DNA of 64,000 bases, taken from contig NZ_FQVU01000001.1 in the NCBI RefSeq assembly GCF_900129455.1, positions 1 to 64,000 on the forward strand, given 5' to 3'. Shown here piece after piece: positions 1 to 64,000 of this stretch. Within the stretch, counting starts at the first letter, position 1. Each line of letters opens with the position of its first letter. The translations under genes and the position numbers were made by a program. The notes under the pieces are model-generated. The model was not told the origin of the DNA. It did no database searches and worked only from the letters and a program-made list of their open reading frames with translations. The DNA is from Jatrophihabitans endophyticus. Lineage in GTDB: Bacteria; Actinomycetota; Actinomycetes; Mycobacteriales; Jatrophihabitantaceae.

Positions 1-101
1 ACCTCCTGCGGGTGAATGCCAGACACATCCACTCCGCCAGGAGGTCCTCCCACGTTCAAGCAGGCACGCCGTCAACAACGTCTTGGGTCACGACAGCTAG
101 C

Positions 102-194
102 GGATGTCGATCACTGCATCGTGTCGGGTGATCGACATCCACGTGCCGTCGTCAGCGCGACGATAACCGGATGTCGATCACCGCATCGCGTCGG
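102..194. repeat. 13-bp inverted repeat plus a direct copy, downstream of the Eis-like gene
   Basis: The word GGATGTCGATCAC at 102-114 is answered by its exact reverse complement at 128-140, with a 13-nt spacer. The same word recurs at 169-181, and the 13 bases that follow it (182-194) match 115-127 except for two C/T changes, so 102-127 and 169-194 form a 26-bp direct repeat. The hairpin lies about 65 nt past the stop of the leftward Eis-like gene and could act as its terminator, although no T-run follows. An additional 8-bp inverted repeat occurs at 1-8 and 38-45. No gene is supported in bases 1-203. Confidence 0.75.
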
Positions 195-203
195 CACGGC
201 CGC

Positions 204-1454
204 TCAGAAGTGGGTCTGGTTCCACGGCGCGACGGGGGTCGAGAACATCAGGTCGGCCCGGTCGAGCGCGCCGGGCGTCCGCTCCTCGACGCCGGCTGCG
301 ACGGCCAGCCGCCGCAGCCGGTGTCCGCCCAGGTAGGCCGACGCGAGCGCGCGCTGCGCGACGAGCAGGTCCGCGCCGTCGGCCGTCGGCTCGCACCGGG
401 CGACGCCGCCGGCGACGTCGAGGGCGAACCGGCCCGCCGCGTACCCGCCGGTGTCCTCGTCGCGCACGTCGAGGACGATCCGGCCGTCCGCGGCGTAACC
501 CCGCGCGGTGAGGGCAGCGGGGACGTCGAGCAGCCGGACCCACAGCTCGTCGACCGTCCCGGTCTCCTGCAGCGCGCGGCCGTCGCCCAGCAGCCAGCGC
601 ACCGGTTCGTCGACGGGCCGCTCGTCGAGCGTGATCTCGCCGACGAGGTCGATTCCGGCGAGGTAGGTCCAGAGGTTCAGGTAGGCGGCGTCGGTCGCCG
701 CGGCGAGCAGCTGGACCGCCACCGCACCGGGCGTGCCGTCGAGGTCCAGGCTGCGGGTGGGCCGCCAGGCCAGCAGGCCGTCGGGCGCGCCGTCGTCGCC
801 GTCGTGCACGAACCAGTGCTGCCGCTCGCCCTGGAGCTCGAAGCCGCCCAGGCCGAGGGAGCGGGGCCACCAGGCGCCGTCGCGGTCCATCTGGCCGGCG
901 TCGCGGCGCCGGGCCCGGTCGAACACCACCGGCCCGATCTCGCCGACCTCGTCGGCCGTCACCGCACGGATGCGGTGGGCGTCCCCGCCGCGCGGCAGGG
1001 CGCCCGGCCGCCGCGGGTGGTAGCGGTATCGCGCGCTCTGCGTCGCCGGGGCGTAGCCGAAACGGCCGTAGATCGGCCACTCGGCCGCGATCAGCACCGA
1101 CAGCGCGTCACCGCGCTCGGCCGCCGCGGCGAGTGAGCGCCCCAGCATGCCTCGGAGGAATCCACGTCGCCGGTGGGTGGCGGCCACGGACACCGCGGTG
1201 AGGGCGTCCACGGCGACGACGTCGGGGGACCCCGGCACGGTCAGCGTGCGCGCCTCGGTCGCGAGGGTGCCGACCCAGCGGTCGTCGTGGCGCACCCCCC
1301 ACGTGCGCTCGGGTGTCCAGGTGCGCCGGCGGTTGTGCAGCCGGGTGAGGGCGTCCGGGGCGCCGGGGTCGTGCAGCAGCGCCGTGCGCAGCGTGCGCAT
1401 CCACGGCTCGATCGCCTCGACGGGGACGGGGTTGACGACCTCGGGCTCGCTCAC
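204..1454 (-). CDS. Eis-type GNAT family N-acetyltransferase
   Basis: This 416-residue protein has the architecture and length of the Eis (enhanced intracellular survival) family, which acetylates amines of aminoglycosides, polyamines or lysines with acetyl-CoA. Visible features are the acetyl-CoA-binding GNAT stretch around residues 85-110 (AATHRRRGFLRGMLGRSLA), the YGRFGYAP segment after it, a second degenerate GNAT region, and a C-terminal SCP2-like domain ending in Phe. In mycobacterial Eis a C-terminal carboxylate takes part in catalysis, and the final THF is compatible with that. The start is a GTG at 1454. The gene runs in the same direction as the response regulator gene next door, 55 bp away, with no obvious link. 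The true substrate cannot be read from sequence. Confidence 0.88.
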   Translation of the reverse strand: MSEPEVVNPVPVEAIEPWMRTLRTALLHDPGAPDALTRLHNRRRTWTPERTWGVRHDDRWVGTLATEARTLTVPGSPDVVAVDALTAVSVAATHRRRGFLRGMLGRSLAAAAERGDALSVLIAAEWPIYGRFGYAPATQSARYRYHPRRPGALPRGGDAHRIRAVTADEVGEIGPVVFDRARRRDAGQMDRDGAWWPRSLGLGGFELQGERQHWFVHDGDDGAPDGLLAWRPTRSLDLDGTPGAVAVQLLAAATDAAYLNLWTYLAGIDLVGEITLDERPVDEPVRWLLGDGRALQETGTVDELWVRLLDVPAALTARGYAADGRIVLDVRDEDTGGYAAGRFALDVAGGVARCEPTADGADLLVAQRALASAYLGGHRLRRLAVAAGVEERTPGALDRADLMFSTPVAPWNQTHF

Positions 1455-1509
1455 CCGACCGACCCTGCCAGGCGGGGCAACCGAACTCTCGCCGGCCCGG
1501 GCCGGGCGC

Positions 1510-2199
1510 TCACCGCCCGTCGCGCCAGCGGTACTCGATCTCGGGCCGGCCGGCGCCGCGGTGGCGCGGCGTCCGGGTGACCACGTTGGTGTCGGCGAGG
1601 TGCTCCAGGTAACGGCGTGCGGTGACCCGCGAGACCCCGCACGTGGCCGCGATCTCGGTGGCCGAGCACTGCGGCGCCGCCCGGACGGCCGCGGCCACCC
1701 GGTCCAGCGTCTCGGCCGCGAGCCCGCCGGGCAGGTTCGCCGGATCGAAGCCGCGCAGCGCGGCGAAGGCGCGGTCGATCTCGGTCTGGGCGCCGGCGGC
1801 GAGATCCTCGTGCAGCCGTTGGCGGTAGTCGGCGTAGCGCTCGAGCTTGTCGCGCAACGACGCGAACGCGAACGGTTTGAGCAGGTAGGAGACCACGCCC
1901 AACGACACCGCCGAGCGCACCGCCGCGAGGTCCCGGGTCGAGGTCACCGCGATCACGTCCACGCGCGTTCCCGCCCCCCGTAGCGCCCGGCAGACGTCCA
2001 GGCCGTGCAGATCGGGCAGGTTGAAGTCGAGCAGGACGAGGTCCGGCGCACGGTCGCGGACGTGACGCAGGGCATCCGCACCGCCGTACACGACGCCGGC
2101 GACGGCGAACCCGGGGACGCGCCGCACGAGCTCGGCGTGGGCGTCGGCGGTGAGCGCCTCGTCGTCGACGACGAGCACCTGCAGCTCGCGCCCGCTCAC
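1510..2199 (-). CDS. CitB/DcuR-type response regulator
   Basis: This 229-residue two-component regulator has a receiver domain at residues 1-125, with phosphoacceptor Asp near residue 56 (LLDFNLPD), an acidic pair near the start (VVDDE) and the conserved Lys near 107 (YLLKPF). A C-terminal winged-helix region (about 165-215, CSATEIAATCGVSRVTARRYLEHL) is typical of regulators of citrate, malate and fumarate use. The GTG start at 2199 overlaps the stop of the sensor kinase by four bases (GTGA), so the two are translationally coupled. The likely target is the divergent DctA gene at 3983, since such regulators usually control the adjacent dicarboxylate carrier. Target and effector are inferred. 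Confidence 0.92.
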   Translation of the reverse strand: MSGRELQVLVVDDEALTADAHAELVRRVPGFAVAGVVYGGADALRHVRDRAPDLVLLDFNLPDLHGLDVCRALRGAGTRVDVIAVTSTRDLAAVRSAVSLGVVSYLLKPFAFASLRDKLERYADYRQRLHEDLAAGAQTEIDRAFAALRGFDPANLPGGLAAETLDRVAAAVRAAPQCSATEIAATCGVSRVTARRYLEHLADTNVVTRTPRHRGAGRPEIEYRWRDGR

Positions 2200-3839
2200 C
2201 GGGCACCCCGGGGCAGGGGGAGACGGGCCACGAGCCGCGCGCCGCCGAGGTCGGCCCGCGTCACCGTCACCTCGCCGCCGTGCCGCCGCACCACCTGGTG
2301 CACGAGGGCCAGTCCGAGTCCGCGCCCCGCCTCGCTCGTCGCCAGCTTGGTCGTCCACCCCCGGACGAACGCGCGGTCGACGGCCTCGGGCGGCAACCCC
2401 GGCCCGTCGTCGCACACCTCGACGACCAGCTCGTCGCCGGTCCCGACGAGGCGCAGGACGACGTGGCCGGGTCCGGGCGTCTCCGCGCTCGCGTCGATCG
2501 CGTTGTCGAGCAGGTTGCCGATGACCGTGGTGAGATCGCTGCTGCTGAAGGCGTCCAACGGCGCCGCGACGGTCCGCTCGGCGACCTCCGAGTCCACCTC
2601 CACGTCCACCTCCACGTCCACCTCCACGTCGACGCCGCGCTCGGCCGCCTGCGCGACCTTGCCCAGCAGCATCGCCGCGACCACCGGCTCGGCCACCGCC
2701 GCGACGGTCCGGTCGGTGAGCCGCTGCGACAGCGCGAGCTGCTCGGTGCCGAAGCGGACGGCGTCCGCGGTGCGCCCGGTCTCCATCAGCACGATCATCG
2801 TGTGCAGGCGGTTCGCCGACTCGTGCGCCTGCGAGCGCAACGACTCGGCCAGCGACCGGCTGGCGTCGAGCTCGCCGGTCAACGCCTCGAGCTCGGTGCG
2901 GTCGCGCAGCGTGGTCACGGTCCCGAAGGCCTGCCCGTGCCACACCGCCGGCGCCCGGTCGACGACGAGGACGCGCTCGCCGGTGAGGTGCAGCTCGCCA
3001 CGGACCGCGCGCTCGTCGCCCAGCAGCTCGCGCAGGGGACCGCCGACGGGGAGGTCGGCCAGCGGCCGCCCCGCGTGCGCGGCCGGATCGGGCAGCCCGA
3101 GCAGCCGGCCGGCCTCGGCGTTCACGAGCGTGACCCGGGCGACGCCGTGACGGCGGTCGGTGACGACCAGACCCTCGCGGACGGACTCGAGCACGGCGGT
3201 GTGCGTGGCGAGCATCCCCGTCATGGTGGCGGCGTCCACCCCGCCGGTCTGCCGGCGCAGTCGCCGTCCCACCAGCGCGGCGCCGGCGAGCGCGACCGCG
3301 AGCAGGGCGACGAGCCCCGCGACGAGCGCGGGGACCTGCCGAGCGAGCCGGTCGCGGATGGCCTCGGTGGTGATGCCGACGGCGACGAGCGCGACGACCC
3401 GCCCTCCCGCCCGCACCGGCACCACGGCCCGCACGGACGGACCCAGGCTGCCGGTGTAGGTCTCGGTGACCGCGTGACCGGCGAGCGCCGGTCCGATCGT
3501 GCCGACGAAGGGCTTGCCGACCAGGGCGGGATCCGGGTGGGTGAAACGGGTGCGGTCCGGGGCCATCACGACGACGAAGTCGGCCCCGGTGCCGCGCCGG
3601 ACGCGTTCGACGTACCCGCGCAGCGCCGCGGGCGGATCGGGCGCGCGCACGCCGGCGACCACGTAGGGGTTCGCCGCGACCGACCGGGCGACGCCGAGCA
3701 CGCGGGTCCGGGCGTCGTCCTCGTCACGACGGCTGCCGACCAGGACCGCGGCGGCCGCGACGACGGCCACGACGACGACGAGCAGCACCGCCTGCAGCGC
3801 CAGGAGCTGGCGCGCCAGGCTCCAGCGCCGGATCCGCAC
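2196..3839 (-). CDS. CitA/DcuS-type sensor histidine kinase
   Basis: This 547-residue membrane kinase probably senses an extracellular di- or tricarboxylate. An N-terminal membrane segment (about 12-34) is followed by an extracytoplasmic sCache/PAS-like sensor (about 40-165) containing the family's THP motif (FTHPDP), a second membrane segment (about 170-195) and a cytoplasmic PAS domain (about 215-325). Next come an SpoOB-type dimerisation helix with the phosphorylated His near 339 (QAHESANRLH) and an HATPase_c domain (N box GNLLDNAIDA, G1 DDGPG, G2 GRGLGLAL). Residues 404-416 carry a VEVD repeat between the two kinase subdomains. It is paired with the overlapping response regulator and is divergent from dctA. 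Confidence 0.92.
   Translation of the reverse strand: MRIRRWSLARQLLALQAVLLVVVVAVVAAAAVLVGSRRDEDDARTRVLGVARSVAANPYVVAGVRAPDPPAALRGYVERVRRGTGADFVVVMAPDRTRFTHPDPALVGKPFVGTIGPALAGHAVTETYTGSLGPSVRAVVPVRAGGRVVALVAVGITTEAIRDRLARQVPALVAGLVALLAVALAGAALVGRRLRRQTGGVDAATMTGMLATHTAVLESVREGLVVTDRRHGVARVTLVNAEAGRLLGLPDPAAHAGRPLADLPVGGPLRELLGDERAVRGELHLTGERVLVVDRAPAVWHGQAFGTVTTLRDRTELEALTGELDASRSLAESLRSQAHESANRLHTMIVLMETGRTADAVRFGTEQLALSQRLTDRTVAAVAEPVVAAMLLGKVAQAAERGVDVEVDVEVDVEVDSEVAERTVAAPLDAFSSSDLTTVIGNLLDNAIDASAETPGPGHVVLRLVGTGDELVVEVCDDGPGLPPEAVDRAFVRGWTTKLATSEAGRGLGLALVHQVVRRHGGEVTVTRADLGGARLVARLPLPRGAR
2592..2627 (-). repeat. 12-bp coding minisatellite in the sensor kinase
   Basis: Three perfect tandem copies of a 12-bp unit (GTCCACCTCCAC on the + strand) encode alternating Asp-Val-Glu-Val in the sensor kinase, between the dimerisation helix and the ATPase domain. 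Flanking bases hold degraded copies. The unit keeps the frame, so copy-number change would lengthen or shorten an acidic strand without disrupting the protein. Confidence 0.85.
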
Positions 3840-3982
3840 GGCGACAGTGTGTCACCGGGCCCGCTCCGTCCCGGCCCGCGTGAACTCTATGAACGCAACC
3901 GAGACCGCGGCGGCCGACGCGGGGGAGGGTCGGCCCACGCGACGTGGCGCAGGCCACACCGACCGTCCGAGGGAGCCTCACG

Positions 3983-5392
3983 ATGACGATCACGAATCGG
4001 CCGCCCGGTCGCACCGAGCGCCCCGGGGACGGCGACCGCCCCGCGCGCCGCGACCGCACCCACTGGCTCTACCTCGCCGTGATCGCCGCGGTGGCGGCCG
4101 GCATCGCCGTGGGGCTGCTCGCGCCGGGCTTCGCGGTCGAGCTCAAGCCCGTCGGCGAGGCGTTCGTGTCCCTGGTCAAGATGATGATCAGCCCGGTCAT
4201 CTTCTGCACGATCGTGCTGGGCATCGGCTCGGTGCGACGTGCGGCCCAGGTCGGCAAGGTCGGCGGCCTCGCGCTCGGCTACTTCATCGCGATGTCGACG
4301 GTCGCACTCGCGATCGGGCTGGTCGTCGGGAACCTCATCAGCCCCGGGTCGTCGCTGCACCTGACGAAGGCGGCGTCGTCGGCCGGCACGAAGGCCGCCG
4401 AGGACGCGGGCTCGGGCGGCCTGGTCGACTTCCTGCACGAGATGATCCCGTCGACGCTGGTGTCGTCGTTGACGAGCGGGCAGGTGCTGCAGACCCTGGT
4501 GGTCGCCCTGCTGGTCGGCTTCGCGCTGCAGGCGCTCGGCGACGCCGGCGAGCCGGTGCTGCGGGGCGTGGCGTCGGTGCAGCGGGTCGTGTTCACGGTG
4601 CTCGCCATGGTCATGTGGCTCGCGCCGGTCGGCGCGTTCGGTGCCATGGCCGCGGTCGTGGGGGCGACGGGCGTCGACGCGCTCACCAGCCTCGCGGTGA
4701 TCATGCTCGCCTTCTACGCGACCTGCCTGGTCTTCGTCGTGGGCGTGCTGGGCACGCTGCTGCGGCTGGCCACCGGGGTCGGCATCCTCGGCCTGCTGCG
4801 CTACCTCGCCCGCGAGTTCCTGCTCATCGTCTCGACGTCGTCCTCGGAGACGGCGCTGCCCCGGCTGATCGCCAAGATGGAGCACCTCGGCGTGGAGAAG
4901 CCGGTCGTCGGGATCGTCGTCCCGACCGGGTACTCGTTCAATCTCGACGGCACCGCGATCTACCTGACGATGTCGGCCCTGTTCGTCGCCCAGGCCGTCG
5001 GGACGCCGCTGAGCGTCGGCCAGCAGATCGGCCTGCTGCTGTTCATGATCATCGCGTCCAAGGGCGCCGCCGGCGTCACCGGCGCCGGCCTCGCCACGCT
5101 CGCCGGTGGCCTGCAGTCCCATCGCCCGGACCTCGTCGATGGCGTCGGTCTGATCGTCGGCATCGACCGCTTCATGTCCGAGGCGCGCGCGGTCACGAAC
5201 TTCGCCGGCAACGCGGTGGCGACGGTGCTGATCGGGGTCTGGACCGGGCAGGCGGACCGCGCGCGGATGACGCAGGTGCTCGCCGGGACGCTCCCGTTCG
5301 ACGAGTCGTCGGTCGAGGACCACGAGGGTGGGACGTCACCGGCGCCGCCGGCCGGGAACTCATCGCGGAAGACGCTGGTCGACGCGGGGTGA
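3983..5392 (+). CDS. dctA: C4-dicarboxylate:cation symporter DctA
   Basis: This 469-residue carrier of the DAACS family imports succinate, fumarate and malate, probably with Na+ or H+. Family signatures are the serine-rich re-entrant loop (about 300-310, ISTSSSETALP), the LNLDG-type stretch YSFNLDGTAIY, and the GAAGVTGAG segment, on top of eight predicted membrane spans. I chose the ATG at 3983 because GAGGGAG lies eight bases upstream; an in-frame ATG at 3944 would add 13 residues without a better ribosome site. The 140-bp gap to the divergent sensor kinase should hold the promoter and regulator site. Together with the two-component pair it forms a sensing and uptake module for dicarboxylates. 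Confidence 0.95.
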   Translation: MTITNRPPGRTERPGDGDRPARRDRTHWLYLAVIAAVAAGIAVGLLAPGFAVELKPVGEAFVSLVKMMISPVIFCTIVLGIGSVRRAAQVGKVGGLALGYFIAMSTVALAIGLVVGNLISPGSSLHLTKAASSAGTKAAEDAGSGGLVDFLHEMIPSTLVSSLTSGQVLQTLVVALLVGFALQALGDAGEPVLRGVASVQRVVFTVLAMVMWLAPVGAFGAMAAVVGATGVDALTSLAVIMLAFYATCLVFVVGVLGTLLRLATGVGILGLLRYLAREFLLIVSTSSSETALPRLIAKMEHLGVEKPVVGIVVPTGYSFNLDGTAIYLTMSALFVAQAVGTPLSVGQQIGLLLFMIIASKGAAGVTGAGLATLAGGLQSHRPDLVDGVGLIVGIDRFMSEARAVTNFAGNAVATVLIGVWTGQADRARMTQVLAGTLPFDESSVEDHEGGTSPAPPAGNSSRKTLVDAG

Positions 5393-5405
5393 CCTGCCCC
5401 GGCCG

Positions 5406-6185
5406 TCAGATCCAGTCGATGTGGTCCTTCAGGTACAGGTAGCCGACGAAGCTGAACGCGTCGAGCAGGAAGTGTGCGATCACCAACGGCAGCACGCGTC
5501 GGGTGCGCTGGAACCACCAGCCGAAGACGAGGCCCATGACGACGTTGCCCGCGAAGCCGCCGAAGCCCTGGTACAGGTGGTACGAGCCGCGAAGGGTGGC
5601 GCTGGCGAGCAGCGCCCGCTGGTTCGTCCATCCCAGCTGACGCAGCCGGGTCAGCATGTACCCGACGACGATGATCTCCTCGGCGAACCCGTTCTGGAAG
5701 GCCGAGGCGAGCAGGTACGGCACGCGGTACCAGACGTCGGGGAAGTTCACGACCTGCAGCGAGGCGTTCAGCCCGAGCTCGTGCGCCGCCCAGACCAGGC
5801 CGAGCCCGGGGATGCCGATGAGCGCGAGGAAGCCGACGCCCAGCCCGACGTCCGACCATCGGCGGCGCAGGCCGAAGCCGATGCCGAACCCGGGGCCGCC
5901 CGGCCTGCTGGCGAGCAGCACGAGCGCGAGCAGCGGTGGCACCGTCCCGTTGAGCAGGTCGGCGAGCTGGTCGGCGAGGTCGAGCCAGGGGTAGGTGGTG
6001 GCGGTGCCGTCCACGACCGTGGCCGTGGTGCTGGAGATCCCGCCCTTGACCGTGATCTCCTGCCGGATCAGGTACAGCAGCGCGTAGAGCCCGGACATGC
6101 CGAGCGACACGCCGAGCACGGCCAGCAGCTCGAGCCCGTACCGGGGCTTCGCCTGCGCCGGTAGCTCGTCCTCGGTCGCGTCCAC
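5406..6185 (-). CDS. CPBP family intramembrane protease-like protein
   Basis: This 259-residue protein has about seven membrane spans and the CPBP/Abi core: motif 1 with paired glutamates (FAEEIIVVGY, about 165-175), motif 2 (RGSYHLYQG) and motif 3 (HFLLDAFSF). CPBP proteins are glutamate/histidine intramembrane endopeptidases related to Rce1 and bacteriocin-immunity proteins. The usual Arg three residues after the EE pair is not present (EEIIVV), so activity is uncertain. The start is a GTG at 6185. It converges with dctA, 13 bp away, and sits 33 bp downstream of the DUF4395 gene on the same strand. The substrate is unknown. Confidence 0.8.
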   Translation of the reverse strand: MDATEDELPAQAKPRYGLELLAVLGVSLGMSGLYALLYLIRQEITVKGGISSTTATVVDGTATTYPWLDLADQLADLLNGTVPPLLALVLLASRPGGPGFGIGFGLRRRWSDVGLGVGFLALIGIPGLGLVWAAHELGLNASLQVVNFPDVWYRVPYLLASAFQNGFAEEIIVVGYMLTRLRQLGWTNQRALLASATLRGSYHLYQGFGGFAGNVVMGLVFGWWFQRTRRVLPLVIAHFLLDAFSFVGYLYLKDHIDWI

Positions 6186-6218
6186 CGCGTCAGTGTGCCG
6201 CGACGGGTTCGGCCGGGT

Positions 6219-6722
6219 TCACACGGTGCGCGGTCGGCTGCCCAGGTTCGCGCACGCCTCGCAGGTCTCGGCGGGGATCAGGCCCAGCCGCATGAGCACC
6301 GCGAACACCCGGCAGCCCAGGCAGAAGGCGAGTGCGGACTCCAGGACGGCGGCGACCACGACGAGGGCCAGCAGCACGACGGTCGCGGCGGGCACGTCCA
6401 TCGCCAGCAGGACGACGGCGGCGACCGTCAGGGTGGCACCCATGCCCTGCGCGAACCGCTTCGGCGGGCCGGGCACCAGCGTCGCGGGGCCGAGGCGTGG
6501 CGCGACCACCTCGGTGGCGAGCCGGCCGAGCGGGCTCAGCCGCGGGCCGGTGAGCACGCGGGCGACGAAGCCGAGCGCGATCGGGACGCTCAGCCACAGC
6601 CAGCCGCTGCCCAGCGTCGCCGCGAGGGCCAGGGTCAGGGCGCACAGCAGCGCGACGCCCGCCGCGACCGTGCGGGCCGCCTTCTCGTTCACGGGGTTCG
6701 GGAACCCGAGCAGTGACGTCAC
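6219..6722 (-). CDS. DUF4395 family membrane protein
   Basis: This protein of about 167 residues has four hydrophobic segments and the DUF4395 hallmarks: an N-terminal GFPNPVNEKAAR stretch, a middle PRLSPLGRLATEVVAPRLG segment, and a cysteine-containing end (FCLGCRVF, then ETCEAC). In other bacteria these proteins often sit beside thioredoxin- or sulfur-related genes, and the paired cysteines would fit redox or metal chemistry, but the function is not established. The start is probably the GTG at 6722; a TTG at 6728 is the alternative. It lies 14 bp downstream of the thioesterase gene and is probably co-transcribed with it. Confidence 0.8.
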   Translation of the reverse strand: MTSLLGFPNPVNEKAARTVAAGVALLCALTLALAATLGSGWLWLSVPIALGFVARVLTGPRLSPLGRLATEVVAPRLGPATLVPGPPKRFAQGMGATLTVAAVVLLAMDVPAATVVLLALVVVAAVLESALAFCLGCRVFAVLMRLGLIPAETCEACANLGSRPRTV

Positions 6723-6735
6723 GGGCAAAGCCTAC

Positions 6736-7548
6736 CTAGGAACTAGGCAAATCGGCGCGGTCGGGGAGCGGGCCGACGACGAGAGTCTGCAGGCCGCCCC
6801 CGACGACGCCGCGCACGTCGGCGAGCGTCGACCGGGCGACGGCCGAGCCGTGCGGGCCCAGCTGCGTCGTCGCCGCCAGGTGCAGCCACTCGCCCTCGAC
6901 CGGACGGGCGAGGTGGACGTCGAGGTCGACGTTGACGAACGACCACCGCGTCCAGTCCAGCTCGGCGGAGATGCCGCTGCCGGAGTCGGCGACCAGAGCG
7001 CACCGCGCCAGCGACGGCACCGGCCACCCGGGCACCAGCGGCACGAGGGGTCGCAGCCACGTCGACGCCGGGCCGGGGGCAGTCATGGAGCCCTCGACGA
7101 AGCGCCACTCCAGGCTGCGGCCGTAGCCGAAGTCGGCGTCCCAGGACGCGGCGGCGGGCACGGTCACCGGCGCGGGCGGCGCGGCGACCAGCGACGACGT
7201 GTCCGCGTCCCGGACGAACCACACGCGCACCACCAGGCACTCCCGGCCGTCGGCGTCGACCGTCGCCTCGGCCAGCGCCGCGGAGCGGGCGGCCCGCACG
7301 ATCCGGACCCGCACCCCGACGGGGCCGACGGGCACGGCGCGGACGAAGTCGGCGGCCAGCCGGCAGGCCCGCAGATCGCGACGACCCGTCGCTTCCTGGA
7401 CATGACGGGCGGCGACCGTGACCGCGAGCGCCGTCGGCGGCCCGCCGTGCTGCAGGTCCCGCGACCAGGGCCCGACGGTGTGGCCGGACGCGGCGAACCG
7501 CGACACGTCGGGCGTCTCCTCGACGACGTCGAAATAAGAATTTGCCAC
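6736..7548 (-). CDS. Double-hotdog acyl-CoA thioesterase-like protein
   Basis: This 270-residue protein matches the TesB-like thioesterase superfamily, with two hotdog repeats (about 20-115 and 150-265). The N-terminal half carries LQHGGPPTALAV and the C-terminal half the RWSFVNVDLDVHLARP strand common in actinobacterial acyl-CoA thioesterases. Its role would be hydrolysis of an acyl-CoA, substrate unknown. The GTG start at 7548 is followed by codons AAT TCT TAT, AT-rich compared with the rest of the window. The upstream gap 7549-7789 (241 bp) separates it from the divergent FAD oxidoreductase. It must contain both promoters and includes an imperfect palindrome around 7555-7565 (CAAC-CTA-GTTG) that could be an operator. 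Confidence 0.78.
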   Translation of the reverse strand: MANSYFDVVEETPDVSRFAASGHTVGPWSRDLQHGGPPTALAVTVAARHVQEATGRRDLRACRLAADFVRAVPVGPVGVRVRIVRAARSAALAEATVDADGRECLVVRVWFVRDADTSSLVAAPPAPVTVPAAASWDADFGYGRSLEWRFVEGSMTAPGPASTWLRPLVPLVPGWPVPSLARCALVADSGSGISAELDWTRWSFVNVDLDVHLARPVEGEWLHLAATTQLGPHGSAVARSTLADVRGVVGGGLQTLVVGPLPDRADLPSS

Positions 7549-7789
7549 GTGGTCAACCTAGTTGCAGCGCGGACGACGCGGATGTCCTACAGTGGTCTCC
7601 AGAAGGGGCGAGCGGCACATCCCTCCCGTGCCGCCGCCCCTTCGTCATGTCGAAAGTCGGCTCGAGCAGCGGGTGGACACTCCTCGGCGTCGTGGCTCAC
7701 GACACGCCGCCGGAACCGGATGCGGTCGCGAACGCGAACTCCCGGATGTAGGACCTGTGAACCCCATCGGCCCGTTGCGGGAGGCATGA

Positions 7790-9049
7790 GTGACACGACG
7801 CAGGATCGCCGTGATCGGGAGCGGCGTCGCCGGCCTCACCGCCGCCTACGTCCTGCAGCGGGACGCCGACGTCACGCTCTACGAGGCCGACGACCGGCTC
7901 GGCGGCCACGCCGACACCCACGACGTCGTCGGCGCCGACGGCGTGCTGCGCAACATCGACACCGGCTTCATCGTCCACAACCTGCGGACCTATCCGATGC
8001 TGCGTCGGCTGCTCGGCGAGCTCGGCGTCGCGACGCAGGAGTCGGACATGAGCATGTCGATCTCCTGCGGGGGCTGCGGTCTCGAGTACGCCGGCGGCCG
8101 TGGGACGTCCGGCCTGCTGCCGAGCGTGCGCGCCCTGCGCAACCCCCGCTACCTGCGAATGCTCACCGAGGTCACCCGTTTCCACCGCCGCGCGCAGGCG
8201 GTCCTCGCCGGCGACGACGAGGAGCTGACGGTCCGTGAGTTCCTCGCCGCAGGCCGCTTCACGCCCTACTTCGCATCGCACTTCATGACGCCGCTCATCG
8301 CGGCCGTCTGGTCGACGGCGCCCAGCCGCGCCGGTGACTACCCGGCCAAGTACCTGTTCTCCTTCCTCGACAACCACGGCATGCTCAGCGTCTTCGGCGC
8401 GCCGACCTGGTACACGGTCGTGGGCGGGTCGGCGCGCTACGTCGAGAAGGCGGCGAAGAGCCTGACGGCGGTGCAGACGGCCACGCCGATCCGCACGGTC
8501 ACCCGCACCGCGGCCGGCGTCGAGGTCCGCGACGACGCCGACACCCTCGCGCGTTTCGACGCGGCCGTCGTCGCGACGCACCCGCACCAGGCGCTGGACA
8601 TGCTGAGCGAGCCGACCCGCGCCGAGCGCGACGTGCTCGGCGCGATCGCCTACACCGTGAACCCGACCCTGCTGCACACCGACGTCTCGGTGCTGCCGCG
8701 GGCCCGCCGCGCCGCCGCGTCCTGGAACTACTCGCTCGCCGGCTGCGACACCGTGCCGACCGAGGTGCAGGTCAGCTACAACATGAACCGGCTGCAGCGC
8801 CTGGACGCGCCGCAGACCTACGTGGTGAGCCTCAACGCCGAGGACCGCGTCGACCCGGCGCAGGTGATCGACCGGATGGACTACGAGCACCCGGTGTACA
8901 CCACGACCAGCGTCGCCGCGCGGGGCCGGCTGCCCGAGCTCAACGACGGCGTGCTGGCCTACGCCGGCGCCTACCACGGCTGGGGCTTCCACGAGGACGG
9001 CTGCCGCTCCGGCGTCGACGCCGCGCGCTCCCTGGGCGTCACCTGGTGA
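7790..9049 (+). CDS. FAD-dependent oxidoreductase of the SigK-locus type
   Basis: This 419-residue flavoprotein opens with a Rossmann FAD motif (VIGSGVAGLTAAYVLQ, residues 7-22) followed by the acidic EADDRLGGHADTH segment typical of the amine-oxidase/phytoene-desaturase fold. It resembles mycobacterial Rv0449c, encoded immediately before a DUF1365 gene, a cyclopropane-fatty-acid synthase gene and sigK. The same companions are found here. A GGGAGG site lies five bases before the GTG start at 7790, and the stop overlaps the next GTG by four bases. With the downstream DUF1365-CFA protein it probably modifies unsaturated membrane lipids. The precise reaction is not known. Confidence 0.88.
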   Translation: MTRRRIAVIGSGVAGLTAAYVLQRDADVTLYEADDRLGGHADTHDVVGADGVLRNIDTGFIVHNLRTYPMLRRLLGELGVATQESDMSMSISCGGCGLEYAGGRGTSGLLPSVRALRNPRYLRMLTEVTRFHRRAQAVLAGDDEELTVREFLAAGRFTPYFASHFMTPLIAAVWSTAPSRAGDYPAKYLFSFLDNHGMLSVFGAPTWYTVVGGSARYVEKAAKSLTAVQTATPIRTVTRTAAGVEVRDDADTLARFDAAVVATHPHQALDMLSEPTRAERDVLGAIAYTVNPTLLHTDVSVLPRARRAAASWNYSLAGCDTVPTEVQVSYNMNRLQRLDAPQTYVVSLNAEDRVDPAQVIDRMDYEHPVYTTTSVAARGRLPELNDGVLAYAGAYHGWGFHEDGCRSGVDAARSLGVTW

Positions 9050-11064
9050 AGCCGGCGCTCTACGACGTCTCCATCGCGCACGTCCGCGCCGAGCCCGTAC
9101 GTCACGAGGTGCGCCACTCGTCCTACCTGTGGTTCGTCGACGTCGACGAGCTGCCCCGGCACGGTTCGCTGGCGCGTTTCGAGGCCCGCGACCACGCCGG
9201 CGACCCGGCCCGCAGCATCCGCGCCAACGTCGAGGAGTTCCTCGCCGAGCGCGGCATCGACCTCGTCGGCGGACGCATCACGATGCTGACCAACGCCCGC
9301 AGCCTGGGCTACGTCTTCAACCCGCTGACGCTGTACTGGTGCCACGAGCCGGACGGCACGCTCGCCGCCGTCGTGGCCGAGGTGCACAACACGTACGCGC
9401 AGCGGCACCGCTATCTGCTGCGGCCCGACGACGCGGGCCGAGCGGAGACGCAGAAGGAGTTCTACGTCTCGCCCTTCTACCCGGTGGACGGCAGCTACCG
9501 CATGAGCCTGCCCGAACCGGGGGAGCGGCTGGCCGTGACCATCACGCTGCACCGGCCCGGCGGCCGGCCGTTCACCGCCTCGGTGCGGGGGGTGCGCCGG
9601 CCCGCGACCCGGGCCGCCGTCCTGGCGACCGCGCTGCGGCACCCGTTCGAGACCTGGCTGGTGCGTGCGCTCATCACCGCGCACGGCATCCGGCTGTGGC
9701 GCAAGGGACTGCCCGTGCAGCCGCGCCCGTCCCACCCGTCCGATCCGAGACCGAGCGAGGTCGCCATGCCCAGCACGCCCACCGTCGCCGACCGGCTCGC
9801 CGCGCTGCTGCGCGACACCGCCGGGTTCGAGCTGCCCGTCCGCATCCGTGCGTGGGACGGCAGCGAGGCCGGCCCGGCCGACGGTCCGGTGCTCGTGATC
9901 CGTTCCCGGCGCGCGCTGCGGCGCCTGCTGTGGGCGCCGGGCGAGCTCGGTCTCGCCCGCGCGTACGTGACCGGCGACCTCGACGTCGAAGGCGACACCG
10001 ACGACCTCGCCGACGGGTTCCGTCGCGCCTGGCGGCTCGCCCGCACGCGTCCGAGCACCGGTGTCGACCTCTCGCTCGGCGCCAAGGCGAAGGCCGCCGG
10101 CGCCGCGGCCCGGCTCGGCGCGCTCGGCACGCCGCCGGCGCCCCCGGTGTCCGAGGCCCGGCTGCGGGGCCGGCTGCACTCGCGGCTGCGTGACCGGGCC
10201 GCGATCTCGCACCACTACGACCTGTCCAACGAGTTCTACGAGCTGCTGCTCGACGAGCACATGGCCTACTCGTCGGCGTACTTCACGCACGAGGGCCAGT
10301 CCCTGCACGACGCCCAGACCGCCAAGCTCGACCTCGTCTGCCGCAAGCTGGGTCTGCAGCCCGGCATGCGCCTGCTCGACGTCGGCTGCGGCTGGGGGTC
10401 GATGATCCTGCACGCGGCCGAGCACTACGGCGTGTCGTGCGTCGGCATCACCCTGTCGGGCGAGCAGCGCGACTTCATCACCAAGCGCATCGCCGAGCGC
10501 GGCCTCGCCGACCGGGTCGAGGTCCGGCTGCAGGACTACCGCGAGTTCGGGGACACGGGCGAGACCTTCCATGCCGTCAGCTCGATCGAGATGGGCGAGC
10601 ACGTGGGCGAGGGCAACTATCCCGAGTACGTCGGCATCATGTACGGCGCGCTCGAGCCCGGTGGCCGCGTGCTGCTGCAGCAGATGTCGCGGCAGGAGGG
10701 CACGGCCCCCGGGGGCGGCGCCTTCATCGAGAGCTACATCGCGCCCGACATGCACATGCGCGAGATCTGGCAGACGACCCGGCACCTGGTGAAGGGCGGC
10801 TTCGAGGTCCGCGACGTCGAGGCCATGCGCGAGCACTACGTGACGACCGTGCAGCACTGGATCGACACCTTCGACTCCCGCTGGGACGAGTTCGTGGCCC
10901 TGCAGGGCGAGGAGGTCGCGCGCGTGTGGCGGCTCTACCTCGTCGGCGGCATGCTCGCCTTCGAGGAGGGCCGCATGGGGGTCGACCAGTTCCTCGCCGT
11001 CAAGCCGGCCGCGGCCGGGGCGAGCGGCATGCCCGCGACCCGGCCCTGGGCCGTCGAGAGCTGA
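9046..11064 (+). CDS. DUF1365 protein fused to cyclopropane-fatty-acid synthase
   Basis: This is a single open frame of 672 residues that in most relatives is two genes. Residues 1-235 are a DUF1365 domain (VRHSSYLWFVDVDELP, NPLTLYWCHEPDG, QKEFYVSPFY). Residues 241-672 are a CFA synthase/mycolic-acid-synthase-type methyltransferase with the SAM loop LLDVGCGWGS (about 443-452), which adds a methylene from S-adenosylmethionine to lipid double bonds. The junction contains an in-frame ATG at 9766 with GCGAGG five bases upstream, so a separate CFA protein might also be made. Its start overlaps the FAD oxidoreductase stop (GTGA). It converges with the M50 protease gene, four bases away. Confidence 0.9.
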   Translation: MKPALYDVSIAHVRAEPVRHEVRHSSYLWFVDVDELPRHGSLARFEARDHAGDPARSIRANVEEFLAERGIDLVGGRITMLTNARSLGYVFNPLTLYWCHEPDGTLAAVVAEVHNTYAQRHRYLLRPDDAGRAETQKEFYVSPFYPVDGSYRMSLPEPGERLAVTITLHRPGGRPFTASVRGVRRPATRAAVLATALRHPFETWLVRALITAHGIRLWRKGLPVQPRPSHPSDPRPSEVAMPSTPTVADRLAALLRDTAGFELPVRIRAWDGSEAGPADGPVLVIRSRRALRRLLWAPGELGLARAYVTGDLDVEGDTDDLADGFRRAWRLARTRPSTGVDLSLGAKAKAAGAAARLGALGTPPAPPVSEARLRGRLHSRLRDRAAISHHYDLSNEFYELLLDEHMAYSSAYFTHEGQSLHDAQTAKLDLVCRKLGLQPGMRLLDVGCGWGSMILHAAEHYGVSCVGITLSGEQRDFITKRIAERGLADRVEVRLQDYREFGDTGETFHAVSSIEMGEHVGEGNYPEYVGIMYGALEPGGRVLLQQMSRQEGTAPGGGAFIESYIAPDMHMREIWQTTRHLVKGGFEVRDVEAMREHYVTTVQHWIDTFDSRWDEFVALQGEEVARVWRLYLVGGMLAFEEGRMGVDQFLAVKPAAAGASGMPATRPWAVES

Positions 11065-11068
11065 CCGC

Positions 11069-11791
11069 TCAGAACGGCCGGCCGGCGATGAGCACGACGC
11101 CGGCCGCCAGGGCCGCGACCGTCACGACGAGGAACACCGCCACCCAGAGGGCGCCGGGCGTGCGCGTCAGGCGCCCGAGCACGTCGGCATCCGAGTCGCG
11201 GGCCCGGCCGGCGCGACGCGAGCGGGCCAGCTCGAGGACCGGACGCGGCGCGGCCAGCAGCAGGAACCAGGTGACGGTGTAGGCGAAGGTCGACTGCGCC
11301 GCCGGGGACGCCCACCACGACACCGCGAACACCGCTGCGCCGGCGACGAGCACCGACCAGAGCCCGAACCAGTTGCGGATCTGCGCGAGCAGCAACGCCA
11401 GCAGCAGCAGCGCGAGCCACAGCAGCGCGACCGCGTGCCCCGCGCGCAGCAGGCCGGCGGCGCCCAGGCCCACGAGCGCCGGCCCGGGGTAGCCCGCGAG
11501 CGCGGTGAGGATCATTCCGGGCCCGGTGCGCCGGCCACGCGAGAGCGTCAGGCCCGACGTGTCGGAGTGCAGCCGGATGCCGCTCAGGCGGCGCCCGCTG
11601 AGCAGGGCCGCCACGCCGTGCGCGCCCTCGTGGGTGATGGTGACGAGGTGGCGGGCCCGGATCCACAGCGGCCGCCAGGCCACGACGAGCAGGGCCACCA
11701 CCGCGCACGCGACGATCGCGCGCGGGGTGGGGGCGGGCTGCGTCGCCGTGATGCTGTCCCACACCCGGGACACGCTGTGCTCGCCGCTCAC
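11069..11791 (-). CDS. M50-type membrane metalloprotease
   Basis: This 240-residue membrane protein has a zinc-binding HExxH motif (ITHEGAHGVAAL, about residues 53-64) in a hydrophobic context, as in peptidase M50B proteins, with about six membrane spans and no PDZ or CBS domain. Site-2 proteases of the M50 clan cleave membrane substrates inside the bilayer, anti-sigma factors among them. It lies 113 bp downstream of rskA on the same strand, which makes RskA a reasonable candidate substrate; this is inference. A typical NxxPxPxLDG second motif is not evident, so the catalytic mechanism is less certain than for classic M50 enzymes. Confidence 0.78.
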   Translation of the reverse strand: MSGEHSVSRVWDSITATQPAPTPRAIVACAVVALLVVAWRPLWIRARHLVTITHEGAHGVAALLSGRRLSGIRLHSDTSGLTLSRGRRTGPGMILTALAGYPGPALVGLGAAGLLRAGHAVALLWLALLLLALLLAQIRNWFGLWSVLVAGAAVFAVSWWASPAAQSTFAYTVTWFLLLAAPRPVLELARSRRAGRARDSDADVLGRLTRTPGALWVAVFLVVTVAALAAGVVLIAGRPF

Positions 11792-11904
11792 CGGTCCAGT
11801 CTCGTCGCCACGACTGTGCGCGCCCGGCGCCGCTCAGCCGGCACCGAAGCGGCCCGGCCGGTTCGGGCGGTTCGGCGCCGGCGATCGCGGCGCGAACGCG
11901 CGGA

Positions 11905-12660
11905 TCAGCTGTAGGACCCGCGCAGGACGACGTCCCCGCTGAACTCGGTCTGCCCGTCCTTCTGCACGCTCACCGCGATCGAGTCGTAGCGCTTCATCAG
12001 CGTGCTCGGGATCGTGAGCGCGGCATGCCGGTCGGGCTGCAGGAAGCCGACCGACTGCTTGTGCAGGCCGTCGGTGAGCCACACCTCGTACTGACGCCCC
12101 CCGCGGAGCGCAGGCAGCACCGACGCGTCGAGGCTCATCCGGTCGTCGCCCACCAGCTTGGCGGTCGCGCTCTTGGTGCTGGCCGGGCCGTCGAGGGCGA
12201 CGGTCTGCGTGGCGGGCGCGTCGTCACCGCTCGTCGCCACCGCGTACGTCACGCCGCCACCGGCCACGATCGCCGCCGCGGCGGCCACCGCGATCAGCCG
12301 ACGCCGGGTACGGGTGCCCGCCGGGGCAGCGGCGGTACCGCTCGCCCCGGCCCGAGGACCGGACGCGTGCGCGTCGGCGCGCGCCTCGGCGAACACGGTG
12401 CTCAGGTCGGGCAGTGCGCCGGGACCCTCGACGTCCTCGTCGGGGCCGGCCACGGGACGGTCGTCACGCTCGGGCGCGACGATCTCGGGCGCGAAGCGGT
12501 GGGCCGAGGAGAGGGAGGCGTGCGCGACGACGGCCGACACCAGCTCCTGCTGGCAGTCGACGCACGTCCGCAGGTGGTGCGCGGCACCGAGCACGACGTC
12601 ACGCGTCGCGTCCCCGGTGAGCAGCCGCGGGAGGTCCTCGGAGATGTGCGGTGTACTCAT
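11905..12660 (-). CDS. rskA: Anti-sigma-K factor RskA
   Basis: This 251-residue single-pass membrane protein should hold SigK inactive at the membrane. Residues 1-60 carry the anti-sigma domain with HHLRTCVDC (28-36), the HxxxCxxC zinc-finger pattern. A linker leads to a membrane span at about 117-142 (after TRRR), then an extracytoplasmic RskA domain (about 150-251) with YEVWLTDG and SIAVSVQKDG, characteristic of the family. Its ATG shares one base with the sigK stop (TGATG), giving tight coupling and stoichiometric production. Release of SigK in mycobacteria depends on regulated proteolysis; an M50 protease gene follows here. Confidence 0.93.
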   Translation of the reverse strand: MSTPHISEDLPRLLTGDATRDVVLGAAHHLRTCVDCQQELVSAVVAHASLSSAHRFAPEIVAPERDDRPVAGPDEDVEGPGALPDLSTVFAEARADAHASGPRAGASGTAAAPAGTRTRRRLIAVAAAAAIVAGGGVTYAVATSGDDAPATQTVALDGPASTKSATAKLVGDDRMSLDASVLPALRGGRQYEVWLTDGLHKQSVGFLQPDRHAALTIPSTLMKRYDSIAVSVQKDGQTEFSGDVVLRGSYS

Positions 12661-13226
12661 CAGCGCCCCCGGGTGCTCTCGAGTAGGCCGGCGAGGCGTT
12701 GCAGGCCGCGCGCGGTGCGGGTCTTGACGGTGCCGAGCGGGACGTCGAGCGCCGCTGAGATCTCGGTCTGCGTATAGCTCTCGAAGTAGGCCAGCTCGAT
12801 CACCTCGCGCTGTACGTCAGGCAGTTGGTCGAGGGCGGCGCGCACCTCGTCGGCCCAGACGAGCCGTTCGGCGATCTCGCGCCCGTCGTCACCGGTGATC
12901 TCGCGCATGGAGTCCAGTGGGACGACGACGTCGCGGCGCTTGCGCAGGTGGTCGATGGCGCGCTTGCGGGCGATGCCGAGCGTCCAGGCCCGCAGCGACT
13001 GTTGCGGGTCGAAGCGCTCGTGGACCCGCCACAGCTCGTAGAACACCCGCTGCATGACGTCCTGGATGTCCGGCTGCGGGACGTAGCGCCCGAGATAGGA
13101 CATCACGAGGGGACCGAGGGTGCGGTACGCATCCTCGAGCGCCTCGGGCTCGCCTCGGTTCAGGCGTTCGCCGATGTCGGCGAGTGCGGCCTCCATACCC
13201 TGCTGTTCGTCGCCGGGGGCCGTCAC
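12660..13226 (-). CDS. sigK: ECF RNA polymerase sigma factor SigK
   Basis: This 188-residue ECF sigma factor has region 2 at about 30-100 (YVPQPDIQDVMQRVFYELWR, then SLRAWTLGIARKRAIDHLRKRR) and region 4 at about 125-180 (LPDVQREVIELAYFESYTQTEISAALDVPLGTVKTRTARGL split over two helices of the HTH). Identity as SigK rests on the coupled RskA and on the nearby FAD oxidoreductase, DUF1365 and CFA genes known from mycobacteria. The GTG start at 13226 overlaps the fahA stop by four bases; an in-frame ATG at 13196 is an alternative. Placement as the third gene of a homogentisate operon is unusual and would tie sigma-factor supply to that promoter unless an internal promoter exists. Confidence 0.93.
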   Translation of the reverse strand: MTAPGDEQQGMEAALADIGERLNRGEPEALEDAYRTLGPLVMSYLGRYVPQPDIQDVMQRVFYELWRVHERFDPQQSLRAWTLGIARKRAIDHLRKRRDVVVPLDSMREITGDDGREIAERLVWADEVRAALDQLPDVQREVIELAYFESYTQTEISAALDVPLGTVKTRTARGLQRLAGLLESTRGR

Positions 13227-14293
13227 GGTTCCCCGATCCGGCCGGTGACCTCGGCGAGGGCGATCCCGGGCGCGTGCGCGGCGATGGTCACGACGTCGCC
13301 GTCCTCGAGCCAGGTCCGCGGGCCCCCGGCGTCGATCGCGACGGTGCCGTCGCAGGTGAGCTCCAGCAGGCAACCCAGTTCGTCGTCCCCGGGCCCGCTG
13401 ACCGTCCCCGAGCCGTACAGGTCCCCGGGGTTGGCACGGGCGCCGTTGGAGGTGAGGTGCGCCAGCATCTGGGCGTAGGTCCAGTACATCGCCCCGAACG
13501 GGGGCCGGCTCACCACCGTGTCGTTGACCCGGACCTCGAGGCCGAGGTCCAGCCCGTGCCGGCCGTGGTCGCACAGGGGCGCGACCGGCTCGGGGTCCTG
13601 CGGCGGCGACGGCAGCCGCGGCAGCTCGGTCAGCGGCGTGACCCAGGCCGCGACGGAGGTGGCGAAGGACTTGCCGAGGAACGGCCCCAGTGGCCGGGTC
13701 TCGAAGCGCTGGATGTCGCGGGCCGACCAGTCGTTGAGCAGGCACACGCCGAAGACGTGCGCGTCGGCGTCGGCGACGGCGATCCGGGAACCGCCCCGGC
13801 CGACGACGAACCCCAGCTCGGCCTCGAAGTCCAACCGGCGCGTGGGTCCGAAGCTGCCCGGGCCGAGGACGCCCTGCGGTCGCGGGACCGGCGTGCCGGA
13901 CACGACGACCGACCGGGACCGGCCGTGGTAGCCGATCGGCAGGTGCTTCCAGCTGGCCGGCAGCGGGTCGGCGTCCGGGCGGAACAGCCGGCCCACGTTG
14001 CTCGCGTGGTGCTCGGAGGCGTAGAAGTCGACGTAGTCGGCCACCGTGAACGGCAGCTGCGGGCGCACGTCGGCCAGCGCGTGCGTCGCCTCGGCGTCGC
14101 GGACGGCATCGGCGACGCGCTCCCACGCCGCAGGCCCGGCGCCCAGTAGGAAGTCCAGCGTGCCGTAGGCGAACAGCTCCGGATCGACGCGGGAGAGGTC
14201 CACGACCTCGTCGTCGCGGCGGTAGGCGGCGAACAGCCGGCCCTCCCGGTCATGGACCGAGCCGTACCCGACGACGGTCACCCGCGGGTCCAC
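13223..14293 (-). CDS. fahA: Fumarylacetoacetate hydrolase family protein
   Basis: This 356-residue enzyme belongs to the FAH fold and most likely cleaves fumarylacetoacetate to fumarate and acetoacetate, the last step of tyrosine/homogentisate breakdown. Family signatures include the catalytic-domain start YVDFYASEHHASNVGRLF (about 85-102), PIGYHGRSRSV, LDFEAELGFVVG (metal-ligand glutamates), NDWSARDIQRFE and TSNGARANPGDLYGSGT. It is shorter than the 420-residue mammalian enzyme. The start overlaps the last 16 bases of hmgA, and the stop overlaps the sigK start, so hmgA-fahA-sigK-rskA read as one operon. No maleylacetoacetate isomerase gene is seen nearby. Confidence 0.92.
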   Translation of the reverse strand: MDPRVTVVGYGSVHDREGRLFAAYRRDDEVVDLSRVDPELFAYGTLDFLLGAGPAAWERVADAVRDAEATHALADVRPQLPFTVADYVDFYASEHHASNVGRLFRPDADPLPASWKHLPIGYHGRSRSVVVSGTPVPRPQGVLGPGSFGPTRRLDFEAELGFVVGRGGSRIAVADADAHVFGVCLLNDWSARDIQRFETRPLGPFLGKSFATSVAAWVTPLTELPRLPSPPQDPEPVAPLCDHGRHGLDLGLEVRVNDTVVSRPPFGAMYWTYAQMLAHLTSNGARANPGDLYGSGTVSGPGDDELGCLLELTCDGTVAIDAGGPRTWLEDGDVVTIAAHAPGIALAEVTGRIGEP

Positions 14294-15462
14294 GACCAGG
14301 CGTACTGCCCGTCGTCGGCGGCCCGGCCGCCCTCGCCGAGACGCAGCGGCCGGAAGGTGTCGACCATCACCGCGAGCTCGTCGACCTCCTGCACACCGAC
14401 GGAGCGCTCGTAGGCACCGGGCTGCGGGCCGTGCGAGTGACCGCCGGGGTGCAGGCTCACCGAGCCCTGCCCGATGCCCGACCCGCGACGCGCCTCGTAG
14501 TCGCCGCCGCAGTAGAACATGACCTCGTCGCTGTCGACGTTCGAATGGTAGTAGGGCACCGGGATGGCGAGCGGATGGTAGTCGACCTTGCGGGGCACGA
14601 AGTTGCAGACGACGAAGTTGTGGCCCTCGAACACCTGGTGCACCGGCGGCGGCTGGTGCACCTTCCCGGTGATCGGCATGAAGTCCTCGACGTTGAACGT
14701 GTACGGGTAGAGGCAGCCGTCCCAGCCCACGACATCGAACGGGTGGTGGGGCAGTACGTGCACCGAGCCCGCGATGCCGGTCGGCCCGGCGGCGCGGTGC
14801 TTGACGTACACCTCGGTGTCGCCGGCCGTCTCGACCGGCGGGTCACCCGGGCCGTGCAGGTCCCGCTCGCAGTACGGCGCGTGCTCGAGCAGCTGACCGT
14901 GCCGGGACAGGTAGCGGTGCGCCGGCCCCACGTGCGAGTTGGCCTCGATGCAGTACGCCCGGACCGTCCCCGAGGGCAGCCAGCGATGCGTCGTCGCGCG
15001 GGGGACGACCACGTAGTCGCCGCGCGTGAACGCGAGCGGGCCGAACACCGTCTCGCAGACGCCCGCGCCGTCCTCGATGTACACGCACTCGTCGCCGAGC
15101 GCGTTGCGATAGAACGGCGACGGCGCGGACCCGACCACGTAGCCGATGCGCACGTCCTCGTTGCCGAGCACCAGCCGCCGGCCGCGCACGAGGTCGGTGC
15201 CGGCGGCGTCGTCGGCGAAGAGCTCGTGCAGGCGCAGGTGGCGCGGCAGCAGCGGTTCGTTCGGCGCGGTGGCGAGGTCGGGGAGGTCCCAGCTGCGTGC
15301 GTCGCGCAGCGCGGACGGGATCTCGCGGTGGTAGAGCAACGACGAGTCCGAGGAGAAGCCCTCCTCGCCCATCAACTCCTCGTAGTACAGCCGCCCGTCC
15401 GCGTCACGGTGCTGCGTGTGTCGTTTGGGCGGGATGCTCCCGCGCTGCTGGTAGTAGGGCAT
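14278..15462 (-). CDS. hmgA: Homogentisate 1,2-dioxygenase
   Basis: This 394-residue cupin iron enzyme opens the ring of homogentisate to maleylacetoacetate. The N terminus (MPYYQQRGSIPPKRH) and the C-terminal metal/active-site region (PYYHSNVDSDEVMFYCGGDY, then HPGGHSHGPQPGAYE) match bacterial homogentisate dioxygenases. GAGGTG precedes the ATG at 15462. It is the first gene of the leftward operon with fahA, sigK and rskA. The 200-bp space between it and citrate synthase holds an array of short inverted repeats (15508-15638) where its promoter should be. The 4-hydroxyphenylpyruvate dioxygenase of the pathway is not in the window. Confidence 0.94.
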   Translation of the reverse strand: MPYYQQRGSIPPKRHTQHRDADGRLYYEELMGEEGFSSDSSLLYHREIPSALRDARSWDLPDLATAPNEPLLPRHLRLHELFADDAAGTDLVRGRRLVLGNEDVRIGYVVGSAPSPFYRNALGDECVYIEDGAGVCETVFGPLAFTRGDYVVVPRATTHRWLPSGTVRAYCIEANSHVGPAHRYLSRHGQLLEHAPYCERDLHGPGDPPVETAGDTEVYVKHRAAGPTGIAGSVHVLPHHPFDVVGWDGCLYPYTFNVEDFMPITGKVHQPPPVHQVFEGHNFVVCNFVPRKVDYHPLAIPVPYYHSNVDSDEVMFYCGGDYEARRGSGIGQGSVSLHPGGHSHGPQPGAYERSVGVQEVDELAVMVDTFRPLRLGEGGRAADDGQYAWSWTRG

Positions 15463-15507
15463 GGCACCTCATCGACGTCGTTGTCGGTCGTGGACCACCC
15501 TGTCACG

Positions 15508-15638
15508 AATGGCGACTTTCGAGGTTGACTGGCGACCTCCGCGTCCACTGGCGACCTGTAGCTCGCCAGTCGGCTGACAGGTCGCCAGTCGACGGGGCAG
15601 GTCGCCAGTCGACGGGGCAGGTCGCCAGTCGACGGGGC
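15508..15638. repeat. TGGCGACYT repeat array, copy A
   Basis: This intergenic array between citrate synthase and hmgA is built from an 11-bp unit, ACTGGCGACCT. Forward copies start at 15528 and 15547, with a degenerate one near 15509. Reverse-complement copies start at 15560 (one mismatch), 15579, 15599 and 15619. The last three fall in tandem 20-bp repeats (15581-15600, 15601-15620, partial 15621-15638). Units are spaced 19-20 bp, about two helical turns, and the orientation flips around 15558. The array covers the 3' side of gltA and lies 46-176 bp upstream of the hmgA ATG. A second array of the same family is at 32648-32758. It could be a terminator, a protein-binding array or a REP-like element. 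Confidence 0.9.
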
Positions 15639-15662
15639 GCCGTCGCGCGGGAGCGACGGGCC

Positions 15663-16961
<1,299 letters not shown>

Positions 16962-17062
16962 GGGTCCCCTTTCGGCGTTCCGGTCGTTTCGCAACGTACC
17001 CGTCGCCGTGCCGCCCCTCCCCGGGGTGGTCCGTAGGTCACCCCGGGGCCGCCCGGGTGCCG

Positions 17063-17467
17063 TCAGTCGGTGAGGTTCTGCAACCGCACCTGACCGCGGG
17101 CGACGAGGCGTTCGTCGGCGTCGGTGATCTCGACGAGCCAGAGCTGCTGGCTGCGGCCGCGGTGGACGGGGGTGGCCGTCGCGACCAGCCGCCCCTCCCG
17201 GCAGGCCCGCAGGAAGTCGGTCTGGTTCGACACCCCGACGACCTGGCCGCGGTCGCCGAGCCAGATGGCGCCGGCGACGCTCGCCGCGGTCTCCACCGCC
17301 GAGGCGTACACCCCACCGTGGACGAGGCCGAAGGGCTGCAGGTGGTGCGGGCCGACGGTCCAGGACACCACCACCCGGTCCGCCTCCGCGACGTCGAGGG
17401 TGAAGCCGAGGGCGTCGTTCAGCCCCCTGTCGAAGGTCGCCGCCAGCTGTTCGCGCACATCGGTCAT
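17063..17467 (-). CDS. PaaI-type hotdog thioesterase
   Basis: This 134-residue single-hotdog protein has the PaaI/MenI-type active-site pattern GLVHGGVYASAVETAAS (about 47-63), where the HGG loop and the following Glu act on the thioester. The role is hydrolysis of an aromatic or medium-chain acyl-CoA; candidates are 1,4-dihydroxy-2-naphthoyl-CoA in menaquinone synthesis or a phenylacetate intermediate, but the neighbours do not decide. The ATG at 17467 is the only good start. It lies 101 bp upstream of the citrate synthase start on the same strand and is 46 bp downstream of the sensor-domain gene. Confidence 0.85.
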   Translation of the reverse strand: MTDVREQLAATFDRGLNDALGFTLDVAEADRVVVSWTVGPHHLQPFGLVHGGVYASAVETAASVAGAIWLGDRGQVVGVSNQTDFLRACREGRLVATATPVHRGRSQQLWLVEITDADERLVARGQVRLQNLTD

Positions 17468-17513
17468 GTCCCGGGACGCTAGCCCCGTCGGTCCGGACGG
17501 GCCGCGCCGGCCG

Positions 17514-18179
17514 TCATGCCGCGTACTCGCGCGGCCGCGACGGGCGCGGGTGTCGCCCGAGCAGCGCGCGGTCGAGCGCGACCCGCCCCCGCGCGAGCGG
17601 GATCGTCAGCCACCACCACAGCTGGAAGGCGATGCCGGCCAGCGGGACGAGCACGGCCGCGTCCCCGGCGTCGTGGAGCGTCACGAAGCCCAGCGAGGTC
17701 TCGAAGGCCCGGGGGGCGACGTGGACGAGGAACGGCAGCACGAGCCAGTACGCGGTCGCGAGCAGCAGCACCAGGGTCAGCAGGGCGGAGACGAAGCCGA
17801 CCACGGCGTGCAGGAGCAGCCAGAGCGCGTCGCGCCAGCTCGCCGGGTCCCGCAGCACGGTCGTGATGCGGCTGATCACCCCGGGACGCGACAGCCGGCG
17901 GTACGGCACGCCCACCGGCCTGGCCAGCAGCCGGGCGGCCGCGCGGCGGTGCGCGTCGGCGTAGCGGCGCACCAGCCAGGTGGCGGGTAGGAGCAGCGGT
18001 GCCACGACGGTGAGCGGCGTCAGCGCGACGAGCGTGAGCCACAGGGGCAGCAGCGCCACGCCGGCCAGGGCGGTGGGCGCCACGACGGCAGCGTGGGCGG
18101 TGAGGCGGAGGCGTTCGGTCAGGGCGTTGCGTCGGCGTGGCCGGGCGTCGGCCCGCGGCAGGACGAGCGTCGAGGTCAT
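17514..18179 (-). CDS. Stand-alone actinobacterial 'Sensor' domain membrane protein
   Basis: This 221-residue protein matches the Sensor domain that forms the N-terminal membrane half of many actinobacterial histidine kinases: paired hydrophobic hairpins at about 25-60 and 110-200, a conserved RYADAHRRAAARLL helix and the WRDALWLLLHAVVGF and FQLWWWLTIPLARG segments. No kinase domain follows and none is nearby, so it is a free-standing sensor or membrane protein. The start is taken at the ATG 18179; an in-frame GTG at 18212 is also possible. Ligand and partner are unknown. Confidence 0.72.
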   Translation of the reverse strand: MTSTLVLPRADARPRRRNALTERLRLTAHAAVVAPTALAGVALLPLWLTLVALTPLTVVAPLLLPATWLVRRYADAHRRAAARLLARPVGVPYRRLSRPGVISRITTVLRDPASWRDALWLLLHAVVGFVSALLTLVLLLATAYWLVLPFLVHVAPRAFETSLGFVTLHDAGDAAVLVPLAGIAFQLWWWLTIPLARGRVALDRALLGRHPRPSRPREYAA

Positions 18180-18269
18180 GACCCGATCGTCGACGTCGCA
18201 CACGCCGCGCACAGTGGGGTTTCCTCCACCCGGTCGGTGGGGCTTGCCCCGACCGCGACCGGCTTCGCC

Positions 18270-18593
18270 TCAGCGCGGGATGACCTCGCCCATCTCGCCC
18301 CAGCCGTCGCCGGGGCCCTGGATGTTGATGATCTTCGGCGTGCTCGCCACCCAGTCCGGCATCCAGCCGATCGCGGTCCGGAAGTGCTCCGAGCCGACAT
18401 GCGCGGCGCCCGCGTCGTCGTCGGCGAACCCCTCGACGAGCAGGAAGGTGTCGGGGTCGTCCACGCTGCGCGACCACTCGAAGAACAGGTTCCCCGGCTC
18501 GGCCCGCGTCGCGTCGGTGAACGCGGAGACCTGGTCGAGCCAGGAGTCCACCTTGTCGGGCCGCAGTTGCCACTTGACCACGATGAGGATCAT
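18270..18593 (-). CDS. Antibiotic biosynthesis monooxygenase (ABM) domain protein
   Basis: This 107-residue ferredoxin-like alpha/beta protein is of the ABM/YgiN type. It starts with a strand (MILIVVKWQLRPDKVD), has the NLFFEWSRSVDDPDTFLLVEGF core and a His-bearing helix (AGAAHVGSEHFRTA) typical of small cofactor-independent oxygenases and quinol monooxygenases. Such proteins work as dimers. It is transcribed in the same direction as, and 51 bp downstream of, the flavin monooxygenase gene, so a joint role in oxidising an aromatic or quinone substrate is possible but unproven. Confidence 0.82.
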   Translation of the reverse strand: MILIVVKWQLRPDKVDSWLDQVSAFTDATRAEPGNLFFEWSRSVDDPDTFLLVEGFADDDAGAAHVGSEHFRTAIGWMPDWVASTPKIINIQGPGDGWGEMGEVIPR

Positions 18594-18644
18594 CGGGTCA
18601 TCATGCCCGCGCGACGCCGGGGCCGACAGGGTCGGCGTGACGGA

Positions 18645-20219
18645 TCAGCCGGTTGCCGCCGTGGCCGCGGTGTCGGTGTCGGCGGCGGTGTCGGTGGCGG
18701 TCCGCGCCGGCGTCGTCGAGAACTGCAGCAGCCCGTCGTCGATCGCACCGTGGCGCAGCAGGGGCGCGTCGCGGAAGTAGTCGTTGCGCACCTTCCACAC
18801 CCCGTGCGTGCCCTGGCGTGGCAACACCGCCTCGCCGCGGCGGACGTAGCCGGCCTGCAGTGCGCCGAGGATGGACGAGGAGTCGCGATCGGCGTCCTGG
18901 GCGCGCACGACCACCTGGTCCGCACCCCGCGCGGCCATGTGCTTGAGCAGCCGGACGACGTAGGTGGCGGCGATGTCGGCCTTCAGCGTCCAGGACGCGT
19001 TGATGTAGCCGAAGATGAGCGCGGCGTTGGGGATGCCCTCGAGCAGCACGCCCTTGTAGAAGACCGAGTCCGAGACCGACACCGGCTCGCCGTCGACGCG
19101 CAGCGTCGCCCCGCCGAGCATCTGCACCTGCAGGCCGGTGGCGGTGACGATGACGTCGGCCTCGATCTCCTCGCCGGAGTCGAGCCGGATCCCGGTCGGC
19201 GTGATGGTGTCGATGGTGCCGGTGACGACGTCGGCCCGGCCGGACTGGATGCTCGCGAACAGGTCGCCGTCGGGGACGAAGCACAGTCGCTGGTCCCACG
19301 GGTCGTACCGGGGGGTGAAGTGGGCGATGTCCGACGCTCCGGCCAGCTGCCGCTGCACCCCGCGCCGGACCAGTGCCTTGACGAGGCCGGGGCGCGCCTT
19401 GGCCAGCGCGTAGATGCCCCGCTGCACCGCGATGTTGCGGGCTCGGGTGGTCTTGTAGACGAACGACGTGGGCAGTACCCGCTGCAACGCGGCGGTGATC
19501 TTGTCGGTGACCGGCAGCGAGAGCACGTAGGTGGGGGAGCGCTGCAGCATGGTGACGTGCCCGGCCGTCTCGGCCATCGCCGGCACCAACGTGACGGCGG
19601 TGGCGCCGCTGCCGATGACGACCACCTTCTTGCCGGCGTAGTCGAGGTCGGCGGGCCAGTGCTGCGGATGGACGATCGTCCCGTCGAAGTCCTGCTCGCC
19701 CGCGAAGTCGGGGCGAAAGCCCTGGTCGTAGTCGTAGTAGCCGGTCCCGGCGACCAGGAAGGACGCCGTCATGCGTTCGGGGACGCCGCGGCCGTCGACG
19801 ATGTCGACGGTCCAGCGCCCCTCGCGGCTCGACCAGGACGCCGACACGACGCGGCGTCCGAACCGGATGTGCTCGGTGACGCCGTACTCGGCGGCGGTGT
19901 CGGCGAGGTACGTCCTGATCGAGTCGCCGTCGGCGAGGATCCGCGGGCTGGTCCAGGGCCGGAAGCCGTACGCGAACGTCATCATGTCCGAGTCCGAGCG
20001 GATGCCCGGGTAGCGGAAGAGGTCCCACGTGCCGCCGATGGCGTCACGACGCTCGATGACGGCGTACGTCCGCTCCGGCAGCTCGCGGGTGAGATGGCAC
20101 GCCATGCCGATCCCGGAGATGCCGGCACCGACGATCAGGACGTCGACGTGCGTCACGGGCTCGGTCACGGGCTCGGTCGCGGGCTCGTCGCCGGGTCGGG
20201 TACCGGGTTGGGTTGCCAT
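18645..20219 (-). CDS. EthA-like Baeyer-Villiger flavin monooxygenase
   Basis: This 524-residue FAD/NADPH enzyme inserts oxygen into ketones or oxidises sulfides and thioamides. It has the FAD Rossmann motif VGAGISGIGMA (about 31-41), the Baeyer-Villiger fingerprint FDGTIVHPQHWP (about 176-188, fitting FxGxxxHxxxWP) and a second dinucleotide motif, VIGSGATAVTL. Length and order resemble mycobacterial EthA. The first 20 residues hold a low-complexity stretch rich in EP and TE. GGAGGTAGGTC precedes the ATG at 20219, a strong ribosome site. It sits between an SRPBCC gene and an ABM gene on one strand, probably as an operon. Substrate unknown. Confidence 0.9.
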   Translation of the reverse strand: MATQPGTRPGDEPATEPVTEPVTHVDVLIVGAGISGIGMACHLTRELPERTYAVIERRDAIGGTWDLFRYPGIRSDSDMMTFAYGFRPWTSPRILADGDSIRTYLADTAAEYGVTEHIRFGRRVVSASWSSREGRWTVDIVDGRGVPERMTASFLVAGTGYYDYDQGFRPDFAGEQDFDGTIVHPQHWPADLDYAGKKVVVIGSGATAVTLVPAMAETAGHVTMLQRSPTYVLSLPVTDKITAALQRVLPTSFVYKTTRARNIAVQRGIYALAKARPGLVKALVRRGVQRQLAGASDIAHFTPRYDPWDQRLCFVPDGDLFASIQSGRADVVTGTIDTITPTGIRLDSGEEIEADVIVTATGLQVQMLGGATLRVDGEPVSVSDSVFYKGVLLEGIPNAALIFGYINASWTLKADIAATYVVRLLKHMAARGADQVVVRAQDADRDSSSILGALQAGYVRRGEAVLPRQGTHGVWKVRNDYFRDAPLLRHGAIDDGLLQFSTTPARTATDTAADTDTAATAATG

Positions 20220-20270
20220 GACCTACCTCCGCGGGACGGTGTGTGTGACGCACCGTACCGGGATTCTCGG

Positions 20271-20759
20271 TCAACCGCTCCGGGGAGCGGTGCCGCGGAC
20301 GCCGAGGTGCTGGAGCAGGTTGGCCGAGAACCGGTCGCCGGTGCGGGCCATCGTGGAGTTCATGACGCCGCGCACGGCCGGCGCGGCGGTGCGGGGCAGG
20401 GGAAGTTCGACGCTGAGCGTGAGGCTGATGGACAGCCGCGTGCCGTTCGCGACGTCGCGCAGGACGTACCAGCCGCTCGCGCCGGTGCGCTCGTGGGTGC
20501 CCTTCGGCGGGGCGTGCTCGTAGTCGATCCGGTTGAGCTCGTCGAAGGTCATCTTCTCGGTGAACGACGGGCTCACCCGCACGCCGAGTCCCTTGATCTG
20601 CATCATGTGCCAGGTCCAGAGGTCACCGTCGGTGTCGATGCGTTCGAGCAGCGGCGTCAGCTGCGGCAGCAGCACCGGGTCGGTGAGCGCGGCCCAGATG
20701 TCGGCGCGCGGTGCCGCCACGACGGCGTCGGACTCGGTGGTCGCCGAGAAGCGGTTCAT
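20271..20759 (-). CDS. SRPBCC family (polyketide cyclase/START-like) protein
   Basis: This 162-residue helix-grip protein begins with the SRPBCC opening VVAAPRADIWAALTDPVLLPQLTPLLERI and ends with the long closing helix (MNSTMARTGDRFSANLLQHLG). These proteins bind hydrophobic ligands in a deep cavity and act as cyclases, carriers or binding proteins. The ATG at 20759 is favoured; longer upstream frames lack conservation. It lies 51 bp upstream of the Baeyer-Villiger monooxygenase and is divergent from the aldo/keto reductase across 58 bp, which must hold both promoters. Confidence 0.82.
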   Translation of the reverse strand: MNRFSATTESDAVVAAPRADIWAALTDPVLLPQLTPLLERIDTDGDLWTWHMMQIKGLGVRVSPSFTEKMTFDELNRIDYEHAPPKGTHERTGASGWYVLRDVANGTRLSISLTLSVELPLPRTAAPAVRGVMNSTMARTGDRFSANLLQHLGVRGTAPRSG

Positions 20760-20817
20760 CCCTGCAGGGTGCCCAGGTCGTGGATTCGTAACCGGGTCGT
20801 GTCGGTATACACACCTC

Positions 20818-21891
20818 ATGGACTACCGACAGCTGGGCAGCAGCGGGCTGCGCGTCTCGACGATCACGCTCGGCACCATGGGCTTCGGCGGCGCGGGCAA
20901 CTTCGGCAACGTCGGCAGCGGCGACGTGAAGGAGGCGCGCAGACAGCTCGAGCTGTGCCGCGACCACGGCGTGAACCTCGTCGACACCGCCGACGTGTAC
21001 TCCGACGGCCGGTCGGAGGAGATCGTCGGGCAGGCCCTCGGCGCCGACCGCGACGACTGGCTGGTGGCGACCAAGGTGCGCTTCCCCATGAGCCCCGGCG
21101 GCCCGAACGACGCGGGCCTCTCGCGCCACCACGTCCTCCGGGGCTGCGAGGCGTCGCTGCGCCGGCTCGGAACCGACCACATCGACCTGTACCAGCTGCA
21201 CGAGTGGGACGGCCGCACCCCGCTCGAGGAGACGCTGGGTGCCCTGCAGACGTTGGTCGAGCAGGGCAAGGTGCGCTACGTCGGCGTCAGCAACTACAGC
21301 GGCTGGCAGCTGCTCAAGGCCCTCGGCGCGAGCGAACGGCACGGCCTGCCCCGCTTCGCGGCCGAGCAGATCTACTACTCGCTGCAGGCGCGGGACGCCG
21401 AGAACGAGCTGCTCCCGGCGGCCGTCGACCAAGGGCTCGGGGTGCTGGTGTGGAGCCCGCTGGCCGGCGGGCTGCTCTCGGGCAAGTACTCCCGCGGCCG
21501 GGACGGCACGCTGAAGTCGCCGAAGGGCTCCCGCCACGCCTCGGACTGGTCGGAGCCGCCGATCGACTTCCCCGACCGGCTGTTCGCGACCATCGACGTG
21601 CTCAAGGACGTCGGCCGCGCGCGCAAGGTCTCGGCGGCCCAGGTCGCGCTGGCGTGGCTGCTCACGCGGCCCGCCGTCACGTCGCTGATCGTCGGGGCCC
21701 GCGACACCGACCAGCTCGCCGACAACCTCGCCGGGGCCGAGCTCGTGCTCACCGACGACGAGCTCGCCCGCCTCGAGCAGGTCAGCCGGCCGCCGTTGCC
21801 CTATCCGTACTGGCATCAGAACGCCACCGCGGCCGACCGGTTCGGACCGGCCGACCTCGCCCTGCACCAGCCCTACCTGCACGACTCATAG
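20818..21891 (+). CDS. Aldo/keto reductase
   Basis: This 357-residue (beta/alpha)8 NADPH oxidoreductase carries the catalytic tetrad positions: Asp and Tyr in LVDTADVYSDGRSEE, Lys in VATKVRF, and His in LYQLHEWDGRTPLEE. The cofactor end is seen in RPAVTSLIVGARDTDQLADNL. It is close to the YghZ/AKR-family group that reduces aldehydes and ketones. The ATG at 20818 begins MDYRQLGSSGLRVS, the usual family start. Its last six bases overlap the 3' end of the helicase gene on the other strand. Confidence 0.93.
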   Translation: MDYRQLGSSGLRVSTITLGTMGFGGAGNFGNVGSGDVKEARRQLELCRDHGVNLVDTADVYSDGRSEEIVGQALGADRDDWLVATKVRFPMSPGGPNDAGLSRHHVLRGCEASLRRLGTDHIDLYQLHEWDGRTPLEETLGALQTLVEQGKVRYVGVSNYSGWQLLKALGASERHGLPRFAAEQIYYSLQARDAENELLPAAVDQGLGVLVWSPLAGGLLSGKYSRGRDGTLKSPKGSRHASDWSEPPIDFPDRLFATIDVLKDVGRARKVSAAQVALAWLLTRPAVTSLIVGARDTDQLADNLAGAELVLTDDELARLEQVSRPPLPYPYWHQNATAADRFGPADLALHQPYLHDS

Positions 21892-24432
21892 CGGCCCGAC
21901 CGCGGTGACGAGGACGACGGGCTCGCCGGCCTCGTCGCTCGCCGCCAGGTCGATCTCGGCCGAGATGGCCCAGTCGTGGTCGCCGTCGGGATCGTCGAGG
22001 ATCTGGCGCACGCGCCACCGGCCGGGTTCGGTCGTCACCTGCAGCAACCGCGGGTTGCGCGCGTCCGGGCCGGTCCCGACGCGGGGGTACTCGGCGAAGT
22101 AGCCCTCGAGCGCGGCGACCCAGTCGACGTCCGGGTCGAGATCGGCGAGCTGGTCGAGCCGCCGCAGCGCGAAGAGCTCGACCCGCCGGAACATGGTGTT
22201 GCGCACCAGCACGGTGAAGGCCCGGACGTTCTCGCTCAGCGACGCCGGGCGGCGTACCTCGACGACGTCCTCGCGCCCGGCGCCGGTGCCCGCGGTGAGC
22301 GCCTCCCACTCGTCCAACAGGCTCGAGTCGACCTGCCGCACCAGCGCGCCCAGCCACTCGACGATGTCGGTGACGCCCTCGGTCACCGCCGGCTCGGGCA
22401 CCGACGAGCGCAGCGCCCGGTAGGCGTCGGTCAGGTAGCGCAGCACCAAGCCCTCGCTGCGCGACAGGCCGTAGAACGCCACGTACTCGGTGAAGGTCAT
22501 CGCGCGTTCCCACATGTCCCGGACGACCGCCTTGGGACGCAGGTCGTCCTCGGACAGCCACGGATGGGTCTGCCGGTACACGGCGAACGCGCCCGTCAGC
22601 AGCTCCTGCAACGGCATGGGGTGCGTGACGTCGGCGAGCAGCTCCATGCGCTCCTCGTACTCGACGCCCTCGGCCTTGAGCTGGGCCACTGCCTCGCCGC
22701 GGGCGAGGTTCTGCTGTGCCCGCACGACCTGGCGCGGATCCTCGAGCGTCGCCTCGTAGACCGAGACGACGTCGAGGGCGTAGCTGTCGGACTCGGGATC
22801 GAGCAGGTCGAGCGCCGCCAGCGCGAACGTGGACAGCGGCTGGTTCAAGGCGAAGTTCAGCGGCAGGTCGGCGGTCAGCCGGACGACGCGGCCCTGCTCG
22901 TCCGGCTCGGCCAGCCGCTCGACGACGCCCGCCGCGAGCAGGGCGCGGTAGGCACGGATGGCCTCGCGCACCTGCTCGCGCTGCTGGGTCGCGGTGGTGT
23001 GGTTCGTGCGGATGAGATCGCGCATAGCGGCGAAGGCGTTGCCGGGGCGGGCGATCACGTTGAGCACCATCGCGGGGGTCACCGCGAAGCGGGCCGTCAG
23101 TGCCTCGGGCTGCGAGGAGAGCAGCCGGTCGTGGGTGTTCCGGCCCCAGGAGACGAACCCCTCGGGCGGCTTCTTGCGCACGATGCGGCGCAGCTTCTTC
23201 GCGTCGTCGCCGGCCTTGGCCACCAGCTTGGCGTTCTCGACCTCGTGCTCGGGCGCCTGGACGACCACGGTGCCGGCGGTGTCGAAGCCGGCCCGTCCGG
23301 CGCGTCCGGCGATCTGGTGGAACTCGCGTACCTGCAACTGCCGTTGCCGCTCGCCGTCGAACTTGCTGAGGGCGGCGAACACGACCGTGCGGATGGGGAC
23401 GTTGATGCCGACGCCGAGCGTGTCCGTACCGCAGATGACCTTGAGCAGGCCGGCCTGCGCGAGCTGCTCGACCAGCCGCCGGTACTTGGGCAGCATCCCC
23501 GCGTGGTGCACCCCGATGCCGTGGCGCACCAGCCGGTTGAGCACCTTGCCGAAGCCGGCGGTGAACCGGAAGCCGGCGATCGTCTCGGCGATGACGTCGC
23601 GCTCGGCGCGGGAGGCGACGTTGATGCTCGTCAACGCCTGGGCGTGCTCCAGCGCGGCCGCCTGGGTGAAGTGCACGACGTAGATCGGGGCCTGCCCGCC
23701 GGCGACGAGATCGGCGACGGTCTCGTGCAGGGGAGTGGTCTCGTAATAGTGGTGCAGCGGGACGGGCCGCTCGGCGCCGGCGACCGTCGTCGTCTCGCGG
23801 CCGGTCCGCCGGCCCAGGTCGGCGGCCAGATCGGTGGTGTCGCCAAGCGTCGCGGACATGAGGAGGAACTGCGCGCGGGTGAGCTCGAGCAGCGGCACCT
23901 GCCACGCCCAGCCGCGGTCGGGGTCGGCGTAATAGTGGAACTCGTCGATGACCACGACGGCGAGGTCGCTGTCGCGGCCCGTGCGCAGCGCGATGTTGGC
24001 GAGCACCTCGGCGGTGCAGCACAGGACAGGCGCGTCGGCGTTGACCGCGGCGTCGCCGGTCATCATCCCGACGTTGGCCGAGCCGAACACACCGCAGAGC
24101 GCGAAGAACTTCTCGCTGACGAGCGCCTTGATCGGCGCGGTGTAGACCGAGCGGACCCCGCGCGCCAGCGCGAAGTAGTGCGCCGCGACGGCGACGAGCG
24201 ACTTGCCCGAGCCGGTCGGGGTGGCGAGCACGACGTTCGCACCGGTGACCAGCTCGAGGATCGCCTCGTCCTGCGCGGGGTAGAGCTGCAGACCCTGGCC
24301 GCTCACCCACGCCTCGAAGTCGGCGTAGAGCTCGTCGGGGTCATGGTCGCGCGTCGCGGTCGCGGGCAGCGTCAGCGACCCGGCGGGATCGTCGGTGTGG
24401 AGGTCGTCGGTGGCGCTCATGTCGAGGTCCAT
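21886..24432 (-). CDS. DEAD/DEAH-box helicase with DUF3516 C-terminal domain
   Basis: This 848-residue SF2 RNA/DNA helicase has Walker A LATPTGSGKSLV (about 70), motif II DEFH (VVVIDEFHYY), SAT motif III, and motif VI in HQIAGRAGRAGFDTAG (about 370). The Ski2-like core ends near residue 420 and is followed by the DUF3516 domain (about 435-848) found in actinobacterial helicases. It probably unwinds RNA or structured nucleic acid during decay or repair. The start at 24432 is the first ATG; a second in-frame ATG at 24420 is equally possible. The gene stands alone. The following 256 bp (24433-24688) show no convincing gene or structure. Confidence 0.92.
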   Translation of the reverse strand: MDLDMSATDDLHTDDPAGSLTLPATATRDHDPDELYADFEAWVSGQGLQLYPAQDEAILELVTGANVVLATPTGSGKSLVAVAAHYFALARGVRSVYTAPIKALVSEKFFALCGVFGSANVGMMTGDAAVNADAPVLCCTAEVLANIALRTGRDSDLAVVVIDEFHYYADPDRGWAWQVPLLELTRAQFLLMSATLGDTTDLAADLGRRTGRETTTVAGAERPVPLHHYYETTPLHETVADLVAGGQAPIYVVHFTQAAALEHAQALTSINVASRAERDVIAETIAGFRFTAGFGKVLNRLVRHGIGVHHAGMLPKYRRLVEQLAQAGLLKVICGTDTLGVGINVPIRTVVFAALSKFDGERQRQLQVREFHQIAGRAGRAGFDTAGTVVVQAPEHEVENAKLVAKAGDDAKKLRRIVRKKPPEGFVSWGRNTHDRLLSSQPEALTARFAVTPAMVLNVIARPGNAFAAMRDLIRTNHTTATQQREQVREAIRAYRALLAAGVVERLAEPDEQGRVVRLTADLPLNFALNQPLSTFALAALDLLDPESDSYALDVVSVYEATLEDPRQVVRAQQNLARGEAVAQLKAEGVEYEERMELLADVTHPMPLQELLTGAFAVYRQTHPWLSEDDLRPKAVVRDMWERAMTFTEYVAFYGLSRSEGLVLRYLTDAYRALRSSVPEPAVTEGVTDIVEWLGALVRQVDSSLLDEWEALTAGTGAGREDVVEVRRPASLSENVRAFTVLVRNTMFRRVELFALRRLDQLADLDPDVDWVAALEGYFAEYPRVGTGPDARNPRLLQVTTEPGRWRVRQILDDPDGDHDWAISAEIDLAASDEAGEPVVLVTAVGPL

Positions 24433-24688
24433 GCTGCCCGACCCGGCCGGGCGCGCGACGACGCGGCACCGGCGCGCAGTGACCGCGCACCGATGCCGCG
24501 CACTCCCTCATCCCCCGCGGTGAGGGAGGAAACCCGCGAGACCCCACCCGCTCGCCTGCGTTCACGGTACGAAACGAGGCGTGTTAAAGGCGTATCGACG
24601 CGGCTCGCCGGAGTCACGTCGGGCGGCGATCGGTGACGGGCGGTGACGGCGAGTCGGCGTCCCCCGTCGGCTCGACCCGCGCGCCCGG

Positions 24689-26113
24689 TCAGGCGTGCTC
24701 GTCCTGCTCGGCGACGAGCTCGCGCGCGGCCTGCGTCGACTCGGCCGCGGGGGCGGACCCCCACATGCGCCGGCCGTTCGGCTCGTGCAGGAAGTACACC
24801 GCGACGAGGCCCACGACGCCCGCGGCGATGAGGTAGTACGCCGGCCAGTTCAGGTCGCCGGTCGCGCTCACGAGCGCCCCGACCACCACCGACGTCGTGC
24901 CCGCGAAGAGCGAGATCGCGACGTTGAAGGCGACCGACAGGCCGGCGCCGCGGACCTTGGTCGGGAACAGCGACGGCAACGTCGAGGGCATGGTCGCGCT
25001 GAAGGTGATGAGCGCGAGCCCCATGATGAGCAGACCGCAGAAGATCGACACGGCGCTGCCGGCGCGGATCAGCAGCACCATGGGCAGCGCCAGCACGATC
25101 AGCCCCACCGAGCCGCCGACGATGATCGGCTTGCGCCCGATGCGGTCGGACAGCAATCCGATGAACGGGATCGTCAGCAGGGCCACCGCCATGACGATGA
25201 TCTGCAGCACGCTCGACGTCAGCGTGGTCACCTTGTCCCCGGCGGGCAGGGTCTCGGAGATGTAGGTCGGCATGTAGGACGTCAGCATGTAGTTGGTGAC
25301 GTTCCAGACGATCACCAGGCCCATGCAGACGAGCACGAACGGCCAGAGCCCGGCGAGGATCTTGGCCTCGTCCCCTGTCTTGTTCGCCTTCTCCTTCTCC
25401 TCGGACTCCTTCTCCAGCGCCGCGTAGGCCGGGGTGTCGGCCAGCCGCGAGCGCAGGTAGACGCCGGCGACGCCGAGCGGCAGCGCCACGAAGAACGGGA
25501 TCCGCCAGGCCCAGTCGTGCAGGGCCGGGTCGCCGACCACGTCCTGCACGATCGTGGCGACGATCGCGCCGCCGAGGTAACCGCTGAACGTGCCGAACTC
25601 CAGCCAGCTGCCGAGGAAGCCGCGGCGCTTGTCCGGCGCGTACTCGGCGATGAAGGTCATGGCGTTGCCGTACTCGCCGCCGGTGGAGAAGCCCTGCACG
25701 AGCCGGCACAGCAGCAACAGCGCCGGCGCCCAGAAGCCGACGGCGGCCTGCGTCGGCAGACAGCCGATGGCGAAGGTGCCGAGCGCCATCATGATCATGG
25801 TGATGGCCAGCACCTTGTTGCGCCCGATGCGGTCGGCGAGCGGACCGAAGAACATGCCGCCGAACGGGCGCACGAGGAAGGCGACGGCGAACGTGCCGAA
25901 CGTGGCGATCGTGCCGAGCGAGTCGCTGAGCCCCGAGAAGAAGATGTCCTTGATCGTCGGCTCGAGGTAGGCGTAGACCCCGAAGTCGTACCACTCGGTG
26001 ATGTTGCCGATCGCCGCCGCACCGATCGCCTTGCGGATGACCGGCGGGTCGGTGACGACCACGTCGTCGAGGGTCCAGCGCCGCGGGCGCTCGCGCGGGG
26101 TCAACACGGTCAC
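24689..26113 (-). CDS. MHS-family MFS transporter (metabolite:H+ symporter)
   Basis: This 474-residue, 12-span transporter is of the metabolite:H+ symporter group related to ProP and KgtP. The signature opening ITEWYDFGVYAYLEPTIKD is followed by the loop motif GPLADRIGRNKVL (about 85-97), the family's RLVQGFSTGGEYGNA (about 128-142) and a second loop SDRIGRKPII. Substrates of this family include organic acids and osmoprotectants; which one is taken here is not visible. I chose the GTG at 26113, with GGAGG nine bases upstream, over a longer ATG at 26173. It is divergent from thrE across 155 bp. Confidence 0.9.
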   Translation of the reverse strand: MTVLTPRERPRRWTLDDVVVTDPPVIRKAIGAAAIGNITEWYDFGVYAYLEPTIKDIFFSGLSDSLGTIATFGTFAVAFLVRPFGGMFFGPLADRIGRNKVLAITMIMMALGTFAIGCLPTQAAVGFWAPALLLLCRLVQGFSTGGEYGNAMTFIAEYAPDKRRGFLGSWLEFGTFSGYLGGAIVATIVQDVVGDPALHDWAWRIPFFVALPLGVAGVYLRSRLADTPAYAALEKESEEKEKANKTGDEAKILAGLWPFVLVCMGLVIVWNVTNYMLTSYMPTYISETLPAGDKVTTLTSSVLQIIVMAVALLTIPFIGLLSDRIGRKPIIVGGSVGLIVLALPMVLLIRAGSAVSIFCGLLIMGLALITFSATMPSTLPSLFPTKVRGAGLSVAFNVAISLFAGTTSVVVGALVSATGDLNWPAYYLIAAGVVGLVAVYFLHEPNGRRMWGSAPAAESTQAARELVAEQDEHA

Positions 26114-26268
26114 GGGGTGGGGCCTCCGGGGTTCGGCTGGTGGGTGTCTCCGCGTCCACGTACCCAAATGCACAGGCGGCGAACATGCGGTGACGCCCCG
26201 GGGCGGGCTCCGCGGGGCCTGTCGACCCGGATGGCGCCGACGGGCCGCGGGACGCGAGACTTGCCGTG

Positions 26269-27624
26269 ATGCCCGACACCGCTGACGTCTACAAGACGAT
26301 GAACCTCGCGCTGCGCATCGGCGAGATGCTGCTGTCCTGCGGCGCCGGCGCGTCGGACGTCGGCGCCCAGATGGACAACGTCGGCCGCGCGTGCGGGCTG
26401 CGTCGCTTCACCGCCGACGTGACCTTCACCGAGCTCGCCATGAGCTACCAGGCCTCGTCCGACGAGCCCGCGATGATCCAGCTGCGCCAGGTCCGCCACC
26501 GCGAGGTCGACTACGAGGACCTCACCCTGGTCGACCATCTCGTCCGCGACCTCGTCGCCGGGCGCATCGACCGGGAGGAGGCGATCGCGCGGCTGAACCG
26601 CATCGTGTCCTCGGGTCATGCCCGGCCGCGCTGGACGGTCACCCTGGGCTACGGCGGGATGGGCGCCGGGGTCGGGATGGTCCTCGGCGGCAACGCGGCG
26701 ATGGTCGGCATCGCGTTCGTCGCGGCCTGCCTCATCGACCGCATCCAACGGGTGATGGCCGCGAACCGGTGGCCGACGTTCTACCAGCAGGCGGCGGGGG
26801 GCCTGCTCGCGACCCTGCTCGCCGCCGGGGTGGCGCGTACCGGGCTCGACGTAGCCCCCGGTCGCGTCATCACCGCGAGCATCATCCTGCTGCTTGCCGG
26901 GGTCAGCTTCCTCGGCGCGATCCAGGACGCCCTCACCGGCTTCCCGCTCACCAGCGGCGCGCGCATGCTCGAGGCGGTGATCGCCACCGCGGGCGCGGTG
27001 GCCGGCGTCAGCGGCGGGCTCACCGTCGCGCGCATCGTCGGGGTGCGGCTCGGCGACCAGGTGGCGGGCACGACGGGCTTCGCGGACCTCCCGGTGATGA
27101 CGGTGGGCGCCGCGCTCGCCGCGGCCAGCTACGCCTACGCGTGCTACGCGCCGCTGCGCGCACTGACCCCCATCGGCGTCATCGCAGCGCTCGCCGTCGC
27201 CGTCTACTTCGTGCTGGACGACCGCAACGTCGGCGGCCCGTTCGCCTCCGCGGTCGCGGCGGTCGTCATCGGGCTGATCTCGTTCTCCGCCGCGGGCCGG
27301 TTCCGGGTGCCGGCGCTGGTCGTTGTGACCGCGGCCATCGTGCCGCTGCTGCCGGGGCTGTCGATCTACCGCGGTCTCGCCACGATCGGACGGGACGCGT
27401 CGGCGGGCCTGCTCGCGCTGTTCACCGCCGGCGCCGTCGCGGTCGCGCTGAGCTCGGGCGCGATCCTGGGGGAGTACATCGCCCAGCCGCTCCGGCGTGA
27501 GGCGCGCCGACTCGAGACTCGGCTCGCCGGCCCACGTCTCGTCGGCCCCATGAGCGTGCGCGCGGTGCGGCGGCGGCATCGCGACCGACAGCAGGGCGGG
27601 GGCGCCGACGGCGGGTCGCGGTGA
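26269..27624 (+). CDS. thrE: Threonine/serine exporter, ThrE family
   Basis: This 451-residue exporter combines the ThrE N-terminal domain (DUF1212; GEMLLSCGAGASDVGAQM and the hydrolase-like CGLRRFTADVTFTEL, residues 15-60) with about ten membrane spans, the second half corresponding to the ThrE_2 domain. The protein exports threonine and serine driven by the proton gradient. The ATG at 26269 is preceded directly by an in-frame GTG at 26266, so the start is uncertain by one codon. The C-terminal 40 residues are basic and low in complexity. It has no functional link to the flanking genes. Confidence 0.9.
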   Translation: MPDTADVYKTMNLALRIGEMLLSCGAGASDVGAQMDNVGRACGLRRFTADVTFTELAMSYQASSDEPAMIQLRQVRHREVDYEDLTLVDHLVRDLVAGRIDREEAIARLNRIVSSGHARPRWTVTLGYGGMGAGVGMVLGGNAAMVGIAFVAACLIDRIQRVMAANRWPTFYQQAAGGLLATLLAAGVARTGLDVAPGRVITASIILLLAGVSFLGAIQDALTGFPLTSGARMLEAVIATAGAVAGVSGGLTVARIVGVRLGDQVAGTTGFADLPVMTVGAALAAASYAYACYAPLRALTPIGVIAALAVAVYFVLDDRNVGGPFASAVAAVVIGLISFSAAGRFRVPALVVVTAAIVPLLPGLSIYRGLATIGRDASAGLLALFTAGAVAVALSSGAILGEYIAQPLRREARRLETRLAGPRLVGPMSVRAVRRRHRDRQQGGGADGGSR

Positions 27625-27640
27625 CGGCGGGCCGCCGTGA

Positions 27641-27656
27641 GACGGCGGGAGCCGTC
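27641..27656. terminator. Candidate bidirectional terminator hairpin
   Basis: GACGGC at 27641-27646 pairs with GCCGTC at 27651-27656 around a GGGA loop, in the 30-bp gap between the convergent thrE and the small gene at 27655. A weaker stem (ACGGC/GCCGT) precedes it. There is no T-run, which is usual for high-GC actinobacteria. Confidence 0.4.
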
Positions 27657-27900
27657 AGTCGGTGTAGACGCTGAAGCTGGGGACGCGCGCGGGACCGGTG
27701 ACGCCCACCTGGATCTCGACCGTGACCCGGTCGGGATCGCTGTAGTCGTAGTTGACCGTCTTCACGCCCCAGCGGTCGCCCTCGCCCGGCGTCGCCACGG
27801 GCAGCGTGACGCTCTCGCCGACGCGCGGCAGCGGACGGTCGTCGGGCAGGGAGAGCTCGAGCGGTTCGCGGTCGCGGCCCATCACAAAGCGCACGTTCAT
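27655..27900 (-). CDS. Hypothetical protein, 81 residues
   Basis: This small acidic protein (start MNVRFVMGRDREPLELSLPD, end PSFSVYTD) has alternating strands and no cysteine, signal or membrane segment. Codon use is the normal high-GC3 pattern of the window, and the sequence VGESVTLPVATPGEGDRWGVKTVNYDYSD reads like a real beta-rich domain, which is why I accept it. The ATG at 27900 is preferred; a longer frame reaching 28185 crosses a stretch with poor coding character. I do not recognise the family. It converges with thrE, with a hairpin between them. Confidence 0.65.
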   Translation of the reverse strand: MNVRFVMGRDREPLELSLPDDRPLPRVGESVTLPVATPGEGDRWGVKTVNYDYSDPDRVTVEIQVGVTGPARVPSFSVYTD

Positions 27901-28109
27901 GCCGGCGATGGTAGCCGCCCGGACGTGACCTGGGCCACACCGCCGCGGCGGGTCGGGCGCCGGCGTCCCGCTCATCCACGCGCGCGAGCTGGGCGCGGAC
28001 CGCGTCGTCGACCCGGCGGTCCTCGCCGCTGGCGAGCAGGTCCAGCAGTCCGCGCCGCCGGGTTCGGACTGGCCGCCGAGGATCCGCATCACAGCTTCGG
28101 TGCGGAGCT

Positions 28110-28144
28110 GGTCGGTCAGACCGACGAACTGTCGCTGACCGACC
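28110..28144 (-). terminator. Hairpin downstream of tRNA-Leu
   Basis: GGTCGGTCAG at 28110-28119 is exactly complementary to CTGACCGACC at 28135-28144, with a 15-nt loop. It begins 12 nt past the 3' CCA of the leftward tRNA gene, where a terminator or processing site would be expected. No T-run follows. Confidence 0.45.
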
Positions 28145-28155
28145 GGTGAATCGTG

Positions 28156-28243
28156 TGGTGTCCGAGGGGGGACTTGAACCCCCACGCCCGATAAAGGGCA
28201 CTAGCACCTCAAGCTAGCGCGTCTGCCATTCCGCCACCCGGAC
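28156..28243 (-). tRNA. tRNA-Leu (anticodon GAG)
   Basis: The minus strand folds as a class II tRNA. The acceptor GTCCGGG (28243-28237) pairs with CTCGGAC (28166-28160) with one G-U pair. The discriminator A at 28159 is followed by an encoded CCA (28158-28156). The anticodon arm is CTAGC-TTGAGGT-GCTAG with anticodon GAG, reading CUC and CUU leucine codons. A long variable arm (GCCC/GGGC) and the T arm with GTTCAAG are present. It stands alone between protein genes. Confidence 0.97.
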
Positions 28244-28256
28244 GAGTGCGGCAACA

Positions 28257-28262
28257 ACATTA
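28257..28262 (-). promoter_or_regulatory. Candidate -10 box for tRNA-Leu
   Basis: TAATGT on the minus strand ends 13 nt before the 5' end of the tRNA, a suitable distance for a sigma-70-type -10 element (TANNNT). A good -35 hexamer is not evident. Further upstream, CGATCTTCC (28333-28341) and its complement (28374-28382) form a wide inverted repeat of unknown role before the M20 peptidase gene. Confidence 0.4.
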
Positions 28263-28442
28263 GCCGATCGCGGCCAGGCGGTTGCGCACCGGGCTGCAGG
28301 CACCGCAGCCGCACGAATACCGCGGCCGCCGTCGATCTTCCGACGCCACCCGCGTCCCAGCGTCACAAGCGCAGGAAGATCGCCGCGCGGACGATCGGTC
28401 TCGCCGGCGCGGCACCTCGGGCGGCGGTGGTAGGAACGACGG

Positions 28443-29741
28443 ATGAGCCCCACCGTCTCCGCGCAGGACGAGGTCACCGAGCTGCTGGTCGAGCTCATCC
28501 GCTTCAACACCTCGAATCCGACGCATCCCGAACGTCCGGCGGCCGAGTGGGTGGCCGAGAAGCTCGACGAGGTGGGCGTCGAGTCCGAGATCTTCGAGTC
28601 CGAACCGGGGCGCGCGTCGGTCGTCGCACGGCTCGAGGGCAGCGACCGTGATCGCGCGCCCCTGCTGATCCACGGCCATCTCGACGTCGTCCCCGCCGAC
28701 GCGAGCGAGTGGAGCGTCGACCCCTTCGCCGGCGAGGTGAAGGACGACTACGTGTGGGGCCGCGGCGCCATCGACATGAAGGACATGGACGCCATGACGC
28801 TCGCGCTCGTGCGCGAGTACCGGCGCACCGGGCGCAAGCCCGCGCGCGACGTCGTCCTCGCCTTCGTCGCCGACGAGGAGGCCGGCGGCCGCAAGGGCGC
28901 GCACCACCTCGTCGACCACCACGCGGACCTGTTCGCCGACTGCACCGAGGCGATCAGCGAGGTCGGCGGCTACTCGATCTCGCTCAACGACCAGGCGCGG
29001 GCCTACGCCATCCAGACCGCCGAGAAGGGCATCCACTGGCTTCGGCTGCGGGCGCGGAGCCGGCCGGGCCACGGCTCGATGGTGCACGAGGAGAACGCCG
29101 TCACCCGCCTCGCCGAGGCCGTCTCGCGCATCGGCAACCACGAATGGCCGATCGTCGTCACCGACACCGTCCGCGCCCTGGTCGAGGGGCTGGCCGAGAC
29201 GCTCGGGCGCGACCTCGACCCCGAGCGTCCCGACGAGTGGCTGCCGGTGATCGGCGGTGCCGCGCGCATGATCGGCGCGACGGTGAGGAACACCGCGAAC
29301 CCGACGATGCTGCAGGCCGGTTACAAGACCAACGTCATCCCCGGCTCGGCCGAGGCGACGATCGACTGCCGCTTCCTGCCCGGCCAGGAGGACGAGCTGC
29401 TCGCCACGATCGACGAGCTGCTCGGCGAGCACGTCGAGCGCGAGACCGAGGTGCGCGACATCGCGGTCGAGACGGGGTTCGACGGGCACCTGGTCGAGGT
29501 GATGGCCGCCGCCCTCAAGGCCGAGGACCCCATCGCGGTCCCGTTGCCGTACCTGATGAGCGGCGGCACCGACGCCAAGTCGTTCTCCACGCTGGGCATG
29601 CGCTGCTTCGGGTTCTCGCCGCTGCTGCTGCCCGCCGACCTCGACTTCACCGCGCTGTTCCACGGCATCGACGAGCGCGTGCCGGTGGACGGGTTGAAAT
29701 TCGGGGTGCGCGTGCTCGACCGGCTGCTGCAGGATTGCTGA
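28443..29741 (+). CDS. M20/M25/M40 family zinc metallopeptidase
   Basis: This 432-residue di-zinc amidohydrolase carries the M20 signatures HGHLDVVPAD (first His/Asp ligands, about 77-86), WGRGAIDMKDMDA (bridging Asp) and ADEEAGG (catalytic and ligand Glu), followed by the dimerisation domain and a final His in ALFHGIDERVPVDG. Members cleave small peptides, acylated amino acids or related amides; the substrate here is not defined. The ATG at 28443 follows a purine-rich stretch. The stop is one base before the ATG of the VOC gene, so the two are co-translated. Confidence 0.93.
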   Translation: MSPTVSAQDEVTELLVELIRFNTSNPTHPERPAAEWVAEKLDEVGVESEIFESEPGRASVVARLEGSDRDRAPLLIHGHLDVVPADASEWSVDPFAGEVKDDYVWGRGAIDMKDMDAMTLALVREYRRTGRKPARDVVLAFVADEEAGGRKGAHHLVDHHADLFADCTEAISEVGGYSISLNDQARAYAIQTAEKGIHWLRLRARSRPGHGSMVHEENAVTRLAEAVSRIGNHEWPIVVTDTVRALVEGLAETLGRDLDPERPDEWLPVIGGAARMIGATVRNTANPTMLQAGYKTNVIPGSAEATIDCRFLPGQEDELLATIDELLGEHVERETEVRDIAVETGFDGHLVEVMAAALKAEDPIAVPLPYLMSGGTDAKSFSTLGMRCFGFSPLLLPADLDFTALFHGIDERVPVDGLKFGVRVLDRLLQDC

Positions 29742-29742
29742 C

Positions 29743-30120
29743 ATGACGAGCCGCATCGCCGTCCTGGCCATCGACGCCGTCGACCCCGAGCCCGTCGCAC
29801 GCTTCTGGTGCGCGGTGCTCGGCTGGCAGGAGCGCGACCACGACGAGGTCGGCATCGCCATCGGGCCCGCCGACGCGACGGCGCCGGGCATCGACGTGCT
29901 GCGCGTGCCCGAGGCGAAGACGATCAAGAACCGGCTGCACCTCGACCTGCGCGCCGACGGCGGCACCACGGCCGAGGAGCTCGACCGGCTGCTCGGTCTC
30001 GGCGCCCGGCGGGTCGACGTCGGTCAGGACGACGACGCCACCTGGGTGGTCCTGGCCGACCCAGGTGGCAACGAGTTCTGCCTGCTGTCACGCACCGTCG
30101 CCGAGGCGGCTGCGGGCTGA
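29743..30120 (+). CDS. VOC superfamily (glyoxalase-like) protein
   Basis: This 125-residue protein has the two beta-alpha-beta-beta-beta modules of the vicinal oxygen chelate fold. The first opens with IAVLAIDAVDPEPVARFWCAVLGWQ; the second ends ATWVVLADPGGNEFCLL, the typical glyoxalase/bleomycin-resistance closing motif with a metal-ligand Glu. Only some metal ligands are conserved, so activity could be catalytic or binding only. It is translationally adjacent to the M20 peptidase and lies 39 bp upstream of ligB on the same strand. Confidence 0.88.
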   Translation: MTSRIAVLAIDAVDPEPVARFWCAVLGWQERDHDEVGIAIGPADATAPGIDVLRVPEAKTIKNRLHLDLRADGGTTAEELDRLLGLGARRVDVGQDDDATWVVLADPGGNEFCLLSRTVAEAAAG

Positions 30121-30159
30121 CCCGGCCTCGGTGTCGGACCGCCGTGGCAGGCTCGTCGC

Positions 30160-31695
30160 GTGCTGATCGCCGACGTCGCCGCCGCCTCCGCCGACGTCGG
30201 CGCGACGTCCTCACGGCTGGCCAAGCGCGCGCGCATCGCCGAGCTGCTGGCCGCCGCCGACGACGTCGCCGAGGTGTCGGTCGTGGTGTCGTGGCTCTCG
30301 GGCGAGCTGCCGCAGCGCCAGATCGGCGTCGGCTGGGCGGCGCTGCGCACGGTTCCCGACGCCGCGGCCGTGCCGTCGCTCACCGTCCTGGGCGTCCATG
30401 CGACGCTCGAGAAGATCAAGTCGACGACCGGCAAGGGCTCGCAGGGGCGCCGCGCCGCCCTGCTCGCCGAGCTCTTCGGCACCGCCACCGTCGCCGAGCA
30501 GACCTTCCTGCGGCGGCTGCTCGGCGGCGAGCTGCGCCAGGGCGCGCTGCTGGGCGTGATGGCCGACGCCGTGGCGCAGGCCGCCGACGTGCACGCCGCC
30601 GCCGTCCGCCGGGCCGCCATGCTCGGCGGTGAGCTGCCGACCGTGGCCGCCGCGGCGCTCACCCGCGGCACCGACGGTCTCGCCGAGTTCCACCTTCGGG
30701 TCGGCCGGCCGGTCGGCCCGATGCTCGCGCAGACCGCCACCGACGTCCGCGATGCGCTCGAGCGGCTCGGCGGCGAGGCCGTGTTCGAAGCCAAGCTCGA
30801 CGGCGCGCGGGTGCAGATCCACCGCGATGGCGACGCCGTCACCGTCTACACGCGCTCGCTCGACGACGTCACCGCCCGGCTGCCGGAGGTCGTCGACGCC
30901 GCGCTCGCACTGCCGGTCACCACGCTGATCGCCGACGCCGAGGCCATCGCCCTGCGTGCCGACGGCCGGCCGCACAAGTTCCAGGACACCGCCTCGCGCT
31001 TCGGCCGCAGCGTCGACATCGCGGCCGCGCGCGAGAAGCAGCCGCTGTCGGTCTTCGTGTTCGACGTGCTGCACGTCGACGGCGACGACGTGCTCGACCT
31101 GCCCGGCACCGAGCGCGCCGACGTGCTCGCCCGCGTCGTCCCCGACCGGCACCGGGTCGACCGCCTCGTCACGACCGACGGCGACGCCGCGCAGGCCTTC
31201 CTCGAGCGCACGCTGGCCGCCGGCCACGAGGGCGTCATGGCCAAGTCGCTGGCCGCGCCCTACGAGGCGGGCCGCCGCGGTGCGGGCTGGCTGAAGGTCA
31301 AGCCCGTGCACACCCTCGACCTCGTCGTGCTCGCCGTCGAGTGGGGGTCCGGGCGGCGCCGGGGCAAGCTGTCCAACATCCACCTCGGCGCCTACGACCC
31401 CGACACCGGCGGGTTCGTGATGCTGGGCAAGACGTTCAAGGGCATGACCGACGCCATGCTCGACTGGCAGACCGAGCACTTCCTGGCGATCGCCGACGGC
31501 CCCACCGACGGGTACGCCGTACGGGTGCGGCCGGAGCAGGTCGTCGAGATCGCCTTCGACGGCCTGCAGCGCTCGACGCGCTACCCCGGTGGCATGGCGC
31601 TGCGGTTCGCGCGCGTCCTGCGCTATCGCGACGACAAGCGCCCCGACGAGGCGGACACGATCGCCGGCGTCCGCGCGTTCTACGAGTCGCACTGA
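30160..31695 (+). CDS. ligB: ATP-dependent DNA ligase, LigB type
   Basis: This 511-residue ligase joins nicks with ATP. The N-terminal DNA-binding domain covers about 1-190. The nucleotidyltransferase core has the adenylated Lys near 211 in [12 protein letters not shown] (motif I), [29 protein letters not shown] (motif IV) and WLKVKP (motif V), followed by an OB domain. Length and order match mycobacterial LigB, an accessory ligase alongside the NAD-dependent LigA. The start is a GTG at 30160. The family is not essential in mycobacteria and is linked to repair. Confidence 0.94.
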
Positions 31696-31752
31696 CTCTG
31701 GCGCCGGGCACGGCCCGGGAACCCGCGGCGCGCGACGATCGTTGACCGCGCC

Positions 31753-32352
31753 ATGCGCTCGAACCCCGCCTCGCTGCCCCCGCTGCCCGTCCAGGCCGAC
31801 CGCCTCGCCGGGCTCGGCCTGCCCGTGCCGGCCACCGTCCCCGACGGCACCGGTCTGCTCGTGCCCGACGCCCCGCCGTCCACGCTCACGCCGCTGCTGC
31901 GGCGGGCCGGCAAGCCCGGTTTCGTGGTCGTCGACATGACCGACGTCGACGACTTCGCTCCGGTCGACGACCTGGACGTCCCCGCGCCGCCCTACCTCGT
32001 CCAGGACGTCACCCGCGGCGACGAGCTGCGCAACCAGAGCCCGGCCGAGGCGCTGCCGGCGCTGCGCGCTGCCGGCCGCACCCCGCTGACCCTGCGCGAG
32101 GGTCTCGCGTGACTGCTGCAGCAGCCCGACGTGCTGGCCCGGGACCACTGCTTCATGACCGTCGGCTCGCGCCGGCGCAAGGCCGACGGCAGGCTCGACG
32201 CCCGCACCCCCGCGATCTGGATCAGCAACGGCACGGGTCGCGACGGCCGGGCCGCGAAGGACGCGCCCAAGGTCGGGTGGTGCTGGGCCGGCAACCGGCA
32301 CACCTGGCTCGGCTTCGCCTCGGCGGCGGGCCGGGTCGCCCTCGCGGGTTAG
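31753..32352 (+). pseudogene. DUF5701 family gene interrupted by an in-frame TGA
   Basis: Read from the ATG at 31753, the frame gives 119 residues and stops at TGA 32110-32112. The same frame continues without a shift for 79 more residues to a TAG at 32350-32352. Both halves look like parts of one DUF5701 protein: the first contains KPGFVVVDMTDVDDF and PYLVQDVTRGDEL, the second HCFMTVGSRRRKADG, ARTPAIWISNGTGRDG and KVGWCWAGNRHTWLGF. GC3 stays high on both sides. The TGA would need one base change from TGG (Trp). It may be a true nonsense mutation, a sequencing error or a read-through site. The 3' end overlaps the convergent DUF5703 gene by four bases. The function of the family is unknown. 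Confidence 0.85.
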
Positions 32353-32564
32353 GCCGACAGGCCGGGCAGCGGGACCGAGGTCTTGGTGCGCTTGCGGCGC
32401 AGCGTGACGCGGCGGGTGCCGTCCATGTACTTGACGACGCGGGCGAGCTCCCAGCCGCCGAACTCCGCCTGCAGCGACAGCTGCGCCGCGGCGTTGAGCC
32501 GGGTGACGTCGGCCGGGATGTGCAGCGGCGCGTACTCCCAGTCCGGTTCGCTCGAGTCGGTCAT
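32349..32564 (-). CDS. DUF5703 family small protein
   Basis: This 71-residue protein of unknown function starts MTDSSEPDWEYAPLHIPADV and contains the conserved GGWELARVVKYMDGTRRVTLRRKR stretch in pieces (WELARV, then RRVTLRRKR), typical of a small actinobacterial family. It is basic at the C terminus and could bind nucleic acid or protein; nothing more can be said. The ATG is at 32564, and the TAA stop overlaps the DUF5701 gene end on the other strand. The upstream 194 bp hold the second TGGCGACYT repeat array. Confidence 0.82.
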   Translation of the reverse strand: MTDSSEPDWEYAPLHIPADVTRLNAAAQLSLQAEFGGWELARVVKYMDGTRRVTLRRKRTKTSVPLPGLSA

Positions 32565-32647
32565 CGCCGACCATTGTGCGCCATCGACGGCCGCGGTCGG
32601 CATGGCGTCCGACACCCGACCGGACGCGGGCGCCCCCACCCGTGTCG

Positions 32648-32758
32648 ACTGGCGACTTCCCGTGTCGACTGGCGACTTGCAGGCCGACTGGCGACCTGTA
32701 GGTCGCCAGTCGGCCGGGAAGTCGCCAGTCGGCTTAGCCAGTCGCCAGTCGCCAGTCG
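32648..32758. repeat. TGGCGACYT repeat array, copy B
   Basis: The same 11-bp unit as at 15.5 kb appears here. Forward units ACTGGCGACTT or ACTGGCGACCT start at 32648, 32668 and 32687. Reverse units start at 32700, 32719 and 32739, with a truncated one to 32758. Spacing is 19-20 bp except at the centre. There GGCCGACTGGCGACCT (32682-32697) and its exact complement (32700-32715) form a 16-bp palindrome with a two-base spacer. As in copy A, the array directly follows the 3' end of a leftward gene and precedes the next leftward gene by about 85 bp. Confidence 0.92.
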
Positions 32759-33367
32759 TCAGCGGCCGAAGGTCATCACGAAGTCGCGGAGCGTGAGCGA
32801 CAGCCACGGACGGTGACCGGCAAGGAAGGCGAGCGGGCCGGCGGGCGCGGCGGCGAGGCGGGTCGTCGTCACGGTGAGCCCGCCGCGGGCGCGGACCGGG
32901 CTCGTCGTCGGCGCGTCGTCGAGCTGTTGCACGATCGAGAACCGGACCGGCCACCGGCCCGGCAGCCGCAGCCGGTCGCGCACCGTGCCGGCGGTGATCC
33001 GGCCGTCGTCGTCGCGGGCGGCCCGCGCGTCCCCGGTGAAGTCGAAGGACGCGAGCTGCTTCGGGATGCCCCACAGTGCGCGGCCGCCCGCCAGCGAGGC
33101 CTCGCTGTCGACCCAGATGCGCACGATCGTCGGCCGCACCCGCGCGCCGCGCCGGGCCAGCACCACCGCCATGACCTCGCGGTAGCTGAGCACGCCGGGC
33201 GGCTCGTAGCGCACCCACGCCGTCGCGACGACGGCCCACCGGGCGAGCCGCACCGCCCGCCAGCCGTCGGGCAGGTCGTCGGGCAGGTCCGCGGCGGGGA
33301 CGAGGAACAGCGAGAGATCGAGTCGGCCGCGCAGGTCCCACGGCTCGGACGGGTAGGGCGTGCTCAC
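32759..33367 (-). CDS. Acetoacetate decarboxylase-fold protein
   Basis: This 202-residue protein of the acetoacetate-decarboxylase superfamily shows a strand-rich core with RPTIVRIWVDSEASLAGGRALWGIPKQLASFDF split over two elements; the IPK tripeptide places a Lys where the family's Schiff-base Lys is expected. Actinobacterial members of this group are mostly uncharacterised, and some act on other keto or lactone substrates. The GTG start at 33367 overlaps the stop of the RecD-like helicase by four bases, so it is the last gene of the AKR-helicase-ADC operon before the repeat array. Confidence 0.78.
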   Translation of the reverse strand: MSTPYPSEPWDLRGRLDLSLFLVPAADLPDDLPDGWRAVRLARWAVVATAWVRYEPPGVLSYREVMAVVLARRGARVRPTIVRIWVDSEASLAGGRALWGIPKQLASFDFTGDARAARDDDGRITAGTVRDRLRLPGRWPVRFSIVQQLDDAPTTSPVRARGGLTVTTTRLAAAPAGPLAFLAGHRPWLSLTLRDFVMTFGR

Positions 33368-35292
33368 CGTGCCTCCCCGACGTACTCGCGCAGCAACGGG
33401 ACGAGGCGGGTGCGGCGGGGGAGCGCGCCGACCTGCCGCACGGCGCGGGCGACGGCCGGGCCGGCGGCGTGGACGACGGAGAGATGCTGCTGGGCACGGG
33501 TCAGCGCGGTGTAGACCAGCGGCCGCGACAGCAGCCGGCCCGCCTCGGGCGGCAGCACCACGACGACGGCGGGGAACTCCGAGCCCTGCGCCCGGTGCAC
33601 GGTGATGGCCCAGCCGTGGACGAGGTCGCCGAGCGCCTTGCCCTTGACCTCGGCCGGTCCGGAGGCGAACTCGACGGTCACCGCGCCGCTGGTGGGGTCG
33701 TCGCCGACGGCCGACACCGTGCCGACCTCGCCGTTGGCGTAGCCCGCGGGCTCGGCCTCGAGGTGGTTGGCGGTCGCGACGACGCGGTCGCCCGGGTCGA
33801 AGCGGCGCCGGCCCGTGCCCGGGTTCAGCGCGGCCTTGAGCGCGGCGTTGAGGGCCTGCGTCCCGGCCGGGCCGCGGTGCACCGGCGTGACGACCTGCAC
33901 CGACGCGGCCGGGATCGACAGCGCCCGCGGGATGGAGTCGGTGACGAGCTGCACCACCCGGTGCGCGGCCTCGGTCGAGCCACGGGTCGGGACGACGACG
34001 ACCTCGTGCGTGGGGTCGTCGACCGCGGCGAGCTCCCCGCCGCGCACCGCCGTGGCCAGCCGCGCGATGGTGCCGCCCTCATGCTGCCGGTAGAGCGTCG
34101 TCAGCTCGGTCACCGGGACGGTGCCCGAGTCGATGAGGTCGCCCAGCACCCGGCCCGGCCCGATCGAGGGCAGCTGGGCGGCGTCGCCGACCAGGACCAG
34201 GTGCGTGCCGTCCGCGCAGGCGGTGAGCAGCGCATCGGCCAGCTCGACGTCGAGCATCGAGGCCTCGTCGACCACGACGACGTCCTCGTCGAGCGGCCAG
34301 TCCTCGCCCCGGGTGAACCCGCCGTCGAAGCTCACCCCGTCACCGGCCTGCCGCGGCTGCGCGCCCAGCAGCCGGTGCAGCGTGGACGCGGGGGAGTCGC
34401 ACAGCTCCTCGAGGCGCTTCGCGGCCCGACCGGTCGGTGCCGCGAGGGCGACGGTCCGGCCCGCGGCCTCGGCCAGGGCGACGAGCGTGGCCACGGTGCG
34501 GCTCTTGCCGGTGCCCGGGCCGCCGGTGAGCACGGTGACGCCGCCGCCGAGCGCGGCCGTCACCGCCGACAGCTGGACGGCGTCGAGCCCACCTGCGTTC
34601 CGGGTCCGCTTGCCGCCGGCCGCGATCGGCTCGGCGGTCGCGAGCAGCCGGGCGATGCCCTGCGCGATGCCGTCCTCGGCCTCGGCGTAGCGGGCCAGGC
34701 CGAGCGTGCCGTCGTCGGCCTCGACGACGCTCGCGGCCTCGACCGCGGCGTCGACGGCGGCCGACGCGTCACCCGAGCCGAACGCGGCGAGCGAGCCCTC
34801 CACGTCTTCGCGGGCGTCCACCGTGTGCCCGTCGCGGGCCTGCCCGGCGAGCACCCAGCCCACCAGCGCGCGGGCCCGGCGCGCATCGTCGCGGGCGACA
34901 CCGGGGACGGCGACCCGCGCCACCCGGTCGGCGTCGTCCGGGGTCACGCCCGTCACCGCCAGCAGGCGCCACGGGTCGTCGCGCAGCAGCCGCGGCGCCG
35001 CCGGGCCGAGCAGGTCCACGGCGCGGCCCGCGAGCCGGGCGTCCACCCCGGCCGGGACGAGCAGGCCGGCGACCTCCAGCGCCGGCCCGGCCGCGATGAA
35101 GGACGAGAGCAACCGCCCCGCGCGCTGCGGGCCCACCTTCGGCAGCGCGGTCAGCGCGGCGGTGGTGACGTCGCCGGGCCCGGTGATGCCGGCGCCGGCG
35201 AGCTCGCCGGCCAGCCGCTTGCCCAGCCCCGGCCAGAGGCCGGCGTCGCAGAACGCGACGAAGACCGGGTCGGACGGGCTCGGCTGGGTCAG
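33364..35292 (-). CDS. RecD2-like SF1B DNA helicase, apparently CTG-initiated
   Basis: This helicase of about 642 residues has an N-terminal helix-hairpin-helix region (residues 10-60, then VTPDDADRVARVAVPGVARDD around 120) and an SF1B core. The core shows Walker A LTGGPGTGKSRTVA (about 250), VVVDEASMLD (motif II), GDAAQLPSIGPG (motif III), and a C-terminal HRAQGSEFPAVVVV with TALTRAQQHLSVV (motifs V-VI). It should unwind DNA 5' to 3', outside the RecBCD complex. No ATG, GTG or TTG exists in frame near the conserved N terminus. The CTG at 35292 overlaps the upstream stop as CTGA and has GGAGA seven bases before it, so I take it as the start. Confidence 0.88.
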   Translation of the reverse strand: MTQPSPSDPVFVAFCDAGLWPGLGKRLAGELAGAGITGPGDVTTAALTALPKVGPQRAGRLLSSFIAAGPALEVAGLLVPAGVDARLAGRAVDLLGPAAPRLLRDDPWRLLAVTGVTPDDADRVARVAVPGVARDDARRARALVGWVLAGQARDGHTVDAREDVEGSLAAFGSGDASAAVDAAVEAASVVEADDGTLGLARYAEAEDGIAQGIARLLATAEPIAAGGKRTRNAGGLDAVQLSAVTAALGGGVTVLTGGPGTGKSRTVATLVALAEAAGRTVALAAPTGRAAKRLEELCDSPASTLHRLLGAQPRQAGDGVSFDGGFTRGEDWPLDEDVVVVDEASMLDVELADALLTACADGTHLVLVGDAAQLPSIGPGRVLGDLIDSGTVPVTELTTLYRQHEGGTIARLATAVRGGELAAVDDPTHEVVVVPTRGSTEAAHRVVQLVTDSIPRALSIPAASVQVVTPVHRGPAGTQALNAALKAALNPGTGRRRFDPGDRVVATANHLEAEPAGYANGEVGTVSAVGDDPTSGAVTVEFASGPAEVKGKALGDLVHGWAITVHRAQGSEFPAVVVVLPPEAGRLLSRPLVYTALTRAQQHLSVVHAAGPAVARAVRQVGALPRRTRLVPLLREYVGEAR

Positions 35293-36257
35293 GACACCGT
35301 CTCCGGGTACTGGAGCCGCGGCGCGCTGACGTCGTCGAGCGCCGAGCGGATCGCCGGTGGCAGGTCCAGCGTCTCGGCGGCGAGCGCGGCGGTCAGCTGG
35401 CCCAGGGTGCGCGGGCCGATGATGGGGGCGGCCACGCCGGGACGGTCGCGCACCCAGGCCAGCGAGATCGCGAGCGGCGAGGTCGCGAGCCCCTCGGCGG
35501 CGGTCGCGACGGCCTCGACGACACCGACCGTGGCGGGGTCGTCCAGATCGGCGAGGTGGCGCGTGCCCGCCGCGGCCCGCGAGTCGGCCGGGATGCCGGT
35601 GCGGTACTTGCCGGTGAGCGCGCCCCCGCCGAGCGGGGAGTACGGCAGGACGCCGACGCCGAGACCCAGGCAGGCCGGGACGACGTCGCGCTCGACGCCG
35701 CGGGCGAGCAGCGAGTAGCGCACCTGGTTGGACACGATCGGCGCGAAGGCGGGTTTGGCCGCCTGCAGTGTGGCCGCCTGCGCGGTGCGCCAGCCCGAGA
35801 AGTTGGAGACGCCGACGTAGCGCACCTTGCCCGACTCGACCGCGGTGTCGAGCGCCGAGAGCGTCTCCTCGACGGCGACGTGCGGATCCGGCACGTGGAC
35901 CTGCCAGAGGTCGAGATGGTCCACGCCGAGCCGGCGCAGCGACCGGTCGAGGTCGCCGAGCAGCCGGCCGCGGGAGTTGTCCACGACCCCCTGGCCGTCC
36001 TCGAAGCGCAGCCCGGCCTTGCCTGCGAGCACGAGCTCCTCGCGGGGGACGACATCGGCCAGCAGGCCGGCCAGGATCTCCTCCGCCGCGCCGTCGGCGT
36101 ACGACACCGCGGTGTCGACCAGCGTGCCGCCGGCGTCGAGGAAGGCGACCAGGATCGCCGCGGCCTCGTCGGCGTCGGTCTCGCGGCCCCACCGCCAGGT
36201 GCCCACGCCGAGGTGGGACACCCGAAGCCCGCTCGTGCCCACCGTGCGTTGCTTCAC
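35289..36257 (-). CDS. Aldo/keto reductase
   Basis: This 322-residue NADPH-dependent reductase has the catalytic tetrad in LVDTAVSYADGAAEE (Asp, Tyr), VLAGKAGL (Lys) and LWQVHVPDPHVAVEE (His), and the cofactor loop in PGVAAPIIGPRTLGQL. The GTG at 36257 begins VKQRTVGTSGLRVSHLG, the family's usual N terminus; a longer ATG frame to 36293 adds unrelated residues. It heads the leftward operon with the RecD-like helicase and the acetoacetate-decarboxylase-fold protein, and is divergent from the LLM oxidoreductase. The substrate is unknown and differs from the paralogue at 20818. Confidence 0.93.
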   Translation of the reverse strand: MKQRTVGTSGLRVSHLGVGTWRWGRETDADEAAAILVAFLDAGGTLVDTAVSYADGAAEEILAGLLADVVPREELVLAGKAGLRFEDGQGVVDNSRGRLLGDLDRSLRRLGVDHLDLWQVHVPDPHVAVEETLSALDTAVESGKVRYVGVSNFSGWRTAQAATLQAAKPAFAPIVSNQVRYSLLARGVERDVVPACLGLGVGVLPYSPLGGGALTGKYRTGIPADSRAAAGTRHLADLDDPATVGVVEAVATAAEGLATSPLAISLAWVRDRPGVAAPIIGPRTLGQLTAALAAETLDLPPAIRSALDDVSAPRLQYPETVS

Positions 36258-36319
36258 GGACGCTGAACCTACCGGCTGGGCGCGCAGGAGCACCCCCCGG
36301 TGCTCGCTATGGTTGCGCG

Positions 36320-37375
36320 GTGCGCCTCGGACTCAACGTCGGTTACTGGGGTCTCGGCGGCGACAGCAGCCAGGATCTCGCCCTCGTCCAGGAGGCCGAG
36401 CGCCTCGGCTACTCGGTGGTGTGGGTCGCCGAGGCCTACGGCTCGGACGCCGTCACCGTCCTCACCTGGATCGCCGCGCAGACCTCGACCATCGACGTCG
36501 GCAGCGCGATCCTGCAGATCCCGGCCCGCACGCCGACGATGACCGCGATGACCGCCGCCACCCTCGACAGCCTCTCCGGCGGCCGGTTCCGGCTCGGGCT
36601 CGGCGTGTCCGGACCGCAGGTGTCCGAGGGGTGGCACGGCGTCCGCTTCGCCAAGCCGCTCGCCCGCACCCGCGAGTACGTCGACATCGTGCGATTGGCG
36701 CTCGCCCGCGAACGGGTCGAGTACCACGGCGCCACGTACGAGCTCCCGCTGCCCGACGGTCCCGGCAAGGCGCTGCACCTGATGCTGCACCCGACGCGCG
36801 AGGACCTCCCGCTCTACCTCGCCGCCATCGGGCCCCGCAATCTCGAGCTCGCCGGCGAGATCGCCGACGGCTGGCTGCCGGTGTTCTTCGCCCCGGCGCA
36901 CGCCGACCAGCTCCTCGACCGTGTCGCCGCCGGCCGGGCCAAGGCCGGGCGGGACCTCGATGGCTTCGACGTCGCCGCCACCGTGCCGCTCGTCGTCGGC
37001 GACGACGCGACCGCGTGCGCCGACCCCGTGCGCGGGTACGCCGCCCTGTACGTGGGGGGCATGGGCAGCCGCGAGCAGAACTTCTACAACGCGCTGGCCG
37101 GCCGCATGGGATTCGAGGACGCCGCGGCGACGGTGCAGGAGCTCTACCTCGCCCGCGAGTACGACGCGGCGGCCGCCGCCGTCCCCGTGGAGTTCATCGA
37201 CGGGACGTCGCTGCTCGGCCCGGTCGAGCGCATCGCCGACCGGATGGTCGAATTCGCCGAGGCGGGCGTCACGACGCTCTCGGTCGCCCCCTACGGCGCG
37301 ACCCACGAGGAACGGGTCGCCGCGCTGCGTGGTGCGGCCGAAGCCCTCGACCGCTCGGGCACGGCCGGCGCATGA
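36320..37375 (+). CDS. F420-type luciferase-like (LLM) oxidoreductase
   Basis: This 351-residue LLM-class protein of the F420-dependent group starts MRLGLNVGYWGLG. It shows the flavin/F420-binding order of the family: VWVAEAYGSDAVTVLTWIA, QIPARTPTMTAMTAATLD, GRFRLGLGVSGPQVSEGWHGV (about 90-110) and PLYLAAIGPRNLELAGEIADGW in sections. It probably transfers hydride from reduced F420 to an unidentified substrate. The GTG at 36320 is the first residue of the conserved block; longer frames read antisense to the AKR gene. The stop overlaps the uppP ATG (ATGA), so it is coupled to cell-wall lipid recycling, an arrangement common in actinobacteria. Confidence 0.92.
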   Translation: MRLGLNVGYWGLGGDSSQDLALVQEAERLGYSVVWVAEAYGSDAVTVLTWIAAQTSTIDVGSAILQIPARTPTMTAMTAATLDSLSGGRFRLGLGVSGPQVSEGWHGVRFAKPLARTREYVDIVRLALARERVEYHGATYELPLPDGPGKALHLMLHPTREDLPLYLAAIGPRNLELAGEIADGWLPVFFAPAHADQLLDRVAAGRAKAGRDLDGFDVAATVPLVVGDDATACADPVRGYAALYVGGMGSREQNFYNALAGRMGFEDAAATVQELYLAREYDAAAAAVPVEFIDGTSLLGPVERIADRMVEFAEAGVTTLSVAPYGATHEERVAALRGAAEALDRSGTAGA

Positions 37376-38190
37376 ACCCGTTCCAGGGTGTCGTCCTCGG
37401 CATCGTCCAGGGACTGACGGAGTTCCTGCCGATCTCGTCCACCGCTCACCTGCGCATCGTCCCCGCGCTGTTCGGCTGGGAGGACCCGGGCACCGCCTTC
37501 ACCGCCGTCATCCAGCTGGGCACGATGCTCGCCATCGTCGTGTACTTCTGGCGCGAGCTGCTGCACATCACCGTCGCCTGGTTCCGCGGCTTCTGGGACC
37601 GCTCGGTGCGGGGGTCGCTCGAGTACAAGATGGGCTGGTACCTGATCCTGGCCACCGTGCCCATCGGCGTCCTCGGGCTGATCTTCGACCACCAGATATC
37701 GACCGGCGCCCGCAACCTGTGGGTCATCTCGGTCACGCTCATCGCCCTCGCCCTCGTGCTGCTGGGGGCGGAGAAGGTGAGCACCCGGCGGCGGGGCGAG
37801 GAGCAGATCACCACGACGGACGCGATCGTGGTCGGCTCGGCCCAGGCGCTGTCGCTGATCCCCGGGGCGTCACGCTCGGGGACGACCATCACCGCCGGGC
37901 TGTTCCGCGGCCTCACCCGCGAGGCCGCCGCCCGCTTCTCCTTCCTGCTGTCGGTGCCGGCGGTGGTGCTCTCCGGGCTCTACGAGCTCAAGGACGTCGG
38001 CAACGACGGCCCCGGGCTCGGCGTCACCGGTCTCGCCGTCGTCTTCGCGTTCGTGGTCGGGCTGGCGTCGATCGCCTGGCTGATGAAGTGGCTCGCCCGG
38101 CACAGCACGTTCGTGTTCATCTACTACCGCATCGCGCTCGGGGTGCTGCTCATCGTGCTGCTCTCGACCGGCGTCCTGGACCCGACGTGA
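37372..38190 (+). CDS. uppP: Undecaprenyl-diphosphatase UppP (BacA)
   Basis: This 272-residue membrane phosphatase releases phosphate from undecaprenyl diphosphate so that the lipid carrier of peptidoglycan synthesis can be reused. The two signature loops are LTEFLPISSTAHL (about 15-27, with active-site Glu and Ser) and SLIPGASRSGTTIT (about 161-174, with the catalytic Arg and Ser), among about eight membrane spans. The ATG overlaps the LLM oxidoreductase stop. It begins the conserved actinobacterial block that continues through the histidine phosphatase, DUF3090, SCO1664-family protein and mshC. Confidence 0.97.
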   Translation: MNPFQGVVLGIVQGLTEFLPISSTAHLRIVPALFGWEDPGTAFTAVIQLGTMLAIVVYFWRELLHITVAWFRGFWDRSVRGSLEYKMGWYLILATVPIGVLGLIFDHQISTGARNLWVISVTLIALALVLLGAEKVSTRRRGEEQITTTDAIVVGSAQALSLIPGASRSGTTITAGLFRGLTREAAARFSFLLSVPAVVLSGLYELKDVGNDGPGLGVTGLAVVFAFVVGLASIAWLMKWLARHSTFVFIYYRIALGVLLIVLLSTGVLDPT

Positions 38191-38222
38191 CGGTCCCGAC
38201 GCCGATCCGGGGGGGCCGCTAG

Positions 38223-38948
38223 ATGCCCACCGTCCTGCTCGTCCGGCACGGACTCACCAAGATGACCGGACCGGTGCTCGCCGGCCGCACGCCCGGCGTG
38301 CACCTGGACGAGCGCGGGCAGCGGCAGGCGGCCACCCTCGCCGAGCGCGCGGCGTCGCTGCCGCTCGCCGCCGTCGTCACGAGCCCCCTCGAACGGTGCG
38401 TCGAGACCGCCGGCGCGATCCGCGACGCGCAGCAGGGGCAGCGTGCTCGCCGGACGCCGCTCGGCTGGCACGTCGACGACCGGTTCATCGAGTGCGGCTA
38501 CGGCGACTGGACCGGCAAGCCGATCCGCGAGCTCGCCAAGGACCCGCTCTGGAAGACCGTCCAGGCGCAGCCGTCGGCCGTCCGGTTCCCGAACGGCGAG
38601 GCGCTGGCGGACATGTCGGCGCGCGCCGTTGCGGGCGTACGCGACTGGGACGGACGCATCGCCGAGGAGTACGGCCCCGACGCCGTCTGGGTCGCCTGCA
38701 GCCACGGCGACGTGATCAAGGCGATCGTCGCGGACGCGCTCGGGCTGCATCTCGACCAGTACCAGCGGATCGTGCCCGACCCGTGCTCGGTGTCGATCGT
38801 GCGCTACACCGCGACGCGGCCGTACGTCGTCCGCGTCAACGACACCGGCGGGGACCTCGCCGGTTTCGCACCGCCCAAGCGGCGACGTCGCACCAAGGCC
38901 GCCGACGACGCCACGGTGGGCGGCGGCGCCGGCGGCGGGTCGGTGTGA
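38223..38948 (+). CDS. Histidine phosphatase, MSMEG_4193-like family
   Basis: This 241-residue phosphoglycerate-mutase-fold phosphatase has the catalytic RHG triad in LLVRHGLTKMTG (residues 6-15), TSPLERCVETA, an acid Glu in FIECGYGDWTGKPI and the second His in ACSHGDVIKAI. The family is restricted mainly to actinobacteria and always accompanies DUF3090 and mshC; the substrate is not known. The C-terminal 30 residues are basic and Gly-rich. The start ATG at 38223 is 32 bp from the uppP stop. Confidence 0.92.
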   Translation: MPTVLLVRHGLTKMTGPVLAGRTPGVHLDERGQRQAATLAERAASLPLAAVVTSPLERCVETAGAIRDAQQGQRARRTPLGWHVDDRFIECGYGDWTGKPIRELAKDPLWKTVQAQPSAVRFPNGEALADMSARAVAGVRDWDGRIAEEYGPDAVWVACSHGDVIKAIVADALGLHLDQYQRIVPDPCSVSIVRYTATRPYVVRVNDTGGDLAGFAPPKRRRRTKAADDATVGGGAGGGSV

Positions 38949-39025
38949 ACGCGGTGACACCGAGTCGCCGGACCGGGGACCCACGAGCGGCGCGGCGGCC
39001 CGGCAGACCATAGGCTGAAGGCATC

Positions 39026-39586
39026 ATGCGCCAGCTCCACGTCTTCGACCGTCCCAGCCGCTTCGTGGCGGGCACCGTCGGCCAGCCCGGCGACCGCGCC
39101 TTCTACCTGCAAGCCGTCGACGGCGCCCGGGTCGTCTCGGTCGCGCTGGAGAAGCAGCAGGTCGAGGTCCTCGCCGACCGGCTCGAGCAGCTGCTCGACG
39201 ACATCGTCGAGCGCACCGGGACGGCGCTACCGGCCGACGAGACCGACACCGAGGCGCTCGACCAGCCGATCGACGAGGAGTTCCGCGTCGCGGCGATGGG
39301 GCTGGCCTGGGACGGCGACACCGGCCTGGTGGTCATCGAGGCCCAGGCGCCGGTCGACGAGCCCGAGGTCGCCGAGGAGACCCTGCTCGAGGACGTCGAG
39401 GACGGCCCCGACGCGCTGCGCGTGCTGATCGAGCCGACCACCGCGCGCGCCTTCGTGGAGCGGGCCCGCCGGCTCGTCTCCGCGGGCCGCCCGCCGTGCC
39501 CGCTGTGCGGTCAGCCCCTCACCCCGTCGGGTCACGTCTGCGCCCGGCTGAACGGTTACCGGCGTGGCGTCTCACTGAACCCGTGA
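39026..39586 (+). CDS. DUF3090 family protein
   Basis: This 186-residue protein of unknown function is conserved across actinobacteria. It starts MRQLHVFDRPSRFVAGTVG and ends with a probable zinc knuckle, CPLCGQPLTPSGHVCAR (about 156-172; CxxC, then His and Cys). The middle is rich in Asp and Glu (VEDGPDALRVLIEPTTAR). It always stands between the histidine phosphatase and the SCO1664-type gene before mshC, suggesting a shared but undetermined role in mycothiol or redox physiology. Confidence 0.93.
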   Translation: MRQLHVFDRPSRFVAGTVGQPGDRAFYLQAVDGARVVSVALEKQQVEVLADRLEQLLDDIVERTGTALPADETDTEALDQPIDEEFRVAAMGLAWDGDTGLVVIEAQAPVDEPEVAEETLLEDVEDGPDALRVLIEPTTARAFVERARRLVSAGRPPCPLCGQPLTPSGHVCARLNGYRRGVSLNP

Positions 39587-39605
39587 CTGCGCACGAGGCC
39601 GGCCG

Positions 39606-40370
39606 GTGACCGACGGACTCACCCCCGCGCTGCCGCTCGGGACCGACGGGGACGGCGTCACCGTCGCCGACGCGGTGCAGCTGCTCTCGACCGGTGAGCT
39701 CGCCATCGAGGGGCGCGTCATGGACGCGTCCAACGCCACCTTCTACTGCGGTGTCGTGGCCGGCGAGCGGCGCGCGGCCTGCGTCTACAAGCCCGTCGCC
39801 GGAGAGCGGCCGCTGTGGGACTTCCCCGACGGCACGCTCGCCGAGCGCGAGGTGGCCGCCTACGAGGTGTCGGCGGCGACCGGCTGGGGGATCGTCCCCC
39901 CGACGGTCTACCGGGAGGGCCCGGCCGGGCCCGGCATGGTGCAGCTGTGGATCGACGTCGACGAGACCGTGGACGTCGGCCGGCTCATGCGCCGGCGCGA
40001 CCTCGAGCGGCTGCGCCACATCGCGGTCTTCGACGCCGTGGTCAACAACTCCGACCGCAAGGGTGGCCACCTGCTGCCGACGCCCGCGGGCGACGTGTTC
40101 GGCATCGACCACGGCGTGACCTTCTCCGTCGAGGACAAGCTGCGCACCGTCCTCTGGCAGTGGGCCGGCGCGAAGCTGCCACCCGAGGCGCGCACGGTGC
40201 TCGCCCGGCTGGCGACCGAGCTCGACGGCGAGCTGGGGGAGCGCCTGGGCGAGCTGCTCACCCGGCGCGAGGTGCGGCAGACGCGTGCGCGGGTGCACCG
40301 GCTGCTGTCCGCCGGCCGCCACCCCGAGCCGCACGGCGACTGGCCGGCGGTGCCCTGGCCGCCCATCTGA
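39606..40370 (+). CDS. SCO1664 family kinase-like protein
   Basis: This 254-residue protein has a PI3/PI4-kinase-like fold. [31 protein letters not shown], in two sections, gives the ATP-site Lys and Glu region. [21 protein letters not shown] (about 136-156) contains the catalytic Asp region, and [10 protein letters not shown] a metal-binding Asp. The target of phosphorylation is unknown. The GTG at 39606 is 20 bp after the DUF3090 stop. It is the direct upstream neighbour of mshC, as in Streptomyces and mycobacteria. Confidence 0.9.
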
Positions 40371-40393
40371 GGCCACCGGCTAGCGTGACGAGC

Positions 40394-41653
40394 ATGGACG
40401 CCTGGTCGAGCCCCGCCGTGCCCGAGCTTGCGGGCACCGGGCCGGCGCTGCGGCTGTTCGACACCGCGACCGGCGAGGTGCGCGAGACCACGCCCGGCCC
40501 GACGGCGCGCATGTACGTCTGCGGCATCACGCCCTACGACGCCACGCACCTCGGCCACGCGGCCACCTATCTGGCGTTCGACCTCGTCCAGCGCGTCTGG
40601 CGCGACGCGGGCCACCGCGTGCACTACGTCCAGAACGTGACCGACGTCGACGACCCGCTGCTCGAGCGCGCCGAGCAGACCGGCGAGAGCTGGGAGGCCC
40701 TGGCCGCCCGCGAGACGCGGCTGTTCTGCGAGGACATGACCGCGCTGCGGGTGCTCGCACCGGACGACTTCGTGGGCGCGGTCGAGGCCGTCCCGGAGAT
40801 CACGGTGGCGATCGAGGGACTGCTCGAGCGCGGCGCGGCCTACCGGCTCGACGACGACGTGTACTTCCCGGTCTCGGCCGCCGCCGGTTTCGGCCGGGAG
40901 TCCGGCTACGACCGCGACACGATGCTGGCGCTCTTCGGCGAGCGCGGCGGCGACCCCGACCGGGCCGGCAAGAAGGATGCGCTCGACTCGCTGCTGTGGC
41001 GGGGCCGCCGTCCCGACGAGCCGTCGTGGGACAGCCCGCTCGGCCCCGGCCGACCCGGCTGGCACATCGAGTGCAGCGTCATCGCGCTGAACCGGCTCGG
41101 GATGGCCTTCGACGTGCAGGGCGGCGGCTCGGATCTGATCTTCCCGCACCACGAGCACTCGGCCGCGCACGCCGAGGCCCTGACCGGCGAGGAGCCGTTC
41201 GCCCGGTTCTACGTGCACGCGGGGATGATCGGGCTGGACGGCGAGAAGATGAGCAAGTCCCGCGGCAACCTGGTGCTGGTCTCCAAGCTGCGCGCGGCGC
41301 ACATCGACCCGATGGCGGTGCGGCTGGCGCTGCTCGACGGGCACTACCGGGCCGACCGGGAGTGGACGGGGGGCCGGCTGCCCGCGGCCGAGGCCCGGCT
41401 GAGCCGGTGGCGGGTCGCGGTGGGGCAGGATGCCGGGCCGGCGGCGGACGCAGTGCTCGCGCAGGTCCGCGCCGCCCTCGCCGACGACCTGGACACCGTC
41501 CGCGCCCTCGCCGCGGTCGACCGCTGGGTCGAGTCCGCGGGCGGCGAGCCCGACGGCCCGACCGGAGCGGCCACCGACGCGGTCGGCACCGATCCGGACG
41601 CGCCGCGCCTGGTCCGCGACCTCGTCGACGCCCTGCTGGGCGTCGCGCTCTGA
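40394..41653 (+). CDS. mshC: L-cysteine:glucosaminyl-inositol ligase MshC
   Basis: This 419-residue class-I synthetase-like enzyme uses ATP to join cysteine to GlcN-inositol in mycothiol synthesis. It has the HIGH-equivalent motif in [12 protein letters not shown] (about 49-60), the zinc/cysteine site with C in MYVCGITP and the KMSKS motif in [10 protein letters not shown] (about 285-294). It is distinguished from cysteinyl-tRNA synthetase by its shorter length and lack of the anticodon domain. The ATG at 40394 is 23 bp from the previous gene. Mycothiol is the main low-molecular-weight thiol of actinobacteria. Confidence 0.96.
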
Positions 41654-41674
41654 CGCTCCCCGGCGGGCCGTGCG

Positions 41675-42583
41675 TCAGTCGCGGCCGAGCGAGGGGCCGC
41701 CCGAGCCGCCGCCGGCATGCCCGCCGCCGCGGTCGCGTCGGCGCAGGTAGCGCTCGAACTCGCGGGCGATCGCGTCGCCGGACGCCTCGGTCATCTCGGT
41801 GCGGTCGATCTCGTCGTCGCGTTCCTCGAGGTTGCGGATGTACTCGACGACCTCCTCGTCCTCGGCGGCCATCTCGTCGACCAGCTTCTGCCAGTCGGCG
41901 GACTGCTCGGGCAGCTGCGCGAGCGGGACGGGGACGTCGAGAACCTCCTCGACGCCCTGCAGCAGCGCCAGCGTCGCCTTCGGGTTCGGCGGCTGGGACA
42001 CGTAGTGCGGCACGCCCGCCCAGAACGAGATCGCCGGGATACCGGCGCCGACGCAGGCGTCCTGCAGCACGCCGACGATGCCGGTCGGCCCCTCGTAGCG
42101 GGAGCGCTCCATGCCGTAGCGGGCGGCGGACTCGGGGTCGTACGCGCTGCCGGTCACCGAGGTGGGCCGGGTGTGCGGCGTGTCCGACAGCAGTGCGCCG
42201 AGCGTGACGACCATCTGCACGTCGAGCTCGTTGATCGCACCCAGCAGCTCGGCGCAGAACGCCCGCCACCGCATGTTCGGCTCGATGCCGTGCATGAGCA
42301 CGAGGTCGAACTCCGCGCCGGGCGGCCGGCAGTGCGACAGCCGGGTGGTGGGCCAGTCGATCCGGCGTGACAGACCGTCGACCAACGAGACGGTGGGGCG
42401 GTTGACCTGGAAGTCGTAGTAGTCGTCGGGGTCGAGCTCGGCGAGCGGCTGGGCGTCCCACACCAGCTCGAGGTGCTCGACGGCACCGCTCGCGGCGTCG
42501 CCCGCGTCGTTCCACCCCTCGAAGGCCGCCACCAGGACGGGAGAGACGAGCTCGGGCCAGCCGGTCCGGTCGAACGAGCTCAC
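41675..42583 (-). CDS. PAC2 family protein
   Basis: This 302-residue protein has the PAC2 (proteasome-assembly-chaperone-like) fold. It begins [17 protein letters not shown] (about 14-30), with a core of [29 protein letters not shown] and [12 protein letters not shown], and an acidic C-terminal helix ([16 protein letters not shown]). Archaeal and eukaryotic relatives help assemble proteasomes; the actinobacterial group has no proven function. The GTG at 42583 is the first residue of the conserved part. It is convergent with mshC and divergent from metH; the 261-bp gap 42584-42844 shows no recognisable riboswitch. Confidence 0.9.
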
Positions 42584-42844
42584 CGGGCGACCCGGCCGGT
42601 GGCGGCGAGGATCGGGGTGCGCGTGCGAGCCGTCATTCCTCCAGCCTACGACCGGACCGGCAGCGGCCCGGGACGCGACGCCACCGGCCGGTCCGCGACG
42701 GTGGCGGCGCTCACACCCGGCGTCCACGCAGCGCCGCGCGGCCCGGCTGTCCGGGCCGATTCGTCCCCGGGTGAGACACTGGGAAGGCTGGCCGGTCCCG
42801 GACCGACGCAGCGCCGATCCGCGCCCACCGAGGGGAAGAGCACC

Positions 42845-46639
<3,795 letters not shown>

Positions 46640-46660
46640 CCCGGCGACGGCCGGCCCGGC

Positions 46661-48910
46661 TCAGCCGGTGTCGGCCGCCCGGGGGCGCGGGCACGCCCGC
46701 TCGCCGTTGAAGCGGTCTGCGGTCGTCGGCCGGCCGACCAGGAACCCCTGCACCCGATCGACGCCCAGGGCGACGAGCCGGGCGAGCTGGGCCTCGGTCT
46801 CGACGCCCTCCGCGACGATCGGCTTGCCCAGCGCCCGGCCCAGCGCGACCGTCGCCTCGACCACGGCGGCGCCCCGCGCCTGGTCGATGCGGCTCACGAA
46901 CGAACGGTCCAGCTTCAGGACGTCCACGGGCAGGTCGACGAGCACGCCGAGCGAGCTGTAGGAGCTGCCGAAGTCGTCCAGCGCGATCCGGATGCCGCGG
47001 GCGCGCAACTCCTCCAGCACGGCGACGCACCGGTCGAGATCGGCCATCACCGCGCTCTCGGTGATCTCGAGGGTGAGTCGACGTGGCGGCAGGTCGCCGA
47101 GCGCGGCGAGCACGTCGGGGACGAAGCGCGGGTCGGTGAGCTCCAGCGGCGAGACGTTGACCGCGACCGGGACCTGCAGCCGGGGCTGGTCGCGCAGCGC
47201 GACGCCGAGCACGTGGCGGCCGACGTCGTGGATGATGCCCGAGCGCTCGGCGATCGGGATCCACAGCGACGGCGGCATCACGGTGTCACGGTGACGCCAT
47301 CGGGCGAGCGCCTCGGCCGAGACGCGCGTGCGCGTGCGCGGCACCACGACCTGTTGGTACCGGACCTCGATCTCGTCACGCTCGACGGCGTGCAGGAGGT
47401 CGCAGGTGAGCGCGGCACGGGCCCGCAGCTGCCGGGCCAGCTGCTCGTCGAAGACGGCGACGCCGTCGTTGTCGGCCGCACGCTCGACCGCGGCGAAGGC
47501 GTCCTTGATCATCGACTCCGCACCGGCGCCCGGCCGTGCCACGACCGCGCCGACGCGGGCGCCGCCCCAGCCCGCGACCCCGGTCTCGGCGCTACGGCGG
47601 ATCTCGGCCAGCCGGGCGACGAGGTAGCCGTCGGGGTCGGCACCGGGCATGACCTCGAGGACCGCGAAGGCCTCGCCGTCGACCCGGGCGATCGTCGTCC
47701 CCGGCCGGCGGATCGAACGCAGCGCCCGCGCGGCCGTCGCCACGGCCTCGTGCATGCGGTCGGGGCCGTCGACCGCGGCGATGCGGCCGAGCCCGTCGAG
47801 CCGGCAGACGGCGAGCAGCACGCTCGCCGAGTCGGTGCACAGCCGGTCCTCGATCCGGCTGCGCAGCACGGCGAGGTTCGGCAGTCCGGTCACGTCGTCG
47901 TGCCCGGCGCGATGCGCGAACTCGGCGTCCACGCTCGCGCGGTCGGCTGCGGCGGCGACGACGCGCAGCAGCGACTCGACGAACTGCCGAGTAGACGCCG
48001 ACAACGGCCCCAGGCCGCGGGCCACGACGCGCTGCCGCCGACCCTGCACCCGCACCGAGGGCAGCACCGCCGCCGGTGACACCCGGAGCCGGTCGAGACC
48101 GGAGACGAGGACGACGACCCCGTCGCGGTGCAACTCCGCGCGCAACTCCCGCTCGACCCGGCGGCTCAGGGTGTCGACGGCCTCGGTCACGGCGGCCTGG
48201 CTCACCCGCACGAGCACCGCCTGCCGCCGGACCAGGGTCTCGCGTGCCCGCGCGGTGCCGAGCAGCGCCCGGGCCGCCACGACCAGGATCGCGGCGCCGC
48301 CGGGCAGCACGTCGAGCGTCGTCGTCCACTCCCGGTAGTCCGGTCGGTCGGCGAGGAAGGGCAGGACGGCGCAGCCGATGACGGCGACCCCGCCGAGGGC
48401 GCTGAGCCGGCGCACCCACCCGCTCGTGACGGAGCAGACGAGAGCGCAGACGACGACGGGTGCGACGGCGCACACCGCCGTGCTCCACCCGAGCGCGCCG
48501 TAGCGGGGCCAGTCGGCAGCAGTGGGCGACGAGCGCACCACGAGGCCCGCCGGCCACCACAGCAGCGTCACCGTCACGGCACAGCCGACGACCGCGGCCG
48601 CGAGCCCGCGCATCAGCCGCACGGGAAGTCCGGGCAGCAGCCGGGACGCGGTGACGACGGTGACGAGCGCCGTCGTCGAGCAGAGCAGGTAGCGGACGTA
48701 CAGGCTCGTCCCGAGATCGACGCTCGTGGGCCGCGCCAGCACGACCGCGCCGGCCAGCAGCGTCGCGGTGGTCACGAAGGCGAGCAGGGCGCACCACAGG
48801 AAGTCGCGCTGAGGACGGGTGAAGGCCCAGATGCCGGCGCAGGCCAGCGCGCTGAACGCGGTGATGCCGGCCAGGACGCAGTTCGCGCCGACCAACAGCT
48901 CTGCCGTCAT
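46661..48910 (-). CDS. Membrane EAL-domain protein with degenerate GGDEF
   Basis: This 749-residue protein probably degrades cyclic di-GMP. Residues 1-210 contain about seven membrane spans. A linker region (215-320) leads to a GGDEF-like domain (325-480) whose catalytic signature is replaced by VDGEAF. The EAL domain (490-735) keeps EAL (SAEALARWRH), LEITES, DDFGSSYSSL and AEGVETEAQL, the residues that bind metal and substrate in active phosphodiesterases. I infer a phosphodiesterase with the GGDEF part perhaps binding GTP or acting structurally. The ATG at 48910 begins the first membrane helix; longer frames read into the unusual 590-bp intergenic region. Confidence 0.9.
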   Translation of the reverse strand: MTAELLVGANCVLAGITAFSALACAGIWAFTRPQRDFLWCALLAFVTTATLLAGAVVLARPTSVDLGTSLYVRYLLCSTTALVTVVTASRLLPGLPVRLMRGLAAAVVGCAVTVTLLWWPAGLVVRSSPTAADWPRYGALGWSTAVCAVAPVVVCALVCSVTSGWVRRLSALGGVAVIGCAVLPFLADRPDYREWTTTLDVLPGGAAILVVAARALLGTARARETLVRRQAVLVRVSQAAVTEAVDTLSRRVERELRAELHRDGVVVLVSGLDRLRVSPAAVLPSVRVQGRRQRVVARGLGPLSASTRQFVESLLRVVAAAADRASVDAEFAHRAGHDDVTGLPNLAVLRSRIEDRLCTDSASVLLAVCRLDGLGRIAAVDGPDRMHEAVATAARALRSIRRPGTTIARVDGEAFAVLEVMPGADPDGYLVARLAEIRRSAETGVAGWGGARVGAVVARPGAGAESMIKDAFAAVERAADNDGVAVFDEQLARQLRARAALTCDLLHAVERDEIEVRYQQVVVPRTRTRVSAEALARWRHRDTVMPPSLWIPIAERSGIIHDVGRHVLGVALRDQPRLQVPVAVNVSPLELTDPRFVPDVLAALGDLPPRRLTLEITESAVMADLDRCVAVLEELRARGIRIALDDFGSSYSSLGVLVDLPVDVLKLDRSFVSRIDQARGAAVVEATVALGRALGKPIVAEGVETEAQLARLVALGVDRVQGFLVGRPTTADRFNGERACPRPRAADTG

Positions 48911-49062
48911 CGCCGTCCGTTTCGTCGGGGTCCGACGCGGGGAACGCGTGACGAATATCGCACGTCGCGCCGACGGCGGCCCATCGAGCGGGCCGACGGC
49001 CTCGCGTCGCGGCCCGGTGGCACGCAGTCGGGCCGCGGGCGTTTCGCCGTCCCGACGAGGAA

Positions 49063-49098
49063 GGCCCGGCCACGATCGCGGACGATCGTGGCCGGGCC
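49063..49098. repeat. Perfect 16-bp hairpin with 4-nt loop
   Basis: GGCCCGGCCACGATCG (49063-49078) is exactly complementary to 49083-49098 around a CGGA loop. It is the most stable simple hairpin in the window and lies about 150 bp upstream of the EAL gene start, between two divergent genes, so it terminates neither of them. No T-run follows on either strand. It could end an unannotated RNA, insulate the promoters, or be bound by a protein. Confidence 0.85.
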
Positions 49099-49270
49099 AA
49101 TGTCTCGGAACCCGGTCCCCCCCGGTACCGCAGCTCCGGCACTCGCGAGGCTCGCTACCCCCGTATACGAACCCCGCCACTACGGGGCGGTGTGGACCCC
49201 GAGATGGACTATTGGTACACGCCGGGACGTATAAGTTCCGTACCGCAACTAACACGCTGTGCGCACGTCC

Positions 49271-49328
49271 CGGCCCGTCTCGCTCACCGTCGGTACCGAA
49301 CGCAGGGGTAACCGCGGGAGACGGGCCG
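49271..49328. other. 11-bp inverted repeat enclosing a structured loop
   Basis: CGGCCCGTCTC (49271-49281) pairs perfectly with GAGACGGGCCG (49318-49328). The 36-nt interior contains a CGGTACCG palindrome and the word GGGGTAACCGCGG. The arrangement of a long stem with a purine-rich interior suggests an RNA structure such as a leader element upstream of the PGPGW gene, about 170 bp away. Family unknown. Confidence 0.5.
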
Positions 49329-49500
49329 CACCGAACCCGACAATCGCCGCGAAACCCGCGGCCACCGCCCGTCACCGAGCGTGTTCGGATAGGCCGAGGT
49401 GTGGCCGGTGTCACGTCCGGATACCGGCGCGACGCCACCCGCCGCGGCGGGGACACCTCCTGCCGATCCGGCTCATGGCCGCACCGGGGACGATGTGACC

Positions 49501-49956
49501 ATGGCATCGACCGCGTCGGCGGCCCTGAAGCGGGTCGCACTCGAAGGGCTCGGCTGGCTTCTCGTCGTCGGCGGCATCGTCGCCCTGGTCCTGCCGGGGC
49601 CCGGGCTGCTCGCGATCGTCGCCGGGCTGGCCCTGCTCTCGCAGCAGTACGACTGGGCGCGGCGGCGCCTGGAACCGGCCAAGCAGCGGGCGCTGCAGGC
49701 CGCCGCCGACGGTGTCTCGACCTGGCCTCGCATCCTCATGTCCGCCACCGGGGCAGCGTTCCTCGTGGCCCTGGGCGTGCTGTGGGGCCTCAAGCCCGAC
49801 GTGCCGGGCTGGTGGCCGCTGGCGGACTCCTGGTGGCTACCCGGCGGCTGGGGGACGGGCGCGTCGCTGATCGTGTCCGGGCTCGTCGCCGCCGCGCTCA
49901 TCGTGTACAGCTACCGCAACTTCCGCGAGATCAAGGCCACCGATCCGACGCCGTGA
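49501..49956 (+). CDS. PGPGW-motif membrane protein (TIGR02611-like)
   Basis: This 151-residue protein has an N-terminal amphipathic start (ASTASAALKRVALEGLGW), membrane helices at about 17-45 enclosing the LPGPGLLAIVAGLALL motif, and two further helices (about 80-95 and 120-140). It belongs to a widespread actinobacterial membrane family of unknown function. The ATG at 49501 follows a gap with a possible leader structure. Tryptophan-rich VPGWWPLADSWWLPGGW lies on the probable outer loop. Downstream, the STAS gene starts 36 bp later. Confidence 0.8.
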   Translation: MASTASAALKRVALEGLGWLLVVGGIVALVLPGPGLLAIVAGLALLSQQYDWARRRLEPAKQRALQAAADGVSTWPRILMSATGAAFLVALGVLWGLKPDVPGWWPLADSWWLPGGWGTGASLIVSGLVAAALIVYSYRNFREIKATDPTP

Positions 49957-49992
49957 CGAAGCCCGCGACGGCGCCCCGGTAGGTTGAGCGCC

Positions 49993-50310
49993 ATGGATCT
50001 CGTCGTCGCCTCGGAGCTCGACGCCCGGCGCGCGGTGCTGCTCGCCACCGGCTCGATCGACATCGCCAGCCGGGACCGGCTCGCCGACGCCGCGGCCGAG
50101 GCGCTGCGCTCGGGCGCGACCGACGTCGTGGTCGACCTCTCGGCGGTGTCGTTCATCGACTCGACGGGCGTCGGCACGCTCGTCGGCATCGCCGAGGCCG
50201 TCAGCGACATCGACGGCAGCTTCCACGTCCGCGAACCCTCCCGCCCGGTCGCCCGCATCCTGGAGGTCTCCGGGCTCGCCGACGAGTGGCGCGAGGGCCC
50301 GGCTGCCTGA
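49993..50310 (+). CDS. STAS-domain anti-sigma factor antagonist-like protein
   Basis: This 105-residue SpoIIAA-like protein carries DVVVDLSAVSFIDSTGVGTLVG (about 40-61) in parts; the Ser of the DSTG turn is the residue phosphorylated by anti-sigma kinases in this family. It would bind and titrate such a kinase when dephosphorylated. No kinase or phosphatase partner gene is adjacent. The ATG at 49993 is preferred over a TTG at 49984. Two bases separate its stop from the HAD gene start. Confidence 0.88.
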   Translation: MDLVVASELDARRAVLLATGSIDIASRDRLADAAAEALRSGATDVVVDLSAVSFIDSTGVGTLVGIAEAVSDIDGSFHVREPSRPVARILEVSGLADEWREGPAA

Positions 50311-50311
50311 G

Positions 50312-50980
50312 GTGCCCGACCGCGGCCCCGCCCGACCGGCCGCCGTCCTGTTCGACATGGACGGCACGCTGCTGGACTCGGAGAAGATCTGGGACGTCGC
50401 CCTGCACGAGCTCGCCCGCGAGCTGGGCGGGACGCTGTCGCGCGCGGCCCGCGAGGCGATGGTCGGCTCGAGCATGGGGCGGTCCGTGGCGCTGCTGCAC
50501 GAGGATCTCGGCGTCGAGGCCGACCCGGCCCGGAGCGCGGACTTCCTCTCGACCCGCACCACCGAGCTGTTCCGCACCGACCTCGAGTGGCGGCCCGGGG
50601 CGCGCGAGCTGCTCGCCGACGTGCATGCCGCGGGCGTCCCGGCGGCCCTCGTCACCTCCACGCACCGCGCGCTCACCGAGATCGCCCTGGACACCCTCGG
50701 CCGCGGGTTCTTCACCGCCACGGTCTGCGGGGACGAGGTGGCGCGACCGAAACCGGCGGGCGACCCCTACCTGCGCGCGGCGGAGCTGCTCGGTGTCGGG
50801 GTCACCGGGTGCGTCGCGATCGAGGACTCCCCACTCGGCGTGACCTCGGCCGAGGCGGCCGGGTGCGTCGTCCTGGCTGTCCCGAGCGAGGTGCCGATCG
50901 CCCCCGCGCCGGGGCGGGCCGTCCGCGACTCGCTGGTGGGGCTGTCCGTCGCCGACCTCGCGGCGCTGCCACCGGCCTGA
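50312..50980 (+). CDS. HAD-superfamily phosphatase, subfamily IA
   Basis: This 222-residue hydrolase carries motif I FDMDGTLLDSE (about 14-24; nucleophile Asp), motif II LVTSTH, motif III Lys in ARPKPAGDPYLRAAELL, and motif IV AIEDSPLGVTSAEAAG. It resembles beta-phosphoglucomutase and sugar-phosphate phosphatases, with a helical cap at about 30-95. The GTG at 50312 follows the STAS stop directly, implying coupled translation. It converges with lepB, 12 bp away. Substrate unknown. Confidence 0.93.
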   Translation: MPDRGPARPAAVLFDMDGTLLDSEKIWDVALHELARELGGTLSRAAREAMVGSSMGRSVALLHEDLGVEADPARSADFLSTRTTELFRTDLEWRPGARELLADVHAAGVPAALVTSTHRALTEIALDTLGRGFFTATVCGDEVARPKPAGDPYLRAAELLGVGVTGCVAIEDSPLGVTSAEAAGCVVLAVPSEVPIAPAPGRAVRDSLVGLSVADLAALPPA

Positions 50981-50992
50981 CGCCGAACTCGC

Positions 50993-52147
50993 TCAGATCG
51001 AGCCGAAGCGGCTCAACGGCCAGATGATGAGCCACGCCCGGCCGATGATCGAGTCCTTCTCGATCGGCCCGAAGCTGCGGCTGTCGGTCGAGTCGCAGCG
51101 GTTGTCGCCCATGACGAAGACGTCGTCGACGGGGACGCGCCAGCTCGACCGGCCGTCCGTCGCCCGGGTGGGGCGCGAGCCGCACTTGGCGTCGACGTAG
51201 GACTCCGCCAACGGCCGGCGCGAGCCGTTGAGGTAGACCCGGCCGTCGCGGAGGCGGACGGTGTCGCCCCCGACCGCGACGACGCGCTTGACGAGCACGT
51301 TCTCCGGCACGTCCGCGGCGGCCGGTCGGTTGAACACGACGATGTCGCCCTGCTTGGGGTCCTCGAAGCGGTAACTGACCTTGTCGACGAGGATGCGGTC
51401 GTCGTTGCAGCCGTCGCAGCCGTGCAGCGTGGGCTCCATCGACGGGGACGGGATGTAGTACGGCGAGACGACGAAGGCGCGCAACGACGCCACGACGAGC
51501 ACGAGGACGCCGATCACGATCGCGTACCGCACGATGCGGCGACCGTGCCGGCCGACCACGCCGCCCAGCCGCCGCCACGGCGAGCCGCGCCGACCGCGCG
51601 CGGACGCGTCCTCGCCCTCGGCGCCGCTGTCGGCACCGCCGGCGTTCGCGGTGTCGTTCGCGGTGTCGTTCGCGGTGTCGTTCGCGGTGTCGTTCGCGGT
51701 GTCGCCGTTCCCGTCGCGGTTCGGGCCGCCGCCGGCGGCCCGGCGGAACCGGCGCCGCGGCGCCCGCTCGTCGTCGCCGGGCTGCGGCTCGGTGGCCGCG
51801 AGGAAGCGCGACAGGTCCGGGCCGGGGTCGCGCGGCGCCAGCTCGGTGTCCGGTACGTCGGCGGCGACCGACGTCGGCGGTTCGGGACGCGGTCGCGGGC
51901 GCGCGCCGCGGCCGGCCCCGTCGGCGCTCGTCGTGTCGTCGGGGCCGGTGGCGGTGTCGGTCGCCGCGCGGTCGGTGGCGGCGCCGTCCACCGATCCGTC
52001 GGACGGGCTGACCTCGACGTCGGCGGCGCGGGCCGGCCCGGGCTGCGGTCGCCGGCCGGCCGGTGTGTCCGGCACCCCGGCCGACTCCGCCCGACGGGCC
52101 GCGACCCGTGCCTCGATACGCGCGCGCAGCTCGGCGTCGTCGGTCAC
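50993..52147 (-). CDS. lepB: Signal peptidase I with long acidic N-terminal extension
   Basis: This 384-residue type I signal peptidase cleaves Sec and Tat signal peptides outside the membrane. The single membrane anchor lies at about 205-228. It is followed by box B with the catalytic Ser (YYIPSPSMEPTL, about 230-241), the catalytic Lys in NVLVKRVVAVGGD (about 283) and box E (FVMGDNRCDSTDSRSFG). The first 200 residues are a cytoplasmic disordered extension rich in Asp, Arg and Pro, with five DTAN repeats, unlike the roughly 260-residue enzymes of many bacteria. The GTG at 52147 is used; longer frames enter the opposite promoter. Confidence 0.94.
   Translation of the reverse strand: MTDDAELRARIEARVAARRAESAGVPDTPAGRRPQPGPARAADVEVSPSDGSVDGAATDRAATDTATGPDDTTSADGAGRGARPRPRPEPPTSVAADVPDTELAPRDPGPDLSRFLAATEPQPGDDERAPRRRFRRAAGGGPNRDGNGDTANDTANDTANDTANDTANAGGADSGAEGEDASARGRRGSPWRRLGGVVGRHGRRIVRYAIVIGVLVLVVASLRAFVVSPYYIPSPSMEPTLHGCDGCNDDRILVDKVSYRFEDPKQGDIVVFNRPAAADVPENVLVKRVVAVGGDTVRLRDGRVYLNGSRRPLAESYVDAKCGSRPTRATDGRSSWRVPVDDVFVMGDNRCDSTDSRSFGPIEKDSIIGRAWLIIWPLSRFGSI
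51645..51704 (-). repeat. Five-copy 12-bp coding minisatellite in lepB
   Basis: Five perfect copies of a 12-bp unit (TTCGCGGTGTCG on the + strand) encode DTAN repeats in the disordered N-terminal extension of signal peptidase I. Perfect identity suggests recent expansion, and the 12-bp length preserves the frame. Copy number may vary between strains. Confidence 0.9.
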
Positions 52148-52197
52148 GAGCCGTACGGTAACCGCTCGCCCGCGGACGCGCCCCGTAGCATCGGCCC

Positions 52198-54314
<2,117 letters not shown>

Positions 54315-54316
<2 letters not shown>

Positions 54317-54593
54317 AGTCCGCGTCCGGGCCGGCGACCTCGACGTCGTCGGTCTGCCGCACGACGTGGATGCAGTCGCCCGGGCACTCCTTGGCCGAGG
54401 AGATGACGTCGAGGCGCAGCGAGTCGGGCACGTCGGTGCGCGCCCCGGGCGCCGCCAGCAGCTCGCCCTGGTCGTCCTTGACGTACGCGAGCCCGTCGAC
54501 GTCGAACTCGAACACCTCGGGCGCGTACTGGACGCACAGGCCGTCCCCGGTGCACAGGTCCTGGTCGATCCACACGCGTAGCGACTCACTCAC
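54315..54593 (-). CDS. Small ferredoxin adjacent to arc
   Basis: This 92-residue ferredoxin has the pattern DLCTGDGLC (Cys-x5-Cys, about 13-19) and AKECPGDCIHV near the C terminus. A Gly stands at the site of the fourth ligand, as in 3Fe-4S or single-cluster ferredoxins that serve oxygenases and P450s. A ferredoxin gene divergent from arc is widespread in actinobacteria and may supply electrons to an unknown partner. The GTG at 54593 gives the usual N terminus VSESLRVWIDQDL. The 145-bp gap to arc contains the inverted repeat CGAGGG/CCCTCG at 54641-54659. Confidence 0.9.
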
Positions 54594-54738
54594 GGGTCGG
54601 TAACCCCTCCGAAACGTAGCCAAGATTCGCTGTCTCACACCGAGGGTAGAGCGCCCTCGTGCGCGCGCGTACGTGTGTAGGGTGAGGTCTCGCGAACATT
54701 CCGCGCGCGGCACGAGTTCAGCCGGGAGGTTGGCCGAC

Positions 54739-56496
54739 ATGGTGCACGAGCACGACGACGCCACGGGTTCGAGCAACGATCCCGATCTGCGTCGGCGTAC
54801 GGCGTTCCTGGAGCAGGAGCTCGAGCTGCTGCGGGCCAAGGTCTCCGAGTCGCCCCGCCACATGCGCCTGCTCGAGGACCGGCTCACCGAGTCGCAGGCG
54901 CGCGTCGCCGCGCTGGGCGACCGCAACGACCGCCTCGCCGACACGCTGCGCGAAGCGCGCGACCAGATGGTGCAGCTCAAGGAGGAGATCGACCGCCTCG
55001 CCCAGCCGCCGAGCGGGTACGGCGTGTTCCTCGAGCTGTTCGACGACCGCACCGTGGACATCTTCACCAGCGGTCGGAAGCTGCGCGTGGCCGTCTCGCC
55101 CGAGGTCGAGGTCGAGGACCTCAAGCACGGCCAGGAGGTCATGCTCAACGAGGCGATGAACGTCGTCGCCGCGCGAGGCTTCGAGCGCTCCGGCGAGGTC
55201 GTCATGCTCAAGGAGATCCTCGACGGCGGCGACCGCGCCCTCGTCGTCGGTCACACCGACGAGGAGCGCGTCGTCCACCTGGCCGAGATCCTGCGCGACA
55301 AGCCGTTGCGCGCGGGCGACTCGCTGCTGCTCGAGACCCGGTCGGCCTACGCCTACGAGCGGGTGCCCAAGAGCGAGGTCGAGGAGCTCATCCTCGAAGA
55401 GGTCCCCGACATCGACTACGAGGACATCGGCGGCCTCGGCTCGCAGATCGAGGCGATCCGCGACGCCGTCGAGCTCCCCTTCCTGCACGCCGACCTGTTC
55501 CGCGAGCACCAGCTCCGTCCGCCGAAGGGCATCCTGCTCTACGGCCCGCCCGGGTGCGGCAAGACGCTCATCGCGAAGGCCGTCGCGAACTCGCTGGCCC
55601 AGCAGGTGCAGAAGGTCCACGGCGGCGACGAGAAGGCCACCGCGTTCTTCCTCAACATCAAGGGCCCGGAGCTGCTCAACAAGTACGTCGGCGAGACCGA
55701 GCGGCACATCCGGCTTGTGTTCCAGCGCGCGCGGGAGAAGGCCTCCGACGGCACGCCGGTGATCGTCTTCTTCGACGAGATGGACTCGATCTTCCGCACC
55801 CGCGGCTCGGGAGTCTCCTCCGACGTCGAGAACACGATCGTGCCGCAGCTGCTCAGCGAGATCGACGGTGTCGAGGGACTCAAGAACGTCATCGTCATCG
55901 GCGCCTCCAACCGCGAGGACATGATCGACCCCGCGATCCTGCGTCCCGGCCGGCTCGACGTGAAGATCAAGATCGAACGTCCGGACGCCGAGGCGGCCAA
56001 GGACATCTTCTCCAAGTACCTCACCAACGGCCTCCCGGTGCACGCCGACGACCTCGCCGAGCACGCCGGCGACGAGACCGCGACCCTCGACGCGATGATC
56101 CAGCGCACCGTGGAGCGGATGTACACCGAGCGCGACGAGAACCGCTTCCTCGAGGTCACCTACGCCAACGGCGACAAGGAGACCTTGTACTTCAAGGACT
56201 TCAACTCGGGCGCGATGATCCAGAACATCGTCGACCGGGCCAAGAAGATGGCGATCAAGGACCTCATCACCACCGCCCAGCGCGGGCTGCGGGTCTCGCA
56301 CCTGCTCGCCGCGTGCGTGGACGAGTTCAAGGAGAACGAGGACCTCCCCAACACCACCAACCCCGACGACTGGGCGCGGATCTCGGGCAAGAAGGGGGAG
56401 CGGATCGTCTACATCCGCACCCTCGTCTCCGGCGGCAAGGGCAGCGAGGCCGGCCGCTCCATCGACACCGTCGGCAACACGGGCCAGTACCTGTAG
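54739..56496 (+). CDS. arc: Proteasome-activating AAA ATPase ARC (Mpa)
   Basis: This 585-residue hexameric ATPase unfolds pupylated proteins and feeds them to the 20S proteasome. It has an N-terminal coiled coil (about 12-85) that binds Pup, two OB domains (about 90-235), and an AAA module with Walker A GPPGCGKT (about 268) and Walker B FFDEMDS (about 344). The C terminus ends GQYL, the proteasome-docking tail. The ATG at 54739 has GGAGG nine bases upstream. In most actinobacteria dop follows directly; here four other genes intervene. No prcA or prcB is in the window. Confidence 0.96.
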
Positions 56497-57258
56497 GTGA
56501 GCTTCTGGCAGGGCCTGCTCGTCCTCGTGGCGGGGGTGTGGGCCGGCACGATCAACACCGTGGTGGGGTCCGGGACGCTCGTCTCCTTCCCGGTGCTGGT
56601 GAGCATCGGCATCCCGCCGGTGACCGCGAACGTCTCGAACACGGTGGGGCTGTTCCCCGGCTCGTTCGTCGGCGCCTACGGCTACCGCCGCGAGCTCGCC
56701 GGCCAGCGGCAGCGCGCGACCTGGCTCGGCGCGGCGTCCCTGCTCGGTGCGGTCGGCGGCGCGATCCTGCTGCTCACGCTGCCGGCGGACGCGTTCGACG
56801 CGATCGTCCCGGTGCTCATCGTGCTGGCGCTGCTGCTGGTCGTGTTCGGCAAGCGCCTGACCGGCTGGCTCGCGAGTCGCGGTAGGGGGGCCACCGAGCG
56901 GGTCACCCCGACGCTCTGGCTCGTCACGCTGTTCACCGGCGTCTACGGCGGCTACTTCGGCGCGGCGCAGGGCATCCTGCTGATGGGCTTCCTCGGGCTG
57001 CTGCTGGCCGAGTCGCTGCAGCGGCAGAACGCCCTCAAGAACGTGCTCGCCGGCCTGGTCAACTTCGTCGCCGCCGTCGTCTTCACCCTCACGACGCACA
57101 TCGACTGGGCCGCGGCCGGTCTCATCGCCCTCGGCTCGATCGTCGGCGGCCTGGTCGGCGCGACCATCGGCCGCCGGCTGCCCCCCACCGTCCTGCGCGC
57201 GACCATCGTGGTCATCGGCCTCGTCGCCGTGGTCAAGCTCATCGTCGACCCGTCCTGA
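56497..57258 (+). CDS. TSUP family (TauE/SafE-like) membrane transporter
   Basis: This 253-residue protein has about eight membrane spans in the two repeated halves of the TSUP family. The paired glycine-rich signature GVWAGTINTVVGSGTLVSFPVL (about 10-31) recurs as GVYGGYFGAAQGILLMGFLG (about 147-166), each read in parts. Relatives export sulfite, sulfonates or related anions. The GTG at 56497 follows the arc stop with no gap, so it is translated from the same mRNA as arc. The substrate and any link to the proteasome are unknown. Confidence 0.9.
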   Translation: MSFWQGLLVLVAGVWAGTINTVVGSGTLVSFPVLVSIGIPPVTANVSNTVGLFPGSFVGAYGYRRELAGQRQRATWLGAASLLGAVGGAILLLTLPADAFDAIVPVLIVLALLLVVFGKRLTGWLASRGRGATERVTPTLWLVTLFTGVYGGYFGAAQGILLMGFLGLLLAESLQRQNALKNVLAGLVNFVAAVVFTLTTHIDWAAAGLIALGSIVGGLVGATIGRRLPPTVLRATIVVIGLVAVVKLIVDPS

Positions 57259-57341
57259 CCCGCTACCCTGCTCGCACCCGGCGCCGCGGCGCCGCGCTGG
57301 AGCACTCACAGGGCCGCGGGAGCGGCAGCGGAGAGGTCGAC

Positions 57342-57941
57342 ATGGGTCTCGTCATCGGCATCGTCGTCGTGGTCGTCGTGCTGCTGCTCGTCGGATGGGC
57401 GATCGTCGGCTACAACGGCCTCGTCCGAGCCCGCAACGCGTTCCAGAACGCGTTCGCGCAGATCGACGTCCAACTGCAGCGGCGCTTCGACCTCATCCCC
57501 AACCTGGTCGAGACGGCGAAGGGCTACCTGGCCCACGAACGCGGCACGCTCGAGGCCGTCACCCAGGCCCGGGCCGCGGCGATCACCGGCCTCGGCGCGG
57601 CGCAGGCCGCGCCCGGCGAGCCGCAGGCGATGCAGCAGCTGGCCGCGACCCAGGGGCAGCTCACCGGCGCGCTCGGCCGCTTCACCGCCACCGCCGAGCA
57701 GTACCCCGATCTCAAGGCCAACCAGAACATGATGCAGCTGTCCGAGGAGCTCGCCTCGACCGAGAACCGGGTCGCCTTCGCCCGACAGGCCTACAACGAC
57801 TCGGTGCTCGCCTACGAGAACAGGCGCGAGTCGTTCCCGACGTCGGTGCTCGCGGGCATGTTCCACTTCGGCGAGGCGGCGCAGTGGCAGATCGCGCCGG
57901 ACGCCCCGCAGACGCGCGACGCGCCGCACGTGCAGTTCTGA
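57342..57941 (+). CDS. lemA: LemA family protein
   Basis: This 199-residue protein has an N-terminal membrane anchor (residues 2-22), then the LemA helical core: YNGLVRARNAFQNAFAQIDVQLQRRFDLIPNLVETAKGY is its typical first part, followed by NQNMMQLSEELASTENRVAFARQAYNDSV. Function is uncertain; LemA proteins are commonly found beside M48 or HtpX-like proteases, as here. GGAGAGG lies upstream of the ATG at 57342. The next gene, an M48 protease, starts 17 bp after its stop. Confidence 0.95.
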   Translation: MGLVIGIVVVVVVLLLVGWAIVGYNGLVRARNAFQNAFAQIDVQLQRRFDLIPNLVETAKGYLAHERGTLEAVTQARAAAITGLGAAQAAPGEPQAMQQLAATQGQLTGALGRFTATAEQYPDLKANQNMMQLSEELASTENRVAFARQAYNDSVLAYENRRESFPTSVLAGMFHFGEAAQWQIAPDAPQTRDAPHVQF

Positions 57942-57958
57942 CGACCGGCAGGCCGGCG

Positions 57959-59869
57959 GTGAACTTCTTCGAGCGGCAGCGCGCCGCCCGGGGCACGACC
58001 GTGCGACTCGTGGTGCTGTTCGCGCTCGCGGTGCTGTGCATCGTCGCCGTCGTGGCCGCGGTCGCGTGGTACCTCACCCGTAACGGTCCGGTCGGCACCA
58101 CCGTCACCTGGGTCGCCGTCGCCGCGGCCTTCACGCTGGCCGTGATCGGCGGCGGCACGGCGTCCAAGCTCGTCGCGTTGCGCGGCGGCGGGGCGGTCGT
58201 CGCGCAGTCCGTCGGCGCGGTGGCCGTCGACCCCACGACGCACGATCCGCGGCTGCGCCGGCTCGTCAACGTCGTCGAGGAGATGGCGATCGCGTCCGGC
58301 GTCCCCGCGCCGCGGCTGTTCGTGCTCGAACGCGAGGACGGCATCAACGCCTTCGCCGCCGGTTACGGCACGGGGGACGCCGCGATCACGGTGACCTCGG
58401 GCGCGCTGGACCGCCTCGACCGCGACGAGCTGCAGGGGGTGATCGGTCACGAGTTCAGCCACATCCTCAACGGCGACATGCGCCTGAACGTGCGGCTGCT
58501 CGGGCTGCTCAACGGCATCCTGCTGCTGGGGCTCGTCGGCCTGCGCTTCCTGCAGTTCGGCGGCGGTCGCTCGCGCGACTCCAAGGGCGGCAACCCCATG
58601 CTCGTCGTCGCGCTCGTGCTGCTGGTCCTCGGCTTCGTCGGCCAGTTCTTCGCCGGCCTCATCAAGGCGGGGGTGAGCCGGCAGCGCGAATGGCTGGCCG
58701 ACGCGTCCGCCGTGCAGTTCACGCGACAGACCAGCGGGCTCGCCGGCGCGCTCAAGAAGATCGGCGGGCTGCCGGTCGGCTCGGCGCTGCACGACAGCCA
58801 CAGCGAGCGGCAGGTCGACCACATGCTGTTCGGCCCCGGCTCGCGCAGCACGCTCTACGCGACGCACCCGCCGCTGACCGAACGGATCGCCGCGCTCGAC
58901 CCGAGCTTCCGTCCCGACGAGCTGCGCGAGCTGCAGGAGCGGTTCGCGCAGCGGCCGCCCGACGGGCTCGCCGAGGACGCGGCGGCGGGCCTGACCGAAC
59001 GCGCCGGCCCCGCGCCCGTCGCCAACGCCGAGGTGCGCGCGAGCACGGTGCGCCTCGCTCCGGCCGACGTCACGGCACGGGTGGCCACCGTGACCCCGGA
59101 CGACCTGGCCCGCGGGGCGCGTCTCGACGCCCGGCTGCCCGCCGAGCTGCGTGAGAGCGCCGGCCAACCGGCCACCGCCGTCGCGCTGGTGCTCGCGCTG
59201 CTGCTGGACGCGCGCGACGACGTGCGCGAGGTGCAGCTGCGCACGGTCGACGCGCGGCTCGGGCCGTCGGTCGCCGCCGCCACCGTCCGGCTGAGCGCGG
59301 CCACGACCCGGCTCGACCCGCTGCTCGCCCTGCCGTTGGTCGGGCTCGCGGCACCACAGCTGGCCGCCCGCCCCGCAGCCGAACGCGACGCGGTGCAGGC
59401 GGCCCTGCGCGAGCTCGCCCTCGTCGACGGCCGGGTCACCGTGTTCGAGTACGCGCTGATGCGCGTGGTCGGCGTCCGGCTCGCCGACGCGGCGTCACCC
59501 GCGGCACGGTCGCGGCCCGGCCGCACGACGCTGCGGTCCGGGACCGACGCCGCGCTGACCCTGCTGGCCGTGCTCGCCGCCGTCGGCCACACCGACCCCG
59601 CCGCGGCGCAGCACGCGTTCCACGCCGCGACGACCCTCCTGCTGCCCGCCGCGACGGGCATCGCGTTCGCACCACCGGCCGACCCGTGGCGCGCCCTCGA
59701 CACCGGCTGGGACGTCCTCGACGCGCTCGACCCGCGCCACAAGCAGCTGCTCGTGGAGGCGATGGTCGCGGCGGTCGCCGACGACGGCGTGCTGCGCCCG
59801 GCCGAGGCCGAGCTGCTGCGCGCCGCCTGCGCGGTGCTGCACTGCCCGCTGCCGCCGCTCGTCGCCTAG
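57959..59869 (+). CDS. M48 zinc protease with TerB-like C-terminal region
   Basis: This 636-residue membrane metalloprotease has two anchors (about 15-35 and 42-62) and an M48 domain (about 80-310) with HEFSH (about 162-166) and the third ligand Glu in QREWLADASA. Beyond it lies an extension of some 310 residues ending in LLVEAMVAAVADDGVLRPAEAELLRA (split), a TerB-like tellurite-resistance-type helical module. HtpX-like proteases remove damaged membrane proteins. The extension is about as long as the protease and may regulate it. The GTG at 57959 starts VNFFERQRAARGTT. Partner of LemA. Confidence 0.92.
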   Translation: MNFFERQRAARGTTVRLVVLFALAVLCIVAVVAAVAWYLTRNGPVGTTVTWVAVAAAFTLAVIGGGTASKLVALRGGGAVVAQSVGAVAVDPTTHDPRLRRLVNVVEEMAIASGVPAPRLFVLEREDGINAFAAGYGTGDAAITVTSGALDRLDRDELQGVIGHEFSHILNGDMRLNVRLLGLLNGILLLGLVGLRFLQFGGGRSRDSKGGNPMLVVALVLLVLGFVGQFFAGLIKAGVSRQREWLADASAVQFTRQTSGLAGALKKIGGLPVGSALHDSHSERQVDHMLFGPGSRSTLYATHPPLTERIAALDPSFRPDELRELQERFAQRPPDGLAEDAAAGLTERAGPAPVANAEVRASTVRLAPADVTARVATVTPDDLARGARLDARLPAELRESAGQPATAVALVLALLLDARDDVREVQLRTVDARLGPSVAAATVRLSAATTRLDPLLALPLVGLAAPQLAARPAAERDAVQAALRELALVDGRVTVFEYALMRVVGVRLADAASPAARSRPGRTTLRSGTDAALTLLAVLAAVGHTDPAAAQHAFHAATTLLLPAATGIAFAPPADPWRALDTGWDVLDALDPRHKQLLVEAMVAAVADDGVLRPAEAELLRAACAVLHCPLPPLVA

Positions 59870-59887
59870 CGACCGCCTCGCGGTCGC
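59869..59887. terminator. Bidirectional terminator hairpin
   Basis: GCGACCGC (59869-59876) and GCGGTCGC (59880-59887) form a perfect 8-bp stem with a CTC loop. It starts at the last base of the M48 stop codon, between that gene and the convergent S9 peptidase. A T-run is absent, as usual here. Confidence 0.6.
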
Positions 59888-59908
59888 GACCGGGCCCGCG
59901 GCCGTCCG

Positions 59909-61909
59909 TCAGACCAGGCTCGGCTGCACCCACGGCTCGCCGAGCAGGTGGTGGGCGAGCCACGCCCACACCGTCTCGTACCAGACCCGCGCGTTCCCGG
60001 GCTTGAGGATCCAGTGACCCTCGTCGGGGAAGTACAGGTAGGCCGACTCGACGCCACGGCGCTGCAGGTCCCACCACAACCGCTGCGCCTCGCCGACGGG
60101 GACGCGGTAGTCCTTGTCGCCGTGGATGACGAGCATCGGCGTGTGGATCTCGTCGGCGTACGTGCTCGGCGAGTACTCGGTGTAGCGCTGCGGCTCGGTC
60201 TCGGGCAGGCCCCACTCCAGCGCCCAGTCACCCGGGACGTCGGTGGTGCCCTGGAACTGCGCCATGTTCCACAGGCTCGCGTGGGTGACGATGCACCGGA
60301 ACCGGTCGGTGTGCCCGGCCACCCAGTTCGCCATGTAGCCGCCGTAGGACCCGCCGAGGGCCGCCGTACGGGTCCCGTCGACGTCCTCGCGGGCGACGAC
60401 GTCGTCCACGACGCTCATCAGGTCGGTGTAGGGCGTGCCGCCCCACTGGCCCCAGCCACGGCGTTGCTGGTCCATGCCGTACCCGGTCGACAGCGCCGGG
60501 TCGGGCAGCACCACCGCGTACCCGCGCGCGGCCATCAACCACGGGTTCCAGCGCCACGTCCACCCGTTCCACGACGAGAACGGGCCGCCGTGGACGAACA
60601 GCAGCAGCGGGGCGGGGCGCTGCGCCGACGCACCCTCGGGCAGGACGAGCCACGACCCGATCTCGGCGCCGTCGGCGGCGGTCGTGCTCAGTCGGTGCAG
60701 CGTGCCGGGCACCGTGGCCGCACCGGGAGCGGGCAGGACGGCGGGCGCCGCGTCGGTGGCGGTCGCGTCGTAGCGCACCGGGCGGGGCGGGGTGTCCCAC
60801 GCGTCGCGCAGCGCGAAGACGCTCGCGCCGTCCGGGGTCACCGACACCGCGGTGTGATGACCCGACGCCGTGACGCGCGTGATGGTGCCGCTGCGCACGT
60901 CGAGGCGGAACACCGGCGCGTGCCCCTGTTCGTCGGCGACGAAGAAGACGGTGTCGGCGTCGGCGCCGAAGCGCGGTGCCGAGGGCTGCACGTCGGGGTC
61001 GCCGATCAGCTCGCGGCCGTCGCCGGAGTCGAGGTCGACGAGCCACAGCGAGCGCGTCCACGGTTCGTCGGCGGTGCAGTCGCCGGCCCGCTCGCACACC
61101 ACCCAGCGGCCGTCGCGCGAGACGTCCGGCGACTCGAAGCCGGCCGTCTCGTCCTCGGCCAGCACGCGGTGCTCGCCGGTCGTGGTGTCGATCGCGACGA
61201 GCGCGGCCTTCGGGAAGCCGGGTCGCGTCCGCCGGTACCAGCTCGTGACGACGGTGCGACCGTCGGGCGTGATCGCGAACGCCGCCTCGTCCAGCGCGCG
61301 CCCGGGCTCGGGCGTGAGGTCCAACGGCTCGGTGGCCTCGCCCGACGCCGTCGGACGCCACGCCAGCAACCGGACCTCCTCGGGACCGAGGTCGTGGTCC
61401 CAGTACCGCACCGGCGAGGACGTGTGCAGGATCGCCGAGGTCCCGGACTTGCGCCGCGCCGTGCGCCGCTCGCCGTCCTCGTCCGCCCCGCGGGTGCCGG
61501 GGAGGGCGGACGTCGCGAGCACCATGACGTCGGCGGCCGCCGCGGCGTGCGTCGACGTGACCCCGCCGGGCCGGGTGAGCACGCGCTCGGCCTCACCGGC
61601 GGCAGGCAGCCGCCACAGCGCGGGCGGGTCGTCGTCGGCGTCGTCGGCGGCGGCGGCGCGGCCGGAGACGAACAGGACGTCACCGGCGGCGGTGAACGCG
61701 GGCGCGCTCTCGCCCTTGGCCGAGCGGGTGAGGCGCACGGCGTCGCGCTCGCCCGCCGGGTCGACGTCCCACAGCGCCGTGACGAACGCGTCGCCGTCGT
61801 CGTTCAGCTCGGCGACGGTCGCGACCAACCGAGCACCGTCGGGGGAGAGCGCGAGGCCGGTCACGCGGGCGTGGGCGAGGTACTCGTCGAAGGTCGCGAA
61901 TCCGCTCAT
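59909..61909 (-). CDS. S9 family prolyl-oligopeptidase-like serine peptidase
   Basis: This 666-residue peptidase has a seven-bladed beta-propeller (about 1-400) and an alpha/beta-hydrolase domain (about 410-666). The catalytic triad is Ser near 523 in ALGGSYGGYMANW, Asp near 598 in VIHGDKDYRVP and His near 631 in PDEGHWILKPGN. It resembles bacterial acylaminoacyl or dipeptidyl peptidases that trim short peptides. The ATG at 61909 is 51 bp from the divergent dop start. Its place between arc and dop would suit digestion of peptides leaving the proteasome, but this is inference. Confidence 0.93.
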   Translation of the reverse strand: MSGFATFDEYLAHARVTGLALSPDGARLVATVAELNDDGDAFVTALWDVDPAGERDAVRLTRSAKGESAPAFTAAGDVLFVSGRAAAADDADDDPPALWRLPAAGEAERVLTRPGGVTSTHAAAAADVMVLATSALPGTRGADEDGERRTARRKSGTSAILHTSSPVRYWDHDLGPEEVRLLAWRPTASGEATEPLDLTPEPGRALDEAAFAITPDGRTVVTSWYRRTRPGFPKAALVAIDTTTGEHRVLAEDETAGFESPDVSRDGRWVVCERAGDCTADEPWTRSLWLVDLDSGDGRELIGDPDVQPSAPRFGADADTVFFVADEQGHAPVFRLDVRSGTITRVTASGHHTAVSVTPDGASVFALRDAWDTPPRPVRYDATATDAAPAVLPAPGAATVPGTLHRLSTTAADGAEIGSWLVLPEGASAQRPAPLLLFVHGGPFSSWNGWTWRWNPWLMAARGYAVVLPDPALSTGYGMDQQRRGWGQWGGTPYTDLMSVVDDVVAREDVDGTRTAALGGSYGGYMANWVAGHTDRFRCIVTHASLWNMAQFQGTTDVPGDWALEWGLPETEPQRYTEYSPSTYADEIHTPMLVIHGDKDYRVPVGEAQRLWWDLQRRGVESAYLYFPDEGHWILKPGNARVWYETVWAWLAHHLLGEPWVQPSLV

Positions 61910-61960
61910 ACGACGACCGTATTCCCCCGGGGTGTCGGCGGCAGCCCGTAGCCTGGGGTC

Positions 61961-63490
61961 ATGACGGTACGGCGCGTGATGGGCACCGAGGTCGAGTACG
62001 GCGTCAGCCTGCCGGGGCAGCCCGCCGCGAACGCGATGCTGCTGTCGGCGCAGGTCGTCAACGCCTACGCGAGCCTGCTGCCCGCCGGCCGCGCGCGCCG
62101 CGCGAGCTGGGACTTCGAGGAGGAGTCACCCCTGCGCGACGCCCGCGGGTTCGACCTCGGCGGCGGCAGCGGCACGGTGGCGCAGGAGTTCATCGAGGCC
62201 GAGGAGGACGCCGGCATGGCCAACGTCATCCTCCCCAACGGCGCCCGGCTCTACGTCGACCACGCCCATCCGGAGTACTCGAGCCCCGAGGTCACCAATC
62301 CGCTGGACGCGGTGCGGTGGGACAAGGCCGGCGAGCTCGTCATGCTCGAGGCGGTGCGGCGGCTGCCGACGCTGCCCGGCGTGAACCCCGTCATCAACCT
62401 GTACAAGAACAACACCGACAACAAGGGTGCGTCCTACGGCGCCCACGAGAACTACCTGTGCAGGCGCGAGACGCCGTTCGCCGCGCTCGTGCGGCACCTC
62501 GTCCCGTTCTTCGTGACCCGGCAGGTCATGTGCGGGGCGGGGCGCGTGGGGCGCGGGCAGGACGGCCGTACGTCCGGGTTCCAGATCGCGCAGCGCGCCG
62601 ACTTCTTCGAGGTCGAGGTCGGTCTCGAGACCACGCTCAAGCGTCCGATCGTCAACACCCGCGACGAGCCGCACGCCGACGCCGACCGTTACCGCCGGCT
62701 GCACGTCATCATCGGCGACGCCAACATGTCCGAGATCTCGACACTGCTCAAGGTCGGCACCACCGCCCTGGTGCTCGACATGATCGAGGCCGGCTACCTG
62801 CCCGACGACCTCGCGATCTCGCAGCCGGTGCGCGAGCTGCACGCGGTGTCGCACGACCCGTCGCTGCGACACGCGATCACGCTGGCCGACGGCCGCACGA
62901 TCACCGCGCTCGACCTGCAGGGCGAGTACCTCGACCGGGCCCGCAAGTTCGTCGACGACCGGCAGGGCGACGACGCCGACCCGCAGACCCGCGACGTCCT
63001 CGAACGCTGGGAGTCGGTGCTCGCCCGTCTCGCGACCGACGCGATGCAGCTGGCCCGCGAGCTCGACTGGGTGGCCAAGCTGCGGCTGCTCGAGGGCTAC
63101 CGCGACCGCGACCACCTGGACTGGGACGCGCCGCAGCTGCAGCTCGTCGACCTGCAGTACTCCGACGTGCGTCCCGAGAAGGGGCTCTACCACCGGCTCG
63201 TCGGCCGCGGCGCGTTCGAGACGCTGCTGCCGGCCGGAGCCGCCGCCGCGGCCGTGACCGAGGCGCCCGAGGACACCCGCGCCTACTTCCGGGGCGAGTG
63301 CCTGCGCCGGTACGGACCGTCGGTCGCCGCGGCGTCCTGGGACTCGGTGATCTTCGACGTCGGGCGCGAGTCGCTGGTGCGCGTGCCCATGCTCGAGCCG
63401 CTGCGGGGCACGCGCGCGCACGTCGGCGAGCTGTTCGACCGCTGCGCGACGGCCGGCGACCTCGTCGAGGCGCTGAACGGCGCTCGCTGA
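61961..63490 (+). CDS. dop: Depupylase/Pup deamidase Dop
   Basis: This 509-residue enzyme deamidates the Gln form of Pup and removes Pup from substrates. The glutamine-synthetase-like ATP site opens with [14 protein letters not shown] (about 7-20). The Dop loop lies around 38-65 ([20 protein letters not shown]), distinguishing it from PafA, and the catalytic Asp region reads [14 protein letters not shown] (about 98-111). Downstream motifs are [21 protein letters not shown] (in parts) and [14 protein letters not shown]. In most actinobacteria pup follows within about 100 bp; here a gene on the opposite strand follows instead. Confidence 0.96.
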
Positions 63491-63515
63491 CGGGGCGCCG
63501 ACCGGCGCCGGTCAG
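63487..63515. terminator. Bidirectional terminator hairpin
   Basis: CTGAC (63487-63491) with GTCAG (63511-63515) and the inner GGCGCC with GGCGCC (63494-63499, 63504-63509) form a two-part stem in the gap between the convergent dop and methyltransferase genes, just past the dop stop. Confidence 0.55.
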
Positions 63516-64000
63516 CCGATCCAGGAGGGGTCGATGTGGCCGCGCTTGCGGCCGACGAAGGCGATGTAGTCCAGCGGCTCGCCGGCGACCGACAGCCGGT
63601 GCCGGTAGCGCGTCTGCCGTGCCTCCTCGAGCACTCCCTCGGCCACCATGCGTTCGAGCAGCCGGGCGAAGTCGCTCGGCGAGTCCATGTAGCGGTCGCG
63701 CAGGTTGAACGCGACCCAGCCCTGCTCGCCGATCGCGTTGAACGCGGCCGCGAACGCCGCGGGCGGGATGTCGTCGAAGCCGAGCGCGGCCACGCACGTC
63801 ATGCAGTTCAACCCCGCGTCACGCAGCATCGCGCGCTGGGTGTCGTCCAGCGCGGTGACGTCCTGCGCCAGGTAGTCGCGGTAGACCTCGGGCCGGTCGC
63901 GCAGCGCGGCCTCGCACGCCTCGGGCAGCAGGTCGCAGCCGATGACGACCGCGGCGCCGAGGGCGACGAGCTCCTCGCCCACCATGCCGTTGCCGGCGCC
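63512..64000 (-). CDS. Class I SAM-dependent methyltransferase (truncated at window edge)
   Basis: The 3' part of a methyltransferase gene runs out of the window. The edge codons read GAGNGMVGEEL, the SAM glycine loop, followed by the acidic strand end VVIGCDLLPEACEAA. LDDTQRAMLRDAGLNCMTCVAALGFDDIP, in parts, is typical of this uncharacterised actinobacterial subgroup. About 163 residues are visible; the N terminus is missing. Ends DYIAFVGRKRGHIDPSWIG. It is convergent with dop. Substrate unknown. Confidence 0.85.
   Translation of the reverse strand, partial: GAGNGMVGEELVALGAAVVIGCDLLPEACEAALRDRPEVYRDYLAQDVTALDDTQRAMLRDAGLNCMTCVAALGFDDIPPAAFAAAFNAIGEQGWVAFNLRDRYMDSPSDFARLLERMVAEGVLEEARQTRYRHRLSVAGEPLDYIAFVGRKRGHIDPSWIG

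Follow-up and report, generated by a model that had tools for sequence, protein, structure and literature searches.

Identification of the palindromic array B

The window, a stretch of 64,000 nucleotides from the genome of Jatrophihabitans endophyticus, contains between two leftward genes an array of short units that are first repeated in one orientation and then in the other. The locus raises the question of what kind of element this array is, and by what its units are maintained. The parts of this array (array B), of a further copy of the element (array A) and their neighbouring genes are as follows (F, forward unit; R, inverted unit).

32646..32758, no strand: array B in full, a palindromic element made up of F F F, the centre, R R R and one overlapping R
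32646..32656, plus strand: unit F1, exact CGACTGGCGAC
32666..32676, plus strand: unit F2, exact CGACTGGCGAC
32685..32695, plus strand: unit F3, exact CGACTGGCGAC
32696..32701, no strand: centre CTGTAG of array B
32702..32712, minus strand: unit R1, exact inverted
32721..32731, minus strand: unit R2, exact inverted
32741..32751, minus strand: unit R3, exact inverted
32748..32758, minus strand: extra R unit, exact inverted, 4-bp overlap with R3 (7-bp step, local duplication)
32759..33367, minus strand: acetoacetate-decarboxylase-like (ADC-like) gene, PF06314, whose stop codon (32759-32761) abuts array B
32349..32564, minus strand: DUF5703 gene, PF18963, downstream of array B, possibly with a more upstream start, to 32615
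15506..15631, no strand: array A (FFF CTGTAG RRRR)
15663..16961, minus strand: citrate synthase gene, PF00285, upstream of array A
14278..15462, minus strand: homogentisate 1,2-dioxygenase-like gene, downstream of array A

The 11-bp unit of array B is CGACTGGCGAC, and the units follow each other at start-to-start steps of 20/19/17/19/20. The two arms of 55 nt each are 84% complementary, and the extra R unit adjoins the stop codon of the ADC-like gene. A sequence-only reading had placed an array here and had stated that its unit, spacing and forward-then-reverse order recur 17 kb away; both statements were borne out, as the units are exact and array A shares the layout of array B. The central palindrome, which had been given as 16 bp, is longer and comprises 28 bp (CGACTGGCGAC-CTGTAG-GTCGCCAGTCG), in which one central pair is mismatched. 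The 11-bp units in both orientations and the spacers of 8-9 bp do not fit a CRISPR array with its direct repeats of approximately 25-40 bp and unique spacers. Elsewhere in the window, two further strong palindromes (49063-49098 and 52813-52857) are unrelated in sequence to the arrays, and a tRNA gene is located on the minus strand at 28159-28243.

A dispersed family with conserved units

In the 4.48-Mb genome of J. endophyticus (G000), 120 exact occurrences of the 11-mer CGACTGGCGAC were counted, compared to five for the reversed control pattern. At least 30 arrays were recovered, nearly all of them stepped 20/19/17/19/20; this number is a lower bound, and one or two more may exist. That the arrays are a chance or low-complexity artefact is refuted by this excess of units and by the fixed layout at 30 places, and can be dismissed with near certainty. 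Some arrays are devoid of one outer unit, others possess extra outer units originating from local tandem duplication. Five additional isolated exact units were detected, which is about the number predicted by the control. Over the 30 copies, the centre has the consensus CTRYAG.

Aligned without gaps, the 30 copies gave a relative entropy of 1.65-1.74 bits per position for the inner four units, 0.63-0.75 for the spacers and 0.17-0.18 for the flanks, the outer units being the least conserved units of the array. Hence the proposal that the units are constrained and the spacers are not was upheld. The same applies to the assumption that no block has recently been duplicated: the likeness of spacers between copies is no greater than in column-shuffled data (p = 0.66), indicating that the arrays are not recent block duplications and that the spacers retain no trace of copy descent. 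Since the spacers are saturated, no copy in this genome appears recent. The units are thus maintained by something that reads the unit sequence, and a DNA-binding protein is the preferred candidate.

All copies are intergenic or overlap a gene end, in agreement with the condition of the sequence-only reading that copies should not be scattered inside genes. Two genes terminate within arrays, a urocanase gene with its TGA in a spacer (L032:2088-2193) and the gene of L054 with the central TAG (L054:2437-2581). Among the 30 junctions, 21 are tandem, four convergent and five divergent, which matches the background (112/32/30). Among the 21 tandem copies, 16 are closer to the upstream stop codon than to the following start codon (medians 19 and 39 bp, respectively), a mild lean of the arrays towards the upstream stop. 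Both arrays of the window had been noted to come directly after the 3' end of a gene read leftward. This is true for the two, but it does not hold as a general rule, given the background-like junction types. A regulon, whose existence had been proposed for checking, is not evident because the neighbours of the arrays are mixed housekeeping genes. Both a regulon and a 3'-end rule were thus rejected. One array (L036:2462-2899) lies between divergent genes for an AraC-type regulator and an amtB-like ammonium transporter.

Gain of copies in the J. endophyticus lineage

The unit CGACTGGCGAC did not occur above background in two congeners, 21 other members of the family and 17 other genomes of the order. 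Likewise, the exact 26-bp centre had no match in 84,980 genomes of other species or in IMG/VR, two collections to which the J. endophyticus genome itself does not belong. At the orthologous junctions of congeners no array of this kind was seen. The urocanase and M20 peptidase genes overlap in congener G001, and the dnaE/spl-like junction measures 11 bp in congener G002. In the congeners, the aligned parts of the methylmalonyl-CoA mutase/meaB-like pair are separated by 4-32 bp, two adjacent genes for dehydrogenase E1 subunits overlap or are 17 bp apart, and the carB/pyrK-like junction comprises 32 bp; none of these five sites harbors an array. The same five junctions in J. endophyticus each contain an array of 86-150 bp. 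The lack of the element elsewhere, together with empty orthologous sites inside tight operons, shows that copies were gained in the J. endophyticus lineage. For the ADC-like neighbour of array B, no match was found in the two congeners searched.

These insertions also bear on the possibility that the arrays act as strong hairpin terminators of transcription or stabilise the 3' ends of mRNAs. Long inverted repeats near stop codons would suit such a role, and the pair beside the centre covaries, being Watson-Crick in 23 of 30 copies versus 13.5 expected. On the other hand, the spacer bases pair no better within copies than between copies (z 1.5 and -0.9), Rfam gave no match, and five of the 30 copies lie between divergent genes. 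Moreover, a strong terminator would do harm inside tight operons, and arrays split such operons (carB-pyrK-like, methylmalonyl-CoA mutase-meaB-like, the E1 subunits, urocanase-M20 peptidase). A terminator or stabiliser function is therefore considered quite improbable, and RNA structure as the function of the arrays was rejected on account of the missing spacer covariation and Rfam match.

A predicted nuclease gene bracketed by two arrays

At one place in the J. endophyticus genome, two arrays enclose a single gene.

G000 C2:668353-669204: predicted nuclease gene (putative partner protein), single gene between two arrays
G000 C2:668163-668248 and 669216-669466: the bracketing arrays

The called neighbours of this gene encode an adenylate kinase and an AMP-binding enzyme. 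In G002 the interval between these two genes amounts to only approximately 72 bp and contains no cassette. The nuclease has no match in Pfam or NCBIfam and the family was therefore placed by structure, using a model predicted with AlphaFold2 (pLDDT 81.7). The C-terminal part of this model matches the homing endonuclease I-Bth0305I (3r3p; Z 12.0, rmsd 2.2 over 95 residues), the NGO0050 protein (Z 11.6) and Vsr (1cw0; Z 10.2). Its N-terminal half matches the AbiEi antitoxin (6y8q; Z 10.6 over residues 6-163) and Rv2827c (Z 6.4). According to the model, the protein is predicted to be composed of an AbiEi-like N-terminal domain and a C-terminal domain of the Vsr/EDxHD (homing-endonuclease-like) type. 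The residues E172, D205, H222 and D231 are invariant across eight family members and probably represent the EDxHD motif. DUF559 (PF04480) was matched by the family member of G012 (score 21.8, curated cut-off 20.6), and there was no match for the members of G000 and G006.

Array B is probably a non-autonomous copy, standing alone, of a palindromic repeat specific to this lineage, with the partner nuclease encoded elsewhere in the genome.

Association of palindromes and nuclease genes in other genomes

The junction occupied by array A in J. endophyticus is also of interest in congener G002, where a different palindrome, with CGTTGAGTGACG-like outer and GATCAGAGACGG-like inner units, separates the homogentisate 1,2-dioxygenase-like and citrate synthase genes. 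Copies of this palindrome, which has the 20-bp unit step found here, are scattered over the G002 genome and over those of two members of another genus. Two of its copies in G002, identical over 69 nt including the spacers, bracket one gene, and this gene is homologous to the J. endophyticus nuclease gene (35% identity, E 3e-43), while the palindromes look unrelated.

Family members were sought by protein alone in 24 genomes of the family and then in 397 genomes of the order, of which 167 carry the nuclease family. A locus was regarded as bracketed if the palindromes on its two flanks have 10 nt or more in common. This applied to 19 of the 32 nuclease-family members examined, a non-random sample taken from the best matches listed, or for 17 of 30 if the two seed loci are left out. 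By contrast, none of 70 homogentisate-dioxygenase (HGO) genes and one of 400 random windows were bracketed. In the palindromes found by the protein-alone search, the units are stepped by 15-21 bp. Counting against the association, the thresholds applied left 13 of the 32 members without a matched pair, although L275, which belongs to these 13, shows paired units on both sides on inspection.

The bracketing palindrome varies by lineage, and in several species it is the dispersed family of the genome itself. In G006, the dispersed family TTSAGTGGCGGG (39 unit hits, nine for the control) also brackets the nuclease gene. A GAGATCTGCACASTSG palindrome adjoins the listed nuclease match in G146, G343, G283, G236, G315 and G216, with 35, 21, 16, 14, 10 and six unit hits, respectively, and none for the control. 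Two genera share an orthologous site, the neighbour gene being 75% identical; its flanking palindromes match each other within a genome (85-92%) but do not match between the genera (60-71%). Also counting against the association, G009 and G014, two incomplete assemblies, contain a dispersed palindrome but yielded no high-scoring nuclease match. In G006, a TCGTCATGCGATCG palindrome was considered as a large family and rejected, since it has two copies only in this genome.

The G006 family was analysed by 21 copies in 20 regions. They have the layout 19/19/19 and the CTRYAG centre in common with the J. endophyticus arrays, their units are conserved and their spacers lack a descent signal. In 13 of the 21 copies the central half-sites carry different alleles (GG/AC or AC/GG), indicating that a perfect hairpin is not what these copies keep.

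The last observation, which favours double-stranded binding over hairpin pairing, would also suit an explanation without mobility, namely that the arrays are sites of a host DNA-binding protein (a regulator or nucleoid organiser) selected locus by locus, and that the nuclease shares these sites by chance or for its own regulation. Near-invariant units next to saturated spacers and a unit spacing of about two helical turns agree with this, as does the binding of AbiEi-type proteins to inverted repeats in promoters (PMC7319586). Yet the neighbours have no common function, the junction types equal the background and the congeners lack the sites. Furthermore, other genera have the same layout built from other units and linked to the nuclease gene. 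Host-protein sites are for these reasons thought unlikely.

A further feature of the nuclease genes is a DnaA-box-like motif (RTCCACA or TGTGGAY), which was located within 200 bp upstream of 28 of the 32 family genes (L264-L309); the corresponding numbers are 0 of 70 for HGO genes and 12 of 600 for random stretches. The motifs are often paired at a distance of 18-19 bp. A link of the genes to replication is possible.

Relationship to known repeat and nuclease systems

REP elements are the textbook example of dispersed bacterial palindromes, and the Y1 RAYTs are the one family of enzymes connected with them. ERIC, BOX and BIME elements, too, are dispersed imperfect intergenic palindromes and resemble the arrays in this respect; we know of none that brackets a Vsr-like nuclease gene. 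RAYT genes have been described as always flanked by two inverted REPs (PMC2817692), which are likewise found as dispersed intergenic palindromes. The family described here resembles them in that its palindromes are specific to a lineage, intergenic and present in tens of copies, with copies on both sides of a cognate gene and solo copies elsewhere. It would accordingly be conceivable that the arrays are REP/REPIN elements moved by a Y1 (RAYT) transposase, or else MITEs of an ordinary insertion sequence. However, no match to the Y1 transposase domain (PF01797, E ≤ 0.001) was obtained in the J. endophyticus genome, which is 98.5% complete, while the same search was positive in five of 14 control genomes, so that a RAYT was rejected as mobiliser. 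Contrary to a MITE, the arrays are conserved at the centre and not at the termini, and the bracketed gene encodes a Vsr-like nuclease. By eye, no target-site duplication was evident at the arrays. Both origins are hence regarded as highly improbable. The differences from REP/RAYT concern the protein, an unrelated AbiEi-like and Vsr/EDxHD nuclease by prediction, as well as the element, which consists of 11-bp units at steps of about 20 bp around CTRYAG and has no conserved GTAG or CGTC end tag; GTAG is present only in copies centred on CTGTAG. The lack of a Y1 domain and the unrelated protein imply that the system is organised like REP/RAYT without being a member of it.

With the EDxHD homing endonuclease I-Bth0305I and with Vsr, the nuclease shares the predicted fold and the invariant E, D, H and D. 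What separates it from homing endonucleases is that its gene is neither intronic nor inserted into its target, lying instead between two complete palindromes, and that solo palindromes are dispersed in the genome. The N-terminal half, with its predicted AbiEi fold, resembles AbiEi antitoxin and Rv2827c, with the difference that a nuclease domain is fused to it. Among the called neighbours of the J. endophyticus gene there is no AbiEii (DUF1814) toxin gene. AbiEi-type proteins bind inverted repeats in their own promoters, and I-Bth0305I has been described as forming a dimer on a target that measures nearly 60 bp (PMC3943268). As the four-unit elements are approximately 70 bp long, these two properties may be precedents for a dimer on a palindrome of that length.

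Such a nuclease, probably a dimer or higher oligomer, would recognise the inverted units spaced by about 20 bp around the CTRYAG centre and nick or cut the DNA there. Nicking or cutting might cause the palindrome, and at times the entire palindrome-gene-palindrome cassette, to be copied into intergenic gaps. Unit sequence and protein specificity would diverge jointly, leaving each lineage with its own palindrome. Taken as a whole, the palindromes and the bracketed nuclease look like an undescribed system of DNA parasites, and a search of the open-access literature gave no description of DUF559/Vsr-like nucleases with palindromic repeats on their flanks. The far-reaching interpretation, to which we give about an even chance, is an undescribed class of bacterial selfish DNA in which an AbiEi-like/Vsr-like nuclease recognises and spreads the arrays bracketing its own gene, with specificities diverging jointly in each lineage, across much of the sampled order, and with expression or movement perhaps coupled to replication via the DnaA-box-like motifs. 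If Vsr-like nucleases do play the part of RAYTs in actinobacteria, parasites made up of a palindrome and an enzyme arose more than once. Poorly described orphan nuclease genes would gain a function, the palindromes on either side would directly reveal the DNA specificity of these nucleases, and many species-specific intergenic hairpins of high-GC genomes would be accounted for.

Further palindromes

Several palindromes were seen besides those discussed above. Upstream of the pyruvate kinase gene of G002 (L098), a palindrome CCACCRGTGGTCACTTA...TAAGTGACCACCGGTGG is located where J. endophyticus has an array. Two elements of G146, approximately 0.9-1 kb apart, bracket a metallo-hydrolase-like gene and not a nuclease gene (L385, C2:889500-891200), which counts against the association with nucleases. 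More distant relatives of the nuclease (L272, L273 and L277), two of which have AbiEi_4 or DUF559 matches, are bracketed by simple palindromes of other sequence. In G012, identical 64-bp palindromes (L223:1838-1901 and 2997-3060) lie 1.1 kb apart.
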